Source: a virus. From it: a stretch of 64,000 nt of DNA. Below are positions 1 through 64,000 of this stretch, in pieces. The translations under genes were made by a program, and so were the position numbers. A model generated the notes under the pieces. It was given only the letters and a program-made list of their open reading frames with translations. It was not told the DNA's origin and searched no databases. Position 1 is the stretch's first letter, and each line of letters starts with the position of its first letter. Where the stretch lies: the IMG/VR virus record IMGVR_UViG_3300042317_000390, positions 1 to 64,000 of that record. One strand, written 5' to 3'.

Positions 1-239
1 AATTGATCTTTGCCAAAGATATTGACGTGATGATTGAGTTCTTCATTGGATCCATAATAATCTAACCAGTCGGACTCGACCTTGAATTTCTTTTTCTTTC
101 CCTTTACTTGTTTAGTCTTAGAGAAATGAAAAAGCTTTTTACCGATATATCTTTTATTTGTGCGAAGATTGGTAATTATATAGACGAATCCAACATAATT
201 ACCAATATCTTCAAATATTTCACCTCTGTATATCCACAT
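1..239 (-). CDS. GIY-YIG-like nuclease, N-terminal part (runs off window)
   Basis: The frame opens at ATG 239 behind an AAGGAG ribosome site and reads MWIYRGEIFEDIGNYVGF, then VYIITNLRTNKRYIGKKLF. The VYIIT...RYIGKK block is the signature of the small GIY-YIG-like nuclease common in T4-like phages. The 3' part, with the remaining catalytic residues, lies outside the window. It overlaps the 3' end of the preceding gene by 20 bases, which is normal in this operon. The family is recognised from motif memory; whether it acts as a homing or repair nuclease cannot be told. Confidence 0.6.
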   Translation of the reverse strand, partial: MWIYRGEIFEDIGNYVGFVYIITNLRTNKRYIGKKLFHFSKTKQVKGKKKKFKVESDWLDYYGSNEELNHHVNIFGKDQ

Positions 240-450
240 CCCGAATCTCCTTCGGGATATTTATTCTACCAGCGGTTGTATTATTTTGCGCTCTTATATC
301 CTTATTATTCCAAGTCCAACATTCGCCAGTTTCGTCTTGAAAACAAACCCAATATAAATCTAGCTCAAATCCATAATCTATTAGAAAATGAGCCAACGCC
401 TTTCCTTTTGGAGTATACAAAGGCATGGGCGGATCTATACGAGTTATCAC
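220..450 (-). CDS. Conserved phage hypothetical protein
   Basis: Small protein with the blocks TRIDPP, TPKG, AHFLIDYG and CWTWNN that recur in many myovirus genomes; function unknown. I chose GTG at 450 because it overlaps the stop of the upstream gene as GTGA, the coupling used throughout this operon. A TTG at 489 would add 13 residues without homologous character. Confidence 0.65.
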   Translation of the reverse strand: MITRIDPPMPLYTPKGKALAHFLIDYGFELDLYWVCFQDETGECWTWNNKDIRAQNNTTAGRINIPKEIRDVDIQR

Positions 451-668
451 CAACCATCGCTCTCGTCTTGAGGATACATCTGAGACCAAACTTCATCAAA
501 CGCCTCATCTACCGATTCGTAAATATCAAATAGTTCTGCTCCATTATCCTCAAAGATAGGAATCAGTTCTCTATAGACATCACATCTTGATTCGTAATCA
601 GTAACGTTTGCTCTGATTACTGCAGCAATTTCCTCAAATATAGAAGTTCCGTTTGACCAACTTGCCAT
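447..668 (-). CDS. Small acidic hypothetical protein
   Basis: 73 aa, acidic, predicted mainly helical, no recognised domain. It lies in the operon downstream of the class II reductase and overlaps the next gene by four bases, suggesting coupled translation. Confidence 0.55.
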   Translation of the reverse strand: MASWSNGTSIFEEIAAVIRANVTDYESRCDVYRELIPIFEDNGAELFDIYESVDEAFDEVWSQMYPQDESDGW

Positions 669-671
669 TTA

Positions 672-1067
672 TTATTCCTTTTTCTTATTTTGTTGATATA
701 CTACTGATCCATAAATCTCCTCATAAGATAGACCATCTGGAATAGCATTTACTGCTGAACTTGGTCTACCAGACATCCAAGATGACCATTGTGCATTAGC
801 AGCACTAGACGCTGTTAATGGAACGGTTGAACAATATGTTTTTGATGGGCAACGTGAATTGCCGCAGACATAACCATACGCCTTACCAACTTCAAAGAAC
901 ATACCGCAAACAATACAAGTAGTTCCTACGTTTTGTTGTCTTAACCAATCTTGATGTGGTTGTTGGTAAGGATTGGTGGGAAGCCTTTCAGACTTCCCTT
1001 TGTTATATCCAGCTTCCCAACCGTTTTGATAACCGGCATCGTAACCGTTTTTCCAGTCGTCACTCAT
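672..1067 (-). CDS. Hypothetical protein with a possible zinc ribbon
   Basis: 131 aa. The N terminus is rich in Gly/Tyr/Asn/Lys (GYDAGYQNGWEAGYNKG). The middle has paired cysteines (CIVC near residue 51, then CGNSRC), which could bind zinc. The start ATG overlaps the reductase stop codon as ATGA. No named family recognised. Confidence 0.6.
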   Translation of the reverse strand: MSDDWKNGYDAGYQNGWEAGYNKGKSERLPTNPYQQPHQDWLRQQNVGTTCIVCGMFFEVGKAYGYVCGNSRCPSKTYCSTVPLTASSAANAQWSSWMSGRPSSAVNAIPDGLSYEEIYGSVVYQQNKKKE

Positions 1068-2965
1068 ATCTCACAGTTCCCTGCTGTACAAGCCAATGTC
1101 TGAACGCCCTCGACGTTATCATCCACTTCAACTAGAGCATCCCAATCAACTATTGTAGGAATATTTATAATAGTATTATCATATTCTTCCTTAGTGATTG
1201 TTTCATAAGGAGCTTGTCTATATGTACCACCATCATATGGAAGGAATGATACGCCAGACATTTCATCAAAATGATCATAGACCCAAGCACCGACTCGTGG
1301 CCACTCTGCCTCCGTTACGTTAATCGTAACAGAAGGTTTATGCTCACACCAATGACGCTGATACTTTAACCAAAGTTCTAGGTGATCGATAGCAGATACA
1401 CTCTCTCTAGTAATTGAAGACTCTGGTAGCTTCATAGGAAATGAAAATACAGTAGTAGAATGAGGCTTAGTAACGTCAGGCTCGTTAGGCACACCCGCAT
1501 CAATAAGATGTTTTGTAAGAGGATCTTTATTGTCACTTCTAACACGGCGAATGTAATAATGGTCGTGACCGGGATGAATACCAGAAGGACTAAGAACCAA
1601 TTGGCTGACGGTTCCAGAGGGCTTAACGCAGGTAATAGCAACTGACTGGTTAATTCCAAGCTTTTCGCTCCATTCCTTATTCGTGTCAATAGCAACCTGA
1701 CGAAGACGTTCTAGACGCTCAGGAAGTTCTGGATCTTTATAATCGTTCATTAGTGGGCAATCATAAATGCCTGTAAACGAAACACCTAGAAGCCTTTCTT
1801 CCTCTGTATTCTTCTGCCAAATCTTACGAAGATATGGGAAATGAGTCATAGTTGATTGAAACGTTCCCAATATTGTTGCGACTCTAATCTTTCTAGCAAG
1901 AGATTTCTCACTATCATCGCTTCGTATAACGACCTCTGTGAGGTTGCAAAACTGGTATGGTCGAAGGATAATCTCCGAACAGGGATTAGTTCCGAATTCA
2001 AACGATGGATCTCTTCTTCCACTTCTTTTAGCAACTTTTTGGCTTGCTTCTCTGGAAAAGATTCCACGTTCGCCCGACTTAGACTCATAGATGGAGAGCC
2101 ATTCTTGCATGAACTGTCCAACTTCTGGTTTTTCCGTATAGACTGCTGAATTATTTGATAAAGCTCTTTGTACATTTGCTTCCCACCATTGTCCTGCTTT
2201 AGCATGACGCATACGATCATCACTAAGATTAGATAGAGAAATCATAGCAGAACGGCGAACGCCACCAACTACAACAACTTCACCAATTTTACACATAATA
2301 TCATGGCACTCTAGTGAAGTTAGCTTACGACCATGAGCGTTCTTAAAGATACGAATAACAAACTTGAATAGATCGTTGAGTGGATCTGGTCCAGAAGAAC
2401 GACCACCAAATACCTTTAGTGGAGCACCAGCAGGGCGAAGCTGCGATAGATCCCACTTTGGAACTTCACCAGCGTAAAGCAAAGAGATAAGCATACGCAA
2501 TCCCTTTGACCAACCTTCCTTAGAATCACGAACTGTAATAAGAGTATCACAATCATAAAGATTCTCAGGTATCTCTGGTAGCTTATTAACATACTGACGC
2601 TCTACAGAGAAACCAACACCTGTGCCATTCATAAGAATACACATAGCCTCGTCGAATGCTTTAGGATCGTCAATCGGCAAATAAGAACAATTATAACCAG
2701 CAACGTTATCACGATCTAGCGCCTTACCAGCTGTCATAAGAGCACGCATAGAAGGCATTACTTCTAGATTATAAATTGCGTCAAATACTTCTTGCTTTAG
2801 CTTTTGATCAACCGTCCATCCCTGGCCTGTTGAAACTTTTGTGAACATATAATCCACATAACGCTGGACTGTTTCATTCCAGTGTTCACGACGATTCTTT
2901 TCTGGAAGGAATCTTGCGTAACGGGATTTATGAATATACTGCTGGTAAACTGTAAAGTCTGTCAT
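1064..2965 (-). CDS. nrdJ: Class II (adenosylcobalamin-dependent) ribonucleotide reductase
   Basis: 633 aa, the size of monomeric B12-dependent ribonucleoside-triphosphate reductases, which convert NTPs to dNTPs with a 5'-deoxyadenosyl radical. Visible landmarks: YNCSY with the substrate-side cysteine at residue 93; the active-site loop NPCSE at 327-331 (thiyl Cys329, Glu331); a partner Cys340 in the following CNL; and a C-terminal cysteine pair (Cys626, Cys631) in the swinging reductant tail. Being oxygen independent and B12 dependent, it needs cobalamin from the host or medium. It heads a run of coupled genes and works with ThyX at 3704 in DNA precursor supply. No obvious truncation. Confidence 0.95.
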   Translation of the reverse strand: MTDFTVYQQYIHKSRYARFLPEKNRREHWNETVQRYVDYMFTKVSTGQGWTVDQKLKQEVFDAIYNLEVMPSMRALMTAGKALDRDNVAGYNCSYLPIDDPKAFDEAMCILMNGTGVGFSVERQYVNKLPEIPENLYDCDTLITVRDSKEGWSKGLRMLISLLYAGEVPKWDLSQLRPAGAPLKVFGGRSSGPDPLNDLFKFVIRIFKNAHGRKLTSLECHDIMCKIGEVVVVGGVRRSAMISLSNLSDDRMRHAKAGQWWEANVQRALSNNSAVYTEKPEVGQFMQEWLSIYESKSGERGIFSREASQKVAKRSGRRDPSFEFGTNPCSEIILRPYQFCNLTEVVIRSDDSEKSLARKIRVATILGTFQSTMTHFPYLRKIWQKNTEEERLLGVSFTGIYDCPLMNDYKDPELPERLERLRQVAIDTNKEWSEKLGINQSVAITCVKPSGTVSQLVLSPSGIHPGHDHYYIRRVRSDNKDPLTKHLIDAGVPNEPDVTKPHSTTVFSFPMKLPESSITRESVSAIDHLELWLKYQRHWCEHKPSVTINVTEAEWPRVGAWVYDHFDEMSGVSFLPYDGGTYRQAPYETITKEEYDNTIINIPTIVDWDALVEVDDNVEGVQTLACTAGNCEI

Positions 2966-3060
2966 TTATTTTCCTCTTTGAACATAACGGTTTCTCTATA
3001 TATATTATAAATTTCTTTGAGTTTTTCATTGGGCGGAGGATATACTCGATACTTCATCAT
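2962..3060 (-). CDS. Short hypothetical protein upstream of nrdJ
   Basis: 32 codons beginning MMKYRVYPPPNEK. Its stop overlaps the nrdJ start as ATGA, which is the main evidence that it is translated. Ribosome site weak; function unknown. Confidence 0.4.
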   Translation of the reverse strand: MMKYRVYPPPNEKLKEIYNIYRETVMFKEENK

Positions 3061-3089
3061 AACCCAAATTGGTATTTGCTTTCCCAGTT

Positions 3090-3422
3090 TCAGTCTTGCT
3101 TTCCATCTTCTTTTGGAATCTCGCTTTCGCATTGCTTAGCCTTGTATATATATCTCTTCTTTTGTTCAACTGTCCACATAGGAGCGGCATATGGATTATG
3201 TTGATCAAAAAGTTCTAAGTATTCTTCTTCAGTTACTACACGGTGTGATAATATGTTCTCACCAACATGTTCTTGTGCTACTTCATCAAATTCTGTTTCT
3301 CCACCAGTAGTAAAATACATAACATCTTCTACAGCATAATCTGCTGGTTGGTTATCTTCAAGTTCTACAGCGTATATATGCCGGAACATAGAGACGGTTT
3401 CAACTAATACGATTTTAGGCAT
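3090..3422 (-). CDS. Conserved phage hypothetical protein
   Basis: 110 aa, acidic, beginning MPKIVLVETVSMFRH. ATG at 3422 chosen: it has GGAG 7 bases upstream and overlaps the stop of the upstream gene. No catalytic motif seen. Confidence 0.65.
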   Translation of the reverse strand: MPKIVLVETVSMFRHIYAVELEDNQPADYAVEDVMYFTTGGETEFDEVAQEHVGENILSHRVVTEEEYLELFDQHNPYAAPMWTVEQKKRYIYKAKQCESEIPKEDGKQD

Positions 3423-3570
3423 CAAGAATCTCCGTGATTTTCAAATATAAAGGTAACTCTGGATATAGATAACCAGAATATAGCTGTCTAATCTCTCTAC
3501 CCTCGAACCTGTTATTCACTCTGTGAACGGCTCTGGCGAATTTCTTAAAGTCGTATCTATCAAACAGCAT
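3415..3570 (-). CDS. Small basic hypothetical protein
   Basis: 51 aa starting MLFDRYDFKKFARAV. ATG 3570 is preferred because it overlaps the stop of the upstream small gene as TAATG; an upstream GTG at 3597 lies inside that gene. Function unknown. Confidence 0.5.
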   Translation of the reverse strand: MLFDRYDFKKFARAVHRVNNRFEGREIRQLYSGYLYPELPLYLKITEILDA

Positions 3571-3707
3571 TATAATCCAAACTTCTTTCTTGACCACGGT
3601 GCGTTATGAAAGCAGTCATGATATATCCACCATGTGCCATCATCAAGCGCCTGTATAGTCCTGATTGTTTCTCCATGGATATTGATCATGGTTACGATCC
3701 TATTCAT
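3570..3707 (-). CDS. Small hypothetical protein, coupled to thyX
   Basis: 45 aa, Trp/His rich (GTWWIYHDCFHNAPW). Starts as ATGA overlapping the thyX stop and ends as TAATG overlapping the next start. The two tight junctions are the evidence that this short frame is a gene. Confidence 0.55.
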   Translation of the reverse strand: MNRIVTMINIHGETIRTIQALDDGTWWIYHDCFHNAPWSRKKFGL

Positions 3708-4474
3708 GACCAGAACTTCCACCACCATGATTTAGGTTCTTGTTCTACAACAGAAGATCTATTCCTTGGAAGCCAGTGATCCTCAAATCTTGGCATGTTA
3801 GGATCTAGATCAGGATACCAATACTCTTTCAAAGATGGGAAGTGCATGAGGATTTCTTTCTGTGCTGCTAGAGCAACCTGACGGTGTTCTTTCTGTGTGC
3901 CTTCTTCTGCTCTAACATCAATATAGTGGATAAATGACCTCAACGATCCACTCATATACATTTTAGTCTCAATGAGTCCTTCTGGTAATACTGATCTAGC
4001 GACTTCTTTGGCAATGCCCATGTCAATAGCAAGTTTATATCCTTTTTCAGCGGCACTTCTGATAAGATTTTGCTGCATCTTCCATTGATAATGAACATCG
4101 TCATCATCAGTCTCAATACTATTCTGACGGTTTTTATGATCTTGAAGTCTTGCTTCCCTTGTAACAAAATTCATATCTTGCGTGGGGTCTGCATACCTTT
4201 GTGAGAACTCTTGAAAAGTGAATGAACGGTGTCGAAGAATCTGTCTACCGATATCTCTTGTGGTTGTAATCTCTAACGTAAGGAAGCAATGTTCCATAGG
4301 ACTCCAATGTTTATGCTCAATAAGATATTTCATAAGTTTTGGTGCAGTCATCATATTCAACTGATTTGATGGATTGCTTACACGGGCAACATAAACAATA
4401 TATTCCTCTGGCGTCATACCAGGATAATCTTCTACCATAGGTTTAGTGATTCCAACAATCTTCACATTACTCAT
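3704..4474 (-). CDS. thyX: FAD-dependent thymidylate synthase ThyX
   Basis: 256 aa. ThyX makes dTMP from dUMP using methylenetetrahydrofolate, NADPH and FAD. The ThyX signature RHRxxSxxxxSxR appears at residues 81-93 as RHRSFTFQEFSQR, with Thr in place of the first Ser. The flanking blocks ARVSNPSNQ and HKHWSPMEH are typical of the phage branch. Downstream of, and ATGA-coupled to, an HNH nuclease gene; a truncated second thyX N terminus lies at 6238-6447. Confidence 0.95.
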   Translation of the reverse strand: MSNVKIVGITKPMVEDYPGMTPEEYIVYVARVSNPSNQLNMMTAPKLMKYLIEHKHWSPMEHCFLTLEITTTRDIGRQILRHRSFTFQEFSQRYADPTQDMNFVTREARLQDHKNRQNSIETDDDDVHYQWKMQQNLIRSAAEKGYKLAIDMGIAKEVARSVLPEGLIETKMYMSGSLRSFIHYIDVRAEEGTQKEHRQVALAAQKEILMHFPSLKEYWYPDLDPNMPRFEDHWLPRNRSSVVEQEPKSWWWKFWS

Positions 4475-5154
4475 TTTCTCTTCCTTCTAGTCATTCCTTT
4501 AGAGAACCCCTCTGGTATTTCGGCATCTATACTTAGAAAGATATTCTTATCTCCATCAGTATAGCATACTCTGCCTTTAGTATTACCATCGGAGTTTTCA
4601 AACTTCTGTTTCATCTTTTGTCTTATCTTGTCCTTACGTTCTTCGTTTTTTTCATCGGAAAGGTTGAACATAGGATTATATATCTTACATCTTTCGCTTC
4701 TATCCGATCGTTCCTCGTCGGTCAAGTTCAAAACTTTACCTTTACCTGCCGCACTTATTGAGTCTTTTATCTGTTGTGCTTTATCTTCACCATATAATTC
4801 TTCATAGGTTTTACCAGTCATAGACTTGTTTCGTTCAATAACTGCTATTCTGTTCTTTTCTCTGGATTTCTCTAACTGGAACGGATGCCTACCATCTTTT
4901 GAAAGTTCTAATTGAGTCTTACTAGAGATTTCCGATCTTTGTTCTGTTGTTAGAGAGATATGACCTGTAACAGACATGGCCCAACAGGCACCATAATCTC
5001 CTTGCGAGTAGTGAATATCATAGTGTTCTTTTGCCGAAACACATTGAAGATTGTCTATGTGATTATTGGAATGATTACCGTCAATATGATGTATATGATA
5101 ACCCTTCGGTATTGGACCGAAATGTTGCTCGTATAGACGGCGATAAATAGACAT
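4471..5154 (-). CDS. Free-standing HNH endonuclease
   Basis: 227 aa from ATG 5154. The HNH core is HIHHIDGNHSNNHIDNLQ followed by YDIHYSQGDYGACW; the C-terminal half is Lys/Glu rich with short repeats typical of phage homing nucleases. ATG 5154 has AGGAG 7 bases upstream and gives the N terminus MSIYRRLYEQ, matching MRIYRRIYEQ of the second HNH gene at 22392. The same frame stays open to ATG 5241, adding 29 residues. A late-promoter-like CTAAATAG lies about 60 bases upstream. It probably cleaves cognate DNA to spread itself; the neighbouring thyX is a natural homing site. Confidence 0.85.
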   Translation of the reverse strand: MSIYRRLYEQHFGPIPKGYHIHHIDGNHSNNHIDNLQCVSAKEHYDIHYSQGDYGACWAMSVTGHISLTTEQRSEISSKTQLELSKDGRHPFQLEKSREKNRIAVIERNKSMTGKTYEELYGEDKAQQIKDSISAAGKGKVLNLTDEERSDRSERCKIYNPMFNLSDEKNEERKDKIRQKMKQKFENSDGNTKGRVCYTDGDKNIFLSIDAEIPEGFSKGMTRRKRK

Positions 5155-5212
5155 GCTGGCACTCCTAAACAGTGTTAGAGTAGGCGGGACTGGTACTCCG
5201 TGGCCTACAACT

Positions 5213-5220
5213 CTATTTAG
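5213..5220 (-). promoter_or_regulatory. Late-type promoter motif for the HNH gene
   Basis: CTAAATAG on the minus strand, about 60 bases before ATG 5154. Its spacing matches the TATAAATA before the second HNH gene. T4-like late promoters consist essentially of this -10 octamer. Confidence 0.4.
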
Positions 5221-5233
5221 TAAATCAGCACTT

Positions 5234-5431
5234 TCAGTCATCTTGTTTCCTTCCTTTCCAAAAAAGATATATCTCATCGGAAATTACGGTGTCCATACCC
5301 CAAACATCTACTTCTGCTTTTATAGATTTTGGTAGTTGAGAAGTGTAGATTTCCATAAGTTCTTCATCGGTTCTCAATTTACCATCACATTCATAAAGAA
5401 TGTCATGTAACCGTTCTACATCAATGCTCAT
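5234..5431 (-). CDS. Small acidic hypothetical protein
   Basis: 65 aa, start ATG 5431 overlapping the upstream stop as ATGA. Begins MSIDVERLHDILYECDG. No domain recognised. Confidence 0.55.
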   Translation of the reverse strand: MSIDVERLHDILYECDGKLRTDEELMEIYTSQLPKSIKAEVDVWGMDTVISDEIYLFWKGRKQDD

Positions 5432-5703
5432 TGATCCATCCACCATGTTATCTTAGGATTAGTCGTTTCGTATTCTTCTACGATTTCATCAAGAGTCCAT
5501 ATACGGTATGGAGTCGTGAAATTATCCAACCAAGCACTAAATCTATTCCAATCATCACCTTTCATCATAGGAAGGCCAATTTCGGTATATTCAGGAACAT
5601 CGCCTGAAACATCAATACGACCAGTAGACCAATCATTACCATTTTCTTCTATCCATTTAGTATTGATTGGACCCATCCAGTTTGTTGAGTAATGTATAGT
5701 CAT
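5428..5703 (-). CDS. Conserved phage hypothetical protein
   Basis: 91 aa. The N-terminal block MTIHYSTNWMGPINTKW followed by a Trp-rich acidic C terminus recurs in many phages of Gram-negative hosts; function unknown. ATG 5703 shares a base with the upstream stop (TGATG). Confidence 0.65.
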   Translation of the reverse strand: MTIHYSTNWMGPINTKWIEENGNDWSTGRIDVSGDVPEYTEIGLPMMKGDDWNRFSAWLDNFTTPYRIWTLDEIVEEYETTNPKITWWMDQ

Positions 5704-5894
5704 CACTTTTCCATCTTTTCATACATCTTCTTATAGATATCATATTCATCTACATGGACATACTCTTCCATACCATTATCTCTAACCTGTACCATTTTGT
5801 ATTCTGTAAGGTCGACAGACGATTTCTTTGTCATTTCGACATGAATTTTACCTCGATTATCTGTCATATGTCTTATTACAATAAAATCACTCAT
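5703..5894 (-). CDS. Small hypothetical protein, paralogue of 7719-8024
   Basis: 63 aa. The pattern IVIRH...DLTEYKMV...EEYVHVDEYDIY parallels YVMIRRK...DLTDYRCI...EEWVHKDEYEHF of the gene at 7719, so the two look like a duplicated family. Function unknown. Confidence 0.6.
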   Translation of the reverse strand: MSDFIVIRHMTDNRGKIHVEMTKKSSVDLTEYKMVQVRDNGMEEYVHVDEYDIYKKMYEKMEK

Positions 5895-6097
5895 TATTCT
5901 TCCCTTCTATACACAATCTTTTTTGCTAGTATTTCATCACCGCATTTCACACAGATTTCACCGCTGCCAGGTCCACCCATACCATCAATCGTTTCACCAC
6001 AAAGAGAACACGACCATATAGCAGCAGTTACAAAGGTGTTAGGATTGTATGGAATAGTTCGTTTCACTAGTTCATAATAAACGGTATCGTTAGACAT
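5894..6097 (-). CDS. Zinc-ribbon hypothetical protein
   Basis: 67 aa. Two CxxC knuckles (CSLC and CVKC) separated by a Gly-rich turn (DGMGGPGSGE) suggest one structural zinc. ATG 6097 shares a base with the upstream TGA. Possibly nucleic acid binding; target unknown. Confidence 0.6.
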   Translation of the reverse strand: MSNDTVYYELVKRTIPYNPNTFVTAAIWSCSLCGETIDGMGGPGSGEICVKCGDEILAKKIVYRREE

Positions 6098-6237
6098 CAC
6101 CTATTCCTTCTCTTATACAAGATTTCCGCCACAACAAAGGAATCCATACCAGGAAAGTATCCTTTTTCCTGGAGATATTCAGCCTGTCTAATATACATCA
6201 TCTGTTCTCGGAAGTCAAGTTCTTTCCAGGATTTCAT
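6097..6237 (-). CDS. Small hypothetical protein
   Basis: 46 aa (MKSWKELDFREQMMYIRQ...). It starts immediately after the stop of the thyX fragment (TAGATG) and ends overlapping the next start, so it appears to be translated. Function unknown. Confidence 0.5.
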   Translation of the reverse strand: MKSWKELDFREQMMYIRQAEYLQEKGYFPGMDSFVVAEILYKRRNR

Positions 6238-6447
6238 CTATGGCGACCAGTGCTTATGATCGATTAGATACTTTAGGAGTTTTGGTGCAGTGAGGGTGTT
6301 GTATTGATTACCGGGATTAGAAACACGGGCAGTATAGGCAATGAACTCTTCGGCGTTCATTGGACGAGTGTTAACGTCACCATATTTTCCATCTGTCTCG
6401 ATTTTCATAATTGACTGTGTTACTGCAATAATCTTAGCGTTGTTCAT
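6238..6447 (-). pseudogene. Truncated second thyX (N-terminal 69 residues only)
   Basis: The segment EEFIAYTARVSNPGNQYNT followed by APKLLKYLIDHKHWSP aligns with residues 23-59 of the intact ThyX at 3704 (EEYIVYVARVSNPSNQLNM, APKLMKYLIEHKHWSP). The frame stops with TAG directly after HWSP, before the RHR signature and all FAD/dUMP residues. It differs at many positions from the intact copy, so it is not a fresh duplication. It keeps an ATGA junction with its upstream neighbour and may still be translated. Either a remnant of an older thyX or a retained short paralogue. Confidence 0.75.
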
Positions 6448-6680
6448 TTGTTACTCTTTCCATTATTAAACGATTCTTTTTCAACAATCCATAACTTCTT
6501 CTGCTCATAGTTATGATAATATTCTAGGACATGATCTATAGCAGCCAGAAACTCGACATCAACCCATTTCTCTCCACCTTCGTCCGGAAGAGGATCAGCA
6601 TTGAGACGATACGCCTCCTTTAGAGAAGCAATGACAATAGCATCAGTTTGGTCATGGTCTAGTTCAATATTGTATTTCAT
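6444..6680 (-). CDS. Small hypothetical protein, family with 58342 and 59800 genes
   Basis: 78 aa from ATG 6680. The pattern LDHDQTDAIVIASLKEAYRLN followed by AIDHVLEYYHNYEQKKLW matches EEYQIDTMVVYSLKEAYRLN and SVDHVLEYYLNFDERRIW of the gene at 58342, and more weakly the gene at 59800. Three copies in one window indicate a phage gene family. Function unknown. Confidence 0.65.
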   Translation of the reverse strand: MKYNIELDHDQTDAIVIASLKEAYRLNADPLPDEGGEKWVDVEFLAAIDHVLEYYHNYEQKKLWIVEKESFNNGKSNK

Positions 6681-6688
6681 TATCTTTC

Positions 6689-6787
6689 TCACCAGTTCTC
6701 TGTCACAAACTGTTTGTCCCAACAATGAGCATATCGATCATTGTGAAACACTAGAACTATCCCGTCATACATGAAGCAGTAGTTCAT
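6689..6787 (-). CDS. Very short hypothetical protein
   Basis: 32 codons (MNYCFMYDGIVLVFHN...). The start overlaps the upstream stop as TGATG and the end lies 9 bases before the next start. Supported only by position. Confidence 0.4.
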   Translation of the reverse strand: MNYCFMYDGIVLVFHNDRYAHCWDKQFVTENW

Positions 6788-7065
6788 CACTCACCTTTTG
6801 GTTCTGGGAACATTTCTTTCGCTTGTTCGTAAGCCTTATCTACCAGATGATTTTTTTCTATAACATAGTTACTTGCTACATACCAAAGTTGTTTTTCAAC
6901 AATGATCTTACCGTTCTTTATTAGCTTCTCAGGAATAGCCGAAGAACTGCAACTATGTCTCCAAGCGCTTTCTGCTTGGATAAGAATATCATACCAGTTG
7001 TATGATGGTGGAACGTTCTCTGCTCTACCATTCGAAAGAATAATCACATATACATCGTCAGTCAT
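6787..7065 (-). CDS. Hypothetical protein
   Basis: 92 aa from ATG 7065 with GGAGGAG upstream. The N terminus MTDDVYVIILSNGRAENVPP resembles small phage proteins with a beta-rich start. No domain named. Confidence 0.6.
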   Translation of the reverse strand: MTDDVYVIILSNGRAENVPPSYNWYDILIQAESAWRHSCSSSAIPEKLIKNGKIIVEKQLWYVASNYVIEKNHLVDKAYEQAKEMFPEPKGE

Positions 7066-7108
7066 TTCTATCTCCTCCACGTTGACCTCCTCTATATTTG
7101 TCTGGCCA

Positions 7109-7468
7109 TCAGAAAATATCCTTTACGTCTTTGAGACCCTCAAGGTATTCATCAAATATCTTTACCATATCTTCCTTAACCAACTCTCGGCACTTCTTTA
7201 TGATAAGAAGATATTCATTTTGAACCTTATCATGCGAGAGTTCAACATAGTCCGTAGCAATGAAATTGACTAGTTGTTCATACTTACGAAGACGCTCGAT
7301 TTCATCAGCGGCTTCTATCTGTTTATCTTTCAGATATTGGCAGTCCTCAATCATGGCCGATATGACCTTTCGCTGACGGTCTATTTCGACGGCAGCTTCT
7401 TCCATCATAGGGAGCCAGCCATCCAAGATTGATAGGCTTCTTAGCCGCTCGACAATATCTTCACTCAT
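7109..7468 (-). CDS. Coiled-coil hypothetical protein
   Basis: 119 aa from ATG 7468 (ATGA overlap with the upstream gene). Helical, heptad-rich middle. The C-terminal block YEQLVNFIATDYVELSHDK is shared with the coiled-coil protein at 56631 (YMKLVRYIANDYHELSHDK), showing a common C-terminal module. Function unknown. Confidence 0.6.
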   Translation of the reverse strand: MSEDIVERLRSLSILDGWLPMMEEAAVEIDRQRKVISAMIEDCQYLKDKQIEAADEIERLRKYEQLVNFIATDYVELSHDKVQNEYLLIIKKCRELVKEDMVKIFDEYLEGLKDVKDIF

Positions 7469-7719
7469 TCCAAGAAACTCCCTATGTCTGGCGTTACCAA
7501 ATCTAAACAAGGAACATAGAACTTCGCATACGTCTTATCTACATATCCTATAACTTTAGGTTCTATACCTCTTCTCCACCCGATCCACTCGTCTGCGGAA
7601 GTATTATAGTATATCGCTTTGTAAAAACAATCATTCATTTCGTTATTGAAATAGTATGTGTAATAGTATCCAGATCGGTTAGGTTTGGCATCAGGATACT
7701 TACTCCACGTATAGGTCAT
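7465..7719 (-). CDS. Hypothetical protein, Tyr/Trp rich
   Basis: 84 aa. The pattern YPDAKPNRSGYYYTYYFN then KAIYYN...WIGWRRG resembles small phage proteins of the DUF551 type (a W-x-P...SG-Y start), but the match is weak. Confidence 0.5.
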   Translation of the reverse strand: MTYTWSKYPDAKPNRSGYYYTYYFNNEMNDCFYKAIYYNTSADEWIGWRRGIEPKVIGYVDKTYAKFYVPCLDLVTPDIGSFLE

Positions 7720-8024
7720 CAGTCTTTCGCCTTCATCCTCAAGAAAGTGGTGACAGCCTTTTCTTCACACGGTTCACTTATATATGATAGTATCGCACCA
7801 TGCCTCATCATCAGACCATTGAATTTGCGATACTCTTCATAGAAATGCTCGTATTCATCTTTATGAACCCATTCCTCTGTGGTCTCTGAAAACATTCGGA
7901 TACACCTATAATCTGTCAGGTCAAGTTTTTCGTTATTCTTAGCGAATGTTAACTCTGCCATATCCGAATCTTCACACTTTCGCCTTATCATAACATACTC
8001 CGATTCTGCTTTATTCTTGGTCAT
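7719..8024 (-). CDS. Hypothetical protein, paralogue of 5703-5894
   Basis: 101 aa from ATG 8024, which has AAGGAG 9 bases upstream; the longer frame from 8075 would overlap the upstream gene. See the 5703 gene for shared blocks. An extra helical C terminus of about 45 residues is present only here. Confidence 0.6.
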   Translation of the reverse strand: MTKNKAESEYVMIRRKCEDSDMAELTFAKNNEKLDLTDYRCIRMFSETTEEWVHKDEYEHFYEEYRKFNGLMMRHGAILSYISEPCEEKAVTTFLRMKAKD

Positions 8025-8067
8025 GTGTAGGCTCCTTTCCACTAAAAATATACACAATGCTTCGTCA

Positions 8068-8712
8068 TTAGTCAAGAACCTCTAGAATACGCTGGCGCTT
8101 TTCTTCAAACTGTTGACAGGTCATCTGAAACAGTTTTTCAAGAGCATCTAGTTTAGATTGAGTTTCTGCTTGATTACGCAAGGCTTCGTCACGCTCTTTA
8201 GCCACATGCTTCAATGTAGCGTAATGGCCATTACGCTCTGAAATGGCGGCATCGAGGTCGGCTTCGGCTTTGTCAGCCCGCAAAGCATCGGGGCGACTAC
8301 GCCACTCTACGACTTCCTTTGTCAGCATCTCACATCGCTCATTGGCTACGGCAAGGTCGGTACGGAGGCGGGTGATTTCGTCGGCAACTTTCTCAGACAC
8401 GTAATGCCCCGTCTTGTCTATGTCTACGACGACTAGTCCATGTGGACCAAGGCGTTCCCGTAATTTTTCGACTTCCTCATTAGCGGCATCGAGGTCGGCA
8501 CGAAGTTTCTTTACAAGTTTCTCTATTTGAACTACTGAGTCTGTAATCGATCCGTCATTAGGTGCTCCCATTAGTTCAGCATTGACTGAAATCAAATCAG
8601 TGTAATGCTTCTTAAACTCATTGGCTGCGGCGAGTTCGGCACGAAGCCGCAGATTTTCCTCATATACGCTTTCTCTTACTTGCTTCAATTGCTGCTGATG
8701 AATGTCATTCAT
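8068..8712 (-). CDS. Coiled-coil hypothetical protein
   Basis: 214 aa from ATG 8712. Long heptad-repeat helices rich in Ala, Glu, Leu and Arg (EENLRLRAELAAANE, LRADLDAANEEVEKL, LRTDLAVANERCEML). The internal repetition and visibly higher G+C in the middle suggest expansion by duplication or acquisition from a GC-rich genome. No enzyme motif. Confidence 0.6.
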   Translation of the reverse strand: MNDIHQQQLKQVRESVYEENLRLRAELAAANEFKKHYTDLISVNAELMGAPNDGSITDSVVQIEKLVKKLRADLDAANEEVEKLRERLGPHGLVVVDIDKTGHYVSEKVADEITRLRTDLAVANERCEMLTKEVVEWRSRPDALRADKAEADLDAAISERNGHYATLKHVAKERDEALRNQAETQSKLDALEKLFQMTCQQFEEKRQRILEVLD

Positions 8713-8809
8713 CACTGTTCCCCCATAATCCAAACATATCCATCACTATTAAGATCAGAAATACACAGCCAAAAACAACATAACATTTGACAAACTGTTC
8801 TTCGCTCAT
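8705..8809 (-). CDS. Single-pass small membrane protein
   Basis: 34 aa with one hydrophobic helix (CYVVFGCVFLILIVMDMF). Overlaps the next gene by 8 bases. One of many tiny membrane proteins in the window. Confidence 0.45.
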   Translation of the reverse strand: MSEEQFVKCYVVFGCVFLILIVMDMFGLWGNSDE

Positions 8810-8817
8810 TAATTGTC

Positions 8818-8988
8818 TCACAATTTAACTTTTATTCCCAAAAGTTCTTTTGCATGTTCAATTGCTTCTTCAATTGCTTCTTCAATTGCTTCTGAGTATG
8901 CAAGCTTGCGTTCATCAGATTCTTTATTTTTAATAAGAGTTAAGACAAAAAGAATCTTCTTTAGCTTATTTGTTTCTTCATCGGTCAT
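8818..8988 (-). CDS. Small helical protein with EAIE repeats
   Basis: 56 aa, strong GAGGAG ribosome site before ATG 8988. Contains three exact tandem copies of a 12-base unit (8857-8892) encoding Glu-Ala-Ile-Glu, giving a charged amphipathic helix. Function unknown. Confidence 0.6.
   Translation of the reverse strand: MTDEETNKLKKILFVLTLIKNKESDERKLAYSEAIEEAIEEAIEHAKELLGIKVKL
8857..8892. repeat. 12-bp tandem repeat, 3 exact copies
   Basis: ttcaattgcttc repeated three times without mismatch, inside the small gene at 8818. Coding repeat (EAIE on the minus strand); the length is a multiple of three, so copy-number change keeps the frame. Confidence 0.85.
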
Positions 8989-8998
8989 GTTTTTCTCC

Positions 8999-9247
8999 TC
9001 ATAATTTATGAAAATCTTTTTTAAAAAAAGAAATATCAGGACTAATCTCTATAATAAAATCTTCCTCGAAATACCAAGGACAGAACCGTTGTTTATTTTC
9101 CACCGACATGTCGTTGAAACACTCTTGAAAGCGTTCTTTCCATACGTTTCTATCTTTCAAATCTTGACCATAACTAATGGTAAACATACTTTGATTTTTA
9201 TATGTGTTAGTTGGAGTCAACACATTGAACCTGGTTGGTATGCTCAT
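8999..9247 (-). CDS. Hypothetical protein
   Basis: 82 aa with aromatic residues spread throughout (RFCPWYFEEDF). Start overlaps the upstream stop. No family recognised. Confidence 0.55.
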   Translation of the reverse strand: MSIPTRFNVLTPTNTYKNQSMFTISYGQDLKDRNVWKERFQECFNDMSVENKQRFCPWYFEEDFIIEISPDISFFKKDFHKL

Positions 9248-9498
9248 AGTTCAATTACCTCATAAGTCTTTTCAAAAATAGCAGGAGCGCATGGGTAGAA
9301 CTCGCCATGAACACCTTTAATAATATAATCATTAAGACGAGCAGTCATAATGCCCTCGAGGGTCATGATCTGGATAAATGGTTCTGTATTTCCACCACGT
9401 GGAATTAACAGAGCGTTACACCATTCTGCAATTTCTTTTGCTTTATTTTCTGTGAAGAGACGAGCTTCAACTTCAACTGGTTTCTTACGGACTTTCAT
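9244..9498 (-). CDS. Conserved phage protein (KKPVEVEA family)
   Basis: 84 aa from ATG 9498. The signature MKVRKKPVEVEARLF near the start and LNDYIIKGVHGEFYPC then FEKTYE near the end are widespread in phages and prophages. Role unknown. The gene at 61025 carries a related layout (FEIEAWLFEG, PEDFDRQYE). Confidence 0.7.
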   Translation of the reverse strand: MKVRKKPVEVEARLFTENKAKEIAEWCNALLIPRGGNTEPFIQIMTLEGIMTARLNDYIIKGVHGEFYPCAPAIFEKTYEVIEL

Positions 9499-9706
9499 TT
9501 GTTGCCTCTGCAATTTTCTTAATAACTTCTTTAGCTGATTCTTCTACGACCCAACGTGTTCCACCACCAGGTCCGCCGAAAACGATGGTAGATAAAGAAC
9601 CATACTTCTCGCTGGATTCTTCAAAAACGCTTGTGATCCAGTCAATATTAATATAGATTGGATCGCCCCTGTACCTGCCAGTATTAGAAAGTTTTACAAA
9701 CTTCAT
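9485..9706 (-). CDS. Hypothetical protein, weakly FlbD-like
   Basis: 73 aa. The pattern VKLSNTGRYRGDPIYINIDWI, Gly-rich turn, then WVVEESAKEVIKKI resembles short proteins with an FlbD-like beta sheet plus helix, found in many phages. Function not known. ATGA-coupled to the primase. Confidence 0.55.
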   Translation of the reverse strand: MKFVKLSNTGRYRGDPIYINIDWITSVFEESSEKYGSLSTIVFGGPGGGTRWVVEESAKEVIKKIAEATNESP

Positions 9707-10728
9707 ACCTTACTCCATTTCTGTAACGCCAGTTTCGCTGACAAATCTCTATACGTATTCGTTTTAATAATATGTTCGATAAATTCAGGAGACAATCCAG
9801 CAAGGACCATATCGTTGATGTCTTTATGATCCATTGACTCTGGCCAAATACAGACATTATACCCGTTCATAATGGCTTTGTCAAGTTTCTTTTTAGTCTC
9901 TATAGACCGAGGCTCGTTGTCATATACGATCGTAAGTCCTGATTTGTCAAAATCTCTAACTGCGCTAACCAGATCACCTCCAGCAGTAGCAATAGCATTA
10001 GTAAGAAACATACTATCAATCGGGCCTTCAACGACATATATAGGCTTGTTAGTAACCATAGTGTCCAAGCCATACAACTTAGGTATGCTATCATCAAGCA
10101 CGATTGTAATGTATTTAACGGCACTCCCTGCTCTAAGGCTGCGACCTTGGTAGGCATGAACACTCTTATTACTATCCAGAAAAGGTATAAGAAGCCTCGT
10201 CTCATCTCTAGCCAGAGACTCAGTTGAAAACTTGTTGGGCACCAAATTATTAGTAAAATGCATAAAATTAGGACATGCGAATAACTTGGCATGATAAGGG
10301 GTAGGTATTCTTCTTTCATCAACAAATACTTTAATTGGATGGTTTGGTGCAAGTTGTGATACCTTCTTTAAGCCTTTAAGTGGTCCTTCTTTCATAAAGA
10401 CCGGCTTCTTCATTTTGTTTACGAACTTTTCAAATTCATCTTGCTGTGGAGATTTACGATCAGCAAGTCTCTCTAACTGATATTCGTTATATAGATTTTG
10501 ATCTAACATCTTAATAAAGTTAGGTATGCCCATAGTCGCACTGCAGTTATGGCAGTGAAACAACATCTTACCTTCTTTTTCGTAGATGTAACCTCTGGCT
10601 TTATTCTTATTTGATTCGGAATCACCACAGATAGGGCATCTGAAATTATATAGTTGTGGACCTTTACGCTTGAATTTATCTAAGCGGGATGATACCATAC
10701 CAATATACTTGTGTTCAAGCCAATCCAT
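9703..10728 (-). CDS. T4 gp61-like DNA primase
   Basis: 341 aa. N-terminal zinc finger with C31PIC34 and C59HNC62, then a TOPRIM fold: YVVEGPID with the catalytic Glu at 234, and VYDNEP near 268-273. It makes RNA primers for the lagging strand and in T4 works with the gp41 helicase, here at 23222. First gene behind a clear promoter at 10758-10785. Confidence 0.92.
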   Translation of the reverse strand: MDWLEHKYIGMVSSRLDKFKRKGPQLYNFRCPICGDSESNKNKARGYIYEKEGKMLFHCHNCSATMGIPNFIKMLDQNLYNEYQLERLADRKSPQQDEFEKFVNKMKKPVFMKEGPLKGLKKVSQLAPNHPIKVFVDERRIPTPYHAKLFACPNFMHFTNNLVPNKFSTESLARDETRLLIPFLDSNKSVHAYQGRSLRAGSAVKYITIVLDDSIPKLYGLDTMVTNKPIYVVEGPIDSMFLTNAIATAGGDLVSAVRDFDKSGLTIVYDNEPRSIETKKKLDKAIMNGYNVCIWPESMDHKDINDMVLAGLSPEFIEHIIKTNTYRDLSAKLALQKWSKV

Positions 10729-10757
10729 ATTATAACCACTTTGTTGAAAGGTGGGCT

Positions 10758-10785
10758 ATTATAGTAGTTTATCGGGGAAAGTAAA
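10758..10785 (-). promoter_or_regulatory. Early-type promoter for the primase operon
   Basis: On the minus strand TTTACT (10780-10785), 16-base spacer, TATAAT (10758-10763), about 30 bases before the primase start. Same TTTACT/TATAAT type as the promoters in the 36-64 kb region. Confidence 0.7.
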
Positions 10786-10792
10786 TGAAATT

Positions 10793-11203
10793 CTAGCTTA
10801 AATTAAGAACTTTTACGATCTGTGGACCATAAGCTAGAATAAAAGCTATCACCGTAAACGCACCCATATACATATACATCGTCTTTTCCATACTATTAAT
10901 TTTAGTAGAAAGAGACTTGTATTGTTCTTCGCCTTCTTCTCTCAACTTATTAATTTCATCGATGACACGAATATCTTCGGCACGCATCGTTTCGTATACT
11001 GTTCTTAGCTTATTATCCGATTCTTCTCTACGTCTTTCAACTATATCCTCAAGAGAATCCATAAATTTTTCTTGTTGAGTTAGACGTAACTCATGAACGG
11101 CTATCATCTTATTAAGATCACCAGATATTTCTGTTAGTTTCGAAATAGCATCTTCTATCTTTGTTTGTCTATTTTCGAACATATCTAGTTGTCTTGTATC
11201 CAT
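10793..11203 (-). CDS. Coiled-coil protein with C-terminal membrane anchor
   Basis: 136 aa. Residues 15-105 are heptad-rich and charged; residues about 110-130 form one hydrophobic helix (MYMYMGAFTVIAFILAYG). The layout resembles XhlA/hemolysin-type lysis accessory proteins, but no specific motif proves this. It may be a membrane-tethered regulator. Confidence 0.6.
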   Translation of the reverse strand: MDTRQLDMFENRQTKIEDAISKLTEISGDLNKMIAVHELRLTQQEKFMDSLEDIVERRREESDNKLRTVYETMRAEDIRVIDEINKLREEGEEQYKSLSTKINSMEKTMYMYMGAFTVIAFILAYGPQIVKVLNLS

Positions 11204-11691
11204 TATTTCTTCCCGATGGTTTGGAGTCTAGAAATAGGACCAATTATATCTACAATCTTTTTCTTTTTCGTTCTACCACCAGGTTCGCCTCTTGGACCAA
11301 CACCAATACCTTCAACTCCACCTGCACCGGCTGAATTAGCTGGAACTGTAGAAGCAACATCTTCTCTAATTGGTTTTAGCTTGAATGCGCTTGGAAAGGT
11401 AGTATCGAATTTTCTCATTACACGTCCTGCGATTGCGTTAGCTTGATCTTCTTTAAATCTTTCACTACCGCCTTTTTGTCTAAAATGAATAAGCTCATGA
11501 GTAATAGTTCTCATGACATCAATAGGGTGACGGTCTGTTATTCTTATCCAGATATCATTACCCATAGAATGACCGAAAGCTGCCTTTTTGTTCTCTGCGC
11601 TTCCAACGTAATGAATCGTTGGTAACTTAGTAAGACCAAGTTCTTTAGCTGCAAACTTTACGAACATTTCGATTTCTTTAGGCGCTTTCAT
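11203..11691 (-). CDS. Putative zinc metalloprotease (HExxH)
   Basis: 162 aa. HELIH at residues 65-69 fits the HExxH zinc-peptidase motif, in a THELIHFRQ helix as in SprT/minimal gluzincin-like proteins. The C-terminal part has a Gly-rich segment (NSAGAGGVEGIGVGPRGEPGG region) of the kind seen in T4-like virion proteins, then a basic patch KKKK. It lies directly before late virion genes, so it could be virion associated. Catalysis is inferred from the motif alone. Confidence 0.6.
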   Translation of the reverse strand: MKAPKEIEMFVKFAAKELGLTKLPTIHYVGSAENKKAAFGHSMGNDIWIRITDRHPIDVMRTITHELIHFRQKGGSERFKEDQANAIAGRVMRKFDTTFPSAFKLKPIREDVASTVPANSAGAGGVEGIGVGPRGEPGGRTKKKKIVDIIGPISRLQTIGKK

Positions 11692-12080
11692 CAAACTTTC
11701 CTTAATTTGTCTACAATGTTCAGATCCATCTCAATCATATTCGTATCTATAACGGTTTCATCGTTTACGTTATAGATTTTATCAGGCATAATTTCCAGAA
11801 GAATCAGAAATGGCTTAATGTATTTCATCTGAGGTTTAAGTTTTAAATAAAGAACTCTATTCAAAACTTCAGGACCAAAACAATTATTAAGAATAATAAT
11901 GTGATTGAGAATTAATCTCTCTTTCAGTTCACCATATTCAATGTATCTTGTTATTAATTTTTTAATATATTTTATTCTATTCAGATCTTCTAAAAAGTCT
12001 TCAGTAGATGCATACTCTACGTTATCGTAATGTGAGGCACAATATAATAAAAAATTCTTATCAGTCAGTTTTTCATACAT
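11691..12080 (-). CDS. Conserved T4-like phage protein (DUF7207-like)
   Basis: 129 aa. The central stretch EDLNRIKYIKKLITRY, GELKERLILNHIIILNN and FGPEVLNRVLYLK is strongly conserved in T4-like phages of alphaproteobacteria and cyanobacteria. Function unknown; usually beside structural genes, as here. Confidence 0.75.
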   Translation of the reverse strand: MYEKLTDKNFLLYCASHYDNVEYASTEDFLEDLNRIKYIKKLITRYIEYGELKERLILNHIIILNNCFGPEVLNRVLYLKLKPQMKYIKPFLILLEIMPDKIYNVNDETVIDTNMIEMDLNIVDKLRKV

Positions 12081-12093
12081 ATAACAACTATCT

Positions 12094-12711
12094 TTAACCT
12101 ATACGACGATAATAACCATTATCAAAAATCCAAGTAGCGAATGAACCAGAGTTTGCTAAGTCAACGCTAGTAGTGAATACTCCATTGGATAGATTCTCAA
12201 TTCTGTTTGGACTTAGTGTAGTAACTGTTGTCTTATATAGATCTCCGTTACTGGCACACTTAACTGTATAGATCTTACCATTAGATATAGAACCATCAAC
12301 TGGTAAAGTAACAGTAATAATAGAAGCTGAAACATCAGATCTACAAATAAAAACTTCCTGAGAACTATTAGCTGAATGATTGTTCCAAGAAATAGTTAAC
12401 ATACTTCTGCTTAAAGAAGTGCTAGTAAGATTAGCTTGTAGTTGTGTTTTAGTTGGATAGTTAACAAGATTTGATGTTAAGATTGAATTGGCGTAAGCCA
12501 CGGCATTAGAATACGCCGTGGCTGCTGATGTATTTACTAAGTTAGCTGCGGTTGTAGCGATAGATGCAGCGACGTTAGAAATAAAGTTGTTAACAGTAAT
12601 AGTTCTGACCGAAGGTGCCCCTGAAGGATCTCGGAGGACTAAAACCCTGTCAGTGGAAGCAACGTTAGTTGTGACCGGAAGTTCAGATACTCTTTTACTG
12701 TTATCAGCCAT
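12094..12711 (-). CDS. Tail fibre-like virion protein
   Basis: 205 aa. The N terminus (KRVSELPVTTNVASTDRVLVL) has the SELP...T..D..L pattern of phage fibre proteins, followed by an Ala/Ser/Thr/Asn-rich helical shaft and a beta-rich C terminus ending WIFDNGYYRRIG. In the late virion cluster. Confidence 0.65.
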   Translation of the reverse strand: MADNSKRVSELPVTTNVASTDRVLVLRDPSGAPSVRTITVNNFISNVAASIATTAANLVNTSAATAYSNAVAYANSILTSNLVNYPTKTQLQANLTSTSLSRSMLTISWNNHSANSSQEVFICRSDVSASIITVTLPVDGSISNGKIYTVKCASNGDLYKTTVTTLSPNRIENLSNGVFTTSVDLANSGSFATWIFDNGYYRRIG

Positions 12712-12721
12712 TTATCACCTA

Positions 12722-13348
12722 TTAAGCAGTAGCTGTGAATTTAGCGACTGCTGTATTAACAGAAGCAGCACCGGTAGCAGAAGCAACCGCCTTAACCCAA
12801 GTATTAACGCCTAGTGTAGCGATATTTGCGGTAAGGGTAGCTGATGTTTGACCGCTAAATGCAGTATTACCAACTGTAGTTGTATAGGTAACGTTATCTG
12901 TTGATTTATACCATAGATAGCTAATTGAAGCTCCTGATGGAACTGAAGTAGCTGCTGCAGTAAACGTTCTAGAAATATTACCAGAAACGCTACCAGAATT
13001 AGCGGCTGGATTAGTTGTAATAGTTAGTGTATAATCTGGGAATGAAGTGTCCTCAGCATCTCCAGTAATACCGCCAGCTACTAGAACTTCGTCAAAGATA
13101 CGTCCAGAGCGACCGCCTTGACCAGTTGTTCTTAGAACCCAACCAGTATGAGCTGTTCTACCGCTACCAGCAGCAATTTCGTTATCGTCAACGGCATATT
13201 GACCAACCGTTACGCCGTCAAAATATGCGTTAGATGTAGTATTACCAAATAGAAGATCTCTATTATTTGTATTAGGTGCTTTTTTCAACTGTGCAGGAGC
13301 ATAGATAGTTGAATTAGAAGCAGCGTCGTTTTTACCCCATAATGGCAT
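12722..13348 (-). CDS. Virion structural protein with Ig-like C-terminal domain
   Basis: 208 aa. The N-terminal blocks MPLWGKNDAAS and HTGWVLRTTGQGGRSGR are a conserved T4-like (cyanophage-type) virion protein start. Residues about 110-205 look like one Ig-like/Big domain (SYLWYKSTDNVTYTT, TLTANIATLGVNTWVKAVAS). Such domains often decorate heads or tails and bind surfaces. Late promoter AATAAATA 27 bases upstream. Confidence 0.75.
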   Translation of the reverse strand: MPLWGKNDAASNSTIYAPAQLKKAPNTNNRDLLFGNTTSNAYFDGVTVGQYAVDDNEIAAGSGRTAHTGWVLRTTGQGGRSGRIFDEVLVAGGITGDAEDTSFPDYTLTITTNPAANSGSVSGNISRTFTAAATSVPSGASISYLWYKSTDNVTYTTTVGNTAFSGQTSATLTANIATLGVNTWVKAVASATGAASVNTAVAKFTATA

Positions 13349-13374
13349 TTTTAGTCCTCCTAGATATTTTATTG

Positions 13375-13382
13375 TATTTATT
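13375..13382 (-). promoter_or_regulatory. Late-type promoter motif
   Basis: AATAAATA on the minus strand, 27 bases before the start of the Ig-like virion gene. Confidence 0.5.
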
Positions 13383-13653
13383 AATCTTTTAATCCTAGCA
13401 TATCCGATAGATAATCAGATTTGCTGTTTATAAGTTTGTGTAATTCGCCTTCTTGAATCGTATGATAACCTTTATGGAACTTAACATTTTCATTTTTAAT
13501 ATTTTTAGTTCCCTTGGCGACAATTAATTCACTATCATCAGACTTTCTTTCTATAATAGAAAGATTTTCTACAGTATTTGGTTTTGGTGGAGGAGCCTGT
13601 CTCTTTGGCTCCTCCTTTTTACCTATAATAAGGTTATTGCAAATAATAGTCAT
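13381..13653 (-). CDS. Hypothetical protein in the late cluster
   Basis: 90 aa with a Pro-rich stretch (KRQAPPPKPN) followed by a charged helical C terminus. Coupled to the preceding large gene by a TAATG junction. Function unknown. Confidence 0.55.
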   Translation of the reverse strand: MTIICNNLIIGKKEEPKRQAPPPKPNTVENLSIIERKSDDSELIVAKGTKNIKNENVKFHKGYHTIQEGELHKLINSKSDYLSDMLGLKD

Positions 13654-15722
13654 TACTTCTTTGAATCAGTTAGTGTTTTTCTTGGTAGCTTCTCAGAAGT
13701 TGTATTATCTACTGTTTCACCAGAGTCGGCTGGAGCAACAGAAGCTGTTTCGAAGATCGATTCGAAATGAGCTAGTTCATTCTCTGAGAACATAATCTCT
13801 TCAACTTCTTCAGAAACCGATGGACCCTTTGGATTCATATTTCTTAGCTTTGAAGCTGAAGAACCTTTTTCACCGGCTACGTTTGTCTGATACTGCTTGC
13901 CCTTCCATGTAAAGTCTCCACCCTTACCACCAGCAGCCTTTCTAGCAGCAGCGAAAGCTGCACCGAAAGAACCTGATTTAGCAGTTGAGCTACCACCGAG
14001 GCTTGATGGACGATGTGGTGGTAGTGGAGCAGTTGTTGCTGAGCTATAGTTTGAATGAGCAGTTGTTGATAACTGTGATGGGCTAGTAGCACCACCAACG
14101 TTAGCTTTGCTTCCCTGACCAGGCGCTCTATTTGCCTGATCTACCTTTGGTTTTGGGAGTGGAGCAGCTACGCCTGTACCACCACTTTGGGCAACATTAT
14201 CGCGTGGACGACCGCTTGATACTGGTAGAGTTTGAGTCTTAGCAGCATCTCTATTTTGAGCAGCGTTTACTCTATCTCTAATCATAGAATGACCAGCAAC
14301 CGTAGCACCACCAACGCCAGCAGCGACAGCGGCAGCACCGGGTTTATCAGCAATAACCTTGGCGCCTTTACCAGCTACATTAGCGGCTCTATCAGCTGTT
14401 GTTGCTGAAGTAAACTTACCAGCGGCTCTACCGGGAGAAACATTTAAACCACTAGCGCCTCTGCTAAAGTTTTTAGCTGCGCTACCCCAAACGCCTTCTT
14501 CGATCTCTTCAGCTTCTTCACGAACGCCCTTCTTATCAAGTGCGCCCTTTGCCTTTGAGATTACATCACCAGCAGCGTTACCGCCCTTATAGCCAGTGTA
14601 TGGTTTTGTTGGTGTTGATGGGTCAACATACTTCTTTGGATCTTTTGTTACAGCTGGACCAACATTCTCACTGCCTTTTGGACCAATAACGCCCTCTTCA
14701 ACGTTCTTTGAAACAACTGAACGGCGATGCTTTAGATAAGAGTCTGACTTATCAACCTTACCATCGTTGTTAACGTCATCGTCTTCCTTGCCAACTGGAT
14801 CTAGCTTCTTTAGCTTCTTAGCAGCTTCAAAGATATTTCCAGAATTTACTGATTGTAGCTTTAGAAAAGCTGAGATTAGATCCTTATTGTCTTCCATTTC
14901 TGTTGATTCCTGTGTTGGTTGTTTGCCTCTTCTGGCCATGTTTTTGACGGATTGATTTGCTACTGGAGCAGCTGGTGCTGGTGCCGTAGTGGTTGTTTGT
15001 TGTGGTGTAGCTGGTGCAGTTGCTGGTGGGGTAGTAGCTTGTGGCTTAGCTCCACCAATATTAATATCAGGTAATGTATGCTTAACTGGCGCAGGTTCGA
15101 TTGGTTTAACATCACCACCAACATTTACCTTTGTCTGCTTACCAGTAGATACATACTTCTCTACTGGTTTCTTAGCTGTACCTGTACCACGAATGTTTGT
15201 CTGATACTTCTTACCTTGATATTCAAACTGTCCTGTAGTCTTAGCGCCTTTTTCCGAAGCAGCCTTTCTAGCAGCAGAGAAAGCTTGACCAAAAGTCATT
15301 GGCTTAGAGGGTGTGGTAGTAGATGTAGCAGCTGGCTTAGCTGGAGTTGAACCACCAGAAGCTGGAGCAGAAGTAGCTGGAGTTGTAGGAGTTTCTTCTC
15401 CCTTTTTACCAGTTAAAGCAACAGCGGCAGCACCGGCACCGGCAACTCCTGATAATACCGATGAAACCTTATCAGCTTTAGTTGAAGTTACTGGTCTAGC
15501 TGGACCCTTTGGTTCAGCTTTTGCTTTTGGAGTTGTAGGAGTATATCTTGGTGATGGATATGATTCACCGCCCTTTGCTGTCTCTCCACCAACTACTTTA
15601 GCAGAAGAACCAGCGGTTGACTTTGGACCATGGATCTCACCTTCCAAAGGCTTAACCTTTGGTTTTCTTACCTTTGATACGTAAGAAAAAAACTTACCCA
15701 ATCCTTCGTTAATATCGTCCAT
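13653..15722 (-). CDS. Very large low-complexity late protein with two FGxAFxxAR modules and an EF-hand-like loop
   Basis: 689 aa, Ala/Pro/Thr/Gly/Lys rich and probably disordered. Two copies of a 35-residue module are visible: [16 protein letters not shown] then [14 protein letters not shown] (about 145-180), and [16 protein letters not shown] then [14 protein letters not shown] (about 580-615). The same module occurs at the C terminus of the 18051 protein. Near residue 310, [12 protein letters not shown] fits a calcium-binding EF-hand/dockerin loop, followed by YLKHRR. Late promoter AATAAATA lies 30 bases upstream. Probably packaged in or on the virion; the role is not known. Confidence 0.75.
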
Positions 15723-15751
15723 TTAAACTGTTCCTCTGAAAGTTTTTGTAA

Positions 15752-15759
15752 TATTTATT
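15752..15759 (-). promoter_or_regulatory. Late-type promoter motif
   Basis: AATAAATA on the minus strand, 30 bases before ATG 15722. Confidence 0.5.
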
Positions 15760-17614
15760 ATTTCAGCTTTATTGGCTCACCTTGAGCTAAAGGCTTAACC
15801 TTTGCCTTGGGTTCTAATTTAATACCTTCACCGGGAGCTAATGGCTTTTCGCTCTTTAAAGGTTCTTTAGGTTCTCTAACGCCTAAAGTCTCGCCTGCTT
15901 TTCTCATATAGTCAGCAGCTGTGCTTGCTCCGGGTATTTTACCGATAGCTTTACCAACTTCTTGACCAACTTTAGTTTGTCTAGCTAGATACTCTGCGCC
16001 TTTAGAAAGTAATCCACCAACTTCAGCTGCGGCACCTGGAGGCGTAGCAGTAGTAGCAACATCCCATGCTGCTCCTTTATAATCACCTTTCTTAAACTTT
16101 TCATAGGGATCGGTGAAAACTGATTTAGCGGTATCTATAGCAGTTTGTTTAACGTCCTTAGCATCACCACCGTAATACTTAGCAGCGGCGGCACCAGCTG
16201 CACCACTTGCTGCGGTAGTAGCGGCAGTTGTACCGATGGCGCTCTTAGCTAATTTACCAATAACGCCTTCTGCTACGTTAAGATCAACAATCTTTTCTGG
16301 AGGATTAATGATAATTGGTGGGTTATCATAAACTCTTGTCTTACCATCTGTAAGATCATCTTTACCAGCGCCAGTTTCCTTAACAACTTTTTTGACAACT
16401 TTGGCTAAGTTTCTACCTTCATCTATTACGTTCTTAATAGAAGCGTTTCTTGCTAGTGTCTTTTGCTTAGTATTCTTTCTACCAACATATTCTAGTTCTT
16501 TACGATCACCAGCATCTTTTCTAGGAACATTCTCAATGCTTCTGCGTTCGTTTTCTTCTTTCATAGAAGCATATCTTGTTTCTTTTTTAGCAAAGTGAGT
16601 CTTAACTTTAACTGGAACGTAATCTAAAATATCAAAGTTAGCATCATGTGGAACACCAAGCTTTGGACCCTTGAAACTAAAAGCTTTTGGCTTAGCAGGG
16701 GTTGGTGGATTTGTACCGGCTGGTGGAATTGGTGGGATTGCTACCATTGGCTTAGTATTAGTTGGAGCAGCAACCTTTGGTTCTGTTGCAGGTGTAGTCG
16801 TAACCGTAGGAGCAACTACTGGTGTAGTAGTTGATGACTTAGTTGGTGTTTCGGTCTTAGTTGGAGTATCTGTCTTAACACCAGTTGTAGTTGTAGTTTT
16901 TGTTTCTGGTTTAACTTCAGTCTTTGTTTCTGGTGCTACTTTAGCTTTAGGGGCAACTGCTGTTTTAGTTGCAGGTGTAGTTGTAGTAGGTAACGTTGAC
17001 TTCTTCGTAACAGTAGCAACTTCTTTACTACCAGCAGCGGCTGGAAGACCAGACTTTGTAACTACAGCTGGAACGTTATGAGTTGGTGCTGTTCTTAAAT
17101 GACTTAGAAAATCAACAACTTTAGTTTTAACGCCCTCATTAACCTTACCTTGTAGAGTCATACTTGACTTCTCTTTAGCAAGCGATCTTTGTCTTGAGAC
17201 GTTCTCAGGCGCCTGTGATTCGCTTCCCTCTGTGCTTTTTCCAGGTGGTCTGATATGAGGAGTTGAAGTTCTTACAGACTTAAATTGATTACCTTGAAAC
17301 TTATCGGTTCCCATATGACCAACAGCTTCATCCATCTTATCTTCACTGCCAGGAAGTTTGCTATCCTCTTCATCTTCTTTTACTTTTTTCTTTGAGCTTT
17401 CGGCGTGTAGCTTACCTTCGCCACCAGTGCCGCTACCAACTAATCCGCCAACGTCCTCATCAATTGGCTTGCTATCTTTAGCACCAAAGGACGATTCCTT
17501 TCTGACTACTTTCTTGATAGCGTGCTCAAGAGTAATCTTAGGTTGATCCGATGGAGTAAAGTTGCCTGTAGCAATATTTCTGATGACGTGTTCTAAGCTT
17601 AGTTTATCGCTCAT
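15758..17614 (-). CDS. Large low-complexity late protein
   Basis: 618 aa from ATG 17614; this start lies just after the Dps stop, whereas the open frame to 17653 would overlap it. The N terminus carries a repeated short helix (LEHVIRNIATGNF and LEHAIKKVVRKES). Residues about 200-320 are Thr/Pro/Lys repeats and the C terminus is Ala/Gly rich. No catalytic motif. Co-transcribed with Dps and the two other giant low-complexity proteins. Confidence 0.7.
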   Translation of the reverse strand: MSDKLSLEHVIRNIATGNFTPSDQPKITLEHAIKKVVRKESSFGAKDSKPIDEDVGGLVGSGTGGEGKLHAESSKKKVKEDEEDSKLPGSEDKMDEAVGHMGTDKFQGNQFKSVRTSTPHIRPPGKSTEGSESQAPENVSRQRSLAKEKSSMTLQGKVNEGVKTKVVDFLSHLRTAPTHNVPAVVTKSGLPAAAGSKEVATVTKKSTLPTTTTPATKTAVAPKAKVAPETKTEVKPETKTTTTTGVKTDTPTKTETPTKSSTTTPVVAPTVTTTPATEPKVAAPTNTKPMVAIPPIPPAGTNPPTPAKPKAFSFKGPKLGVPHDANFDILDYVPVKVKTHFAKKETRYASMKEENERRSIENVPRKDAGDRKELEYVGRKNTKQKTLARNASIKNVIDEGRNLAKVVKKVVKETGAGKDDLTDGKTRVYDNPPIIINPPEKIVDLNVAEGVIGKLAKSAIGTTAATTAASGAAGAAAAKYYGGDAKDVKQTAIDTAKSVFTDPYEKFKKGDYKGAAWDVATTATPPGAAAEVGGLLSKGAEYLARQTKVGQEVGKAIGKIPGASTAADYMRKAGETLGVREPKEPLKSEKPLAPGEGIKLEPKAKVKPLAQGEPIKLK

Positions 17615-17616
17615 TG

Positions 17617-18051
17617 TTATACCTTTATAAACGATCTTAACATCCAACCCCATTTTTCATGGGCAGTGATGCGATCTTGAATAAAATTTGAAATACCGAA
17701 TTTTCTATCTCTTTCGGCTAAAGCATATGCTCTATTCAAAGAAGCTAATACTCTCTCATTATCATTAGCTAATTTGGTTATCATCATTAGAGCTTCTGGA
17801 ACATTCTTTTCTTCTTGAATAGTTGTTAACTCAAGAAAACGAATCATTGAACCGGGAGCAAAAGCATCTAAAGTTCTAATACTTTCAGCAATACCATCTG
17901 CTGCGTCTGATACTTCGTTATATATCTCATCGAAGAACTTGTGATATTCAGAGAAACTGGTGCTTCTTACATTCCAATGAAAGTTCTGTGCCTTAATAGC
18001 AAAAACATAAGTGTCAGCTAAAGCAACCTTTAGAGCTTCAGTTAAATCCAT
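17617..18051 (-). CDS. dps: Dps-family ferritin (DNA protection, iron storage)
   Basis: 144 aa. The Dps signature NFHWNV is at residues 23-28, and the five ferroxidase ligands occur with the exact family spacing: His25, His37, Asp41, Asp52, Glu56 (E. coli Dps: 51, 63, 67, 78, 82). Dps dodecamers oxidise Fe(II) with peroxide and protect DNA. It has no long basic N-terminal tail, so direct DNA binding is uncertain. It sits between two giant late proteins with 0-4 base junctions, so it is expressed late and might be packaged; that is inference. Confidence 0.9.
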   Translation of the reverse strand: MDLTEALKVALADTYVFAIKAQNFHWNVRSTSFSEYHKFFDEIYNEVSDAADGIAESIRTLDAFAPGSMIRFLELTTIQEEKNVPEALMMITKLANDNERVLASLNRAYALAERDRKFGISNFIQDRITAHEKWGWMLRSFIKV

Positions 18052-20228
18052 TATTCATCGCCTCCACCAGATGATCCACTCTTTCCGGGTGGATGCTTTT
18101 CAATTTTACCAGATGCCATACGAACAGCTACCATAGGCGTAGAAACGTTTGTTCTTTTACCTGTTGTTCCTTCTGGAACTGATAACTCTTCTTTAACGCT
18201 TGATGCCTTTAACTTTGTAGAAGGTAGATACTTCTCACCCTTTACGTTTGTCTGGAACTCTTTACCACCGTATGAGAACTTACCTTTACCACCAACTTCT
18301 GAACGAGCAGCCTTGAAAGCTTGTCCACGAGAGAAGTAATCAGGACGACTTGGAGGTGTTGGTGCGTTAACTACTGGATTAGAAGCCTTTGGTGCTTCTG
18401 GTGCCTTTGGAGCTTCATACTTCTTAGGCGTTAGAACTTGTTTCTCATAATCGGAAACAGAACGACCTTGTGCCTTATATGAAATACCTTTAGCTACATC
18501 AGATTGTCTCTGGAACTCTGATTTCTTTTCGCCAGCTGGTGTTGGTTCCATTACTGTGGCAGCAGCAGTGACAGCTGGACCTGTAGCAATACGAGCAACC
18601 TTACCTAGAAGACCAGCTGCCTTACCAGCAGCGGCTGGAATCTCAACTGGAGCAGTTGGTTTAACTTTAGCCTTACCTGCGTCGCTCATACCAGAAGATA
18701 GCTTAAATCCACCGCTCTTTTCTACGCCACCAGAAGTAGCACTAACAGTAGTTGGTCTTGAAGAAGAACCGAAACTAGCCGTTGGCTTTGGAGCAGACGT
18801 TGGAGCAGAAGCAGTCTTTGGTGCTGGCTGATTAGCAGAAACACGCTGTGGAGTTAACGTCTTTGCTGTAGCAGACGTTGAACCAGAAGTCATTGATCTC
18901 ATACCGCCTGGATTGCTTGGAGAAGAAGTGCTATATCTTGTTGGACCAGTTCTTCTTAGTCCTTCGCCACCGGGAGCAGAACGTCTTGAAAGCTCAATAC
19001 GAGCGGTTCTTGAAAGTTTTGATGGACCCATAGAAGAAGCGGTTGGAGCATGAGCCGCAGTAGCAGTAGCACCAACGTCTTCTGATACCTCTTTCTTCTT
19101 CTTAGCTGCTACCATTAGACGAGCAGCACGATGAATACCTTCTTCTCTCTTATGATGCTCACCAGGCTTCTTTTCTTTTTCTCTAGTAGCTTTCATAGCT
19201 TTATTTGTATAATCTAATCTTAGCTTCTCTGAAGTCTCGTTAATTTCTGTCTCTTCGCAATTCCATTTACGTAGTGAAAGAGCCTTACGAGTTGGTCTGC
19301 CTTTTTCGTCCTTCATTGGACCTGGCATACCACCCATTCTAGCACAGAAAGACTTACGACGCTTAGCTGCTTTACTGTCTGGATCTAATTTCGATGGAGG
19401 AGTTGTTACAGCTGTTTGTAGTTTTGAGCCTGGATTTTCTCTACGATAGGACTCAACGCCCTTTTTGTTAAGACCGCCTTCTGGGTTCTTACCTTCTTTA
19501 CGCTGCCAAGCTGCGCTTTCCTTAACAACTCTCTTGATGACTTGACCGGGAGTTGATCCCTTATAAATGGCAACTAATTCATCAGATCCATCGAATCTTG
19601 ATGCTGACTTATCTGGATCGTTTGAGTGTTTTTCCATTCTTTCTTTGCCTTCTTCAAGACCAGCTTTGTTTAACTTTGTATAATAATCTGGCTTCTCGCC
19701 TAAATGAGCAAGAGCAATTCTTTTAGCATCAGCGGCATGAGTTGTGTGTTCTTTCTCTACCTTGATGCCCTGTTTAACAGCTTTGTTGATTTCTGAAACA
19801 GGCTTATCGTATTTCTTAGCTAATTGTTCAGGAGACATTACAGACTTGTTTAGTTCCTCTTCTTTAACAGGAACACAATTAGGAACGGTTCTACCATTCT
19901 TCTTTTTCATACCAATGGCTTCATAGCCCTTCCAGCATGCCTTCTTAAGGTCTTCGTCCAATTCCACTGCAAATCCTCCTGCGATAAAAGAATTTACACG
20001 ATCAAAGGCGAACTGTTCTGGTGAGTTACCAAATTCTTCAACCCAAGTCGTGTAACCACGACGATATACTTCCTCAAGAATATCGGTGGAAATACCTGAT
20101 TTTTGTGATTTTTTGTATAGAGATAGCTTAGCTTCGTTAGTGAGAACTACGGCAGACTTTGCCTCTAGCTGAGAGTCATAATCGTTGAATTTCTTTACCA
20201 TTTGGAGTTTCCCTTTAGGCTTATCCAA
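18051..20228 (-). CDS. Large multi-module late protein (DUF5661- and DUF6321-like segments)
   Basis: 725 aa. Several blocks that I know as separate small proteins or domains in T4-like phages are strung together: EEVYRRGYTTWVEEFG (about 45); WKGYEAIGMKKKNGRTVPNC (about 95); a DUF5661-like piece GIKVEKEHTTHAADAKRIA ending PDYYTKL (about 150-185); and a DUF6321-like piece AAWQRKEGKNPEGGLNKKG, then RRKSFCARMGGMPGPMKDE, LSLRKWNC (about 245-325). The rest is low complexity, ending with one FGxAFxxAR-type module (GQAFKAARSEVGGKG, EFQTNVKGEK). Late promoter TATAAATA 42 bases upstream. Probably a virion or prohead-associated scaffold-like protein; not proven. Confidence 0.75.
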   Translation of the reverse strand: MDKPKGKLQMVKKFNDYDSQLEAKSAVVLTNEAKLSLYKKSQKSGISTDILEEVYRRGYTTWVEEFGNSPEQFAFDRVNSFIAGGFAVELDEDLKKACWKGYEAIGMKKKNGRTVPNCVPVKEEELNKSVMSPEQLAKKYDKPVSEINKAVKQGIKVEKEHTTHAADAKRIALAHLGEKPDYYTKLNKAGLEEGKERMEKHSNDPDKSASRFDGSDELVAIYKGSTPGQVIKRVVKESAAWQRKEGKNPEGGLNKKGVESYRRENPGSKLQTAVTTPPSKLDPDSKAAKRRKSFCARMGGMPGPMKDEKGRPTRKALSLRKWNCEETEINETSEKLRLDYTNKAMKATREKEKKPGEHHKREEGIHRAARLMVAAKKKKEVSEDVGATATAAHAPTASSMGPSKLSRTARIELSRRSAPGGEGLRRTGPTRYSTSSPSNPGGMRSMTSGSTSATAKTLTPQRVSANQPAPKTASAPTSAPKPTASFGSSSRPTTVSATSGGVEKSGGFKLSSGMSDAGKAKVKPTAPVEIPAAAGKAAGLLGKVARIATGPAVTAAATVMEPTPAGEKKSEFQRQSDVAKGISYKAQGRSVSDYEKQVLTPKKYEAPKAPEAPKASNPVVNAPTPPSRPDYFSRGQAFKAARSEVGGKGKFSYGGKEFQTNVKGEKYLPSTKLKASSVKEELSVPEGTTGKRTNVSTPMVAVRMASGKIEKHPPGKSGSSGGGDE

Positions 20229-20269
20229 TATTTAGCAGGTCTGCCGTAGCCTTACTGCACTAACAATCT

Positions 20270-20277
20270 TATTTATA
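20270..20277 (-). promoter_or_regulatory. Late promoter TATAAATA
   Basis: Exact T4 late octamer on the minus strand, 42 bases before ATG 20228, at the head of the Dps/giant-protein operon. Confidence 0.65.
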
Positions 20278-20284
20278 AAAGATA

Positions 20285-21592
20285 TTATCTTGATACTTCT
20301 TCCCAGTCCATAGAAGCGTATATATCAGCAGCACCAGCATCAGATGCAGCAACTAATGTTAACTCATAAGGAGAGGAAGTAAGTCCATTTCTTTCCAGCT
20401 GAAACTTAAATAGTGCTTCTTTTAGAATATCAACAGGACTTGAACCCTGATTAGAACCACTGGTCCATCCGGACGCCAAAATTCTTCCACCAGCAAAACT
20501 TGTTCCTGTAAGATTATATTCAACAGCAGAATCATCTCCTGCAGTAGTCCATGTTCCGCCTGTAGTTGCACCAGAAGCTACTACTCTCCAATTATAATTA
20601 GCATTGTTGGTTATTCCTAGTATCGATAAAGCAGTAAGAATAACAATAGCATCAAGTCTATCAGGAGAAGCCTTCAATCTAATTGAGACAACTGGATAAT
20701 ATGTATTAACTGTTGTTAAATCTCTAGGAGCGCCAATAGCTGTTCCAATGGCTTGTTGTAATCCTCTTAGTTCATAACCGCCTTCTGAAATAACAGAGGT
20801 GCAAATTTGTTTTAAGATGCTTGAACCAGAAGTAGTTCCAGTATTTTTAATTTCATAACGGCATGGTAATGAAGCTGTTGTAATATAAGTTGTTGTTACC
20901 AAATTTGAATGATAGAATGTATGACAATGAATAAATTTACCATCAATAACAAACCCAAGTCTAACGCAACCAACACCAAGCCATTCAATATCCATCCATA
21001 GAATTTGAGCTTTTGTGATATCTAATGTTAGAAGAGAAGCACCAGCGCCGTCTAATTTGTCAATATTCCAATTTGCCTGAGAAACTCTTGTTTCTTGCAA
21101 ACCACCAGAGACAAAAGTTCTTTCAACAAAAGAAAGAGTTGTGCCATCTAATTCTAAATAAAAACCATTTTTGGCGCCGTAGTATCCAACACGTTGTCTT
21201 AAATTAGTTTTTGCTGTATTAAAAGCAAAAGTGTTCATAATCTGAAGGGATTTACCAGGCTGATAAGAAAATACTTTAGTTGTTTCACGAACAACTTCTG
21301 CGTTTGTTGCCGTAGATACGTTTAGATTAACAAGACCTTCATTAGTAGAAAAGGCATAAGTTCCACCAGCGGTATTAGAAGTGGACCATAGATTGTTATC
21401 ACGGTAACGATGAGAGGAATCAAAAAGAGTTAGTGGACTTGAAACTCTGGCTCTACCAAAAGCATCAACGGCTGTTCCTGTAGGATTTGCTGGTCCAACT
21501 TGATTACCAAACTGATCGGCAAGCATAACAACTTCGAAAATAGTTTTACCATCTGGTAAGTATTGATGCGTATCTTTACGAAACTGTGCCAT
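20285..21592 (-). CDS. Virion structural protein (tail or neck fibre-like)
   Basis: 435 aa. The block FGRARVSSPLTLFDSSHRYRD is the hallmark of a virion protein widely shared by marine and freshwater T4-like phages; the rest is beta-rich and ends in a jelly-roll-like acidic C terminus. Coupled to the upstream small gene (shared stop/start region). Exact place in the virion unknown. Confidence 0.75.
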   Translation of the reverse strand: MAQFRKDTHQYLPDGKTIFEVVMLADQFGNQVGPANPTGTAVDAFGRARVSSPLTLFDSSHRYRDNNLWSTSNTAGGTYAFSTNEGLVNLNVSTATNAEVVRETTKVFSYQPGKSLQIMNTFAFNTAKTNLRQRVGYYGAKNGFYLELDGTTLSFVERTFVSGGLQETRVSQANWNIDKLDGAGASLLTLDITKAQILWMDIEWLGVGCVRLGFVIDGKFIHCHTFYHSNLVTTTYITTASLPCRYEIKNTGTTSGSSILKQICTSVISEGGYELRGLQQAIGTAIGAPRDLTTVNTYYPVVSIRLKASPDRLDAIVILTALSILGITNNANYNWRVVASGATTGGTWTTAGDDSAVEYNLTGTSFAGGRILASGWTSGSNQGSSPVDILKEALFKFQLERNGLTSSPYELTLVAASDAGAADIYASMDWEEVSR

Positions 21593-21852
21593 TATTTCTT
21601 ACCTTTGGTTTTCTTATTGTTCATATCAGTAGGATTGTGAGCTTTGATGCCAATATCGTCTCTATCATGATGATGGAAATCTTTCATCACCTTTAACATA
21701 GCGCCATTGACTTTATCGGAAGCAAGTTGATTGGTCGTGACATATTGACTTACACCATCAACTGGGGCAGAAGGATCTCCTGTAACATAACCAAGACCTC
21801 TTACATCACCGGAAATTGTTTCTTCTTTGAAAAAATCTTTAAAAGAAAGCAT
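21592..21852 (-). CDS. Small late protein with capsid-targeting-like N terminus
   Basis: 86 aa starting MLSFKDFFKEE, similar in layout to the MKTYQEFIAE capsid-targeting sequence of T4 internal proteins, which the prohead protease removes after Glu. The body is hydrophilic and ends KKTKGKK. Late promoter CTAAATAA 30 bases upstream. Packaging into the head is an inference from the N terminus. Confidence 0.6.
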   Translation of the reverse strand: MLSFKDFFKEETISGDVRGLGYVTGDPSAPVDGVSQYVTTNQLASDKVNGAMLKVMKDFHHHDRDDIGIKAHNPTDMNNKKTKGKK

Positions 21853-21881
21853 ATTGATCCTCTGAAACTCTACAATTTGTA

Positions 21882-21889
21882 TTATTTAG
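21882..21889 (-). promoter_or_regulatory. Late-type promoter CTAAATAA
   Basis: On the minus strand in the context CCTAAATAATACA; the same extended sequence precedes the small membrane gene at 35520. 30 bases before ATG 21852. Confidence 0.55.
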
Positions 21890-21890
21890 G

Positions 21891-21923
21891 AAAAGAAAAA
21901 GGGCAAGCCTTTCGACTTGCCCC
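21891..21923 (-). terminator. Rho-independent terminator
   Basis: On the minus strand GGGCAAG, 8-base loop, CTTGCCC, then TTTTTCTTTT. It ends the transcript of the candidate small RNA and the genes upstream, just before the next late promoter. Confidence 0.85.
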
Positions 21924-22038
21924 GATGAATTTCTAACAAAAATACGGTCGGGTGGAACCCCACCATTTACTCCCGACTATTCCGTGGCCCTTTCTTTATT
22001 AGGCTCGTGCCGCTTCCACTACTGTGGACTACATATTT
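21895..22038 (-). ncRNA. Candidate structured small RNA
   Basis: About 140 bases without a gene, bounded by a late promoter motif (CTAAATAA, 22048-22055) and a strong terminator. Visible helices on the minus strand: GTCCAC-AGTA-GTGGA near the 5' end; GGC-ACGA-GCC; a nested stem ACGG/CCGT enclosing TCGGG/CCCGA and GGTGG-GGTT-CCACC; and the terminator. It does not fold as a tRNA. An alternative is a structured 3' UTR of the gene ending at 22029. Confidence 0.45.
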
Positions 22039-22220
22039 TTGCTACTCTTATTTAGTATAAAGGAAGGCGTGAATCCTGCAAAACCACCGCCTAAATTAAG
22101 AAATTTCATATATTTTTTAGCATCTTCTTGTTTTTTAAAGGTATTGATGTGATACCCTGTTGCCTTTTCTTCAACGCAATAAGCCTCACCGACCTTTACG
22201 ACTTTATAATCAAGCGCCAT
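22029..22220 (-). CDS. Small hypothetical protein
   Basis: 63 aa. The N-terminal beta hairpin and helix (YKVVKVGEAYCVEEKATGYHI, KKQEDAKKYMKFLN) is a pattern common in small phage proteins. Overlaps the Bfd-like gene by 11 bases. Function unknown. Confidence 0.55.
   Translation of the reverse strand: MALDYKVVKVGEAYCVEEKATGYHINTFKKQEDAKKYMKFLNLGGGFAGFTPSFILNKSSKNM
22048..22055 (-). promoter_or_regulatory. Late-type promoter CTAAATAA
   Basis: On the minus strand inside the end of the 22029 gene, placed to start RNA at about 22036-22040, the 5' end of the candidate small RNA. Confidence 0.45.
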
Positions 22221-22395
22221 CCATAACCTCCTTCATAACTCTACGGATCTCTTCAACCAACACCTTACTACACACAGCACAATCTGGTTGCCAATTCATC
22301 ATATTCAAAACCAGTCTTTCGTTTGGTTCATGAACAAATTGAATAGCATCCCTAATTTTTTCAGTGGTTATTTCGTTACAAGAACATACGATCAA
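22210..22395 (-). CDS. Bfd-like [2Fe-2S] protein
   Basis: 61 aa. Cys4, Cys6, Cys39 and Cys42 give the CxC-x32-CxxC arrangement of bacterioferritin-associated ferredoxin and related BFD domains, with the typical ITTEKIRDAI helix after the first pair. Bfd donates electrons to release iron from bacterioferritin. Start is TTG 22395, forming TTGA with the stop of the HNH gene upstream; a shorter start would lose the first two cysteines. With Dps in the same window it suggests phage-encoded iron handling. Confidence 0.75.
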   Translation of the reverse strand: MIVCSCNEITTEKIRDAIQFVHEPNERLVLNMMNWQPDCAVCSKVLVEEIRRVMKEVMDGA

Positions 22396-22952
22396 CTTTG
22401 TTTCCTCTCTTTACATTTATCAAAATGATATCTATACATACTATTGCTTTTTCCAACCTTTCCGCAGTGAGGACATTTATGTATTTTTTGAGTATGATGA
22501 TTGCCTTCTTTTATTAATTTTAAATGAGCGTTTCTTTGCACATTCCCGCCAATTAAAGGATGTAATCCATTTTCTATCATTTTTCTGTTATGTTCAGAGC
22601 CTCTTTCTCCAGAAAAATGATGTTTTCCATTTTTAGATGCTATTTTCATAGGATTACTGTTTCCTATGAAATGATGCTTACCAGACTTTATCCTATCGGC
22701 TTGAACTTTTTTAGATAGTTCTGATAATTGTTCTGAAGACATTTTCATCTTTCTAGACAGCAACCAACAAGCACCCCAATCTCCTTGAGAATGATGTATA
22801 TTGTAATGTTCTTGAATAGAAAGAGCAATTAAATTTGAAGGGTCGTTGTTTTTATCATTTCCATCAATATGGTGAATATCATAAGTTCTACCGTCCTCAT
22901 CTTTAGGAATAGGACCATAATATTGTTCGTAAATACGACGATAAATACGCAT
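22392..22952 (-). CDS. Free-standing HNH endonuclease
   Basis: 186 aa. HNH core DIHHIDGNDKNNDPSNL plus YNIHHSQGDWGACW, then repeats of the GKHHF/GNHH type and a C-terminal zinc-finger-like CPHCGKVGKS...H...C. Paralogue of the gene at 4471 with the same N terminus (RIYRRIYEQYYGPIP). Late promoter TATAAATA about 60 bases upstream. Placed between the small membrane genes and the Bfd-like gene; likely a selfish homing gene. Confidence 0.85.
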   Translation of the reverse strand: MRIYRRIYEQYYGPIPKDEDGRTYDIHHIDGNDKNNDPSNLIALSIQEHYNIHHSQGDWGACWLLSRKMKMSSEQLSELSKKVQADRIKSGKHHFIGNSNPMKIASKNGKHHFSGERGSEHNRKMIENGLHPLIGGNVQRNAHLKLIKEGNHHTQKIHKCPHCGKVGKSNSMYRYHFDKCKERKQS

Positions 22953-23011
22953 AGCTGTGTCTCCCGTTAGAGCATAGAGTCCTTAGAGCGCCAACTCGTG
23001 AAGGACACATC

Positions 23012-23019
23012 TATTTATA
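23012..23019 (-). promoter_or_regulatory. Late promoter TATAAATA
   Basis: Exact late octamer on the minus strand, about 60 bases before the HNH start at 22952, just past the end of the small membrane gene 23023. Confidence 0.6.
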
Positions 23020-23022
23020 TAA

Positions 23023-23127
23023 TTATGGGTTCCCCAAATATTGCATTAGAGTTTTAAGAAATACATATAGTGCGTTTGCGATTACTGCTGCTTTAAAAGC
23101 TGCCCAACCTAGTGGGTTTAATTTCAT
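23023..23127 (-). CDS. Tiny membrane protein
   Basis: 34 aa with one hydrophobic helix (WAAFKAAVIANALYVFLKTL). ATGA overlap with the upstream tiny gene. Function unknown. Confidence 0.5.
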   Translation of the reverse strand: MKLNPLGWAAFKAAVIANALYVFLKTLMQYLGNP

Positions 23128-23219
23128 TGCACAAATAACGGAACGAAGTGCGCAAGGATAACCCGGAATAAACTAGCAAATAATATAGCAGGAACGATTA
23201 CTCTAGCCCATTCAGGCAT
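23124..23219 (-). CDS. Tiny membrane protein
   Basis: 31 aa, almost entirely one hydrophobic helix (VIVPAILFASLFRVILAHFV). Starts 2 bases after the helicase stop; coupled to the next gene. Confidence 0.5.
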   Translation of the reverse strand: MPEWARVIVPAILFASLFRVILAHFVPLFVQ

Positions 23220-23221
23220 AG

Positions 23222-24616
23222 TTACTTGAATCCTTCAAACTTAGGTTTAGGTTTGCGCCGCTCTGTTTCTTCTTCCATAAACTTACCTTTGTCCATTACT
23301 GGACGATCATCTGTAATACCATCTTGAGCTGATTGCTCAACGTCGTATAATCGCATCTTGCTGCGATCCACCCCAAGGACGAACCTGCGATTAGACCCAG
23401 GATCAGAGTAACGGTTCTTGAGCTGTTTAACCATGATCTGACCGAGACTTTCAAGTTCTTCGGAACTGATGAGTGCAAACATAAAATCAGCTGTGGCTGG
23501 GAGTCCAAAGGATTCCGATGTATCCTCCAGTCCCACGTCGCTGTTCGAATATCCGCTTCGAGTTGTTTGAGTTGCAGTGACGATAGGGACGTTGTACTCA
23601 ACTGCCAACCCTCGAAGCTCTTCTGCGATTGCTTTGACAAGGGTATAAGAATTGACGTTGGCTCCATTTTTAATCCTCGAAGATAGGCAGATGTTCAAAT
23701 AATCAATATAGATAATATCAGGTTCAAAGTTCTTCTTAATTCTTAGTTCATTAAGAAGATGACGAAAGTTAGCAGAACCAGCGCAAGCTGTTGGATATTC
23801 TTTAATAATCAGCTTACCAGTAATCTTTTCCTTTAACTTATTAATCTTAGTATCATAAGTTTGTTTAGGAATAGATTCTAACTGATCAACAGTAATATCT
23901 AACAAGTTAGAGTCAATACGTTCTGCTATCCTTTCCTCCGCCATTTCTAGCGTGATATACAGTACGTTAAGCCCTCTTGAGATATTTGCTGCTGCGCAGT
24001 GGCACATGAATAGGGATTTACCAACGCCTGTCCCTGCCAAGGCAACGTTGAGCGTTTTGTTCGGTAATCCACCATTTGTAATTGTGTTGAAGTAGTCAAG
24101 ATCGAAAGGAACTCTTTTCTCTTTACGATGGTAGAACTCGTATCTCTCATCACTGTCAACCAGAAAATCATGACCAATGTGGGTATCAAAAGAGACACCA
24201 AGAGCGTCAGTGAGGATTGTCGGTATATTTCCTTTGGAGATTGATCCATCTTTTTCATCCATTATTTTGATTGACTTCATGATCGCAAGATAAAGTGCTT
24301 TATCCTGACAGAACTTCTCTGTCTGATCCAAGAGCCAATCTAGTTGAGTGTTAGAATCAGCTTCAAGACCAGCAATAACTTCCTTGCTATCCTTAAAAGT
24401 CTGATCGTTTAGTCCTTCTTTATTAGACAGGTCTATTGCTAACGCTTCTATAGAAGGGAAAGAGTTATACTTTTTTACATAGTCATCAATAATATCAAAA
24501 ACTACACGTTCTGAATAATCCTGAAAGTAATCGTTCTTGATAAAAGGTATAACCTTTCTGTTGTATTTATCGTTGAATAATAAATTAGAAAGTATAACTC
24601 TCTCAATGTTCATCAA
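23222..24616 (-). CDS. T4 gp41-like replicative DNA helicase
   Basis: 464 aa, DnaB/RecA-type hexameric helicase. Walker A AGTGVGKS at residues 194-201, Walker B IIYIDY at 301-306, and the downstream ATQTTRSG sensor block. The N-terminal 150 residues form the primase-interaction domain. ATG 24616 or 24613 are both possible; the junction with uvsX overlaps. Confidence 0.93.
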   Translation of the reverse strand: MMNIERVILSNLLFNDKYNRKVIPFIKNDYFQDYSERVVFDIIDDYVKKYNSFPSIEALAIDLSNKEGLNDQTFKDSKEVIAGLEADSNTQLDWLLDQTEKFCQDKALYLAIMKSIKIMDEKDGSISKGNIPTILTDALGVSFDTHIGHDFLVDSDERYEFYHRKEKRVPFDLDYFNTITNGGLPNKTLNVALAGTGVGKSLFMCHCAAANISRGLNVLYITLEMAEERIAERIDSNLLDITVDQLESIPKQTYDTKINKLKEKITGKLIIKEYPTACAGSANFRHLLNELRIKKNFEPDIIYIDYLNICLSSRIKNGANVNSYTLVKAIAEELRGLAVEYNVPIVTATQTTRSGYSNSDVGLEDTSESFGLPATADFMFALISSEELESLGQIMVKQLKNRYSDPGSNRRFVLGVDRSKMRLYDVEQSAQDGITDDRPVMDKGKFMEEETERRKPKPKFEGFK

Positions 24617-25668
24617 ACCTCCGTATTGTCTTCTTCGTCGTAAACCAAAGAGCCTTCAGTGTCAAGTGAGTATCTACGTTTAATATAGGAAGCAAAATCT
24701 GTTTCCTTGAAAATACTCATCCAAAATTCTTTAGAGTCCACGATATCACCCGCTCTGAAGTTCTTTCCATCCACTTCCCCAGTTGTTCTATCCACTTTGG
24801 CGTACCACCCAACTTTCGGCTTAGCCACATAACCACCTTCGAGGGCAATATCGAGCAGACCGCTCCAACGATTAATACCACCCTCATAACTAACGGTAAT
24901 CGGTATCTTAGATTTTTCACGAACGTAACGGGATTTCTCAACATTAATGACAAAATGGTAGCCTTGAATCTCAGTGCCATCTTTTTCCTGCTGCCGTCCT
25001 AGAATCCAAATGTTATCCGCACCGTAGTAAGCGCCAGTCCCGCCACCAACAATATCTTTAGGGAACATACCAATTTCTTTGTAAGTATGATTGACTGCCA
25101 CAAGGGGAATATCCTTTAACGTCAGATGTGGGGTAATCATTCTGAATAGCGATTTAAGCTGCTTAGCACGAGACATATCAGCAACTGACTTCTCGTTTAG
25201 AGCATCTTCAACCTCTTTCTTAGACGCTAAATTGCCGATAGAGTCAACTATAATCAGGACGTTTTCATCACGAGTTATCTCTTTTAGTTGCTTCATCAGA
25301 TCAAACTTAAGTTCTTCAACGTCTGTGATAGGCGTATGAACAACTGAATCAAGAGGGATCTTGAACTTCGTAAAATAACTCTGTGGTGTACCAAACTCCG
25401 AATCATAGAATAGAATTACACCATCTGGATACTTCTTAAGATAGGCAGATGCTAATAGTAAAGCAAATCCTGTCTTAAAGTGCTTTGATGGACCAGCCAA
25501 CATAGTTAGACCGGGAGTAATACCACCATCGATTGTTCCTGATAACGCTACATTAATCATAGGAACGGTAGTAGGAATCATATCCTTCTTCGTGTAAATC
25601 TTCGAATCAGTCAACGTTGACGTATAATCAATCGTTGAGTTTTTAATCAACTTATCCTTTAACGACAT
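24613..25668 (-). CDS. uvsX: UvsX recombinase (RecA-like)
   Basis: 351 aa from ATG 25668 behind GGAGAAG. Walker A GPSKHFKT at about 59-66 (T4 UvsX: GPSKSFKS) and Walker B VLIIVD at about 137-142. UvsX coats ssDNA and drives strand exchange and recombination-dependent replication. Order helicase-uvsX-small gene-polymerase is a conserved T4-like cluster. Confidence 0.94.
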   Translation of the reverse strand: MSLKDKLIKNSTIDYTSTLTDSKIYTKKDMIPTTVPMINVALSGTIDGGITPGLTMLAGPSKHFKTGFALLLASAYLKKYPDGVILFYDSEFGTPQSYFTKFKIPLDSVVHTPITDVEELKFDLMKQLKEITRDENVLIIVDSIGNLASKKEVEDALNEKSVADMSRAKQLKSLFRMITPHLTLKDIPLVAVNHTYKEIGMFPKDIVGGGTGAYYGADNIWILGRQQEKDGTEIQGYHFVINVEKSRYVREKSKIPITVSYEGGINRWSGLLDIALEGGYVAKPKVGWYAKVDRTTGEVDGKNFRAGDIVDSKEFWMSIFKETDFASYIKRRYSLDTEGSLVYDEEDNTEV

Positions 25669-25680
25669 ATACTTCTCCAC

Positions 25681-25947
25681 TTAGCTCTTAATGTAAGCAT
25701 CCATCTTCTTAATGAAAGCATCGATCTGTTTAGTTCTATCAGCACCAGCCCATTTAATAATATCCTTATCAGGATTCTTCTTTAGCTGTAGTAATAGAGG
25801 CATAATCATTTTACGTAGACCATCTAGCTTGACCTGAACAGATCCTAGCTGATCTTGTAACTCTAGTTCTCCCGACTTTAGTTCATCTTCCGATGTAAAA
25901 CCAAAATCAAAATCTATATTGAAATCATCTTCTGGCGTATCAGACAT
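25681..25947 (-). CDS. Conserved hypothetical protein between uvsX and polymerase
   Basis: 88 aa: acidic N terminus (EDDFNIDFDFGFTSEDEL) then a helical body. A gene of this type sits at the same place in many T4-like phages; function unknown. Confidence 0.7.
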   Translation of the reverse strand: MSDTPEDDFNIDFDFGFTSEDELKSGELELQDQLGSVQVKLDGLRKMIMPLLLQLKKNPDKDIIKWAGADRTKQIDAFIKKMDAYIKS

Positions 25948-25956
25948 TTAATTCTC

Positions 25957-28437
25957 CTATGTGAAAAAACTTTCTAGCGTTGAAATATTCTCAGTTTGCC
26001 AACCTATAATTGAAGTAATAGCTTTCAGAGGGTCCATGAATGATTTCTCAAACTGTTGCTCTCTGTCGATATACTTTTCTAGGTTAAACTGTTTAGGAAG
26101 AACGTCATGGATTGCGATAACCGTTTCCTGAATAGGATTTGGTTCGATAAGATATGCGAACTTAATCTTATCACCATCCATGATAGGTTGGATTTCCTTA
26201 ACATCATGAAACTTTAGCATATTATTAAAGATTAAAGCGCCTTTAACATGAATAGGCGTTCCCTTCTTGTATATAGACGCTTTATCTGTATACTTTCCCA
26301 TATTCTTAACGCTACGAGGAAATGCAATATCCTCTAGCGGCAGATCCAAGAACTCTTGTTTGAATGTAGTTATAAACTTCTTGAGTTCATCCTCAGTCCC
26401 GTTCATAATAATCTTTAATGCTTTCTTGATGTTCTCACGACAAGCATGTGGAGTAGAAGAACGAACTGCTTCGATTCCCTGAATCTTTAACTTTGGCTCA
26501 CTATACTGTACACCTTCAACGTTCCATGCGTTGAGGATATACATCTTCTTAGCTTTCCAAATACCTTTATTAGCAATAGTTTCACGCTTCATCTTCATCT
26601 TCTGTTGATAAGCGTTCATATACTCTGCTAATTCAGCGTAACAATTATCGATGAATGGTTGAATTCTATCTTCACAGAACTTATCTAGCGACTCAACTAT
26701 GAGTAGTTGATCATCGCCGCCAATAACATCAACCACACCGGCCATACTAACATAAATCGAATCAGTATCTGAGGCGATAACATAATCAACACCCTTTGTC
26801 TTTAAAATCTTATTCATATAATCGTTAATCTTACGCTCAATCCATCTAATAGATAGCTGACCGGACATTGTAATAGATTCTGCTAGATCAAAATTAAACC
26901 AACGGAAATACTGATTACCTAGTGCGCCATAAGCTGAGTTAAGCTGAATCTTACGAGCCATCTGCATATTATGATAGCGTGAGATTAGCTTCTCGTCTTC
27001 TGAATTAGGATTATTTTCATAACGCTGTTTAGCTTCAAGCATTAACTTCTTATACTTTGTTCGGTCGTCATACATACGTTCCATCAAAGCTGGTAAAAAG
27101 CCTTGTTCGTCTTTGCGGTAAAAGCAACCGTTAGCAGCGTAAGTATAAGTGTTTTGACTTCTAAATGGAATCTTATCAAGAAGCTCTTCAATAGAAAGAG
27201 GCTCCGACGCTTTACCACAATAAGTCTCAGGACTGATATTATACTGCATAATAAGATGAGGATATAGACTGTTCAAGTCAAATGAGACTACCCAATCATT
27301 AAGTCCTAGCTTTGGTTCTTTAACGTAACCACCAACTAGGTTATCAAATCCATGATTACGCTTGGTTTGTGGTATAACGATATTTTTCTCAAGGAGATAG
27401 TTATGAATAATAATATCCCAAGGACGAATAGTTGTCATTGTATCGTTAAAGTTCACCTTGGCGTCATAGGCTAGAGCCATAATCTGCTCAATAAACTTCA
27501 ACTTATCATCAAGACGTTCTACTAGAACAACGTCATGGATGTTATATTCTAGGTAAAGCTGAAAGTTATCTCTGTAAAGATTATTAAGACTGCCATACTC
27601 AGAATAGTCAATCTTATTCTCACCAAGTTCAATACTTGCGATATAATCTAGTTTATATGATTCCTGATTACCGAATGTGAACTTACGATAGATCTGAAAG
27701 TAATCTAGAACAGAGATACCGTGAATATCGTAGCTCTTGCTCTCTTTTGATTTGAACTCTACGATCTTCTCATCTACCATCTTCCAAGGAGAAAGACGTT
27801 TAATTTCTTTTTCACCAAACAGATTTTTAATACGAGTAACAAGATAAGGAATATCGAAGAACTCAATATTCCATCCAGTGAGGATGTCCGGCATCCAGTC
27901 TTTACTCTCCCAAACCTGTAGAAACTTCTGTAGAAGATCTTCTTCATTCTTACACTTTAGATAATAGATATTTTCTGATTTAGGAGTAAAGTCCTTAACG
28001 CCAAAGCAAGCAATCTTGTTTCTTAGTTTAAGTGAGATAGCAGTGATGGGTTGATCGGCAAGTTCGATGTTAGGAAAGCCAACAACATCGTCGCCGCCGC
28101 ACTCAATGTCAAGAGTAACAATATTAATGAGGGACGGGTCATAATTGATTTCGCCTTTGAACTTATCAAAGATGTAAAGATATTGGAAAGTAGTTAGACC
28201 ATAGATCTCCATATTGGAGACATCTTTGTATCTTTCCATAAAGTCTCTAGCGTCTCTAATACCGTCAAAGTCCATGCGCTCGACGGGTTTGCCATCTAGA
28301 GTTTTATACTTACCATCTGGTTTAGGAAGAAATAGATATGGCTTATATTTGTCTACGTATTGAACTCTAGAACCTTTATCAAAACCACGAACGTAAACTT
28401 TATCACCACGAGAAAAAATATTTGTATAGAAATCCAA
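25957..28437 (-). CDS. T4 gp43-like family B DNA polymerase
   Basis: 826 aa. Exonuclease motifs: DIE at 110-112, GWNIEFFD at 188-195, and YNIHDVVL at 298-305. Polymerase motif A FDLNSLYP at 386-393, motif B KIQLNSAYG at 496-504, motif C SDTDSIYV at 556-563. Start is TTG 28437 with GGAGGT 4 bases upstream; the longer frame to ATG 28524 runs through a hairpin-rich leader and gives an unrelated N terminus. The sequence ends with a hydrophobic ESFFT like clamp-binding tails. Complete. Confidence 0.95.
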   Translation of the reverse strand: MDFYTNIFSRGDKVYVRGFDKGSRVQYVDKYKPYLFLPKPDGKYKTLDGKPVERMDFDGIRDARDFMERYKDVSNMEIYGLTTFQYLYIFDKFKGEINYDPSLINIVTLDIECGGDDVVGFPNIELADQPITAISLKLRNKIACFGVKDFTPKSENIYYLKCKNEEDLLQKFLQVWESKDWMPDILTGWNIEFFDIPYLVTRIKNLFGEKEIKRLSPWKMVDEKIVEFKSKESKSYDIHGISVLDYFQIYRKFTFGNQESYKLDYIASIELGENKIDYSEYGSLNNLYRDNFQLYLEYNIHDVVLVERLDDKLKFIEQIMALAYDAKVNFNDTMTTIRPWDIIIHNYLLEKNIVIPQTKRNHGFDNLVGGYVKEPKLGLNDWVVSFDLNSLYPHLIMQYNISPETYCGKASEPLSIEELLDKIPFRSQNTYTYAANGCFYRKDEQGFLPALMERMYDDRTKYKKLMLEAKQRYENNPNSEDEKLISRYHNMQMARKIQLNSAYGALGNQYFRWFNFDLAESITMSGQLSIRWIERKINDYMNKILKTKGVDYVIASDTDSIYVSMAGVVDVIGGDDQLLIVESLDKFCEDRIQPFIDNCYAELAEYMNAYQQKMKMKRETIANKGIWKAKKMYILNAWNVEGVQYSEPKLKIQGIEAVRSSTPHACRENIKKALKIIMNGTEDELKKFITTFKQEFLDLPLEDIAFPRSVKNMGKYTDKASIYKKGTPIHVKGALIFNNMLKFHDVKEIQPIMDGDKIKFAYLIEPNPIQETVIAIHDVLPKQFNLEKYIDREQQFEKSFMDPLKAITSIIGWQTENISTLESFFT

Positions 28438-28460
28438 AATTACCTCCAAAAACGGCGTCC

Positions 28461-28473
28461 GGTCTAAAAGACC
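28461..28473 (-). promoter_or_regulatory. Hairpin in the polymerase leader, possible translational operator
   Basis: Stem GGTCT-TTT-AGACC ends 13 bases before the GGAGGT site. T4 gp43 represses its own mRNA by binding a hairpin at its ribosome site; this hairpin is in a comparable place. Sequence-based guess only. Confidence 0.3.
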
Positions 28474-28485
28474 CACAGACCCTAT

Positions 28486-28506
28486 AATAAAAAGATGGCT
28501 CCATCT
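28486..28506 (-). terminator. Weak terminator before the polymerase gene
   Basis: On the minus strand AGATG-GAGC-CATCT followed by TTTTTATT. A second, upstream inverted repeat CTATATCT/AGATATAG (28505-28534) abuts it. It would separate the lysis-side genes from replication genes. Confidence 0.4.
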
Positions 28507-28584
28507 ATATCTTAAAGCATGCACTCAGATATAGACACCTAGTTAATTCTAGCGCTCTCATGAATTTCAGAGGAGGGAGCCGAC

Positions 28585-29322
28585 CTATGAGTTAGATTTT
28601 TCTCCACCGATAATCTTTAGGGATTTATTCAATCTTTTAAGTTCCAAAAGATGACCAGAACCCACTATATATACCCCGGATTTACAATTAAGTAAATAGC
28701 CATTTCTTTCGTCTTCAGACTTTTTAGCTAATTTTCCTAATTTATTTGGATAGTCTTGCCAGTTCTTTGGCCATTCAAGCTTTTCGCCTGTTGTTAAAAA
28801 CTTCTTTACGTTTTCTTCTGTTGCTGGCATTCTAGACATTTTTAGGAAATCTATGTCTTCTTCGCTGCCTGCCTTTAGAAACTTAGTTAAATCATTTGCG
28901 TCATAATCTCTATCTTGGAAATACTTATTGCCTTTTTGATTCTTAATTAATGAATCAAATATAGATAGTTTTGGTGATACAAATTTACTAATCATATTAT
29001 TAGCTTTAACATTACTAAACATAGGAGCCATAAACTGTATTGGATAACCGTCTACGCTCTTAGCAAACTCATCGTCCCAAGAACCTTCATAACTTTTATT
29101 AGAACCAAAGAGTTTAACATTAGACTCTATGTCTCCACCATTACCTTCATACCAAATACCGTGTTTCTTACCTATGGATAAGACCTTTTCCTTTAGTTCG
29201 TCAGAAAGAACTATTGGAGAGCCATGACCGCTACCAACGTAAGCTTTAGTTGGACCATCAAAGATTACACCATATGGTGCTTGGCTTTTACTTTCTGATA
29301 TAAATTGTAAAAAAGATTTCAT
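28585..29322 (-). CDS. Hypothetical protein with capsid-targeting-like N terminus
   Basis: 245 aa. Starts MKSFLQFISES, close in layout to T4 capsid-targeting sequences. The body shows YGVIFDGPTKAYVGSGHGSP and SGVYIVGSGHLLELKRLN, two GSGH-containing beta segments at either end, and a charged helical middle. No enzyme family recognised. ATGA-coupled to the holin gene. Confidence 0.6.
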   Translation of the reverse strand: MKSFLQFISESKSQAPYGVIFDGPTKAYVGSGHGSPIVLSDELKEKVLSIGKKHGIWYEGNGGDIESNVKLFGSNKSYEGSWDDEFAKSVDGYPIQFMAPMFSNVKANNMISKFVSPKLSIFDSLIKNQKGNKYFQDRDYDANDLTKFLKAGSEEDIDFLKMSRMPATEENVKKFLTTGEKLEWPKNWQDYPNKLGKLAKKSEDERNGYLLNCKSGVYIVGSGHLLELKRLNKSLKIIGGEKSNS

Positions 29323-29618
29323 TCGTCCTTTTTGTCCTTGATCAAGTCCATCTGTTTCATTTTTTCTTGACCTCTAGACCAAGAAGACACGCCCAAGATA
29401 GCGCCCATAGATAAGTGGAATACGCCAGCGTTTTGTAAAGTAAGTGGTTGCCATTCTCCAAAGTTACTACTCCCAGATTGCATCGCATACCAAACATAAA
29501 AGATTGGTCCGATAATAAAGTCAAATAAACATATAGCAACATAAGCCCAAGCGAGAGTGGCACGCCAATATCTGGTATACCAACTCTCTGCGTTATATGC
29601 TTCTTGTAGCTTATCCAT
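29319..29618 (-). CDS. Holin (3TM type)
   Basis: 99 aa. Hydrophobic segments at about 17-42 (a long WRATLAWAYVAICLFDFIIGPIFYVWYAM region) and 62-80 (AGVFHLSMGAILGVSSWSR), with a Lys/Asp-rich tail. This matches the phage 3TM holin family, which makes the hole for the endolysin encoded next upstream. Confidence 0.75.
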   Translation of the reverse strand: MDKLQEAYNAESWYTRYWRATLAWAYVAICLFDFIIGPIFYVWYAMQSGSSNFGEWQPLTLQNAGVFHLSMGAILGVSSWSRGQEKMKQMDLIKDKKDE

Positions 29619-30106
29619 TAGCCTATTACAGCCGCTTGGAAGTGCATACCATCTGGGCGAGACTTCCAGTCACCACCCCAAACCCAACCTTCTTCTTTAA
29701 AGAACTTAACCATTGGGCTTTCATCAGTAAAACTTTCGGAATGATAACCTGGCTTCCATCCAAGCTGATTCTCTGGAGCGTTAATATCAATAGCTAAACC
29801 ATAAGCATGCATCGATAGGTTTCTTCCGCCACGCATAGGTCTTACCATATGTGCGCCAGAGAAAACATCTAGACCGTGATGTTTAATAGTAGCCTTATCT
29901 TTACCATAATATTCCCAAGTCTTGGTTAGAACTCTAAGTAAAGACTCAGCGCAAATCTTATTCATTGTACATCTTTTAATGACAATATCTCCCATATACA
30001 TTGTATAAGGAAGAGTTACTAGTGTTAGATTTTTGCTAAAAGAACGCTGTGTTGGATTTCCAAATTTAGCAAGACACTCAGATTGCTTTGGCCATTTATT
30101 ACTCAT
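29618..30106 (-). CDS. Endolysin, M15 peptidase (D-Ala-D-Ala carboxypeptidase/L-Ala-D-Glu type)
   Basis: 162 aa. The zinc motif SxHxxGxAxD is at residues 98-107 (SMHAYGLAID), and the second zinc His155 is in DGMHFQ; both are standard for VanY/M15 peptidases that cut peptidoglycan stem peptides. No signal peptide, so export depends on the holin. Adjacent holin supports a lysis role. Confidence 0.88.
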   Translation of the reverse strand: MSNKWPKQSECLAKFGNPTQRSFSKNLTLVTLPYTMYMGDIVIKRCTMNKICAESLLRVLTKTWEYYGKDKATIKHHGLDVFSGAHMVRPMRGGRNLSMHAYGLAIDINAPENQLGWKPGYHSESFTDESPMVKFFKEEGWVWGGDWKSRPDGMHFQAAVIG

Positions 30107-30118
30107 ATTAATACTCCA

Positions 30119-30466
30119 TTATTTCTTTTTAGGTTTCTTATCCTTATCGGGCTTTGGAAACGTTTTCATATACATATCGTTGAAAATATGCTTTTCGTGA
30201 TTACGGATAACGCGATTGATTGCAGTATCATGGTCTGCGGTGTTCGCAGAAATCTTAGATTTATTATGTGTAGATCTATAGACCTTGCCACGTAAATCTT
30301 TAGGCATAATCACTTTGCCAACTTCTTTACCCTCATGGGAAACCATAGTGATCACACCATGTGGAGTTTTGCTAATCTCAGAAGTATACCCACGACCATG
30401 ATCGTGAGCTTCCTCATCTAGCTTATCTTTTATGGCTTCTTTGATTATATCTGTAATTTTTGACAT
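30119..30466 (-). CDS. Hypothetical protein
   Basis: 115 aa, basic, with a Lys/Pro-rich tail (PKPDKDKKPKKK). Late promoter CTAAATAA 23 bases upstream. Function unknown. Confidence 0.55.
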   Translation of the reverse strand: MSKITDIIKEAIKDKLDEEAHDHGRGYTSEISKTPHGVITMVSHEGKEVGKVIMPKDLRGKVYRSTHNKSKISANTADHDTAINRVIRNHEKHIFNDMYMKTFPKPDKDKKPKKK

Positions 30467-30488
30467 AGGTTCCCCCAGTGGTTTTCCT

Positions 30489-30496
30489 TTATTTAG
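30489..30496 (-). promoter_or_regulatory. Late-type promoter CTAAATAA
   Basis: On the minus strand, overlapping the stop codon of the gene at 30489; 23 bases before ATG 30466, leading towards the endolysin and holin. Confidence 0.5.
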
Positions 30497-30824
30497 GTTT
30501 CCACTGGTGGCGCCTCTGTCTTTTCCAATTTTTGTGATTGAAATCAGATCTCATATAATCGTCCCAGCAAGTGGGCGTTCTGTTTCTTTTTGCTCTGTGT
30601 TTTACTTTCAGGAGCTTACATTCTTCATCATGATAAAAAGAGTCAATCTCACGAAGCTCCTGAAAGGTTCTTGGATAACGATACCATCCAAATCCACCAC
30701 GAAAACAACGAGTGCCACTGACGGGCATTCTACGAAATTTCTTGCCACCTATTGCATGATCTGGATTGTATCTTCTAATACGAATGATACCAAGTTCGTC
30801 TTCCCAACGAAACAAAGTAGTCAT
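30489..30824 (-). CDS. Conserved phage hypothetical protein
   Basis: 111 aa, Arg-rich, ending NWKRQRRHQWK. The C-terminal KxxRRHQWK with an upstream PTCWDDY block recurs in many phages of Gram-negative hosts; function unknown. A 7-bp inverted repeat (30837-30859) touches its GGAGG site. Confidence 0.65.
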   Translation of the reverse strand: MTTLFRWEDELGIIRIRRYNPDHAIGGKKFRRMPVSGTRCFRGGFGWYRYPRTFQELREIDSFYHDEECKLLKVKHRAKRNRTPTCWDDYMRSDFNHKNWKRQRRHQWKPK

Positions 30825-30890
30825 TTTGTCCTCCTAGTGTTTGAGTATTACACTAGAAAAACTCCCCTTCGCTATACATGATTGTTATCC

Positions 30891-31340
30891 TTAAACGATG
30901 TTAACTTTTTTAGGTTTCTTTTCCTCTGGAATCATATTTTCCAGATAGATCTTCAAAATACCATTGAGCATTTCTGCGTTTTTCACTTCAACGCTATCGG
31001 CAAGAGTAAATTTGCGTGTGAATACACGATCCGCAATACCCTTATAGATATATTGTAGTGGATTGATTGTAGCATCAGCCATATCGTTAACTGTCATACC
31101 ACCTTTAACGACTAATACGTTATTGGCGAGTTCAATGTCAATATTTTGTTTGCCGAAACCTGCAACAGCCATTTCAATAGTATAATTGTTGTCGTCAACT
31201 TTCACGATATTATATGGAGGCCAATTTTGGGCTGCTGCTTTTGCGTAGGTATCTTGTACAGAATTCAAGGTATCTAGAACCTTATCAAAGCCTACAAGAT
31301 ATTTGTTGAAGTTGTTAAATGCAAATGGATCGTTTGTCAT
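30891..31340 (-). CDS. Small heat-shock protein, Hsp20/IbpA type
   Basis: 149 aa. N-terminal arm, then an alpha-crystallin domain (about 40-135): YNIVKVDDNNYTIEMAVAGF, VLVVKGG, VFTRKFTLAD, and LNGILKIYLEN. C-terminal IxI-like tail (VNIV). Holdase chaperone; Hsp20 is common in T4-like phages and may help virion protein or membrane protein folding. Own promoter at 31398-31427; downstream of pmoC. Confidence 0.9.
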   Translation of the reverse strand: MTNDPFAFNNFNKYLVGFDKVLDTLNSVQDTYAKAAAQNWPPYNIVKVDDNNYTIEMAVAGFGKQNIDIELANNVLVVKGGMTVNDMADATINPLQYIYKGIADRVFTRKFTLADSVEVKNAEMLNGILKIYLENMIPEEKKPKKVNIV

Positions 31341-31397
31341 AGTTATCTCCTTTTAAGCGAGAAAAATAATCAGCGTTCCAATCAGGCAACGCTTCAT

Positions 31398-31427
31398 ATT
31401 ATATAGTAATTGTGAGGGGGAAGTCAA
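31398..31427 (-). promoter_or_regulatory. Promoter for hsp20
   Basis: On the minus strand TTGACT (31422-31427), 18-base spacer, TATAAT (31398-31403). The -35 element lies in the loop of the hairpin that follows pmoC. Confidence 0.7.
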
Positions 31428-31440
31428 TACCTCCCCCTCA
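31413..31440. terminator. Hairpin between pmoC and hsp20
   Basis: Perfect 9-bp stem TGAGGGGGA/TCCCCCTCA with a 10-base loop. The T-run (ACTTTTTTTT, 31441-31450) follows it on the plus strand; on the minus strand the pmoC transcript enters through A9 and no T-run follows. It may end or stabilise pmoC mRNA, or stop antisense transcription into pmoC. Confidence 0.6.
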
Positions 31441-31449
31441 ACTTTTTTT

Positions 31450-32214
31450 TTATTCTGTTAGAAGTGCTACGCCTTCACGCCCTAGCAAAGCATGAACACG
31501 TCCTAGAATTTGGAGAACAACGCCGAACACACCAAGTGCCATCCAGCCAAAGAACACGAAGCCCCAATGCAATGGTGCTACGAATAGTTCTTCCATGAAC
31601 CAGAAAGTATGACCCCATTCGTTGAGACCAACGTTTGGAATGATCATAAATGGTCCAATAGCTACAATCAAGAATGCAAGGCTGTATCCATGTGAGAAGT
31701 ATGGAATACGGGTTCTTGCATAGAAGAAAGCACCTACTGCAATTACGCTATAGATTGGATATGACATGTAGAATTCAATGATGTGACTTGGAGTAAAGTC
31801 AGTATCACGAATAACAGTCATATGCCATGTACCATCCTGTTCAGTAAAGAAGGATGCGCCCCAATAAATGGCAGCAGCATACACAACAAGCCACTGAACA
31901 AGAACTACTAGACGACGCATTTCCTCACGAGGAGCTACGGCGTCAATGTCACGATCTCTCGTCTTCCAAAGATAACCAGCAAGTGCTAGTCCTGAGACTA
32001 ACTCAAGCGGAATCTCCGTCCAGAGAATAGACATCCAATATGTCTGAAACTCGGGTGCAAATGAGTCAAGACCAGCCCTCCAGCCGAATACCTGCTCATA
32101 GATTCTGACGATTAGATAGAATGTGTTTAGAAGCGCAAGGCCAATCCACATTCCACGGAGATCAACGACATCTGACTTTGCTGCGACTGCAGCGGTTGTA
32201 GTTACTGTACTCAT
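31450..32214 (-). CDS. pmoC: Particulate methane monooxygenase subunit C (PmoC)
   Basis: 254 aa, full length. pMMO oxidises methane to methanol in intracytoplasmic membranes; PmoC is the all-helical subunit carrying copper sites. Both ligand sets are intact: Asp127-x3-His131-x12-His144 (the D/H/H site) and Asn198-x3-His202-x13-His216 (the N/H/H site). About six hydrophobic helices are visible, joined by conserved loops such as FYLIVRIYEQVFGW and NVGLNEWGHTFWFMEELFVAP. The sequence looks like type II (Methylocystis/Methylosinus) PmoC and not AmoC. pmoA and pmoB are absent here, so the product must join host PmoAB. Base composition is visibly richer in G+C than its neighbours, consistent with transfer from the host. 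Own strong promoter at 32290-32320. Confidence 0.97.
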   Translation of the reverse strand: MSTVTTTAAVAAKSDVVDLRGMWIGLALLNTFYLIVRIYEQVFGWRAGLDSFAPEFQTYWMSILWTEIPLELVSGLALAGYLWKTRDRDIDAVAPREEMRRLVVLVQWLVVYAAAIYWGASFFTEQDGTWHMTVIRDTDFTPSHIIEFYMSYPIYSVIAVGAFFYARTRIPYFSHGYSLAFLIVAIGPFMIIPNVGLNEWGHTFWFMEELFVAPLHWGFVFFGWMALGVFGVVLQILGRVHALLGREGVALLTE

Positions 32215-32289
32215 ATATTATTCTCCATAGAGAAAAAAATCAAGTGGTCAGTTTCGCCTTTGGTGACGGTGAACCGCCACTCTTGGTGT

Positions 32290-32320
32290 TATTTATACTA
32301 TACCTCTATTGAAAAGTCAA
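32290..32320 (-). promoter_or_regulatory. pmoC promoter: sigma70-type with embedded late octamer
   Basis: On the minus strand TTGACT (32315-32320), exactly 17 bases, TATAAA (32292-32297); the -10 is part of TATAAATA (32290-32297), the T4 late octamer. An untranslated leader of about 70 bases precedes ATG 32214, containing a GC-rich hairpin (GGCGGTTCACCGTC region). Confidence 0.75.
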
Positions 32321-32325
32321 CTGGC

Positions 32326-32547
32326 TTAGTTAAGTTTTTTTCCGAAAGTTTCTTTGGCTGTGCAAAGAATATCCATATTTCTTCTGTCAAGAATGAATAT
32401 TGGAGTCATATTCGCTGCTCTATATTCTTCTGCAACTTTAAGAACAGTTCTAAGACCGCTCTCTTCGTCTTCTGGAATAAAAGAAGCTGCTGCTATAACA
32501 ACGTTTTCTGGAACTTCGACTAAATCTTGTAGGTTTAATTTTTTCAT
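32326..32547 (-). CDS. Small hypothetical protein
   Basis: 73 aa with a beta-alpha look (NVVIAAASFIPEDEESGL, PIFILDRRNMDIL). Last gene of the operon upstream of pmoC. No family recognised. Confidence 0.55.
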   Translation of the reverse strand: MKKLNLQDLVEVPENVVIAAASFIPEDEESGLRTVLKVAEEYRAANMTPIFILDRRNMDILCTAKETFGKKLN

Positions 32548-32882
32548 TTATCTTTCTTATAAAAAGCTGAAAGGTAAGTCTGCATTGCATCAGAGAATAC
32601 CTTATATCCAAACATAGTAACCATCATAGTATTCTTATACATAGTATACACTGGATTCTTATCCAGAACATCTTCTTCTTTTTTAACCTTTGGTGGTTTG
32701 CTATCTAATAAAGTCTTATCTTCTATCATATCCTCAAAGAATTGTAATTTCATCTTTGATTGATATTCAACGTCATCAACCTTGGGATCATTCTTTAATA
32801 GTTTTTTAATCCTTTTGATCAATTTAAGTTGCCTTTTTGTAGCGTGATACTGACATAACAATATATGATCTAGATCGTCCAT
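32544..32882 (-). CDS. Helical hypothetical protein
   Basis: 112 aa from ATG 32882 (MDDLDHILLCQYHATKRQLK). Lys-rich helices; ends AFYKKDK. The start lies just after the stop of the small gene upstream. Confidence 0.55.
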   Translation of the reverse strand: MDDLDHILLCQYHATKRQLKLIKRIKKLLKNDPKVDDVEYQSKMKLQFFEDMIEDKTLLDSKPPKVKKEEDVLDKNPVYTMYKNTMMVTMFGYKVFSDAMQTYLSAFYKKDK

Positions 32883-32883
32883 T

Positions 32884-33018
32884 TTACATTTCAAAGGTTC
32901 CAGGGACTAACCACCATGACACAGCAGCCCAATAAGGCTTATCCAATAATGGATCAATCTCAAAACAGGCAGTAACCATTTCAAAGGACTGCTGTTCGAT
33001 ATAATATTCTACTATCAT
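32884..33018 (-). CDS. Small hypothetical protein
   Basis: 44 aa (MIVEYYIEQQSFEMV..., PYWAAVSWWLVPGTFEM). ATGA overlap with the upstream stop; ends 1 base before the next start. Confidence 0.5.
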   Translation of the reverse strand: MIVEYYIEQQSFEMVTACFEIDPLLDKPYWAAVSWWLVPGTFEM

Positions 33019-33320
33019 TTGTCTTTGTCCGTCACATATAATTCATCAAGATTTTCGTATAAAACCTTTTCAAATTCTTCACCTAATCTTTCTTGTTTTT
33101 TAAGAAATTCATTCATTTCATATTCTATATGATCACCATTATGAAATCTAATTCCTAATAAGTGATCGTGCATGGCCATCATAGCATTAGCAAACCAACC
33201 AATCATATATTCTTCATCACGGAAAGCATCACGATCCATATCTTTTGTAGTTTCAATAAAAAACTTGGCCCATGCTTGTGCATCTGGATTTTGATGTATG
33301 CTCATATCATAATCGGTCAT
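33015..33320 (-). CDS. Conserved phage hypothetical protein
   Basis: 101 aa from ATG 33320, which directly follows the PRTase stop; the longer frame adds an unrelated hydrophobic stretch that is the PRTase end in another frame. Blocks HQNPDAQAWAKFFIE and WFANAMMAMHD recur in T4-like phages; function unknown. Confidence 0.65.
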   Translation of the reverse strand: MTDYDMSIHQNPDAQAWAKFFIETTKDMDRDAFRDEEYMIGWFANAMMAMHDHLLGIRFHNGDHIEYEMNEFLKKQERLGEEFEKVLYENLDELYVTDKDK

Positions 33321-33321
33321 A

Positions 33322-33687
33322 TTAAATAATATCCATAGTAAAGATTGCACGAATATAGTGTTGAGGATCAAATGGAATACGGTTACGAGCAAATACAACG
33401 AAACCTAAATCATTGCCTTCCATAACGTCTTTCATTGACTTGCCTGTAGTATATACGTCATCAACGACTAATCGTAATGGGTGTCCGGGCGTAATATACT
33501 TCTCTAACGATTGAGCCAACTTAACGCCACCACGAGGAATACCGTAAACACTACCAAATCTAGTACGCTCATGTATAATCCTTGATAAACAATTCCAGTC
33601 TTCATCTGTTAATGCGTCACACTCAATTTTCCAATTTAACTCATGTCCAGCGTGGGAAATAAACTTTCCCCTATTGAATAGATTCAT
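33322..33687 (-). CDS. Phosphoribosyltransferase-like protein
   Basis: 121 aa. The PRPP-binding loop LRLVVDDVYTTGKSM at 71-85 and the preceding VYGIPRGGVKLAQSL fit type I phosphoribosyltransferases. The fold is short for a nucleobase salvage enzyme, so the substrate is open. Common in large phages. Confidence 0.75.
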   Translation of the reverse strand: MNLFNRGKFISHAGHELNWKIECDALTDEDWNCLSRIIHERTRFGSVYGIPRGGVKLAQSLEKYITPGHPLRLVVDDVYTTGKSMKDVMEGNDLGFVVFARNRIPFDPQHYIRAIFTMDII

Positions 33688-33938
33688 GACTTTTTCCGTT
33701 TTTTATTAAACAAATACCATTGGAGTCTTATGAAACCAATGACTCTGTTTATATAGTCTGTCAGATAAACGTCACGCTTGTTATTGAGTAACCATAGTCT
33801 ATCATAGTCAGCTTGTAGGGCAGAGATTAGATAAGCAGCCTTGCGAGGAACAGACATACATTTAACATGATTGTTCTTCTCAATCCAATCTGCTAACTCA
33901 TGCAGTTGTTTGATTATTTCGTCGTGGTCATTCATCAT
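33684..33938 (-). CDS. Hypothetical protein
   Basis: 84 aa, helical N-terminal half and a basic C terminus (WYLFNKKRKKS). ATGA junction with the 58-aa gene upstream. Confidence 0.5.
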   Translation of the reverse strand: MMNDHDEIIKQLHELADWIEKNNHVKCMSVPRKAAYLISALQADYDRLWLLNNKRDVYLTDYINRVIGFIRLQWYLFNKKRKKS

Positions 33939-34111
33939 GCACCCCAGTAAATTACTTCTTCTATTTTACGACCCCACAAAAATGCGCCATCATTATATGC
34001 TCGTATTCTGAGAAGAACTTTCAAGTCAGAAGAAAACATGGCGTAGTCAAGAATACCACACTCTTCCATAAGCAGATCAAATGTAGGATTGGCCCATTCT
34101 TCGTCAGTCAT
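33935..34111 (-). CDS. Small hypothetical protein
   Basis: 58 aa (MTDEEWANPTFDLLMEEC..., GRKIEEVIYWGA). Overlaps the neighbours at both ends. Function unknown. Confidence 0.5.
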   Translation of the reverse strand: MTDEEWANPTFDLLMEECGILDYAMFSSDLKVLLRIRAYNDGAFLWGRKIEEVIYWGA

Positions 34112-34295
34112 CTATTCTCTCACCAACTTCATTGACGTGGAAACCAGCACGGACTTCTAATTCATCCTGTGTTTGTTTATAGAACTTGAACACATGATTA
34201 CAATACCATCTGTCCCAGTCTCCACCGTCAAACTTTTGTTCTTTCAAATATTCATCAAACAGTTTGTTATACTCTGCTTGAGTTATTGATTTCAT
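34104..34295 (-). CDS. Small hypothetical protein
   Basis: 63 aa, charged and aromatic (YNKLFDEYLKEQKFDGGDWDRWYC). Function unknown. Confidence 0.5.
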   Translation of the reverse strand: MKSITQAEYNKLFDEYLKEQKFDGGDWDRWYCNHVFKFYKQTQDELEVRAGFHVNEVGERIDD

Positions 34296-34471
34296 TTTAG
34301 GATTTCTCTAATCCTTGTATATTGCACATTTGCTGGTTTAAGTGTTCCAAAGTCAATAATCGCCTCAGGTGCAAATGTGCTTGGATCTTCTGTAAATCCA
34401 ACAACAAATCCTTCAACCAAAATCATATCACCAACTTCAAGTTTATCAGGATCAATTTGTAACTGTGCCAT
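34292..34471 (-). CDS. Small hypothetical protein
   Basis: 59 aa, beta-rich (KLEVGDMILVEGFVVGF). ATGA overlap with the next gene. Function unknown. Confidence 0.5.
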   Translation of the reverse strand: MAQLQIDPDKLEVGDMILVEGFVVGFTEDPSTFAPEAIIDFGTLKPANVQYTRIREILK

Positions 34472-34487
34472 TATAATTCTGCCTTCA

Positions 34488-34661
34488 TCATTTATCTTTA
34501 TGACACTTAATGCCCATTCTACCTTCTACCCAATTACCTAACATATTAATCTCAGCATGGGTAGTACCAACAGTGCAAAGTTTGGGTTCAACTTTGGCTT
34601 CTTGGTTTTGACAAACGCTACCCACACACATGAATACAGTTGCTAATACTAAAGTTTTCAT
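34488..34661 (-). CDS. Small exported cysteine-containing protein
   Basis: 57 aa. The N terminus MKTLVLATVFMCVGSVCQ looks like a signal peptide (a lipobox GSVC is possible), and the mature part has two further cysteines. A periplasmic or outer-membrane-facing role is likely; function unknown. Confidence 0.5.
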   Translation of the reverse strand: MKTLVLATVFMCVGSVCQNQEAKVEPKLCTVGTTHAEINMLGNWVEGRMGIKCHKDK

Positions 34662-34810
34662 CAGAAACCAAACTGTGCCTTGACGATCTTAACGGCGATA
34701 TCAAAAGCTTCGCCTAGAACGACTTCATCAACTTCCACTCCACGCTCACGGAAAACTTCTCCCATAGCGTCAACTGCTTGTGTCTTTGTCTCAGATGTAA
34801 TATCAAACAT
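34661..34810 (-). CDS. Small hypothetical protein
   Basis: 49 aa, acidic helix-turn-helix-like layout (ETKTQAVDAMGEVFRERGVEV...FDIAVKIVKAQFGF). GGAG ribosome site. First gene of the minus operon, opposite the spanin genes. Confidence 0.5.
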   Translation of the reverse strand: MFDITSETKTQAVDAMGEVFRERGVEVDEVVLGEAFDIAVKIVKAQFGF

Positions 34811-34822
34811 TATGTTCTCCTT

Positions 34823-34830
34823 TATAAATA
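34823..34830 (+). promoter_or_regulatory. Late promoter TATAAATA for the spanin genes
   Basis: Exact late octamer 18 bases before ATG 34849, followed by CGGAGGA. Confidence 0.65.
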
Positions 34831-34848
34831 TCCTAAACGGAGGATGAC

Positions 34849-35229
34849 ATGGAAATACTATTATCTCTCATAACTTCAGGATCATTACGTTATATAGTAA
34901 TCCTATTACTCGTAGCCATTGGCGGAACTTATTTCTATGTGTCCTACAAGAACTACGGTGAGTTGCAAAGAGAATTAGCTCAATACCAGTATAATATAAA
35001 ACAGCTTGAGCAATTAGTAAAGGACAGAGAAAATCAGATTCAGAACCTTAATCAGATTAATAAGGATAAGGATGAAGCTGTGGTTCTACTTGAGCAAGAA
35101 AGACGAGATCTTGAAGATAAACTAAAATCTATTGAGAGTGATATTGATATAGAGGTAGGTAAAGGTAACGATAGACCTTCTTCTAACATTCTTAAGGATA
35201 CATTTAGAAAATTAGGAGTTATGAAATGA
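34849..35229 (+). CDS. Inner-membrane spanin (i-spanin, Rz-like)
   Basis: 126 aa. One N-terminal transmembrane helix (residues about 14-32) followed by a long periplasmic coiled coil (about 35-100), the standard Rz layout. The stop overlaps the next start by four bases, as in Rz/Rz1 pairs. It would join the outer-membrane lipoprotein to fuse host membranes at lysis. Confidence 0.8.
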   Translation: MEILLSLITSGSLRYIVILLLVAIGGTYFYVSYKNYGELQRELAQYQYNIKQLEQLVKDRENQIQNLNQINKDKDEAVVLLEQERRDLEDKLKSIESDIDIEVGKGNDRPSSNILKDTFRKLGVMK

Positions 35230-35516
35230 AGCTGACCTACTTGCTAACCATATGTGCGACCATCTTGCTGACCAGCTGTAATGACCAAAGTCAAGTTATT
35301 ACAAGCTACAGATATATGGTAGTTCATCCGTCAGAAGCAATGTATTATTGCCCTGTTCTTAAAGAATTTCCTAATTGGAAGACTTTAACTGATGCACAAG
35401 TTGCAAAGACAGTAATACAGCTACAGAAGAACAATTTGAACTGCAAGAGTTCAATGCAATCTATTAAATCATTTTTGGATAAGGAAGAAAAAAGGCTCCA
35501 AAGTCAGGAGCCTTAA
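35226..35516 (+). CDS. Outer-membrane spanin lipoprotein (o-spanin, Rz1-like)
   Basis: 96 aa. Lipoprotein signal with lipobox LTSC, lipidated Cys18, then a periplasmic domain with two cysteines and a Lys-rich tail. Coupled (ATGA) to the i-spanin. Ends at a bidirectional terminator. Confidence 0.8.
   Translation: MKLTYLLTICATILLTSCNDQSQVITSYRYMVVHPSEAMYYCPVLKEFPNWKTLTDAQVAKTVIQLQKNNLNCKSSMQSIKSFLDKEEKRLQSQEP
35488..35514. terminator. Bidirectional terminator
   Basis: 8-bp stem AAGGCTCC/GGAGCCTT with a 7-base loop; T6 tail on the minus strand, TTAATCTTT on the plus strand. Separates the convergent spanin and small membrane genes. Confidence 0.85.
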
Positions 35517-35519
35517 TCT

Positions 35520-35738
35520 TTAGTTGCCTGCGGCGTCTTTAACTGTTGTAATCTGCGTTAGGAAACGCATAACAGCCATTACTAGACCAGCGGCTAGACC
35601 AGCGGCTGGTACAACTAGATTCTCTGGAACACCCCATCCAGCTAACACTGATGTCCAATCAATACCACCAACCTTTTCGCTGACGATTGGTAGAACTGCC
35701 ATTAGGAAAGCTACGAGATAAGTCTTATAACCGTTCAT
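35520..35738 (-). CDS. Small two-helix membrane protein, possible second holin
   Basis: 72 aa. Hydrophobic helices at about 5-20 and 43-60 joined by a short polar loop. Size, topology and position beside the spanins suggest a holin or antiholin, but the family is not certain. Late promoter CTAAATAA upstream. Confidence 0.55.
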   Translation of the reverse strand: MNGYKTYLVAFLMAVLPIVSEKVGGIDWTSVLAGWGVPENLVVPAAGLAAGLVMAVMRFLTQITTVKDAAGN

Positions 35739-35775
35739 GATAATCTCCTTTCAATGAATTGCCTGTTAGGCTGTA

Positions 35776-35783
35776 TTATTTAG
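35776..35783 (-). promoter_or_regulatory. Late-type promoter CTAAATAA
   Basis: Minus strand, in the extended context CCTAAATAATACA also present at 21882. Overlaps the stop of the gene at 35776; 37 bases before ATG 35738. Confidence 0.55.
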
Positions 35784-35979
35784 GAGTATCTTCGGTCTGC
35801 TTTGTCATACACTGTGTTTTGAGATTATAACCTATCCAGAACGACCTTTGTCTACGGTCGCACCAGTTTTTACTCTTTAGGAACTTTTCGGGATCAACAC
35901 CATTACGCGCAACGCCTTTACCGATAACAAGTATTCTGGATAGTTCTTCTTTTGGTATTTTATGTCGGCGCTTGGACAC
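35776..35979 (-). CDS. Basic hypothetical protein
   Basis: 67 aa, GTG start at 35979 behind CGGAGAA (MSKRRHKIPKEELSR). Strongly basic, may bind nucleic acid. Function unknown. Confidence 0.55.
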   Translation of the reverse strand: MSKRRHKIPKEELSRILVIGKGVARNGVDPEKFLKSKNWCDRRQRSFWIGYNLKTQCMTKQTEDTPK

Positions 35980-36007
35980 GTGGATTCTCCGTTATTAGTA
36001 TACACTT

Positions 36008-36036
36008 ATAATATACTAAAAAGTCTGAGAAGTAAA
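36008..36036 (-). promoter_or_regulatory. Early-type promoter
   Basis: Minus strand TTTACT (36031-36036), 17-base spacer, TATTAT (36008-36013), before the GTG at 35979. Confidence 0.6.
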
Positions 36037-36037
36037 A

Positions 36038-36349
36038 TTATTCATTTCTCCAAACGAGCGCCTTTTTCTTTTCATCATCAGTTAAGATGTGAGCGATATG
36101 ATGCGCTTCGGTCTTCAGTGTACCCTTCGGTGCTACAGCTTTTATTCTATCAGAAAGATCATTATAGTTTCTTTCCAACAGAGTAACTGTATAATCAAAA
36201 GCACCATCTGATAACTTCGGATCATCTAGTTCATAGTATAAGTAGCAGGAGTATAGAAACATTGTCTCCTGCCACTCTAACATCTTCTGCCAACTAACAG
36301 CTTGACATGTATCGGAATAACCACTATTTTCTGTCTTTACCCAAGTCAT
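36038..36349 (-). CDS. Phage protein resembling the N-terminal domain of NAD-dependent DNA ligase
   Basis: 103 aa. YYELDDPKLSDGAFDYTVTLLE resembles domain Ia of LigA (YY..D.P..SD..YD.L). The nucleotidyltransferase domain is absent, so it cannot be a ligase by itself; such stand-alone pieces are common in T4-like phages. ATG 36349 shares a base with the upstream stop. Confidence 0.6.
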   Translation of the reverse strand: MTWVKTENSGYSDTCQAVSWQKMLEWQETMFLYSCYLYYELDDPKLSDGAFDYTVTLLERNYNDLSDRIKAVAPKGTLKTEAHHIAHILTDDEKKKALVWRNE

Positions 36350-36549
36350 CACGACCTCTCTATGATGTCCAGTAAACCCTTCAGGAATTCAACCTCAGAT
36401 AAAGCGCCTTTCTGTAATCCCTTATAATAAGGGTCTTTCAGTGGATCTTGCGCTGCATAATTGGTTCTGTTCCGAAGCCTGTCATAAAGAAACTCTTTTA
36501 TTTCCACTAGTGCTGTGTCTGCATTCTTAGTTAAGAACTTATTAGTCAT
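36349..36549 (-). CDS. Hypothetical protein
   Basis: 66 aa, helical (LTKNADTALVEIKEFLYDRL). ATG 36549 has AGGATAGAGA upstream; ATG 36564 is an alternative. Function unknown. Confidence 0.55.
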   Translation of the reverse strand: MTNKFLTKNADTALVEIKEFLYDRLRNRTNYAAQDPLKDPYYKGLQKGALSEVEFLKGLLDIIERS

Positions 36550-36592
36550 TGTCTCTATCCTCATAATTAGTTATTTCATCGTCCACAGAGTA

Positions 36593-36621
36593 ATTATACT
36601 ATTATAATTTTAACAAGTAAA
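36593..36621 (-). promoter_or_regulatory. Early-type promoter (divergent)
   Basis: Minus strand TTTACT (36616-36621), 17 bases, TATAAT (36593-36598). Faces away from the next promoter; both -35 elements share the extended TTTACTTGTTA. Confidence 0.7.
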
Positions 36622-36654
36622 GTGAATTATCTTCTGGGTTACATTATTTTTTAA

Positions 36655-36683
36655 TTTACTTGTTAGGCGCTTTCCTTTAATAT
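36655..36683 (+). promoter_or_regulatory. Early-type promoter
   Basis: TTTACT (36655-36660), 17 bases, TAATAT (36678-36683); 30 bases before ATG 36714. Confidence 0.65.
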
Positions 36684-36713
36684 AAGAAAATAAGAAAACG
36701 GTGGAGATCACTA

Positions 36714-37373
36714 ATGGTTAAGCTGTCCCGTCCCTCCAAGATGCCTTGCGCTACTTGGTCACTGGAAGCAAGAAAAACTTGCCCAGGTTCGGTTGATCCT
36801 GTAACCAAGGAATCAGTCCCGGTCTGCGAAGGTTGTTACGCCTCTTATGGTTTCTATAAGATGCCTGCCTCCAAGAAAATTCGTATTAACAATCGTAAAG
36901 ATTGGCAGCGCAAAGAATGGGTTAGTGAGATGATCGAAGCGATCAATACTCAGAAACCCGATAAGCAAGGTAAACGATATTTTCGTTGGTTTGACTCCGG
37001 CGACATCTATCATCCTAATCTTGCCGTTAAGATTTTAGAGGTTATGAAAGGAACTCCAAAGGTTAAGCATTGGCTTCCTACTCGTTCCTACAAGATACCT
37101 AAGATCAGAGAAACATTAGAGGAAATGAAACTTCTTCCTAATGTTATGGTTCGTTATTCGTCTGATTCGATAACGGGAGAACACGGTGAGATTCACGGAT
37201 CGGTGGTTATCCCTGATCATGACTTTAAGATCAAGGCAAAGAAGTGCGATGCTTATGAACGAGACGGTAAGTGCGGTGACTGTAGAGCTTGCTGGAGTAA
37301 GAGCGTTAAGTTAATTGCTTACAGCGCTCACGGCGTTAAGATGAAGACAGTCGTTAAAAAACACGCTGCTTAG
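36714..37373 (+). CDS. Gp88-family phage protein
   Basis: 219 aa. The sequence KMPCATWSLEARKTCPGS, CEGCYASYGFY, FRWFDSGDIYHP, HWLPTRSYK, NVMVRYSSDSI and GDCRACWSK follows the conserved Gp88/DUF7227 family of phages and plasmids. Many conserved cysteines suggest a metal or Fe-S site. Biochemical role unknown. Confidence 0.8.
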   Translation: MVKLSRPSKMPCATWSLEARKTCPGSVDPVTKESVPVCEGCYASYGFYKMPASKKIRINNRKDWQRKEWVSEMIEAINTQKPDKQGKRYFRWFDSGDIYHPNLAVKILEVMKGTPKVKHWLPTRSYKIPKIRETLEEMKLLPNVMVRYSSDSITGEHGEIHGSVVIPDHDFKIKAKKCDAYERDGKCGDCRACWSKSVKLIAYSAHGVKMKTVVKKHAA

Positions 37374-37382
37374 GAGTATATA

Positions 37383-37958
37383 ATGAAACCGACATACGAA
37401 GAAGCACTCAAAGGAACTATGCAGTGGCGTGATAACTATAAGGATATTGGCATTCTATTGTCATTCCATGGTTATCGTAATGGTCCTGAGTATCAGAGCG
37501 AAGGAACATGGTGCTATTATCTATTACTAGATGAACGCATGTTCAATCCCAAAGACTGGAAAAAGATGTGGTTTAAACCTCAAGTTACAGATTGGGGGTT
37601 GGACTATAACTATTATGCGTTTCCTGATGTTGACTTTCACGGCGGCATCACGTTCTATGAACAGGGTGAGCAATATGAACGCAAGACAGGTAAGAAGTTT
37701 AAGACGCTCAAGGTAGGATGTGACTACGCTCATCTTTGGGATAGCGAACGTGGTTATCCTGATTATTATGATAGCGTCTTGTTTGATGCTAAACACTCTG
37801 TTACGTGTTTACTTTCTCACTTTCCTAACGTAAAGTGGAAGTGCGGTTATTCTGGTATTTGGGACGACCCAAAGAATTTCTATATTGCTAAGAATGGAAA
37901 ACGAATCCATATTAGCATGGAAGAAAAGATCGAATGGGCAGAATGGAAACGAGCATGA
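37383..37958 (+). CDS. Conserved phage hypothetical protein
   Basis: 191 aa, rich in Trp/Tyr/Asp (VTDWGLDYNYYAFPDVDFHGG, YAHLWDSERGYPDYYDSV). AGGAGT ribosome site. Function unknown. Confidence 0.65.
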   Translation: MKPTYEEALKGTMQWRDNYKDIGILLSFHGYRNGPEYQSEGTWCYYLLLDERMFNPKDWKKMWFKPQVTDWGLDYNYYAFPDVDFHGGITFYEQGEQYERKTGKKFKTLKVGCDYAHLWDSERGYPDYYDSVLFDAKHSVTCLLSHFPNVKWKCGYSGIWDDPKNFYIAKNGKRIHISMEEKIEWAEWKRA

Positions 37959-38115
37959 GAAAGTATCATCCCGGCGATAAGGTAACAGTCAGAGCAATTG
38001 TGCGGTATAACTGTATGTCTGGTAGATTGTTAGGGGTTGAGATTATCGGTGAAGGTAATATTGATCATGTGACAGTAGTAATACCTGTCGATCAAATAGT
38101 ATCACACGAGAAGGT
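37955..38115 (+). pseudogene. 5' part of a small phage gene, fused in frame to foreign DNA
   Basis: Starts MRKYHPGDKVTVRAIV with ATGA coupling to the preceding gene. About 53 residues of phage-like sequence (to IVSHEK) run without stop into GC-rich DNA of other origin; the frame stays open to 39058, giving a chimeric ORF of 367 codons. The original 3' end is lost or unknown. Confidence 0.6.
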
Positions 38116-38634
38116 GCCGCCAGGACAGCCTTTGGAAAGGGATGCTGCAAGTGCGTCTCGAAGACGAAGCCGACGACACCGCTGCGCTGGCGCTTCTCGC
38201 ACCCGCCGCGCACAATCCAGGAGGAACGCCATGAGCAGCATGCGCAAGCTCGAACGCGATTTCGCTCATGCCGACGCCGCTGCCGTCAACGGCTTGCTCG
38301 CGCAGCTCGGCGACGAAGACGTTATGGCACGGTTCGGCCTTGAGGCGCGGCTCGCCGACCTGCAGGCCGAGATCGCTCGGCTCGACGCCGCCGGCGACGA
38401 GCCTGTCGCGTCGGCCGCCCTGTTCTTCGGCGGTCGTCCTGTACTCGGCCAGCGGGGGATCGAGAGCGAATTCGCCGGCACCGTTATCACCAAATTTCAA
38501 GATATCGTCGCGAAGGTTCTGGCGCGCTGGGTGACACCTCGACCCTCGCCGACCCCGGCGTGGTCGATGCGCTCATCAAGGATCACGCCTCCAGCTGACG
38601 TTTGTCGACGCGCCACCTGCGTCGGCCTTGGCCT
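38112..38634. other. GC-rich bacterial DNA insert
   Basis: About 520 bases with strikingly higher G+C and GC-rich third positions, inside AT-rich phage DNA. It holds the 3' end of one bacterial gene (frame ending at TGA 38232-38234, last residues HNPGGTP) overlapping the start of a second (ATG 38231 behind AGGAGG). Edges are placed by eye from composition. No terminal repeats or transposase. Real capture of host chromosome or an assembly chimera are both possible. Confidence 0.7.
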
Positions 38635-38640
38635 TGACAG
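38231..38640 (+). pseudogene. Fragment of a bacterial gene inside the insert
   Basis: Starts MSSMRKLERDFAHADAA, then LGDEDVMARFGLEARLADLQ and FFGGRPVLGQRGIESEF...KFQDIVAKVLA, recalling an uncharacterised protein family of GC-rich alphaproteobacteria. After about residue 97 the frame degenerates (RWVTPRPSPTP), while another frame reads ALGDTSTLADPGVVDALIKD before a stop, suggesting a second junction or a frameshift near 38520. Family function unknown to me. Confidence 0.5.
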
Positions 38641-38686
38641 CCAATATGTTTACCATAATGTTAGTAGGTTTGTAAAAGTATATAAG

Positions 38687-39058
38687 ATGCACACAGCTAA
38701 AATCAAACCGCTATTCAAACCCGGTGATCGTGTTATATGGGATGATACGGCATATAACAAGAAAAGAAAAGCAACTGTTATTGCTTGCTGTGATGATGAG
38801 TATTATACTATTGAAGTGGATAGTAAGTATTCAAAATATAATACATTCAACGTCCATGTAGACAATCTTGATCCCATGCCCAAAGAAGTTAAGATAGCAG
38901 ATAAAGAATATGCTGTCAAGTGTGCTAAATGGTTTAAATCTGCTTACGCAGCGATAACAAAAGCTGGTGGTGTTCCTGAATATGTTATCGACAGTATTCC
39001 GGCTGATGTGTTAGATAATCTTATACGGAACGATCTCCACTTGGAGTATAAGAAGTGA
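38687..39058 (+). CDS. Hypothetical protein with SH3-like start
   Basis: 123 aa from ATG 38687 (MHTAKIKPLFKPGDRVIWDD, then beta-rich, then a helical C terminus). In frame with the chimeric ORF, but this ATG follows a phage-like promoter (TTGACA at 38634, TAATGT near 38656) at the right edge of the insert. Function unknown. Confidence 0.6.
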   Translation: MHTAKIKPLFKPGDRVIWDDTAYNKKRKATVIACCDDEYYTIEVDSKYSKYNTFNVHVDNLDPMPKEVKIADKEYAVKCAKWFKSAYAAITKAGGVPEYVIDSIPADVLDNLIRNDLHLEYKK

Positions 39059-39351
39059 CCCTATACTATTATTCTACAGAATATCCTAATGAAAAACAGG
39101 ATATGGATGAGTTCTTTGAGTATATTGCATATGAGTATGAAGACATCAATAGATTGAAATGTGATATAAATTGGTTGACAGAAGATATAGCAAAAGTAAT
39201 GTATTATGGTCATGATGGTTGGGAATGGTGGAAGTATGGTCAAACTCAAACCATCCATTTGTGGGATAGTGATAGAAACTATCTTGGTCATTTTGATGCT
39301 GAATATGAAGTCGAACCTTCTTTCATTACTAGGGATATAGTGAAGCCATGA
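39055..39351 (+). CDS. Acidic hypothetical protein
   Basis: 98 aa, GTG start overlapping the upstream stop as GTGA. Tyr/Trp/Asp rich (YYGHDGWEWWKYG). Function unknown. Confidence 0.6.
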   Translation: MTLYYYSTEYPNEKQDMDEFFEYIAYEYEDINRLKCDINWLTEDIAKVMYYGHDGWEWWKYGQTQTIHLWDSDRNYLGHFDAEYEVEPSFITRDIVKP

Positions 39352-39692
39352 ACTCACAGGAACTCTTGAAGGCGGGATATAAACAGTGTGTTGATCATAT
39401 GGCACCTGAATATGTCAAGGAAACACGCTATTTTTATCAAAAGAAAATATACCGTATAACTGACGGTATATTGTTATATTTTATCAACGTATATGAGTAT
39501 GATTGGCGTCATTTTAATCATAGGAACAAAGACTTTGCTTATGAAGCAAAACTACATTTATATGTTGATGATAAAGCAGACTGTCTACATGTGCATTTTA
39601 ATTGTGATAAGTTTGAGGTAAGAGAACTAGAAGAATATGTCAGTGATCTATATCTACAAATAGGCTGCGTTCCAGACAAACATAATGATTGA
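39348..39692 (+). CDS. Hypothetical protein
   Basis: 114 aa (MNSQELLKAGYKQCVDHM...). ATGA coupled to the previous gene. Function unknown. Confidence 0.6.
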   Translation: MNSQELLKAGYKQCVDHMAPEYVKETRYFYQKKIYRITDGILLYFINVYEYDWRHFNHRNKDFAYEAKLHLYVDDKADCLHVHFNCDKFEVRELEEYVSDLYLQIGCVPDKHND

Positions 39693-39776
39693 GGTGTATT
39701 ATGCCAGATGATATCATATGACAAATATGATGTCTATGGTTTTTATAAGAGTAGCAAGGTCACTGTGGAATTGGAC

Positions 39777-39784
39777 GATAAATA
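39777..39784 (+). promoter_or_regulatory. Late-type promoter GATAAATA
   Basis: 26 bases before ATG 39811, at the head of the tail-adhesin operon. Confidence 0.45.
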
Positions 39785-39810
39785 AGAAAAACATTCCCAA
39801 AGAGCGATTG

Positions 39811-40017
39811 ATGTCAAGTTTATCAGAATCATTACAAAGACGCAAAGAAGTAGCAAAAGAGCGTCTTGCTATATGCATGGATTGCGATAAATACAACCAT
39901 ACTACAACTCAATGTAATGAGTGTGGTTGTATTATGTTGTTAAAAACAATTCTTGCTAGTTCGTCATGTCCTTTGAAAAAGTGGGGAGTTGATAACGAAG
40001 AAAATCATAAGGAATAA
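39811..40017 (+). CDS. Zinc-binding conserved phage protein
   Basis: 68 aa. CMDCDKYNHTTTQCNECGCIM plus a later Cys forms a compact zinc site; the pattern, ending SCPLKKW, is shared by small proteins next to fibre genes in many T4-like phages. ATG 39811 preferred because it follows the late promoter; the frame is open from 39718. Function unknown. Confidence 0.7.
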   Translation: MSSLSESLQRRKEVAKERLAICMDCDKYNHTTTQCNECGCIMLLKTILASSSCPLKKWGVDNEENHKE

Positions 40018-40022
40018 CATTT

Positions 40023-40712
40023 ATGGCTACACCAGCTTCCGGTCAAATATCATTTTCGCAGATAGCACAAATTGTTTATAATAATGCCAGCGCTACAGTT
40101 TCTTTTAATGATACTGACGTTAGAAAGTTATTGAATACAACTACTGATCTTAGTACAATATCATTCAGCGTTGCTTATAGCAAACCAGTAGCTAATTCTT
40201 ATTCATATACATCTGCCGGAGATTACACTCTTTTAATTCTACCATATCAGAACATAGACGTTGATGCTCGTGGCGGAGGTCAGGGTGGTAATGGTGGAAC
40301 GGGTTCAGATACTTGTACTGGATGGTGTGGACAATTATGCTTCTTTAACTATTGCTGTAACGGCAGAGGCGGTGCTGCAGGTGATTCAGGTGGTGATAGT
40401 TATTTCAGAGGCGACGGTAAAGATATAACAGCATATGCTGGAACTTCAAGTGGTGCAGGTGGTGGTTATGGTGGATCTGTAACTACAGGCGGCGGTGGAG
40501 CCGGTGGCACTTTGGGTTACGGTTTCGGATGTACTGGTAGCAACGGTAGTGCTGGTAATCCTGGTGGTAGAGTTACAAAGACTTATACAAAAGGTTCCGA
40601 TGGACCAGGATACACTACTTCTATAGCCATAAGAGTTGGTGGTGGTGGAGCCGGTGGATATAACGCCGGTGGAACTGGTGGTTCTGGCGCTGTATATGTA
40701 TCAATAAGATAA
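40023..40712 (+). CDS. Glycine-rich tail fibre adhesin
   Basis: 229 aa. N-terminal attachment-like segment (MATPASGQISFSQIAQIVYNN), a short beta domain, then from about residue 80 repeated Gly runs (GGGQGGNGGTG, GAGGGYGGS, GGGGAGG) with interspersed cysteines. Such glycine-rich motifs form polyglycine-II sandwiches in T-even tip adhesins. Likely receptor binding. Confidence 0.75.
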   Translation: MATPASGQISFSQIAQIVYNNASATVSFNDTDVRKLLNTTTDLSTISFSVAYSKPVANSYSYTSAGDYTLLILPYQNIDVDARGGGQGGNGGTGSDTCTGWCGQLCFFNYCCNGRGGAAGDSGGDSYFRGDGKDITAYAGTSSGAGGGYGGSVTTGGGGAGGTLGYGFGCTGSNGSAGNPGGRVTKTYTKGSDGPGYTTSIAIRVGGGGAGGYNAGGTGGSGAVYVSIR

Positions 40713-40725
40713 TCGGAGAAATAAT

Positions 40726-41310
40726 ATGTCAGAACAACCATTATATCTTATGATTGATGAAGATGGTAAGCCAGCGTCTCATCCAATTATAGAACAAAAC
40801 CTAAGAGATATATTTGAAAATTTCTATGATAGAGATCCACCTAAAGGGTTTGTTAAGTTCGTAAAGACTCCCATGCCTCAGTTAGGGCCATACGAGAAAT
40901 ATGATTACTTGGAGTATGCTTATAGCCCAGAACTGTCAGAACAGTATAAACAACCAACTTGGCACGAAGTTCATCATATAGCTACAATAGAGAACGATGA
41001 ACGTAAGGATATTATCAAATCGTTTAAGAAACTAAATCCAGATCTTCAAGATTGGGTTTATGATGAAAACCTTAAATCACTAGTTCCACCAATTCCAAAG
41101 CCAGATGATGGTAAAGAATATCTATGGAACACAGACCATAAGGAGTGGATGGAAGCTAAGCCAGAAATGCACTTTGATAAAATGATAGAGGTTGCTAAAG
41201 AATTAGGTTATGATCTAGCAGCAGGTCTACATGGTAAGCCAAAAGGCGTAACTGAAGAAATGGTAAATGAGATCATTGCTCAGATACGAAAAGAAAATGT
41301 AAATGAGTGA
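40726..41310 (+). CDS. Conserved protein of the tail fibre operon
   Basis: 194 aa. N terminus MSEQPLYLMIDEDGKPASHPIIEQNL is typical of proteins next to T4-like tail fibre genes, possibly fibre assembly. Acidic, no catalytic motif. Confidence 0.65.
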   Translation: MSEQPLYLMIDEDGKPASHPIIEQNLRDIFENFYDRDPPKGFVKFVKTPMPQLGPYEKYDYLEYAYSPELSEQYKQPTWHEVHHIATIENDERKDIIKSFKKLNPDLQDWVYDENLKSLVPPIPKPDDGKEYLWNTDHKEWMEAKPEMHFDKMIEVAKELGYDLAAGLHGKPKGVTEEMVNEIIAQIRKENVNE

Positions 41311-41866
41311 AGCGTTCAAGTTATTAGGAACGATTGAGGTTGACTCTTTAGTTGGTAAAGTTAATAAAATCATAGAGAAGGGTTGGGAGAGTTATTGCTA
41401 CGATCCTGGCCCTCCTTGGAATGAAATGAACAAGATACAATCTCTGGATATGATTTTTTTATTCACTTATCCAGAGATAGATAATATAATAATGCAGAAT
41501 ATGATAGTTAATGAAGAGTTACTTGAATTATTCGATGAAGATATAAAGTTAATCAATACAATATACAATAATCACTATCCCAATCAAGAGCCTAAGAGAA
41601 TCACTCTCAGTAACATGAGAGCGCATTCGGTTATTCCCGCTCATATAGATTACAAATATCATTATGAGAACACAACGAGGGTTCATATCCCTATCATTAC
41701 AAACAAAAATGTAGTATTCACTTTTCCTTCCGTTGACAAAACTTTACATATGAAAGCTGGAGAAGTTACTTTGTTTAATAATAATATTTTACATTCAGGC
41801 GTTAACGATTCAGATGAGAATAGAATTCATCTGATAATCGACTATGCCGGGGATGAATACATCTAA
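41303..41866 (+). CDS. 2-oxoglutarate/Fe(II) oxygenase (aspartyl/asparaginyl beta-hydroxylase type)
   Basis: 187 aa. The iron triad is visible: His114-x-Asp116 (AHID) and distal His164 (LHSG), with the 2OG-binding Arg174 in NRIHLIIDY. The family hydroxylates Asp/Asn side chains. Overlaps the previous gene by 8 bases, so it belongs to the fibre operon and may modify the adhesin or a host protein. Confidence 0.85.
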   Translation: MSEAFKLLGTIEVDSLVGKVNKIIEKGWESYCYDPGPPWNEMNKIQSLDMIFLFTYPEIDNIIMQNMIVNEELLELFDEDIKLINTIYNNHYPNQEPKRITLSNMRAHSVIPAHIDYKYHYENTTRVHIPIITNKNVVFTFPSVDKTLHMKAGEVTLFNNNILHSGVNDSDENRIHLIIDYAGDEYI

Positions 41867-41892
41867 AAACATCTAGCTTTGTTATTCGCTTT

Positions 41893-41915
41893 CCTTTATT
41901 ATAAAATTATAAAGG
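41893..41915 (+). promoter_or_regulatory. Promoter nested in an inverted repeat
   Basis: CCTTTAT / ATAAAGG flank a TATAAA -10 (41900-41905); the -35 is a weak TTGTTA. The right arm contains the AAAGGAG ribosome site of ATG 41924. Confidence 0.6.
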
Positions 41916-41923
41916 AGCATCCT

Positions 41924-42196
41924 ATGCGTAATCTCACTATAACCAAGAAGATAAAATGCGAGTTTACTCCTAATCAATGGGAGTTACTCACTAATAAGTT
42001 TGACGATTCTGAACTTCGTCATGTTGTTAATGATCTAAACGAAGGTTTGGAGGTTTTGTTTAACAGCGGCGAGAGTAAAGCATTCACTCTAGGCGTTATG
42101 ATGGGCGAATTAAAAAAGTTTAAGCAGTATGGCGCTTATGACTCAGAGCCTATGTATTTTCTTGAGCGTGTCGTAAACGAAATCTATGGAGAATAA
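41924..42196 (+). CDS. Hypothetical protein
   Basis: 90 aa from ATG 41924 with AAAGGAG upstream (MRNLTITKKIKCEFTPNQW). Function unknown. Confidence 0.65.
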   Translation: MRNLTITKKIKCEFTPNQWELLTNKFDDSELRHVVNDLNEGLEVLFNSGESKAFTLGVMMGELKKFKQYGAYDSEPMYFLERVVNEIYGE

Positions 42197-42198
42197 CT

Positions 42199-42747
42199 AT
42201 GCCTAATTGGTGCTGGAATAGCGTAACCTTTACGCATAAAGATCCTGCTATGCTTCAACGCTTCGTTAAAGCGTCAGAGACAGGTATTCTTCAGGAGTTT
42301 GTTCCTTGCCCAGATGAACTCATAGAAGCAAAGGCAGACTTTACACCTAAACCAGATCTTATGGAGAAGTATGGTTATAACGACTGGTATGATTGGCGAT
42401 TAGCCAACTGGGGAACGAAGTGGGACTTTACTTGCGACGCAGAACTTAATGGAGATACTATCTCTACTGGGTTTGATACTGCTTGGGCACCGCCCATCGC
42501 AGCATATCGCACGTTAGAAGAAATGGGTTTCGAGATCGAAGCATACTACCACGAACCAGGTATGGGTTTCGCAGGTAAGTATGAGTTTGGCGAAGAAGAA
42601 TATTGTGAGTATGATTTCTCCGATGATAATTGGAGAGATACGATGTCCGATGATGTTGCAGATATGTTAGAGTCAGAGTATGACTTTTATCTGCAAATGA
42701 AGGCGGAAGAAGAAGCTGAAGAAGCTGAAGCGAAGAAGGAAGATTGA
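42199..42747 (+). CDS. YubB/DUF1281-like ferredoxin-fold protein
   Basis: 182 aa. MPNWCWNSVTFTHKDPAML and the later WGTKWD..., FDTAWAPP and AYYHEPGMGFAGKY follow the Api92/YubB ferredoxin-like domain of phages and plasmids. The tail is Glu/Ala rich. Function unknown. Confidence 0.78.
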   Translation: MPNWCWNSVTFTHKDPAMLQRFVKASETGILQEFVPCPDELIEAKADFTPKPDLMEKYGYNDWYDWRLANWGTKWDFTCDAELNGDTISTGFDTAWAPPIAAYRTLEEMGFEIEAYYHEPGMGFAGKYEFGEEEYCEYDFSDDNWRDTMSDDVADMLESEYDFYLQMKAEEEAEEAEAKKED

Positions 42748-42748
42748 T

Positions 42749-43033
42749 ATGGATATAGATGAAAAGACAGAAGCTATGCACGTTCTCATGGACAAAGCTT
42801 TTGAAGAGATTAGTAACACGTATCTTAAATTTGGCGAGTCAATGAAACCCTTTTACGAGGATGATCCGTTTCTTCATATCTATGCCACTTACAAGGGCAT
42901 GCAGACTATCTTTGCTAGAACAGAATCTGAAATGAAGAACGCAGTGAAAGAGAAGGTTGGTATTGACTATATCTCTATGTTCGATAAGCAATACGAAGAA
43001 GCCAAAGATGTGGATGGATTGACTCCTCAGTAA
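42749..43033 (+). CDS. Hypothetical protein
   Basis: 94 aa, helical and acidic. Ends directly before a hairpin-promoter element. Confidence 0.55.
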   Translation: MDIDEKTEAMHVLMDKAFEEISNTYLKFGESMKPFYEDDPFLHIYATYKGMQTIFARTESEMKNAVKEKVGIDYISMFDKQYEEAKDVDGLTPQ

Positions 43034-43040
43034 CAAGATA

Positions 43041-43086
43041 GGTTAAGGTGGATAGTATTTACTTCCATCTGCCTTAACCTTATTAT
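43041..43086 (+). promoter_or_regulatory. Promoter overlapping a hairpin
   Basis: Perfect 8-bp arms GGTTAAGG (43041-43048) and CCTTAACC (43072-43079). The -35 TTTACT (43058-43063) is in the loop and the -10 TATTAT (43081-43086) follows, 17 bases apart. Could terminate upstream RNA and start the next unit. Confidence 0.65.
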
Positions 43087-43111
43087 AAAATCGTCTAATA
43101 GGAGATTGACT

Positions 43112-43537
43112 ATGTCTACACGTTCAGCCATAGGTATTCTTAGTGACGATGGTAGAGTGCTTGCTATCTACTGTCACTGGGATGGTTATCTTTCCCATAA
43201 TGGAAAGATGCTACAGCATCACTATAACTCACTATCCAGAGCCAAGAAGTTATTGAGTTATGGTAATGCTAGTTTTATTGCTCCCGAATTAGGTCGTAAA
43301 CATAACTTCGACAAGGCATCTACGCATCATCCTGACTGGTGCTGTTTCTATGCTCGTGATCGAAACGAGACAGATCAGCAAGCCAAGTCGTTTGATACGA
43401 CTAAAGAGTTTGAAGATCATTACGACTGGTCTGAGTATTATTATCTGTTTACTAACGGTAAATGGGTATACAAACGATCAAGAGACGAGATATATCACGA
43501 TCTAGCAACTGCACTAAATCAAGTAGAAGCAGCTTAG
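43112..43537 (+). CDS. Conserved phage protein (MSTRSAIG family)
   Basis: 141 aa. MSTRSAIGILSDDG, IYCHWDGYLSHNG are the hallmark of a widespread small phage protein; function unknown. ATG 43112 has AGGAG upstream. Confidence 0.75.
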   Translation: MSTRSAIGILSDDGRVLAIYCHWDGYLSHNGKMLQHHYNSLSRAKKLLSYGNASFIAPELGRKHNFDKASTHHPDWCCFYARDRNETDQQAKSFDTTKEFEDHYDWSEYYYLFTNGKWVYKRSRDEIYHDLATALNQVEAA

Positions 43538-43550
43538 ATCGGAGAATATC

Positions 43551-44312
43551 ATGACGCATGAAACGGATGAGGCGATTGAACGTCGCCTCAAAGAACGATT
43601 TGACGTTCTAGATCATATGACGGAAGCATCTATATTAGGTAGCGTCCGTTCATTCATAGTATCTGGTGCTCCAGGCTTGGGTAAAAGCTATAGCATCGAA
43701 AAAAAGCTAATGAAATATGATCCTGATAGACTAGCTCATACCATAGTCAAGGGACACGCTAAAGCTGGCGGTATATTTCCTATTCTATATGACTATCGTC
43801 ATGAGGGTCAAGTGGTTGTATTTGACGATGCTGACGGTATATTCGAGGATTCCGTATCTTTGAATATTCTAAAGACAGCTACCGATACAACTTCAACTAG
43901 ACACATTAGTTGGGCATCAAAGACAAAGTTCCTTGATAGCAACGATGAGGTTATACCACGTTCGTTCATCTACGAAGGAACTATTATTTTTCTAACCAAT
44001 CTAGACTTCAACGCCATAATAAGCTATGGTCATAAACTAGCACCACATCTTGAAGCTTTGATGTCTCGTAGTTATTATATTGATATGACTATGCGGACTC
44101 AGCAAGAGTGTTTGGTTAGAATAAGACAGGTAATCAAGGAAGGTTTGCTAGACGATCTGTCCGGTAATGAGATGATTGATGTGGTGACCTTCATTGAGAC
44201 CAACTATGCGACCATGCGCGAGTTATCATTACGTAGTGTAGTCAAGCTTGTTAACTTGCGTAAGAGTTCGCCAGATTGGTATTCAATCGCTAAGATTAGC
44301 TTATGCAAATAG
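43551..44312 (+). CDS. AAA+ ATPase
   Basis: 253 aa. Walker A GAPGLGKS at 39-46 and Walker B VVVFDDAD at 88-95; Arg-rich C-terminal lid. Stand-alone AAA+ ATPases of this type are frequent in T4-like phages of alphaproteobacteria; the target is unknown. Confidence 0.8.
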   Translation: MTHETDEAIERRLKERFDVLDHMTEASILGSVRSFIVSGAPGLGKSYSIEKKLMKYDPDRLAHTIVKGHAKAGGIFPILYDYRHEGQVVVFDDADGIFEDSVSLNILKTATDTTSTRHISWASKTKFLDSNDEVIPRSFIYEGTIIFLTNLDFNAIISYGHKLAPHLEALMSRSYYIDMTMRTQQECLVRIRQVIKEGLLDDLSGNEMIDVVTFIETNYATMRELSLRSVVKLVNLRKSSPDWYSIAKISLCK

Positions 44313-44321
44313 GAGATTGGT

Positions 44322-44759
44322 ATGGATTGTTATATTGTAGATATAGATGGGACGATAGCTAATACCGAGCATCGCATCCATTACATTACTAACGGTCATA
44401 AAGACTGGAAGTCATGGCATGCTAACGCTCATAAAGATGAGCCTATTGATGAAGTAGTTCAGATTCTTGACTTAGCTTCTGCTGCTGGTATTAAGATTGT
44501 TCTATGCACTGCTAGAGACGAAAAGTGTAGAGAAGATACGCTTAAATGGTTAGATGACAATGATATTCCATTCGACGCACTGTATATGCGTAAACAGTGG
44601 GATCGTCGTGACGATGACATCGTTAAGTTTGAATTACTAGAGCAGATCTATGAAGCAGGTTACAATCCTATCTTGGTATTGGAAGATCGTAACCGTGTAG
44701 TTAAGATGTGGCGGTCAGCGGGTCTGCGTTGCCTACAGGTGGCTGACGGCGACTTTTAG
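44322..44759 (+). CDS. HAD-family phosphatase (polynucleotide kinase 3'-phosphatase-like)
   Basis: 145 aa. DxDGT at residues 7-11 (VDIDGTIAN), TARD near 63, and ILVLEDRNRVVKMWR give the HAD core motifs. It resembles the phosphatase half of T4 Pnk; the kinase half is absent. May repair RNA or DNA 3' ends. Confidence 0.82.
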   Translation: MDCYIVDIDGTIANTEHRIHYITNGHKDWKSWHANAHKDEPIDEVVQILDLASAAGIKIVLCTARDEKCREDTLKWLDDNDIPFDALYMRKQWDRRDDDIVKFELLEQIYEAGYNPILVLEDRNRVVKMWRSAGLRCLQVADGDF

Positions 44760-44767
44760 CTTTTAAT

Positions 44768-44803
44768 GTTACGGTGTATTAGTTATAATTAAAATATAAC
44801 TAA
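44768..44803 (+). promoter_or_regulatory. Promoter region with perfect 9-bp inverted repeat
   Basis: TTAGTTATA (44779-44787) and TATAACTAA (44795-44803) around an AT-rich core, directly before AAGGAGAG of ATG 44816. GTTACG at 44768 and TAAAAT at 44790 give a -35/-10 pair 16 bases apart. Confidence 0.5.
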
Positions 44804-44815
44804 AGGAGAGTCGTC

Positions 44816-45040
44816 ATGTTCAACTGGCTTTTTGGTAAGAACTACGAAGTTGAAATCGCTGATCTTAACCGTGTGATTACTAGCTTACAGAAGCAGGTTA
44901 ATAACATGGAGAAGCTGCTCAATGACATTGATGTTCCGAGTGAGGTTGAGACAGCTATCTCCAACGCCGATATTGATAGCTTGGCTGAGAACGCTCTCGA
45001 AGAAGCTATGAATCGTGCTACCATTCGGTTCCGTTACTAA
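44816..45040 (+). CDS. Coiled-coil hypothetical protein
   Basis: 74 aa, short aromatic start (MFNWLFGKNYEVE) and a heptad helix, then an acidic Ala-rich helix. Function unknown. Confidence 0.55.
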   Translation: MFNWLFGKNYEVEIADLNRVITSLQKQVNNMEKLLNDIDVPSEVETAISNADIDSLAENALEEAMNRATIRFRY

Positions 45041-45052
45041 TAGGAGCCTAAC

Positions 45053-45262
45053 ATGATCTACGATGAGGTTATGACTCAATTAGATAGGTCAACCAGAGAG
45101 ATAGTAGACGGCCAGAGTAAACCATATGCTTATGCTCTTGGTTATACTCAGTCTATGCTTGCTCGTATTATATCCGTGCATGTTCCTAAGTCTAAACATA
45201 AGAAGATTATAGAACAACTGAAAGAAGAAGTGGAAACTATACAACGTGCTACGAGAACTTAA
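45053..45262 (+). CDS. Helical hypothetical protein
   Basis: 69 aa, GGAG ribosome site. No domain recognised. Confidence 0.55.
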   Translation: MIYDEVMTQLDRSTREIVDGQSKPYAYALGYTQSMLARIISVHVPKSKHKKIIEQLKEEVETIQRATRT

Positions 45263-45383
45263 GTATGCGTGGTGGTTATTACTCCCTATAGCCTCACTCT
45301 ATCTAGCAATCAACTATACTGGAGACTACAATGCTGACGAAAGAGATCATCTTCGAAGATTTCAGAAAACTGAAGACTTCTGA
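45246..45383 (+). CDS. Possible small membrane protein (weak)
   Basis: 45 codons from GTG 45246 with one hydrophobic helix (AWWLLLPIASLYLAINY). Overlaps both neighbours; no clear ribosome site. Listed because membrane proteins of this size recur here. Confidence 0.25.
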   Translation: MLRELKYAWWLLLPIASLYLAINYTGDYNADERDHLRRFQKTEDF

Positions 45384-45480
45384 GGAGAAAGTGAACTATC
45401 TTCGCTGGCTTCAGGATCAGAAGACAGGACTACAGATCAACTATGATAAGTTGATTGAGTATTGGTCTAACCAGAAGTAA
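45331..45480 (+). CDS. Small hypothetical protein
   Basis: 49 aa (MLTKEIIFEDFRKLKTSEEK...), GGAG 6 bases before ATG. Function unknown. Confidence 0.55.
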   Translation: MLTKEIIFEDFRKLKTSEEKVNYLRWLQDQKTGLQINYDKLIEYWSNQK

Positions 45481-45488
45481 CAGTTAGT

Positions 45489-45528
45489 ATGTTACTCTTG
45501 ATTACGTTATTATAATAATATAACGTAA
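45489..45528 (+). promoter_or_regulatory. Promoter nested in a perfect 9-bp inverted repeat
   Basis: TTACGTTAT (45502-45510) and ATAACGTAA (45520-45528) flank TATAATAAT. GTTACT starts at 45491. The right arm abuts GGAG of ATG 45539. Confidence 0.6.
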
Positions 45529-45538
45529 GGAGAACATT

Positions 45539-45700
45539 ATGCAACGAGCAATGATTCACGAACGAGACTACGACCAAGCATCATCTGTTGTCGGTTATGA
45601 TATCGACATCAAGTGGCGTGAGGGTCATTTCGTTCTGATTAACTTAACTGACGCTGAGATCGAAGCCATTGCTCGTGCCAGCATCTGGGTGGAGGAATAA
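45539..45700 (+). CDS. Small hypothetical protein
   Basis: 53 aa (MQRAMIHERDYDQASSVV...), clear GGAG site. Function unknown. Confidence 0.55.
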   Translation: MQRAMIHERDYDQASSVVGYDIDIKWREGHFVLINLTDAEIEAIARASIWVEE

Positions 45701-45701
45701 T

Positions 45702-45899
45702 ATGTATCAGTATTATGCTATTCTTCGTGATAACGAGTATATCCTTTCCACTGTTAAGCGTTACGATAAGGACGCAGAGCAGCATATCAATCGTCAGTTG
45801 ATGCTATGGGGTCATCATTATCCTAATAGCAATCTTCGTGTTATTAAACTCAGGAAGCGTGCTGACGCTACCGATAACACTGCTTGGGTGGAGGCTTAA
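45702..45899 (+). CDS. Small hypothetical protein
   Basis: 65 aa from ATG 45702 (MYQYYAILRDNEYIL), one base after the upstream stop. Function unknown. Confidence 0.55.
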   Translation: MYQYYAILRDNEYILSTVKRYDKDAEQHINRQLMLWGHHYPNSNLRVIKLRKRADATDNTAWVEA

Positions 45900-45900
45900 G

Positions 45901-46191
45901 ATGGGCTCTAGTAACTTCTATCACGTTTCGTCTGCTAACGACGCCAAACAGGCGTTCACTAAAGCACGTGACGAAGCACTATACGATCACGGACACTCTG
46001 GCTATTCAGGAACGATAGCAGAGAAAGGTAAATTTGTTATCATCCCAGTCCCACAAGGAACTAATCCATACGACTATGCTAATAAACTAATGGAAGAAGA
46101 TGACCCACGTATCTCTGATAAATGGGGTCCAGCTGGTTGTATTGAGGTAGAGAAGGGTAAGTATCTGTTTTTCGGTTGGGCTTCCAGCTAA
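45901..46191 (+). CDS. Hypothetical protein
   Basis: 96 aa (MGSSNFYHVSSANDAKQAF..., GYSGTIAEKGKFVIIP, DDPRISDKWGPAGCIEV). This pattern is seen in several phages; function unknown. Confidence 0.65.
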   Translation: MGSSNFYHVSSANDAKQAFTKARDEALYDHGHSGYSGTIAEKGKFVIIPVPQGTNPYDYANKLMEEDDPRISDKWGPAGCIEVEKGKYLFFGWASS

Positions 46192-46199
46192 AAAACAAT

Positions 46200-46228
46200 T
46201 TTACTTTTCTTCTGCTTTAGAGTAGAGT
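46200..46228 (+). promoter_or_regulatory. Early-type promoter
   Basis: TTTACT (46200-46205), 17 bases, TAGAGT (46223-46228), before ATG 46270. Confidence 0.6.
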
Positions 46229-46269
46229 CGTTGGGTAGCTACGAAGGCCATAACAATAGGAGTTCTCCA

Positions 46270-46563
46270 ATGGCTTTGAAGACTAAGGTAAAGTTTGTCG
46301 CTGAAATGGTTCGGGACAATCCTGAGAGCAGCCGTGAGACGATCATCAATAAGATCGCTCGTCATCCGATTGCTTACCGTGGTAAGAAGTTCACGAAGCG
46401 CACTGCGGCTCGTTATTATTGGTATGTTACGACCAAGATGGATCAGACGACCAATAAGAACTCACGCCTGGTTTCGTTGTATTTCCGTAAGAACACTGAC
46501 AAGTATGAGCGTCTTGCTTATGCTATCAATGTCCTCACGAAGGCTGGCATCCTGAACGACTAA
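46270..46563 (+). CDS. Basic hypothetical protein
   Basis: 97 aa from ATG 46270 behind AGGAG; the frame is open from 46231 but this start is better placed. Arg/Lys rich (RETIINKIARHPIAYRGKK, KRTAARYYWY), possibly nucleic acid binding. Followed by a terminator. Confidence 0.6.
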   Translation: MALKTKVKFVAEMVRDNPESSRETIINKIARHPIAYRGKKFTKRTAARYYWYVTTKMDQTTNKNSRLVSLYFRKNTDKYERLAYAINVLTKAGILND

Positions 46564-46596
46564 TACAAGGCGTTCATTGTTTCTCCCTGAGACTTG

Positions 46597-46631
46597 ACGG
46601 CTCGACTTAACGGTTGAGCCGTTCTTTTTTC
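46597..46631 (+). terminator. Rho-independent terminator
   Basis: ACGGCTCGAC / GGTTGAGCCGT stem with a short TTAAC loop, then TCTTTTTT. Confidence 0.85.
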
Positions 46632-46639
46632 TCTTTAAT

Positions 46640-46678
46640 GTTACTCTTGATTCCTTTATTATTATAATATAGAAAAGG
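46640..46678 (+). promoter_or_regulatory. Early-type promoter with inverted repeat
   Basis: GTTACT (46640-46645), 17 bases, TATAAT (46663-46668). CCTTT (46653-46657) can pair with AAAGG (46674-46678) of the AAAAGGAG ribosome site. Confidence 0.7.
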
Positions 46679-46686
46679 AGAGTGTC

Positions 46687-47094
46687 ATGGGACTAGATAT
46701 GTCGCTTTATGGTGAGATCCATAACTACGGTATTGGTGATGATAAGCCTATGCTTGACGGTTATCCTCTAACAAAGCAAACAGTTGAGCTTTCGTATTGG
46801 CGTAAGCATCCCAACCTTCACGGTTATATCGTAAACACCTTCGCTGGTGGCGAAGATGAGTGTCAGCGTATTGAACTAGTTGATAGTGACCTAGAAAATA
46901 TCATCGAAGCTATCAAAAATGATAAGCTACCGTTCACTGAAGGTTTCTTCTTCGGTCGTTCACCTCAGAAGGGCGAATCAGAATACGAAGAAATGAAAGA
47001 GTATGATCTTGAAGTATTCAGGAAAGCACGTAAGTGGCTTGCTACGCATAACGACAAACAGTTTCGGAGTGTAGTATATCAATCTTCTTGGTAA
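46687..47094 (+). CDS. Conserved phage protein (MGLDM family)
   Basis: 135 aa. MGLDMSLYGE and VELSYWRKHPNLHGYIV are typical of a small protein family found across phages; function unknown. Confidence 0.72.
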   Translation: MGLDMSLYGEIHNYGIGDDKPMLDGYPLTKQTVELSYWRKHPNLHGYIVNTFAGGEDECQRIELVDSDLENIIEAIKNDKLPFTEGFFFGRSPQKGESEYEEMKEYDLEVFRKARKWLATHNDKQFRSVVYQSSW

Positions 47095-47106
47095 TAGGAG
47101 AGCGAC

Positions 47107-47373
47107 ATGGCTTGTCAGGGTGGAACTGTTAGAATGGTTAAGCCCTACCAAATTATTCATCGCGCAGCATTCGTGCGTGGGTTTAAGGAGGTATTGAATG
47201 GCATCCCGATGGACTACGATGTTTATTGTGACGAACGTAGAGATCGTGAGAGCTATGAGCGTGGTCGTCTATTTGGTATGGTATACCGAGGACCATTGAA
47301 AGATGGTAAGATAGTAACATACCAAGCTCAAGTAGCATTGAATGATGCTTTCAATATGGGAGCAGTGATATGA
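47107..47373 (+). CDS. Hypothetical protein
   Basis: 88 aa, basic N terminus and Arg-rich middle (YCDERRDRESYERGRLFG). GGAG site. Function unknown. Confidence 0.58.
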   Translation: MACQGGTVRMVKPYQIIHRAAFVRGFKEVLNGIPMDYDVYCDERRDRESYERGRLFGMVYRGPLKDGKIVTYQAQVALNDAFNMGAVI

Positions 47374-47570
47374 CTTTCGATGAAGTTCTCAAGGTCTTGC
47401 GTAATAGTGAGATTGATGATAGAGTGAAATTCACTCATGGCGACATGGCTGGATACTTTGTCAAGAGTTTATATGGTGAGTTTATCTATCATTTTGATGG
47501 TCGGTCATCAGAATATGTAAACTTCTTCCTATCTGACTTTGATCGTGACGATTGGGAGATATTACCCTGA
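47370..47570 (+). CDS. Hypothetical protein
   Basis: 66 aa, acidic and aromatic; ATGA coupled to the previous gene. Function unknown. Confidence 0.55.
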   Translation: MTFDEVLKVLRNSEIDDRVKFTHGDMAGYFVKSLYGEFIYHFDGRSSEYVNFFLSDFDRDDWEILP

Positions 47571-47601
47571 TCGAATGTTTCCCTTATAATAAAGAATAAG
47601 G
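47562..47601 (+). promoter_or_regulatory. Early-type promoter with inverted repeat
   Basis: TTACCC (47562-47567), 17 bases, TATAAT (47585-47590). CCTTAT (47582-47587) pairs with ATAAGG (47596-47601), which is part of the ribosome site of ATG 47608. Confidence 0.65.
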
Positions 47602-47607
47602 AGAATT

Positions 47608-47799
47608 ATGATGGCTATCAAACGTATCATCGTTGAAGTTGAAGGTGGCGTAGTCCAGACCGTATATGGCGATAAGCTGCCGGACAACATTGAACTCGAC
47701 GTTGTCGTTAGAGACTGGGATAACATCAAAGCTGGTGACCCAGATCCTCTCGCCGAGGAAGAGCAGAAAGAATCTGACTCAATGATTACCTATTGGTAG
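47608..47799 (+). CDS. Small acidic hypothetical protein
   Basis: 63 aa, beta-rich start (AIKRIIVEVEGGVVQTVYGD), AAGGAG site. Similar short proteins are common in phages; function unknown. Confidence 0.58.
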   Translation: MMAIKRIIVEVEGGVVQTVYGDKLPDNIELDVVVRDWDNIKAGDPDPLAEEEQKESDSMITYW

Positions 47800-47808
47800 G
47801 AGACTATT

Positions 47809-48327
47809 ATGAATAAGGACACTATCATCGCCGCTCTCAAGCTTAGTCCTCATACTATTATCTTTAAGAAGATGGATGGGACTATTCGTAAAATGCGTTG
47901 CACTCTTGATCCTTTTAGCGTTAAGGATCAGCCAGAGCAGCGTGTTCCCGAGAATGTTATCGCTTGGGACTTAGACGCCGATGACTGGCGACAGTTCCGT
48001 GCTTCTAACGTCCAGACGATGATCGGAGACTGTAATAGCGTTGATGCGATCAAGAAGGATATACAGTCTCGTGTATACAAGACTTGGATAATGCTTGTTA
48101 ATAAAGAAGCAGATCGGCTATCCAAGGCATACGATGACTTCAATCGTGTTATGACTAGTATGGACGATGATGTTCTCAACTATATCATCTTCTGGAACAA
48201 CGGATTTAGCGGAGCAAGTGAGTGCGACGTAGCGCATATGGCTCGTCGTGAACTAGCGGCTCGTGGTAAACCATATAACGACGAACTATCCAGCGCTCTC
48301 AATGAGCTTCTTGAGGATTATCATTAA
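47809..48327 (+). CDS. DUF2693-like phage protein
   Basis: 172 aa. KMDGTIRKMRCTLDP ... VIAWDLDADDWRQFRASNV matches the SH3-like DUF2693 layout of T4-like phages; an added helical C-terminal half. Function unknown. Confidence 0.7.
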   Translation: MNKDTIIAALKLSPHTIIFKKMDGTIRKMRCTLDPFSVKDQPEQRVPENVIAWDLDADDWRQFRASNVQTMIGDCNSVDAIKKDIQSRVYKTWIMLVNKEADRLSKAYDDFNRVMTSMDDDVLNYIIFWNNGFSGASECDVAHMARRELAARGKPYNDELSSALNELLEDYH

Positions 48328-48333
48328 TAAAAT

Positions 48334-48381
48334 ATTTACTTTTCACTCTGTATTAGATATAATATAAGAGTAAAAGTAAAT
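48334..48381 (+). promoter_or_regulatory. Early-type promoter inside a 15-bp inverted repeat
   Basis: Left arm ATTTACTTTT-C-ACTCT (48334-48349), right arm AGAGT-AAAAGTAAAT (48367-48381). The -35 TTTACT (48335-48340) is in the left arm, and TATAAT (48358-48363) is in the loop, 17 bases away. Confidence 0.75.
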
Positions 48382-48405
48382 GCTTCACTCCAATCGGAGG
48401 TTATC

Positions 48406-48498
48406 ATGCGTTACGTTATCATGTCTACTTCAGAGATCATCCTGTGGCTTATGTTCTTCTTTGTTATGGGTAGAACATTAGCTGTTTGGGTATCATAG
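48406..48498 (+). CDS. Tiny membrane protein
   Basis: 30 aa, one hydrophobic helix (IILWLMFFFVMGRTLAVWV), strong CGGAGG site. Confidence 0.5.
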   Translation: MRYVIMSTSEIILWLMFFFVMGRTLAVWVS

Positions 48499-48506
48499 GA
48501 GGTTTA

Positions 48507-48602
48507 ATGCTAGAAGGTGTTATGTATTATATGGCTGTGATTGAATTAATCACCCTAGCGTTAGTCTTTTGGCTCATATACATGTCGAACTTTGGGGTAT
48601 AA
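48507..48602 (+). CDS. Tiny membrane protein
   Basis: 31 aa, one hydrophobic helix (AVIELITLALVFWLIYM), strong AGGAGG site. Tandem with the previous tiny membrane gene. Confidence 0.5.
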   Translation: MLEGVMYYMAVIELITLALVFWLIYMSNFGV

Positions 48603-48603
48603 T

Positions 48604-48795
48604 ATGGGCTATTATCGTAACGCTACAGCTGAGAGAAGCAAGCGTATGGCTGAGTTATATGATAAGGGTTATACCACCACTGAGATCGCAGAGCGATTTG
48701 GTATAACCAGTGGTCATATAAAGAGGACTATTAACAATTACAAAAGGAAGCTTGAGAATGAAAAAGCTAAAGGATGTGTTCTTCAAGGTCAATGA
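48604..48795 (+). CDS. Helix-turn-helix DNA-binding protein
   Basis: 63 aa from ATG 48604. Residues about 13-50 (KRMAELYDKGYTTTEIAERFGITSGHIKRTI) form an HTH of the resolvase/sigma-region-4 kind. Likely a small transcription regulator. Confidence 0.7.
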   Translation: MGYYRNATAERSKRMAELYDKGYTTTEIAERFGITSGHIKRTINNYKRKLENEKAKGCVLQGQ

Positions 48796-48952
48796 TAACG
48801 TCTCCATTTACCGTTATGATAACGGGTTTATGGTAGAGATTGGTGGTCGTGACCTATCGGATGAGTGGATCAACAAGAAGTTCGTGGCTAACACTCTGGA
48901 TGAGGTTATTGAGGTCATCAAGGACTATAATACTCTCCCTCTGGCCGAATAA
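48758..48952 (+). CDS. Small hypothetical protein
   Basis: 64 aa from ATG 48758 (MKKLKDVFFKVNDNV...), overlapping the HTH gene by 38 bases; GAGA site. Function unknown. Confidence 0.55.
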   Translation: MKKLKDVFFKVNDNVSIYRYDNGFMVEIGGRDLSDEWINKKFVANTLDEVIEVIKDYNTLPLAE

Positions 48953-48959
48953 CAACCAT

Positions 48960-48983
48960 GGTGGCTTCGGTCACCCTTTTTTT
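48960..48983 (+). terminator. Rho-independent terminator with TTCG loop
   Basis: GGTGGC-TTCG-GTCACC, then CTTTTTTT. Confidence 0.88.
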
Positions 48984-48986
48984 ATC

Positions 48987-49022
48987 TTTACTGTTAGCTA
49001 TGTTTTCTTTATAATAAGAAAA
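48987..49022 (+). promoter_or_regulatory. Early-type promoter with perfect inverted repeat
   Basis: TTTACT (48987-48992), 17 bases, TATAAT (49010-49015). TTTTCTT (49003-49009) and AAGAAAA (49016-49022) flank the -10 symmetrically. Confidence 0.75.
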
Positions 49023-49040
49023 TAGAGAAAGGAGATCGTC

Positions 49041-49310
49041 ATGACTAACTGGAGATATACACTTCATATCAAGGATGCGTTCGTTGATAACGCCGATGAG
49101 CTTAACGAAGAGCAGGTCATTGCGTTAGCACAGACGCTAACAGGTCGCCTTAAAGCATTCGTATCTAAACTCAGTGCTAACGCTGACTTGCGTTATGAGA
49201 TAGAGGACGTAGCTTGGGAAATGTCTAACTGCACTACAGTTGAAGAGATTGACGAGGCTCTATATCTCATGTATGATGTATGCGACGCTAATCGTGTCTG
49301 GGTTAAGTAG
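49041..49310 (+). CDS. Hypothetical protein
   Basis: 89 aa, helical acidic body (ELNEEQVIALAQTLTGRLKAF). Function unknown. Confidence 0.58.
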   Translation: MTNWRYTLHIKDAFVDNADELNEEQVIALAQTLTGRLKAFVSKLSANADLRYEIEDVAWEMSNCTTVEEIDEALYLMYDVCDANRVWVK

Positions 49311-49319
49311 GAGACGGTC

Positions 49320-49517
49320 ATGATTAAGACTACCAGAGAGCAGCGACTAGCTATTCATCGTCTATGGTTACGTGCTCGTGATCCTAGCCAGAACTTACCG
49401 ACATCAGCTACATACCGTCAATTTCGTCGTCGCATTCATGCTGGTTACGACTGTATTATGATTAATATATGGGGTATGTGGATCGGTATTGAGAAAGACG
49501 GATACACTCATTCTTAG
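49320..49517 (+). CDS. Small hypothetical protein
   Basis: 65 aa, basic (TREQRLAIHRLWLRARDPSQN, YRQFRRRIHAGYDC). This layout is found in several phages; function unknown. Confidence 0.58.
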   Translation: MIKTTREQRLAIHRLWLRARDPSQNLPTSATYRQFRRRIHAGYDCIMINIWGMWIGIEKDGYTHS

Positions 49518-49526
49518 GAGACTGCT

Positions 49527-49931
49527 ATGACTATGCCTGCCGGTGAATATTATATTGGCGACCTATGTTACGTTATGCATGACGAGTGGGACGAGGTTTG
49601 TGGTTTTATTTGTGATCATGAACGTGGTTCTGCTATCGAAGGCGAGTTCACTCTTAAGGATGGTCGTCGCTTCGCTGTATATAACACTGCCTACGGTGAC
49701 GGTGTATATTATGATCAACACGATAACGATTATGGCGTCGATGCCGGTGTTATCGGTTGTATTCGCACGGCAGATATATCCGAATCAGATAAGGAAAATA
49801 TTCCTGACGGTCACGTTCATCTGTTCGAGAAAGAGTTTCCCACCTATACCGATGGCGGCAAATTGTATTTCGGTGATGTAGTTATTGATACCGACCCTGA
49901 CTATGAGGAGGAATACGATGACGAAGCCTAA
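49527..49931 (+). CDS. Conserved phage/bacterial protein
   Basis: 134 aa, strongly acidic. AGEYYIGDLCYVMHDEWDEV, RRFAVYNTAYGDGVYYD and DAGVIGCIR form a pattern known from uncharacterised phage and bacterial proteins. Function unknown. Confidence 0.68.
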   Translation: MTMPAGEYYIGDLCYVMHDEWDEVCGFICDHERGSAIEGEFTLKDGRRFAVYNTAYGDGVYYDQHDNDYGVDAGVIGCIRTADISESDKENIPDGHVHLFEKEFPTYTDGGKLYFGDVVIDTDPDYEEEYDDEA

Positions 49932-50184
49932 GACATATGAGAACCTCTCATCTATCACCAAGATCAAGCGTCGTAATGCGGCTTTAGCTGATCCTAAAGA
50001 AACAACTAGTCGTATCAACAACATCGTCGCTCGTGCTACGTTTAACAATCCTGTTAGTGTATTAGCACTAGGTAAATGCTCTGAGTTTGCTCGTCATTGC
50101 CTCATGCTAGGCGCTTCCGATGACGATGCTATTCAAGCAACTCACAAGTATATTCAACAACTCAACGGCGTTCAGGTAGGCTAA
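49918..50184 (+). CDS. Hypothetical protein
   Basis: 88 aa from ATG 49918 with AGGAGGAA upstream. Basic N terminus, helical C terminus. Function unknown. Confidence 0.57.
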   Translation: MTKPKTYENLSSITKIKRRNAALADPKETTSRINNIVARATFNNPVSVLALGKCSEFARHCLMLGASDDDAIQATHKYIQQLNGVQVG

Positions 50185-50186
50185 TC

Positions 50187-50906
50187 ATGTTTAAGAACCA
50201 GAAACTGACAGAATCTCAAGTCATAGAGATTATGAAGAATGAAACCGATAGCGTCTCTGAGATAGCAAACCAATATGGCGTTCACCGAGAGACTATTCGC
50301 AAGATATTCAACGGATCGTGTTGGGGTCATCTTAAATATCATATGGCGGGACATGATCGTAATAAAGCGAAACATAGAAAACTAAAAGAACACGAAGTCA
50401 TTGAGATATTACAGAACGTAGATATGAGTTGCGCTCAATTAGCCGCTCGTTATCATGTTCACGAAGATACCATTCGTTGCATTATAAAAGGCACTCGTTG
50501 GAATCGTTTACATCACCTCAAGAATCCAAACAGACCCAATGATTGGACTCGCCGTAAACTAACTGAAGATGTAGTTAGAGCTATCAAGAACTTTGAGGTT
50601 GATGACTTCGATGCTCTTGCTAAGGAATACGGAGTGTCTGTTAGATACCTAAAACAGTTTCGCAATCCAAACTTCCTTTGTGGTTGGAAATACATTCCAG
50701 TCAAGGGATATGAGGATGTGAACAACCTTCCACCCAAAAAGACAAATAAACTAAGCAAGAGCGATGTTATTGCTATCTATACAAACAGAACAACTAAACC
50801 AACTATTCTTGCTAGGAAATATAATGTATGCCCATCAACTATCTATGATATTCTTTCCGGCAAGAAAAGAACAGACATCACGTCTAATATACAACTAGAA
50901 TGTTAG
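50187..50906 (+). CDS. Protein with four helix-turn-helix repeats
   Basis: 239 aa made of four units, each KLxExxVIEI...ELAxxYxVxxxTIRxI followed by a Gly/Trp turn (starts near residues 6, 65, 124, 188). Examples: LTESQVIEIMKNETDSVSEIA, and HEVIEILQNVDMSCAQLAAR. Only the HTH part of phage homing-type DNA-binding proteins is present; no nuclease domain. May bind a repeated operator or act as a regulator. Confidence 0.7.
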   Translation: MFKNQKLTESQVIEIMKNETDSVSEIANQYGVHRETIRKIFNGSCWGHLKYHMAGHDRNKAKHRKLKEHEVIEILQNVDMSCAQLAARYHVHEDTIRCIIKGTRWNRLHHLKNPNRPNDWTRRKLTEDVVRAIKNFEVDDFDALAKEYGVSVRYLKQFRNPNFLCGWKYIPVKGYEDVNNLPPKKTNKLSKSDVIAIYTNRTTKPTILARKYNVCPSTIYDILSGKKRTDITSNIQLEC

Positions 50907-50930
50907 ACCTGTATTCTTTATTATAATAAA
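50902..50930 (+). promoter_or_regulatory. Early-type promoter with palindromic -10
   Basis: GTTAGA at 50902 and a 14-base palindrome TTTATTATAATAAA (50917-50930); ahead of ATG 50953. Confidence 0.5.
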
Positions 50931-50952
50931 ATCGAAACGGTAGGAGTTTGAG

Positions 50953-51162
50953 ATGATAGACACATTCACGCTCTGGGTAATGTGGTCTGATGACGGCGTC
51001 AATCACAGTGATCACTTTAGTAGTTTATCTCGTGTAGCGTTGAAGCGTTATCTCGATCATTTCCTATCCACTCGTAAAGTCAAGTCTTATGAAGTCTATG
51101 AGTGGTCTGCTAAGACTGGTAATAGGTTGGGCGGACATGGCATGTCGGAGTATACACGATGA
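50953..51162 (+). CDS. Small hypothetical protein
   Basis: 69 aa, aromatic and basic. Function unknown. Confidence 0.55.
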   Translation: MIDTFTLWVMWSDDGVNHSDHFSSLSRVALKRYLDHFLSTRKVKSYEVYEWSAKTGNRLGGHGMSEYTR

Positions 51163-51356
51163 AGAACTATACTGCTATGACTGACGAAGAACTAACAGCT
51201 GAATTCTATCGTCTATGGCGTCAAGTCATGTATTATATGGCCGCTGAAGGCAACTGGTCGTCTGAGGCCAAAGAGCGTGGTGAAGCTAAAAAAGAGTATG
51301 CGGACGTTGAAGAAGAAATGCGCAAGCGTGGTCTTTCTGCTGAGACTACATTTTAG
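51159..51356 (+). CDS. Small charged hypothetical protein
   Basis: 65 aa, helical, Glu/Arg rich; ATGA coupled. Function unknown. Confidence 0.55.
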   Translation: MKNYTAMTDEELTAEFYRLWRQVMYYMAAEGNWSSEAKERGEAKKEYADVEEEMRKRGLSAETTF

Positions 51357-51365
51357 GAGAGTAAC

Positions 51366-51455
51366 ATGTATGATGACGACACTCAGGACTTCGCTTTCGC
51401 AGCGACTATGATCTTCCTTGCCATCGGAGTGTTACTCTGTGGGCAACTTAACTGA
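51366..51455 (+). CDS. Tiny membrane protein
   Basis: 29 aa: acidic start (MYDDDTQDF) and one hydrophobic helix (AAATMIFLAIGVLLCG-like). GGAGAG site. Confidence 0.45.
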   Translation: MYDDDTQDFAFAATMIFLAIGVLLCGQLN

Positions 51456-51465
51456 GGGTAGTAAC

Positions 51466-51756
51466 ATGTATATCGTATCTTATTATATGGTTGACCGTGC
51501 TTATGGTGGCCCTGAAGAGGGCGGTTGGTGGTTTGACTACGGTATTCCTGAGCCGCAGCTTGATCGGTTCGCTCGTGGTTTCTCAACGGAGGGTGAAGCA
51601 TATGAATACGCTCGTCGTCTCAATCGTCATGTCTCTCCTATTCTCAACGAAGATCGCAGAGAGGTATCGTCAGTCCTTAGTGATGGTATCTATCAGGCGG
51701 AAGTGAGCGAGGGTTATCCTCGTGCATACCCGGAACGCACTCCGCACTACTGCTAA
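51466..51756 (+). CDS. Conserved phage hypothetical protein
   Basis: 96 aa from ATG 51466. MYIVSYYMVDRAYGGPEEG-GWWFDYG is a start found in many phage proteins; function unknown. Confidence 0.65.
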   Translation: MYIVSYYMVDRAYGGPEEGGWWFDYGIPEPQLDRFARGFSTEGEAYEYARRLNRHVSPILNEDRREVSSVLSDGIYQAEVSEGYPRAYPERTPHYC

Positions 51757-51766
51757 GGAGAGTAAC

Positions 51767-51922
51767 ATGGACGACCGTGTTAAAGAGATCGTCTGGGCGG
51801 AAGGTCACTACGCCTACAAGGATTTAGTCAACCTAATTGATAATCCATATGACGGCGTCAACGAAACATTAAAGCGTATATGGTATGACGCTTGGTGGGA
51901 CGCCTTCTATGAGGATCAATAA
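51767..51922 (+). CDS. Small hypothetical protein
   Basis: 51 aa from ATG 51767 with AAGGAG upstream; Trp/Asp rich C terminus (IWYDAWWDAFYEDQ). Function unknown. Confidence 0.55.
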   Translation: MDDRVKEIVWAEGHYAYKDLVNLIDNPYDGVNETLKRIWYDAWWDAFYEDQ

Positions 51923-51935
51923 TAACATCTAGAAT

Positions 51936-51968
51936 GTTACTCCTGTATTCTATATTATTAGATTATAG
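51936..51968 (+). promoter_or_regulatory. Early-type promoter with inverted repeat
   Basis: GTTACT (51936-51941), 17 bases, TAGATT (51959-51964). CTATA (51950-51954) pairs with TATAG (51964-51968), just before AAGGAG. Confidence 0.55.
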
Positions 51969-51982
51969 AGAAGGAGACGATC

Positions 51983-52150
51983 ATGTGGAATGTCTACTCT
52001 GAACGAGAAAACGGGCAAATTGTATTAGAAGCTGAAGATTGCGGCTCTGAGGAACTTGCGTGGGATGTCGTGGAGTATATGAATCACACTGAGAATTGTC
52101 CCTATCCTCTATGGGTAGAATTCAAGGGAGTCGTCAATGTGGTATCTTGA
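51983..52150 (+). CDS. Small acidic hypothetical protein
   Basis: 55 aa (MWNVYSERENGQIVLE...). GGAG site; overlaps the next gene. Function unknown. Confidence 0.52.
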   Translation: MWNVYSERENGQIVLEAEDCGSEELAWDVVEYMNHTENCPYPLWVEFKGVVNVVS

Positions 52151-52286
52151 AGAGACTCGTGGGCCAATCGTCCTATTATTCAAGACTCACGCTGAAGTAT
52201 TAGCTGCCTATGCTAAGTGCACGCCTGACTTCGATGGCGTCATTCCGTGGGTTATCAAGTTCAGCCCTAATGGAGAACTGCCATGA
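52137..52286 (+). CDS. Small hypothetical protein
   Basis: 49 aa (MWYLEETRGPIVLLFKTH...), ribosome site GGGAG inside the previous gene. Function unknown. Confidence 0.5.
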   Translation: MWYLEETRGPIVLLFKTHAEVLAAYAKCTPDFDGVIPWVIKFSPNGELP

Positions 52287-52594
52287 AAGGTCGTCGCATG
52301 CGTGGCTCTGTAGGTTCCGCTACAGTCTGCACTAACCTATTAGGTATGGATGTAGTTATTGAGTTCGACTATGAGATCACCTGCGAGGCGATCCCTCAGT
52401 CATATGACGAACCATCCTCTCCTATGGAATACGAAACATTCTTTACGGGATTATATGAAGATAAACCTGGCGTCGATTATAAGCCCAAGGATTATCTTGA
52501 GACTCCCGCTTGGCTTGTAACTCTGCTAGATGAATACTTAAGCGAGAGTGACCGAGTTTATGATGAGATCGTGAAAGATTTATCGGAGTATTAA
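52283..52594 (+). CDS. Hypothetical protein
   Basis: 103 aa, basic start and acidic remainder (FFTGLYEDKPGVDYKPKDY). ATGA coupled. Function unknown. Confidence 0.57.
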   Translation: MKGRRMRGSVGSATVCTNLLGMDVVIEFDYEITCEAIPQSYDEPSSPMEYETFFTGLYEDKPGVDYKPKDYLETPAWLVTLLDEYLSESDRVYDEIVKDLSEY

Positions 52595-52596
52595 TC

Positions 52597-52824
52597 ATGA
52601 CTATTAACATTAGAGGTTCTATCAAATGCGTAAGTGTCGCCTATTTAGAGCGTGATATAGCTGTAGGCGGATTAACATGGGCGGTATATAATAGAATAAC
52701 AGGTCATATCGTGGCTCTCCTTCATTCAGAAGGCATAGCTAGGCGCTTAGCAGTATCAATGAATAGTGCTGATAGCTGCTATACTGACGGCTATGATTGC
52801 TGTGAATTATGGAGAGATAAATGA
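52597..52824 (+). CDS. Small hypothetical protein
   Basis: 75 aa with a cysteine-containing C terminus (SCYTDGYDCCELW). Function unknown. Confidence 0.53.
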   Translation: MTINIRGSIKCVSVAYLERDIAVGGLTWAVYNRITGHIVALLHSEGIARRLAVSMNSADSCYTDGYDCCELWRDK

Positions 52825-52934
52825 ACGAAGAAGAAAAGAAAGCAGCCAAGATAGCAGCTATGGAATTGCTATTACAGCAGGGCTATATCTCACTGGCTAA
52901 GTTCATCGAACTAATCAGGAACTTGAAGAAATGA
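52821..52934 (+). CDS. Very short helical protein
   Basis: 37 aa (MNEEEKKAAKIAAMELLLQQ...), ATGA overlaps at both ends. Confidence 0.5.
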   Translation: MNEEEKKAAKIAAMELLLQQGYISLAKFIELIRNLKK

Positions 52935-53068
52935 TCGTATATGTCTGCTACTCCGATGAAGGCGTTCTGCGCGTGTTCTCTGATAAGATTAAAACTGAGG
53001 ACTATGCTGTTCATATGTATGAATTGGGCGGCTATGTTCAGGTGAGAAGAGCAGAGGTGGAGGAATAG
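52931..53068 (+). CDS. Small hypothetical protein
   Basis: 45 aa (MIVYVCYSDEGVLRVFSD...), ATGA coupled. Function unknown. Confidence 0.5.
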   Translation: MIVYVCYSDEGVLRVFSDKIKTEDYAVHMYELGGYVQVRRAEVEE

Positions 53069-53070
53069 TC

Positions 53071-53406
53071 ATGGGAACTAATATCAATGACTATCTCGTA
53101 TATGGTCGTAAGGTCTTATGGGATAACGAGTTCATGGACGCCTATGAGAAAAACTGGGACGATCATATTATAAATGTTATAGCTGACGGTATGAGCGGTG
53201 AGTATATCGTTATTGGCCCTATTATTTGGGAGTCATATAATCATCGTTGGGATGGAGACTCTAATACTTCATTCTCAGATATTGATGTGTTTAATCTGCC
53301 TAAATTAGAAGCTGAATATAAACAAATGTTTCGTGAGGAATATCCTGAGTATAGTCACTGGGTAGATCAACCATTCACTCTTTTTGCCTTTACTCACTAT
53401 TCATAG
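53071..53406 (+). CDS. Hypothetical protein
   Basis: 111 aa, acidic and aromatic (GPIIWESYNHRWDGDSNTSFSDIDVF). GGAGGAA site. Function unknown. Confidence 0.57.
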   Translation: MGTNINDYLVYGRKVLWDNEFMDAYEKNWDDHIINVIADGMSGEYIVIGPIIWESYNHRWDGDSNTSFSDIDVFNLPKLEAEYKQMFREEYPEYSHWVDQPFTLFAFTHYS

Positions 53407-53415
53407 GAGATATCC

Positions 53416-53598
53416 ATGGAAAGGTTCGACACGGAAAAATTCTATTGTTTAGCCTATAATGGCGATCTAGTTGATATCGGTTATCATGATAGCTGGGAAG
53501 AAGCTAATCGCTATGCGGAAGATGATCTAGCACTACAGCCAATATGGGTATTCGGTGAGGAGTCAGCTAATCAGTGGCGCTCCGTATTAAACCAGTAG
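53416..53598 (+). CDS. Small hypothetical protein
   Basis: 60 aa, acidic. AGGAG site. Function unknown. Confidence 0.55.
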   Translation: MERFDTEKFYCLAYNGDLVDIGYHDSWEEANRYAEDDLALQPIWVFGEESANQWRSVLNQ

Positions 53599-53624
53599 AC
53601 TGACGCTCGTGTTTTCTTTATAAT
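53596..53624 (+). promoter_or_regulatory. Early-type promoter
   Basis: TAGACT (53596-53601), 17 bases, TATAAT (53619-53624), ahead of GGGGGAG and ATG 53654. Confidence 0.6.
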
Positions 53625-53653
53625 AATAAAATCAAATAAGGGGGAGAACAATC

Positions 53654-53842
53654 ATGACCCGCAAGATTTTAATTGAAAAGAACGGTGATTATTACAGAGT
53701 CATCGGCGCTGTATATAATAATGAAGAACTCATCCGTGCTGAGGAAATCGTTGAGTCTCTTGTTCTATGGGATGCTAAGCGAGTATTCTTCCTGCTACTT
53801 CCTCATTGGAAACACGTAGAGACTATTAAGACATATCACTAA
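53654..53842 (+). CDS. Small hypothetical protein
   Basis: 62 aa (MTRKILIEKNGDYYRVIGA...). Last gene of the plus-strand small-gene region before the repeat-rich stretch. Confidence 0.55.
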   Translation: MTRKILIEKNGDYYRVIGAVYNNEELIRAEEIVESLVLWDAKRVFFLLLPHWKHVETIKTYH

Positions 53843-53921
53843 TTCCTACAATGAGCTTCGTGCAGTCACAGTAGGCGCATAACAGACTATAGGTCGATGG
53901 CTCGAATATATCTGTTAGATT

Positions 53922-53959
53922 AAAGAAAGTGGATCACCAACGGTTCACTTTCTTTTTTT
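53922..53959 (+). terminator. Rho-independent terminator
   Basis: AAAGAAAGTG / CACTTTCTTT stem around GATCACCAACGGTT (with an inner ACC/GGT pair), followed by a T-run. Confidence 0.8.
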
Positions 53960-53970
53960 ATTTTATCCCT

Positions 53971-54060
53971 ACCAACCTCAAGACCAACTCCATGACCAAC
54001 ATCATGACCTACGCGTGGACCAACATCATGACCAACATCATGACCAACATTGCGACCTAA
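53971..54060. repeat. 12-bp tandem repeat, about 7.5 copies
   Basis: Unit ACCAACATCATG: three exact copies (53995-54006, 54019-54030, 54031-54042) and four degenerate ones, ending in a half unit ACCTAA. No spacers, so not CRISPR. It stays open in one plus frame (TNIM repeats) without a ribosome site. Confidence 0.85.
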
Positions 54061-54596
54061 TATGTATACTTAATAGCCCATAATATACTACATGAGGGAA
54101 TAGTATAGATGTATATGGGGAATAACATACATGCTTCGTAGCGTAGTGTATATGCATAGGCGCGTGGATAGGAATAGTGTAGGAATAGTGGATAGCTTCG
54201 CAAGAGTATACAGTGAGATAATTAATGATATTTTAGTGATATTCACGGTGATTTTTAGTGGAATAAAAAATGGCGAAATCTAAATGACTCCGTGGTTGTC
54301 TTTGCGTGGTTCACTGATATTTTCACGAAGACATCCAGAGTTTCACTATGCAATACACGATGCATTTCACTATTAGTTTCAGTGAATTAATCATGTTTGC
54401 ATTCATGGAGAAATCTCATGATTCAATCCATATGTAATGCTCATGAATACAAGCCATGGCGCACAGTGCATTTCACTATTATTCTCAGTGAATTCATAGT
54501 GTGTTATGGTGCAGTCTCAGCTCTCTCTTATATAATAGATTATGCATGGCTCAGTTGAAGCTAGTTTAAAAAGATTCCGAACAACGAAAAAAAGAG

Positions 54597-54625
54597 TTTA
54601 CTTGGGGCGATGTTAGGACTAATCT
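54597..54625 (+). promoter_or_regulatory. Promoter for the high-G+C gene
   Basis: TTTACT (54597-54602), 17 bases, TAATCT (54620-54625), 47 bases before ATG 54673. Confidence 0.6.
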
Positions 54626-54672
54626 CTAACTATCGGCGAAACGGTTCGCTGGTCTTAACTGGAGTAGGTAAT

Positions 54673-55185
54673 ATGGAAAATATCGCTTTTGCCCCCGTGT
54701 CGTTTGCTGACTTCTCTGCGGCTGTTGTTGCGGCTGGTTATACGCCGGTTCAGTATAGCGGCACTGGTTATTATGTTAAGGCGAAAAACGGCATTCGTGT
54801 CGAATTTCAGAACACTAAGGGCGGCCAGTTTGGCGTTGGTTACACTAACCCGGTCAATAAGGTTGCGGCTGTGTTCGATGCGCTCCAGGCTAATCCTGTG
54901 GACGGTCTGGTGTATATAAACCGCATTACCCGTTCTTTTAACTATCGCGCCACGGATGTCGCTGGCTTCTTGAAACTGGTGGACGCTGTCGGTGCCGTAA
55001 AACTGCCCGCTAGTGCCCGTGAAGTCAACGCTGCTACCCCTGTGGCGGCTAAGCCCCAGAAACCCGTCTATAAGGTTGCTGATGCCCGCCGCGTTGATCC
55101 GGCGTCGGATGCAGGCAAGGCCATCGCCAGTGACGCACTCGCTTCCATCGCGCTCATCGAATCCAAGACGAAGAAGCGGGCATAA
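54673..55185 (+). CDS. Ala-rich hypothetical protein, atypical composition
   Basis: 170 aa from ATG 54673 with GGAG upstream. N-terminal domain FAPVSFADFSAAVVAAGYTPV, YYVKAKNGIRVEFQN, GVGYTNPVNKVAAVFDALQ looks compact alpha/beta; the tail (AATPVAAKPQKP...) is linker-like. G+C is clearly above all neighbours and codon third positions are C/G rich, unlike the phage. It stands alone between a promoter and a strong terminator. Function unknown; recent acquisition or selection for high expression. Confidence 0.65.
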   Translation: MENIAFAPVSFADFSAAVVAAGYTPVQYSGTGYYVKAKNGIRVEFQNTKGGQFGVGYTNPVNKVAAVFDALQANPVDGLVYINRITRSFNYRATDVAGFLKLVDAVGAVKLPASAREVNAATPVAAKPQKPVYKVADARRVDPASDAGKAIASDALASIALIESKTKKRA

Positions 55186-55203
55186 CATAGGCTTAACCAT
55201 AAG

Positions 55204-55229
55204 GGCGGGGTTCATCCCCGCCTTTTTTT
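55204..55229 (+). terminator. Strong rho-independent terminator
   Basis: GGCGGGG-TTCAT-CCCCGCC, then T7. Confidence 0.93.
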
Positions 55230-55443
55230 GGCCTTAATGCGTTCTCGTTTCGTTCTTATGCTTAAGCTGAGCCATTGGTGACCCACCCCCACACATTTAA
55301 GGATTCATGGTGAAGCTCACGGTTCCATCGCCCTTTAGCCACCATGGTTCACAGAGAGTCACTAATTCTCACAGAAACCCATACCCCCTCCCCCCACTTT
55401 TATATACGGAAACGCACTATTTAAATTTTTTTGCGCTAAAATT
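55230..55443. other. Intergenic stretch between convergent genes
   Basis: No gene seen. Contains C/A-rich tracts (ACCCACCCCCACAC, CCCCCTCCCCCCAC) and AT-rich ends. No clear terminator for the minus operon that enters from the right. Confidence 0.4.
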
Positions 55444-55683
55444 TTACTCCTTATAAACATCACTGTTCGGAGTGCTTTCACCACTGGATTTATTGTTTTG
55501 CGTTTCATCTTTCTTTATTATCTCCAAATTGTGTAAATCTATAATGAGTTGGATCATTTGTAGTTTTTGACGATCTGCACCAAGACCACGCCAGGTCTCA
55601 CTCTTTTCTTTTGCATAAATAAGGCGAATAAGGATTTCTTTTTCCTTATTGATATACTCAATTTGTTTTGATGACAGTTTCAT
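55444..55683 (-). CDS. Hypothetical protein
   Basis: 79 aa, basic helical N terminus, polar tail. Shares bases with the upstream stop. Function unknown. Confidence 0.57.
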   Translation of the reverse strand: MKLSSKQIEYINKEKEILIRLIYAKEKSETWRGLGADRQKLQMIQLIIDLHNLEIIKKDETQNNKSSGESTPNSDVYKE

Positions 55684-55988
55684 TACCGAGCCTCCACGTT
55701 GAACTTCTTCTTGAGTCTTTCAAACTCTTCACGATCACGCTTTTCTGTCATCTCCCTATAGTATTCTTCTTGTACTATTCTCTTATTATATTCATCATCA
55801 GTTTCTAGACGTTCTGCTTTCAATACGATATGTCTGCCAAAACCATCGAAATCATCTTGAAATTCAAACATAGCATTAGAGCCATATTCTTTTTTCCAAG
55901 AGTCAATTTGATTACTAAAACTCTCAAGAGTTGCATAATCCATATCAACGTAAGTCTCAACAATATCCCATACTTTATTCTTAGACAT
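55683..55988 (-). CDS. Acidic helical hypothetical protein
   Basis: 101 aa, Glu/Lys/Arg rich C-terminal helix (YREMTEKRDREEFERLKKKF). Function unknown. Confidence 0.58.
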   Translation of the reverse strand: MSKNKVWDIVETYVDMDYATLESFSNQIDSWKKEYGSNAMFEFQDDFDGFGRHIVLKAERLETDDEYNKRIVQEEYYREMTEKRDREEFERLKKKFNVEAR

Positions 55989-55998
55989 CTTAGCTCTC

Positions 55999-56187
55999 CT
56001 ATAGCTTAATATACTCTATATAATTCTCTCTCATAAATACTCTATCTTCTGAGAGCATATGAATAATTGTGCCCATTATATCATATTCACGTTTATATTC
56101 TTTTAACTGACGCAGTTCATAGAGCTTCATATAGAGCTTACCAACAGTTTCCTCTATTTCTATCTCTAGCTGTTCAGCGGATTTCAT
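55999..56187 (-). CDS. Small helical protein
   Basis: 62 aa, coiled-coil-like (MKSAEQLEIEIEETVGKLYM). ATGA overlap with the upstream gene. Confidence 0.55.
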   Translation of the reverse strand: MKSAEQLEIEIEETVGKLYMKLYELRQLKEYKREYDIMGTIIHMLSEDRVFMRENYIEYIKL

Positions 56188-56402
56188 AGTTCATTCCCAT
56201 AGGTCATAACTCTAATCAGGCGATATCTCTCTGTCTTAGCCTTTTCTTCGGTATCAAATTCCATATTAAGATTAGCCTCCATATTGGATAATACTACAGT
56301 AAAATAGTATTTCTCATTTGTATTATTATAGCAGATTTTCCCTACTAATACAATATAGTCTGTGTTAAGAGCTACACCGCTTTCGGTTTCAAATACGCTC
56401 AT
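56184..56402 (-). CDS. Hypothetical protein
   Basis: 72 aa, beta-rich (DYIVLVGKICYNNTNEKYYFTVVLSN). Function unknown. Confidence 0.55.
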   Translation of the reverse strand: MSVFETESGVALNTDYIVLVGKICYNNTNEKYYFTVVLSNMEANLNMEFDTEEKAKTERYRLIRVMTYGNEL

Positions 56403-56647
56403 AATGCAAACTCCACAAGCTTTACTATCTTCACAGCTAGTTCATTAAAATTCTTCACATACAGATCTTCACCATACTCATTATGAATAATAGCGTCCTT
56501 GTATATAATATCTTCTATTTTCTCTATGAGATCTTTTCTTTGATTGTTTTTATAATTATCAACATATTCCATACCTTTACGAACGCCTTCCTGTATAGCT
56601 ATCATTCTTAATGCTATACATACATCTGGTCTAATATTGACTATCAT
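56399..56647 (-). CDS. Hypothetical protein
   Basis: 82 aa from ATG 56647, which has GGAGGG upstream; the frame is open to 56734 inside the coiled-coil gene. Starts MIVNIRPDVCIALRM. Function unknown. Confidence 0.55.
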   Translation of the reverse strand: MIVNIRPDVCIALRMIAIQEGVRKGMEYVDNYKNNQRKDLIEKIEDIIYKDAIIHNEYGEDLYVKNFNELAVKIVKLVEFAL

Positions 56648-57254
56648 CTTTACCCTCCAATAGATTCTTACAGAGTTTCTTCCACCAGTCTCTTTGATTA
56701 TACGCCTTATCATGAGATAGTTCATGATAGTCATTAGCGATATATCGGACTAGCTTCATGTATTTGTTAGCCTCAGTGACTATAGTGTTAGCCATGCCTA
56801 TAGGATTACCGATATCAATCTCCATATCGGGACATAGTGTTGTTAATAGACCTATAGCCTGATAAAGCTCAGAAATTTCTTGTTCCTGAGATTTCATAAT
56901 ATCACTGTTTTGTTTAAACAGTTCCTTACTAGAAGCTACCATAGTCTGTAGTTCTTCGGTGAGAAACTGATATTCTCTTAGATCTTCCTCAAACTTACAA
57001 AGCTTATCACGAAAGTCCTCACGCTCTGCTATACACTCAGCATAATATGTATTGATCTTACTGAGTAGTTCCTCTAGTTCAGCGATACGAGTATCTTTTC
57101 GTTCCTCACGAGCGGACATTGCTGAGATTTCTAGAGCATGAACAAATCGAAGCTCATTAATCTCTATGCGTTGATTCTCATTATATTCCTCTAGTTCCTT
57201 CACTCTATTCTCTAGGAATATAATCTGTGAAGATGCGGGTGTGCCTCTAGTCAT
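56631..57254 (-). CDS. Coiled-coil protein
   Basis: 207 aa, long heptad-rich helices, then a C-terminal module KYMKLVRYIANDYHELSHDK shared with the 7109 protein. Function unknown. Confidence 0.6.
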   Translation of the reverse strand: MTRGTPASSQIIFLENRVKELEEYNENQRIEINELRFVHALEISAMSAREERKDTRIAELEELLSKINTYYAECIAEREDFRDKLCKFEEDLREYQFLTEELQTMVASSKELFKQNSDIMKSQEQEISELYQAIGLLTTLCPDMEIDIGNPIGMANTIVTEANKYMKLVRYIANDYHELSHDKAYNQRDWWKKLCKNLLEGKDDSQY

Positions 57255-57624
57255 TCTTCTTCTCCAAGGCGGCGCGGAACGCTTGCGCTATTTCAGAACG
57301 AGGCATACCGTTTAATCGAAATGCTATCTCGCTGCCTTCGACCAATGCTTTGTCCCGTGCATCTTTCAGCGCCGCTTCAAGCTCCTCAATGCGGGCGGCT
57401 TGCTTCTCTAGCGGCGCTATAACATTTGGCCACGGGCGGTCACCGTAAAGCAGTGCTGCTGTCTCTTGAGCGCAGACATACATGTCAGACATAGCCCAGC
57501 GAGAACCTGTGTATTGATGACGTATTAAAGCGTCCCAGTTCTTTAGCGCTGCTTCCAACGCCGCATTACGGGCGCGTAAAAGAACCCTCGCCCGAATGCG
57601 GCTCTTTGAGTCGCGTTTTTTCAT
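57247..57624 (-). CDS. Helical hypothetical protein, higher G+C
   Basis: 125 aa, Arg/Ala rich (RIRARVLLRARNAALEAALK, EKQAARIEELEAALKDA). Visibly more GC-rich than its neighbours, suggesting transfer from a GC-rich genome or another phage. Function unknown. Confidence 0.58.
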   Translation of the reverse strand: MKKRDSKSRIRARVLLRARNAALEAALKNWDALIRHQYTGSRWAMSDMYVCAQETAALLYGDRPWPNVIAPLEKQAARIEELEAALKDARDKALVEGSEIAFRLNGMPRSEIAQAFRAALEKKND

Positions 57625-57893
57625 TTCTTCTCTCGCAAGTCGAGGTCTTCTTTAATAAGTGTGCTATAAGACTCTAGAATAGCACACCGCCATCTAAGAT
57701 TCTCATTCTCTTTCATTAGAGACTCATTCCCCTTATTAAGAAGATCCTTGAGTTTCTCAATCTCAGCGTTTAGCTCATTAATATGATTACGGCTGGCTAT
57801 AATGAGATCTCTCACTGCAGTGTGATTAGCTAGTTCTGGGTTGAATAAACCACCCATTACGAGATATTCACTGATTCTCTCAAGTACAGTCAT
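57621..57893 (-). CDS. Coiled-coil hypothetical protein
   Basis: 90 aa, helical C-terminal two thirds (HINELNAEIEKLKDLLNKG). ATGA coupled. Function unknown. Confidence 0.57.
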   Translation of the reverse strand: MTVLERISEYLVMGGLFNPELANHTAVRDLIIASRNHINELNAEIEKLKDLLNKGNESLMKENENLRWRCAILESYSTLIKEDLDLREKK

Positions 57894-58120
57894 TAGTTAA
57901 TATCCTTCAGAACACTAGGATCAATACAGGTATAGAGATGTTTTGTATGCTTACCTACTCTATAGGTTCTGTCTAGAAGTTCACCACCTGCTTGTTGACA
58001 CTTTAAAGTGCGTTCTTCTAGTGCCTTATCAGCACAATTTACTACATATACCATGAAACCAATAAAAACTAGTGTAAGAACAAGAATTGTCCCCATAAAC
58101 CATTTATCTTCATCATACAT
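57893..58120 (-). CDS. Membrane-anchored Cys-containing protein
   Basis: 75 aa: short charged start, one transmembrane helix (GTILVLTLVFIGFMVYVV), then a domain with CQQAG and YTCID cysteines. The gene at 59612 has the same layout, so the two look like paralogues. Function unknown. Confidence 0.58.
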   Translation of the reverse strand: MYDEDKWFMGTILVLTLVFIGFMVYVVNCADKALEERTLKCQQAGGELLDRTYRVGKHTKHLYTCIDPSVLKDIN

Positions 58121-58133
58121 TATATTATCTCCT

Positions 58134-58382
58134 TTAGTCTACCAATTCACTAGACTTACCATAGAACACATTCTTCATTATATGAGCTGCATTTTCACCA
58201 ATAATCATTCTTTTTTCTTCAGGTAAGCTCACTACTTCTTTCTGTAGACTATCAAACCAATCATAGAAACCCACAGTCCAATACTTGTTATAAGGAAGTC
58301 TATATCTGGCGCATTGATGTTTTCGTGGGTAACGCCTTACCTTATGGTGCCACGTTGGGCGGCGACGTGCCTTCTTGCTCAT
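58134..58382 (-). CDS. Basic hypothetical protein
   Basis: 82 aa from ATG 58382 (MSKKARRRPTWHHKVRRYPR). Strongly basic N terminus. The longer frame to 58448 lies in the upstream gene. Function unknown. Confidence 0.55.
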   Translation of the reverse strand: MSKKARRRPTWHHKVRRYPRKHQCARYRLPYNKYWTVGFYDWFDSLQKEVVSLPEEKRMIIGENAAHIMKNVFYGKSSELVD

Positions 58383-58602
58383 GGATTCTTGCCTTTTCCT
58401 GATTCCATATTCTACGTTCATCAAAGTTAAGATAATATTCCAACACATGATCTACAGATCTAAGAAACTCATAGTCTGGATCTATTTTCTCTTCTGAGTT
58501 GTCAATCTTGTTGACTCCAGCGTTAAGTCTATAGGCTTCTTTGAGGGAATAGACTACCATAGTGTCTATCTGGTATTCCTCTAGGTTAACAACTACCTTC
58601 AT
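58342..58602 (-). CDS. Hypothetical protein, family with 6444 and 59800
   Basis: 86 aa. VVYSLKEAYRLNAG and SVDHVLEYYLNFDERRIWNQE are near-identical to the 6444 gene. Function unknown. Confidence 0.63.
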   Translation of the reverse strand: MKVVVNLEEYQIDTMVVYSLKEAYRLNAGVNKIDNSEEKIDPDYEFLRSVDHVLEYYLNFDERRIWNQEKARIHEQEGTSPPNVAP

Positions 58603-58622
58603 AGTGAGTCTCCGTGGTTCTC

Positions 58623-58790
58623 TTATGAAAAATTCCCGCTATTAGACTTGAGGATCTTGATGATCTTCCTGCAGTTATCTGCATTATAAACTGAAGCCCA
58701 ATACTCTTTGTCTTCATATGTGTTAGATGCTTTGTTAATAAAATGGTTTGCCATATCTTCTAGGAACTTGATGGCTTCATCCTTTGTCAT
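58623..58790 (-). CDS. Small helical protein
   Basis: 55 aa (MTKDEAIKFLEDMANHFINK...). Overlaps the upstream gene by 14 bases. Function unknown. Confidence 0.52.
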   Translation of the reverse strand: MTKDEAIKFLEDMANHFINKASNTYEDKEYWASVYNADNCRKIIKILKSNSGNFS

Positions 58791-59211
58791 CTACCACCTC
58801 TAGTTTATCTTTAATAACTTGCAATTTTACTACTGCTGTTTCCTTAAGATTAACATCAGTAGTTCCCCATTTCATATAATCTCTACCACCATCAACATAA
58901 GCTTCACCATATTCACGAAAGTCATGACGATAACGGGAGTATATAATATCTTCGCCAACTTGTAAAGCATCGAAAGGTTCAGTTGCTGAGATACCATTGG
59001 TGATCATAAAACGAGAACCATCATGATATAAAGCAAAGTAGTTTGAACCTTTCGGATGTGCTTCTTCTGTATAAAAGATAGCAGCTGGGAAGTTAGCCCA
59101 ACCATGCTTACCTTTAATACAAGACTCCATAACGAATGTAGCCTTATACATATTCTCAATTTTAGCGATACCATCAGGCTTTAGAAAGGTACACTCGTTA
59201 TGGATCTTCAT
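58777..59211 (-). CDS. Hypothetical protein
   Basis: 144 aa from ATG 59211 (ATGA overlap with the small membrane gene). Beta-rich, aromatic (YFALYHDGSRFMITNGIS, RDYMKWGTTDV). Function unknown. Confidence 0.58.
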   Translation of the reverse strand: MKIHNECTFLKPDGIAKIENMYKATFVMESCIKGKHGWANFPAAIFYTEEAHPKGSNYFALYHDGSRFMITNGISATEPFDALQVGEDIIYSRYRHDFREYGEAYVDGGRDYMKWGTTDVNLKETAVVKLQVIKDKLEVVDDKG

Positions 59212-59360
59212 TCGTCTATTTCTCCGTAATACCACGCATCCCAGGTGGCACCAATACATCTAATAAACCAATCAGGTCCAAATATGAGAACACCGATGGT
59301 TAGGATCACTCCCAGAAATGCTAATATCAACCGTGCTAGGATATTATATACGATCGTCAT
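59208..59360 (-). CDS. Small membrane protein
   Basis: 50 aa with one long hydrophobic helix (ILARLILAFLGVILTIGVLIFG). Ends overlapping the next start. Confidence 0.52.
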   Translation of the reverse strand: MTIVYNILARLILAFLGVILTIGVLIFGPDWFIRCIGATWDAWYYGEIDE

Positions 59361-59361
59361 G

Positions 59362-59403
59362 TTAACCTTTCAGATACAAGTCACTAACTAGTTGGATTTT
59401 CAT
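59362..59403 (-). pseudogene. Micro-ORF resembling the start of a metallophosphoesterase
   Basis: 13 codons reading MKIQLVSDLYLKG, ATGA-coupled to the upstream gene. The N terminus of calcineurin-type phosphoesterases is MKIQ.SDLHLE, so this may be a remnant; too short to be sure. Confidence 0.25.
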
Positions 59404-59615
59404 TTCTTCTTCCTTAATGGAGTCCTGTTCCAGAAAAGTTCAGAAGCTGGAATAAGAATATAACTGTAACCTCTCATACCCTTGGTTCTATGAAAACTCC
59501 TAATGAATTTCATATGCACCCATCGTCTTTCAAAGTGTGGTCTGTGCCAATATGTATTAGTTTCCCAATACATTTCATCAGCTAACTTGTTTGGGATTAG
59601 TAAATCCCGCATCAT
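59400..59615 (-). CDS. Small basic hypothetical protein
   Basis: 71 aa from ATG 59615 (ATGA overlap). Arg/Trp rich, ends RTPLRKKK. Function unknown. Confidence 0.53.
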   Translation of the reverse strand: MMRDLLIPNKLADEMYWETNTYWHRPHFERRWVHMKFIRSFHRTKGMRGYSYILIPASELFWNRTPLRKKK

Positions 59616-59803
59616 TTCGAAACCTTTCTGCAATCCATTTCACTAAAGTTAGGTAAATGTATCCACTCATAACCAGCGGAGATACAATCCTTCTGTCTCA
59701 TTGTAAACAGATAATTAGAGTATGATATTCCTGCCGTGATTGCACATGTAATTGTTACGGCACAAACACATAGAAACATAAAGAACTTATCGTCAACACT
59801 CAT
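59612..59803 (-). CDS. Membrane-anchored Cys-containing protein
   Basis: 63 aa: one transmembrane helix (FFMFLCVCAVTITCAITAGI), then QKDCISAGYEW...DCRK. Paralogue in layout of the 57893 gene. Confidence 0.55.
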   Translation of the reverse strand: MSVDDKFFMFLCVCAVTITCAITAGISYSNYLFTMRQKDCISAGYEWIHLPNFSEMDCRKVSK

Positions 59804-60093
59804 CTTAACTTCTCCGACAATCCTTGAATGATCTTATCACCATAGTCTATTTTGTTACGAATCCTCTCAAGATCACTAGTGCATCCACCGTAGTGTTCCA
59901 ACAGAAGATAAAAGGCATCTAGGGTCTGTGAATTCTTAGCAAACTCTTCTTCCCAGTGGTCTGGTATCTCTTTACCAACAAATTTCTTCTGATCGTTTCT
60001 ATAAGACCAGTAACATAGCTCATAACCCTCAAGAATCAGAGAAATCATAAGCGCATCAACAGCTTCGTATGTCAGATCTAACTTAACGCTCAT
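59800..60093 (-). CDS. Hypothetical protein, distant member of the 6444 family
   Basis: 97 aa. LDLTYEAVDALMISLILEGYEL and DAFYLLLEHYG echo the 6444/58342 pattern. First gene of the minus operon. Function unknown. Confidence 0.57.
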   Translation of the reverse strand: MSVKLDLTYEAVDALMISLILEGYELCYWSYRNDQKKFVGKEIPDHWEEEFAKNSQTLDAFYLLLEHYGGCTSDLERIRNKIDYGDKIIQGLSEKLR

Positions 60094-60157
60094 TTGTGTC
60101 TCCTATTCTTCTCTTATTATATACGAAAAAATAATTAAAGAAAGTGAAAAATAGTTC

Positions 60158-60186
60158 TTTACTTCATCGAATTGTAGTAGTATAAT
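60158..60186 (+). promoter_or_regulatory. Early-type promoter
   Basis: TTTACT (60158-60163), 17 bases, TATAAT (60181-60186). Only 13 bases separate the -10 from ATG 60200, so the mRNA would be nearly leaderless. A minus-strand -10 (TATAAT at 60114-60119) for the opposite operon has no clear -35. Confidence 0.7.
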
Positions 60187-60199
60187 ACTCCTGTGGTTC

Positions 60200-60430
60200 A
60201 TGAACATAGTGAAAACATCAATGACACATCACCAACTCACTAGTAAACAAGTATTGAGTCTTCTCACCAATGGTTCGTTCAAGGACAATGAGGCTCATGT
60301 AGATGGATACAAGATAGTTATAGACAACTCACGAATAAAAGTCTATAGTAATCTTAAAGGTAAACAGACCTTCAACGAGTTTTATATCAGTGAAATCATC
60401 TACTTTGATGGAGACGATCTAGATGTCTAA
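60200..60430 (+). CDS. Hypothetical protein
   Basis: 76 aa from ATG 60200; ATG 60221 (MTHHQLTSKQVLS) is an alternative if the leader is needed. Function unknown. Confidence 0.57.
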   Translation: MNIVKTSMTHHQLTSKQVLSLLTNGSFKDNEAHVDGYKIVIDNSRIKVYSNLKGKQTFNEFYISEIIYFDGDDLDV

Positions 60431-60695
60431 GATAATCTACAAATATAAGATCACAGAATCCGAAGATGTTCAAGTTGAAATGCCGAAAGGCGCACAAATC
60501 CTACATGCGGATATCATGAGTAATGGTATGCATGTATGGGCTTTGGTAAATCCAAAGCATAAACTAAAGAAAAGAACATTTAGAGTAGTTGCCACCGGTC
60601 AAGAAATCTCCGATTATGATAAAAAACACTATCACTATATAAAGACAATGATTGACGGTATCTTCGTCTGGCATCTTTACGAACTAATAGAATAA
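60423..60695 (+). CDS. DUF7352-like phage protein
   Basis: 90 aa. IIYKYKI...VEMPKGAQILHAD and HVWALVNP...RTFRVVATGQEI are a recurrent beta-rich phage domain of unknown function. Confidence 0.65.
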   Translation: MSKIIYKYKITESEDVQVEMPKGAQILHADIMSNGMHVWALVNPKHKLKKRTFRVVATGQEISDYDKKHYHYIKTMIDGIFVWHLYELIE

Positions 60696-60708
60696 AGGAG
60701 AAGGGAAT

Positions 60709-60807
60709 ATGGAGTCATTTCCATATTTTTTCATTTTGTTAGCACAAGTAGTGGGCATATTTGTGCTAATACTGATGCTTTTCAGCATCTTTTTCGGTGA
60801 AAAGTGA
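60709..60807 (+). CDS. Tiny membrane protein
   Basis: 32 aa, nearly all one hydrophobic helix (FILLAQVVGIFVLILMLFSIF). AAGGAG site 10 bases upstream. Confidence 0.52.
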   Translation: MESFPYFFILLAQVVGIFVLILMLFSIFFGEK

Positions 60808-60844
60808 AAAATCCTCCAAAAAACACTAAGTAGGAGAGGAAATC

Positions 60845-61024
60845 ATGGAAAAAACCACAGAAAATGACGAAAAAGAGCGAAAAGATCGTGAATTTATACT
60901 CATGATGGCTGAAGAAGTGTGGTTAAAGGTCAAAGGTTATCCTATACCTGACTGTTATTCTGAAAAAGACAGAATAGAAATATTCGCAAGGTATTGGCAC
61001 AGGGCATTAGAAAAGGAACAATAA
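60845..61024 (+). CDS. Small charged hypothetical protein
   Basis: 59 aa (MEKTTENDEKERKDREF...). GAGGAA site. Ends directly before the next start (TAAATG). Confidence 0.55.
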   Translation: MEKTTENDEKERKDREFILMMAEEVWLKVKGYPIPDCYSEKDRIEIFARYWHRALEKEQ

Positions 61025-61321
61025 ATGGCAAAGTTCAGATTTAGAAGTTTTGAGATTGAAGCTTGGTTGTTTGAAGGCACTTTAGACGGTGCACCTACAT
61101 GGGTTTTGGATAAGGGCGTTACAGCAGAGAATAATAATCTCTATATTCCAAGAACTAGCACAAATCAAGAGATTCCTGCTGGTTGGTGGGTATTCCTTGC
61201 TAGTGATACTCTATATGGTATGGATCCAGAAGACTTCGATAGACAGTATGAAGCTGTAGAATCATCTGCAGTTGTATCAGATACTGCTCCAAAGCCTAAG
61301 ACAAAGAAGACTAAAGCGTAA
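61025..61321 (+). CDS. Conserved phage protein related to the KKPVEVEA family
   Basis: 98 aa. FEIEAWLFEG, PAGWWVFLASDTLYGMDPEDFDRQYE follow the same plan as the gene at 9244; basic tail PKTKKTKA. Function unknown. Confidence 0.65.
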   Translation: MAKFRFRSFEIEAWLFEGTLDGAPTWVLDKGVTAENNNLYIPRTSTNQEIPAGWWVFLASDTLYGMDPEDFDRQYEAVESSAVVSDTAPKPKTKKTKA

Positions 61322-61403
61322 TTCTACTAACATCCCTGGGTGAGTTAAAAATACAACTTTATTTTCTAATTGACTTTTAGTATCTTAGATTCGTTCGGCT
61401 TGT

Positions 61404-61477
61404 TCAGGGATAGTTCAGCGGTAGAACATCGGACTTTGACTCCGATAACCTTGGTTCGAATCCAAGTCCCTGATCCA
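61404..61477 (+). tRNA. tRNA-Gln (anticodon TTG)
   Basis: Full cloverleaf: acceptor TCAGGGA/TCCCTGA, D arm GTTC/GAAC, anticodon arm TCGGA-CTTTGAC-TCCGA, T arm CTTGG-TTCGAAT-CCAAG, and encoded CCA. Discriminator base is T. It reads CAA, a codon favoured by AT-rich phage genes. Confidence 0.93.
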
Positions 61478-61491
61478 ACTAAGGTGCGGCA

Positions 61492-61650
61492 ATGACTGTG
61501 GATTTATTCTACTTCCTAAGTAATCTTATGTTTTCGGTTCTCAATCTCTGGTTTGCGGTTAGAGGACCATATCACCGTTTCTCTGCTCTTTGTTTCGGCA
61601 TCTGCAGTGGAGCAACTATCGTTACTCTTTACACCATGGTGACGAAATGA
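61492..61650 (+). CDS. Small two-helix membrane protein
   Basis: 52 aa, two hydrophobic helices (FYFLSNLMFSVLNLWFAV; ALCFGICSGATIVTLYTM) joined by RGPYHRF. Function unknown. Confidence 0.52.
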   Translation: MTVDLFYFLSNLMFSVLNLWFAVRGPYHRFSALCFGICSGATIVTLYTMVTK

Positions 61651-61859
61651 AGACCGCTAAGAAACAACAGATTTCTCAGGCTAATTTATACGAATTCAAG
61701 CCAAGCGATGATATTTCGGTAGAAGATATCAAAGAACTATCTGATGTAGTTCGTGTTGGCGTTACAGGTAGAGTCCTAGAACTTCTATCACCGAATCTAC
61801 GAAAACATTTTATGGAAGTTAAAGATGGACAAATGGGAAAAGCTGAAAACACTGATTGA
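61647..61859 (+). CDS. Hypothetical protein
   Basis: 70 aa from ATG 61647 (ATGA coupled). Helical (ISVEDIKELSDVVRVG). Function unknown. Confidence 0.55.
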   Translation: MKTAKKQQISQANLYEFKPSDDISVEDIKELSDVVRVGVTGRVLELLSPNLRKHFMEVKDGQMGKAENTD

Positions 61860-62052
61860 TGCTGATTTATCGTATACCGTTCATTATTCTAGCGATAAGA
61901 ATTATGAACACTCTCAGCTTATCAGAGTAAAAGAGTGGATGGGACAATTAGAGAAAGGAGAACCCCAAAAGGGTTTTCTTTTCACTGATATACCAGAGTT
62001 CGATAAGTCTACTTGGAATCGTATGCTAACAGAACTACAGGGGTTATCATGA
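61825..62052 (+). CDS. Hypothetical protein
   Basis: 75 aa, overlapping the previous gene by 35 bases; GGAAG site. Starts MDKWEKLKTLIDADL. Function unknown. Confidence 0.57.
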   Translation: MDKWEKLKTLIDADLSYTVHYSSDKNYEHSQLIRVKEWMGQLEKGEPQKGFLFTDIPEFDKSTWNRMLTELQGLS

Positions 62053-62174
62053 TCGATGTTGAAATGTATAGAAATGCAATCTTAGCAGTATTATTCGTAG
62101 GAGCGTTCAATCCTAGAATTGCTTTTGCCATTTTAGCCTTCTTGTTTGCTGCGCATCACTGGCCTTTATTTTGA
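62049..62174 (+). CDS. Tiny membrane protein
   Basis: 41 aa, hydrophobic (AILAVLFVGAFN, IAFAILAFLFAAHHW). ATGA coupled at both ends. Confidence 0.5.
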   Translation: MIDVEMYRNAILAVLFVGAFNPRIAFAILAFLFAAHHWPLF

Positions 62175-62407
62175 TACAATATTTACCATTAATCCTCGTT
62201 TGTAATTCTTTATCTTCTCCTGCTTCTTGTAATGAGAATAATAAAGATATTACAGTCACCAGAGGCAAACCTCAACTTACTCCTATGGGCTGTTTGATCG
62301 ATGGACAAACCACCGCTGCTCAATTAGCTTTTTCTCCGAAAATAGGCGATACTTATTACGTAAAGATTCGTTGCCTAGCAAAGGAAATCAAGGAGTTAAA
62401 TAGATGA
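62171..62407 (+). CDS. Putative exported or lipoprotein-like small protein
   Basis: 78 aa, TTG start overlapping the upstream stop (TTGA). Hydrophobic N terminus ending SPASC could be a signal or lipobox. Mature part beta-rich. Function unknown. Confidence 0.53.
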   Translation: MIQYLPLILVCNSLSSPASCNENNKDITVTRGKPQLTPMGCLIDGQTTAAQLAFSPKIGDTYYVKIRCLAKEIKELNR

Positions 62408-62682
62408 CGGCACAGATTATATCTTTCCCAATCAGGCATACTATTGAGGTATCTAATAACAACTTGGCCGTTGCCAATAGTAGCGTTAGATATACTAGAT
62501 TGAGAGGGGTAAACGTAAAGGAACCAGAGACTAGAGAGGAATATCTAGAGATTTGTAAGTCATTTCTAGATCCTCACGACTATCAAGATATTCTCTGTGG
62601 TATTCTAGATAAAGAACATTATGATTGTCTAGAAGCTCAGTATAAAAGGGTCGTAGACTCATATTATGAATTTCCGAGATAA
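62404..62682 (+). CDS. Hypothetical protein
   Basis: 92 aa; C-terminal half EEYLEICKSFLDPHDYQDILCGILDKEHYDCL resembles a short helical module of other phage proteins. Function unknown. Confidence 0.58.
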   Translation: MTAQIISFPIRHTIEVSNNNLAVANSSVRYTRLRGVNVKEPETREEYLEICKSFLDPHDYQDILCGILDKEHYDCLEAQYKRVVDSYYEFPR

Positions 62683-62845
62683 TAAAGAGTTCTATCTTGG
62701 GTGGTTGTTCATTATCGCCGTTATCTGTATAGAGACGGCTGATAATGTTTATATTGTTCCCAAGATGAAGGCATCAACGTTACAGTCCAGCGTTGATTGC
62801 CATGATGATCAAAATAAATGTTGGATTATGAGGCGGCATAAGTAA
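62666..62845 (+). CDS. Small membrane protein
   Basis: 59 aa: N-terminal hydrophobic helix (YLGWLFIIAVICIE), then a polar domain with two cysteines. Overlaps the previous gene by 17 bases. Confidence 0.52.
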   Translation: MNFRDNKEFYLGWLFIIAVICIETADNVYIVPKMKASTLQSSVDCHDDQNKCWIMRRHK

Positions 62846-62874
62846 TAAAATGAAAAACACCAGAAGGAAGTTTT

Positions 62875-63051
62875 ATGATGCTGGACGCAAGCATTTTTCA
62901 GGCATTCGAAAAGATGCCGCTGCCTCAGTTAGAGTTTCTAGATGACTCTAATCTTTTATTAAACTGTGTATTCGCTGGTCTTCTTGGAGGATCAGTTGGT
63001 GTGTTGTTATATGTTATCATAACTGAAATTGTAAGATATTTAAACGATTGA
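62875..63051 (+). CDS. Small membrane protein
   Basis: 58 aa with one C-terminal hydrophobic helix (CVFAGLLGGSVGVLLYVIIT); AAGGAAG site before ATG 62875. Confidence 0.53.
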   Translation: MMLDASIFQAFEKMPLPQLEFLDDSNLLLNCVFAGLLGGSVGVLLYVIITEIVRYLND

Positions 63052-63058
63052 AGGTATC

Positions 63059-63457
63059 ATGAAACCTCAAGAAATATTCAACACCGTAGCCAAGCATCTA
63101 TTTAAGCAAGGCAAGAGATCTGTAGACGAACGTTTCTGCAGATATCACAACAATGATGGTTTGAAGTGTGCCGTTGGTATTCTAGTTTCTGAGGAAGAAT
63201 ATTTCCCAGAAATGGATATGGGTAATAAGACTATCAAGACTTTACTTCAACACCACGAAGATAAGTTTCCAACTTGGATGAAAGAGAATCTTGGACTGGT
63301 TCAAGCACTACAATCAGTTCATGACAAGCAGAATAACTGGGAATCGTCTGATAACATGTATAATGCTCTAGTAGAAGTTGCTAGTGCATATGATGTTTCG
63401 CCAGATATTCTAGAAGAAATTGACTTTGAAGAGGAAGAGGTCAACTATGGGAAATGA
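63059..63457 (+). CDS. Conserved phage hypothetical protein
   Basis: 132 aa. GLKCAVGILVSEEEY, LVQALQSVHDKQNNW and TIKTLLQHH are typical of a widespread small phage/bacterial protein family; function unknown. Confidence 0.7.
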   Translation: MKPQEIFNTVAKHLFKQGKRSVDERFCRYHNNDGLKCAVGILVSEEEYFPEMDMGNKTIKTLLQHHEDKFPTWMKENLGLVQALQSVHDKQNNWESSDNMYNALVEVASAYDVSPDILEEIDFEEEEVNYGK

Positions 63458-63668
63458 TTGGCAATACACTAATCAATTTTTCGAAGAAGGTAAGAATCAT
63501 TATTATGAGGGAGGACAAATAAAAGATTGTCCTTATAATTATCTACACGTTGATCAAAACGATGATAAGTTAGTACAAGTTGAACATTACAGACAAGCTG
63601 AATGGCTTTCTGGTTTCAGATGTGCTCATAACTTACATACATCTTCTTTAAACGTCAAGGCTGTTTGA
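63447..63668 (+). CDS. RMF/CrpP-like small protein
   Basis: 73 aa from ATG 63447. YYEGGQIKDCPYNYL...RQAEWLSGFRCA matches the G-x-x-A/I...CPY...W-x-x-G-x-x pattern of ribosome modulation factor-like proteins. Real function untested; it could touch ribosomes or be a phage-specific relative. Confidence 0.55.
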   Translation: MGNDWQYTNQFFEEGKNHYYEGGQIKDCPYNYLHVDQNDDKLVQVEHYRQAEWLSGFRCAHNLHTSSLNVKAV

Positions 63669-63681
63669 TTTAAAAAAATAC

Positions 63682-63709
63682 TTTACTTTTATAAAAAAGA
63701 AAGTATAAT
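63682..63709 (+). promoter_or_regulatory. Early-type promoter
   Basis: TTTACT (63682-63687), 16 bases, TATAAT (63704-63709), 33 bases before ATG 63743. Confidence 0.72.
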
Positions 63710-63742
63710 CTCCCTATCGTTAACTTAACGTAGGTGAAAGTT

Positions 63743-64000
63743 ATGGCGCACTTGATTGAAGAGATTAACGGCAAAGCCCAAATGGCTTACGCCGGTGACG
63801 TTCCTTGGCACGGTCTTGGTGTTAAGGTTCCCGCAGATTTAACTCCAGAACAGATGCTCGAAGCAGCTGGATTAAACTGGGGTGTCTATAAGGTTCCAGC
63901 TTTCGCAAAGGTTAACGGCGTAAACGTTGACGTTAATCGTTCTGCGCTCGTTCGTGATCTGGACGATAAGGTTCTAGACGTTGTATCCAATGACTGGAAT
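63743..64000 (+). CDS. DUF932 phage/plasmid-like protein, N-terminal part (runs off window)
   Basis: 86 residues visible. MAHLIEEINGKAQMAYAGD, PWHGLGVKV and NWGVYKVP are the start of the TIGR03299/DUF932 family found in phages and plasmids. Role unknown, often replication or recombination associated. Confidence 0.85.
   Translation, partial: MAHLIEEINGKAQMAYAGDVPWHGLGVKVPADLTPEQMLEAAGLNWGVYKVPAFAKVNGVNVDVNRSALVRDLDDKVLDVVSNDWN

Follow-up and report, generated by a model that had tools for sequence, protein, structure and literature searches.

Results

An intact pmoC among T4-like phage genes

We analysed a stretch of viral DNA of 64,000 nt (hereafter the window), which makes up positions 1 to 64,000 of the IMG/VR record IMGVR_UViG_3300042317_000390. 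The full record is a virus sequence of 168,653 bp with a G+C content of 38.6%; an end repeat of 20-399 bp was looked for in these 168,653 bp and not found, and the record may be incomplete. Central to the locus is a gene for PmoC, a subunit of particulate methane monooxygenase (pMMO), which is accompanied by the following features (window coordinates, strand, and in brackets the main support):

25957..28524, minus: gp43-like DNA polymerase (PHROGs)
29618..30106, minus: M15-type endolysin (Pfam and PHROGs)
30891..31340, minus: hsp20, small heat-shock protein (Pfam and PHROGs)
31341..31397, minus: hsp20 leader, a covarying hairpin followed by UCGCU opposite AGGAG (ROSE-like)
31398..31427, minus: hsp20 promoter, TTGACT-18-TATAAT (sigma-70 scan)
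31413..31440, minus: G+C-rich hairpin of 12 bp just past the pmoC stop, probable terminator (also holds the hsp20 -35 box)
31450..32214, minus: pmoC, 254 aa, complete, six copper ligands (ATG and stop, Pfam and PDB matches)
32212..32284, minus: pmoC leader including the ATG, beginning 5 nt past the late box (sequence conservation)
32221..32234, minus: short hairpin predicted over the Shine-Dalgarno sequence (folding)
32242..32282, minus: predicted leader hairpin, outer stem GAGTGG (32277-32282) / CCACTT (32242-32247) (folding)
32290..32297, minus: TATAAATA, putative T4-type late promoter box overlapping a sigma-70 -10 box (gp55-like factor in the genome)
32315..32320, minus: sigma-70-type -35 box TTGACT, exactly 17 nt upstream of TATAAA (spacing conserved)
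32326..32547, minus: g32326, upstream neighbour of pmoC, 73 aa (no Pfam or PHROG family)

The coordinates that the initial annotation had given for pmoC, without a strand, are exact; the gene lies on the minus strand, and the plus strand across the same interval is full of stops. Its product scores 358.5 bits on PF04896 (AmoC), for which the cut-off is 26.7 (E 2.1e-107), covering profile positions 6-244 of 245, and is matched over its whole length by solved chains, best by 3rfr_C (a PmoC, 529 bits) and also by 4phz_K and 7s4m_G. All six copper ligands are present, D127/H131/H144 and N198/H202/H216 (the CuC and CuD sites). A phmmer alignment to 1yew_C (query 3-236 to chain 32-265) implies a numbering offset of 29, so that the residues become Asp156/His160/His173 and Asn227/His231/His245 in M. 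capsulatus numbering, which are the ligand sites named in PMC7674155 and PMC9445010. Neither ligand motif is broken in any of 80 viral loci (the 80 best by similarity out of 117, with the remnants L254 and L257 discussed below falling outside this set), and both are intact in 80 of 82 bacterial ORFs, the exceptions being L162 and L124, a truncated ORF of 207 aa. These results confirm that the gene encodes an intact PmoC; the protein would then bind copper and probably assemble with PmoA and PmoB.

The surroundings are those of a phage. Around pmoC lie genes for the gp43-like DNA polymerase, the M15 endolysin, a holin and an Rz-like spanin, and PHROGs matches show that the record also encodes major head, scaffold, tail-tube, single-strand-binding, clamp and late sigma proteins (T4 gene numbers are our interpretation). 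The major head protein is nearest to that of Stenotrophomonas phage DLP6 (69%), followed by Sinorhizobium phages phiN3/phiM12 (64%). Ungapped matches to the window that span pmoC come from three further IMG/VR records, whose dataset numbers differ (11,308, 20,762 and 11,168 bp, with 9, 0 and 0 mismatches, respectively), so that the junction between pmoC and phage is not a chimera. Elsewhere in the window, whose mean G+C content is 39.5%, G+C peaks at 0.52 in 38001-39000, where an ORF at 37934-39058 matches phrog_18731, a family of unknown function, and the start regions of two small genes, 30119-30466 and 30489-30824 (both minus), fold unusually well (z -4.5 and -3.1).

Profile searches of the 168,653-bp record for PmoA (PF02461) and PmoB (PF04744) gave 0 matches, and one PmoC was found. 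The Methylocystis genome behind L096 served as positive control and yielded seven PmoC (one partial), three PmoA and three PmoB matches. The same holds for four other virus records, including a near-copy of this phage of 56 kb: each contains one PmoC and no PmoA or PmoB. In the phages collection, tblastn with PmoC gave no match. Across the viral contigs a PmoA pattern scan found no match to any pattern, and two profile scans for a PmoA or PmoB relative matched 35 and 24 stretches, none of which encodes a relative. The initial annotation had described a full-length PmoC with its six copper ligands, set among T4-like phage genes, lacking pmoA and pmoB, in a phage of an already described kind. 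On all of these points it stands; pmoC is contiguous with phage genes and has hsp20 as its neighbour.

A long-resident gene of Methylocystis type

At 45%, the G+C content of pmoC exceeds that of eight neighbours (30-41%), which the initial annotation took to point to acquisition from a type II methanotroph. The excess, however, sits mainly at codon positions 1 and 2, that is, in the protein, so that composition is no pointer to recent capture. At third positions, phage pmoC has a G+C content of 0.38-0.39, compared to 0.77-0.83 in nine Methylocystis-type pmoC genes. Synonymous divergence from eight host pmoC genes is saturated (pS 0.83-0.92; pN 0.05-0.15), and even the nearest bacterial copy, L088, shares only 75.6% of its DNA sequence with the phage gene while the proteins are 95% identical over residues 16-254. 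Phage-like third positions (0.38) and synonymous saturation thus lead us to reject the recent capture argued from G+C, and the compositional case for a type II donor falls with it.

The type II (Methylocystis-type) ancestry itself is borne out by phylogeny. The window PmoC belongs to a clade (support 100/99) with 32 bacterial rows, nearly all labelled Methylocystaceae, and is placed among Methylocystis/Methylosinus-type PmoC, hence inside methanotroph PmoC and not outside PmoC/AmoC. L088, a metagenome-assembled Methylocystis with pmoA adjoining pmoC, is the nearest bacterial row, joined at 98/99 (bootstrap not settled). Phage PmoC sequences do not form one clade on the tree (four label changes), but AU tests do not reject a single phage clade (p-AU 0.19; 0.38 for the window's larger group of 22 rows). 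As an aside, the contig L105, part of an Elusimicrobia metagenome-assembled genome, bears Methylocystaceae-like pmoC and pmoA, probably a binning error.

Among 34 distinct phage genes, dN/dS has a median of 0.053 (range 0.015-0.111; 299 pairs with usable dS, not independent of each other, computed with our own Nei-Gojobori script). The phage gene is therefore under strong purifying selection, and it is old, ameliorated and long resident, given synonymous saturation relative to the host together with phage-like third positions.

Beyond PmoC, the phage encodes a permuted tmRNA of alphaproteobacterial type (RF04321, RF01849) at L082:3840-4221, equivalent to about 67,840-68,221 of the record, with the tag ANDNDASFGVYALVA. 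PmoC type and tmRNA type, rather than a spacer match or a culture, are the grounds on which we consider the host to be probably an alphaproteobacterial, Methylocystis-like methanotroph.

pmoC is a cassette exchanged between phages

For comparison we used 56 alpha-type viral loci (L001-L055 and L073), many of which are repeats of one population, and 47 loci collected by their hsp20 protein (L284-L330). hsp20 lies downstream of pmoC in 34 of the 56, within about 0.3 kb in 32 and about 0.7 kb away in L036 and L044. Among the 47 hsp20 loci, 14 are empty sites, where g32326 stands directly before hsp20 with no pmoC between them; three others repeat the window region, and the remaining 30 yielded neither pmoC nor an adjoining g32326. 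The starts of g32326 and hsp20 are about 230-330 nt apart at empty sites versus 1,207 nt in the window, which puts the insert at about 0.9 kb and makes it comprise promoter, leader, pmoC and hairpin.

Comparison of the window with L008 gives a pS of 0.20 for pmoC but of 0.48-0.78 for six other genes (hsp20, endolysin, polymerase and g32326 are at 0.71-0.78), with identity rising within about 120 nt before the pmoC start and falling off at about the stop codon. When the genes compared are ranked by pS in each of 13 relatives, pmoC comes lowest in nine, is tied in L021 and is not the lowest in L024, L036 and L041; in 12 relatives with pmoC at the same site, PmoC is 86-98% identical compared to 59-71% for DNA polymerase. 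The same promoter, leader and pmoC occur at another place in the genome of L018, followed by a different hairpin. The unit thus moves between phages. We conclude that pmoC is a monocistronic cassette, lodged between two genes that adjoin each other in pmoC-less relatives and exchanged between phages, an arrangement that is apparently undescribed; homologous recombination would be the likely means of exchange.

The cassette can also decay. At L254:1961-2034 and L257:815-888 an intact pmoC leader is followed by an in-frame pmoC remnant of 52 codons with zero ligands, the two contigs being 99.7% alike over 1.4 kb around it. These sequences had been considered as a different PmoC clade (67%), a candidate we ruled out in favour of a deletion remnant. 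Broken in two contigs and missing from the site in 14 relatives, pmoC is not essential.

A putative fused early and late promoter

The boxes upstream of pmoC keep a fixed distance. At a spacing of exactly 17 nt, TTGAC followed by T or A is found in 17 of the 20 distinct pmoC leaders; one more has TTGATT instead, and L020 and L028 are without; TTGAC at 17 nt precedes none of the 19 other gene-proximal TATAAATA sites of the genome. The octamer itself shows no excess in the window (5 versus 6.6 expected), nor a clear one in the record (27 versus 23 for the reversed pattern). Its placement is more telling: 20 of the 27 sites are followed, after 10-110 nt, by a gene on the same strand (genes called by our own script), compared to 18% for pooled permuted 8-mers, the highest single one of which reaches 43%. 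Apart from pmoC, 16 of the 19 genes behind such a site were scanned. They include structural and lysis genes (major head, scaffold, tail tube, tail fibre, spanin), but also the non-structural ssb, RegA-like repressor and homing endonuclease genes, plus unknown ones. A gp55-like late sigma factor (phrog_234, E 6.7e-52) and a gp45-like protein (phrog_223, E 1.8e-65) are encoded in the genome; gp55 had first been looked for in a DLP6 region, with no result.

A sigma-70 scan of the region found no excess of promoter-like sites (15 versus 17.7) and did not list the pmoC promoter because its -10 box is TATAAA. Going by its sequence, we interpret this promoter as a fusion of an early (sigma-70) and a late (gp55-type) promoter, with two corresponding times of transcription, an arrangement that is apparently undescribed. 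The T4 late box has been described, and overlapping early/late promoters have been proposed in RB49 and in the cyanophages S-PM2 and Syn9 (PMC2984593). Those phages resemble the present one in having both kinds of promoter before one gene and in using TATAAATA-type late promoters. They differ in that the proposals for RB49 and S-PM2 concern homologues of T4 middle genes, whereas here a metabolic gene is involved, and in that the two boxes overlap here with a constant spacing that different phages have conserved. For three larger phages of Lake Rotsee, expression of pmoC went together with that of structural genes and was interpreted as late (PMC7674155); the TATAAATA box may provide a sequence basis for late expression in the smaller alpha type. 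Other phage lineages (L026, L034, L039, L048, L049 and L053) have different leaders before pmoC, several with G+C-rich inverted repeats of their own, so that the wiring of pmoC seems to have evolved more than once.

A conserved leader before phage pmoC

The 5' end of the leader, AAGAGTGG, can pair with CCACTTGAT, which lies just ahead of the ribosome site; these two segments hardly differ between leaders, in contrast to the variable stretch between them. The leader is found in 35 of the 56 alpha-type loci, and the 21 leaderless ones include other phage lineages as well as contigs that start inside the gene (L044, L054). In the collected loci a leader pattern matched 60 times before pmoC, 58 of them with TATAAATA, versus 86 times elsewhere, 0 of them with TATAAATA. 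Note that several of the 60 are one contig counted twice; the number of distinct leaders is 20. A covariance model built from these 20 was run on 69 sources, namely the genome cut into seven pieces, viral loci of alpha type without the leader (16) and of gamma type (16), and 30 bacterial loci. It recovered the window copy alone, which is a training sequence, with the next match at E 0.22; the leader was thus not found in any of the 30 bacterial loci. In Rfam nothing reached gathering for the pmoC leader, and two matches lay far below it (E 0.11 and 0.47).

Folding gives a median z of -3.6 for the 20 leaders (0 in L028, -1.6 in L032) compared to -0.4 across other gene starts in the window (44 of them), a few of which fold as low. 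The predicted pairing holds in 87.7% of cells versus 29-47% when slid. The covariation score equals that of shuffles, with one pair altered on both sides, and covariation does not decide the fold because the stem is nearly invariant. For the window leader there are two competing predicted folds, one of which also masks the start codon. At 20 degrees this masking fold is the minimum in four of the 20 leaders (window/L001, L009, L020, L032), and we therefore do not claim a temperature switch.

By sequence, then, the hairpin leader is conserved, apparently undescribed and so far met only before phage pmoC. Its simplest function, as suggested by the predicted folds, would be to stabilize the mRNA and to place a weak lid over the ribosome site; regulation of PmoC output is possible. 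One may go further and see in pmoC an exchangeable module whose leader is a new regulatory RNA, present before phage pmoC only and setting PmoC output after infection. We regard this extension as speculative and somewhat doubtful. If it is true, the leader may open or close the ribosome site in response to temperature, a ligand, or a phage or host protein.

The downstream hairpin and the hsp20 leader

Of 32 distinct loci, 29 have a G+C-rich hairpin after the pmoC stop (the others being L024, L037, and L035, where the contig ends), at a distance of 15 nt or less in 22 of the 29; any such hairpin arises in 2% of mononucleotide shuffles (31 loci). It is probably a terminator and would end the pmoC transcript. 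In most of 18 pmoC-less loci the -10-like region of hsp20 and the hsp20 leader are kept.

The hsp20 leader begins with a hairpin that has a bulged G and a CC-GG cap. Covariation here is pronounced (score 0.81 versus 0.22, reached in 0 of 500 shuffles; 89 cells altered on both sides versus 27 in shuffles), based on 33 aligned sequences out of 35, L028 having been left out because the hairpin is absent and L317 because it is like L321. UCGCU or UUGCU precedes AGGAG in 32 of the 33, L043 being the exception. Rfam ROSE_3 (RF02523) matches weakly (E 0.0011, 25.7 bits versus a gathering threshold of 43) and, as this is below gathering, we file the element as ROSE-like only. Folded in silico, its Shine-Dalgarno accessibility shows a small rise, from 0.11 to 0.22, between 5 and 50 degrees. 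A model of the element, R2, has matches in 507 records; in the four tried (P-SSM4, S-SM2, Pelagibacter phage Mosig and Pseudomonas phage MIJ3) the match lies just before hsp20.

ROSE-like RNA thermometers occur at small heat-shock genes (PMC3669281), and they share with the hsp20 leader a stable first hairpin followed by UCGCU/UUGCU facing the Shine-Dalgarno sequence. The present element differs in being phage-borne and in scoring below gathering, and it concerns hsp20, not pmoC. We consider it a candidate phage-borne ROSE-like thermometer; our literature searches found no paper on a ROSE-like leader of phage hsp20.

Discussion

What might phage PmoC do?

We think it likely that pmoC is an auxiliary metabolic gene of a T4-like methanotroph phage, carried as a self-contained cassette that keeps host pMMO running. 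The cassette, inserted between g32326 and hsp20, would consist of the early and late promoter, the folded leader, pmoC and the terminator hairpin, and would be swapped between phages by recombination. PmoC made from it during infection would take the place of PmoC in pMMO alongside host PmoA and PmoB, so that methane oxidation and energy supply would go on while the phage replicates. There is an analogy in the hosts: Methylocystis has PmoC genes without a nearby PmoA motif (L095, L107, L115), which presumably supply pMMO likewise. These stand-alone copies resemble phage pmoC in lacking an adjoining pmoA but, unlike it, they are chromosomal and have a third-position G+C of about 0.8 (L095, L107). 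The proposed mechanism fits selection on the protein, the intact ligands, the early/late promoter and the absence of the other subunits; translation, assembly into host pMMO and a benefit to the phage are steps we infer. The RNA data from Lake Rotsee count against it, in that the three smaller phages there (159-168 kb) were probably not active (PMC7674155), as do the loss or absence of pmoC in relatives, the lack of an excess of sigma-70-like or TATAAATA sites, and the occurrence of TATAAATA before non-structural genes.

There are a number of other scenarios that might account for the gene. PmoC might be the pMMO subunit that is lost or damaged fastest, so that the phage resupplies this part and no other. 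The model is the proposed replacement of D1 by cyanophage psbA. Crystal structures of detergent-solubilised pMMO did not resolve one conserved region of PmoC (PMC9445010), pmoC is in surplus in a host genome (seven PmoC versus three PmoA and three PmoB), and an early plus late promoter would give a steady supply. We regard this scenario as a tentative refinement of the auxiliary role of pmoC, which could hold alongside it.

A less probable scenario is host takeover, in which phage PmoC displaces host PmoC to alter or slow pMMO, for example to spare oxygen or reductant. The phage has just one of the subunits, its PmoC is variable at the N- and C-termini, these termini are said to diverge from host PmoC, and hosts were generally eliminated once phages appeared (PMC7674155). 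A poison subunit would need no intact copper sites, however, and yet all of the 80 viral loci most similar to this one (out of 117) retain the ligand motifs, in a protein that is strongly constrained. Finally, that pmoC is a recently captured host gene or an assembly chimera, a transient passenger without a role, is very improbable and already largely refuted: G+C above that of the neighbours and the many phage scaffolds that end near pmoC owing to similar host copies (PMC7674155) may suggest it, but three other records run contiguously through pmoC, synonymous sites are saturated relative to the host with a protein 95% identical to that of L088 (residues 16-254), dN/dS is 0.05, and place and leader are conserved in many phages.

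Relation to known pmoC-phages

In the sections available, the survey of Zhong et al. 2024 (PMC10904782) counts 25 viral pmoC genes with donors in Methylobacter, Methylomagnum and Methylocystis; it is a survey of gene presence, and these sections do not analyse the cassette. Further viral pmoC has been reported (PMC9875498). Chen et al. 2020 (PMC7674155) described 22 pmoC-phages, with hsp20 beside pmoC in six, without pmoA or pmoB, and proposed a role in methane oxidation; pmoC is gained or lost there between the near relatives PDSYNTPWS_1, BML_3 and LM_6. Their phages are myoviruses related to cyanophages with a stand-alone pmoC as here, and the present record comes near their smaller alpha-type phages (about 161-174 kb) in size and G+C. 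Their CB_5 has lost a central pmoC region, which resembles the L254/L257 remnant. The main text of that paper, supplements apart, has zero mention of promoter, terminator, untranslated or upstream, and treats neither the empty site nor the leader. Our literature searches, with mainly open-access coverage, found no paper on a pmoC promoter, leader, cassette or empty site. The kind of phage pmoC is thus known while its regulatory anatomy seems to be undescribed.

Several implications follow. Synonymous saturation is a warning that predicting hosts from PmoC identity means relying on a strongly constrained protein, and that composition is unusable for calling phage pmoC genes recent. The promoter predicts both early and late expression of pmoC, and promoter and leader mark phage-derived pmoC transcripts as opposed to host transcripts in RNA data. 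Natural empty sites and deletion remnants make the effect of the cassette testable by comparing near relatives. Viral pmoC could, ultimately, change the release of methane from lakes.
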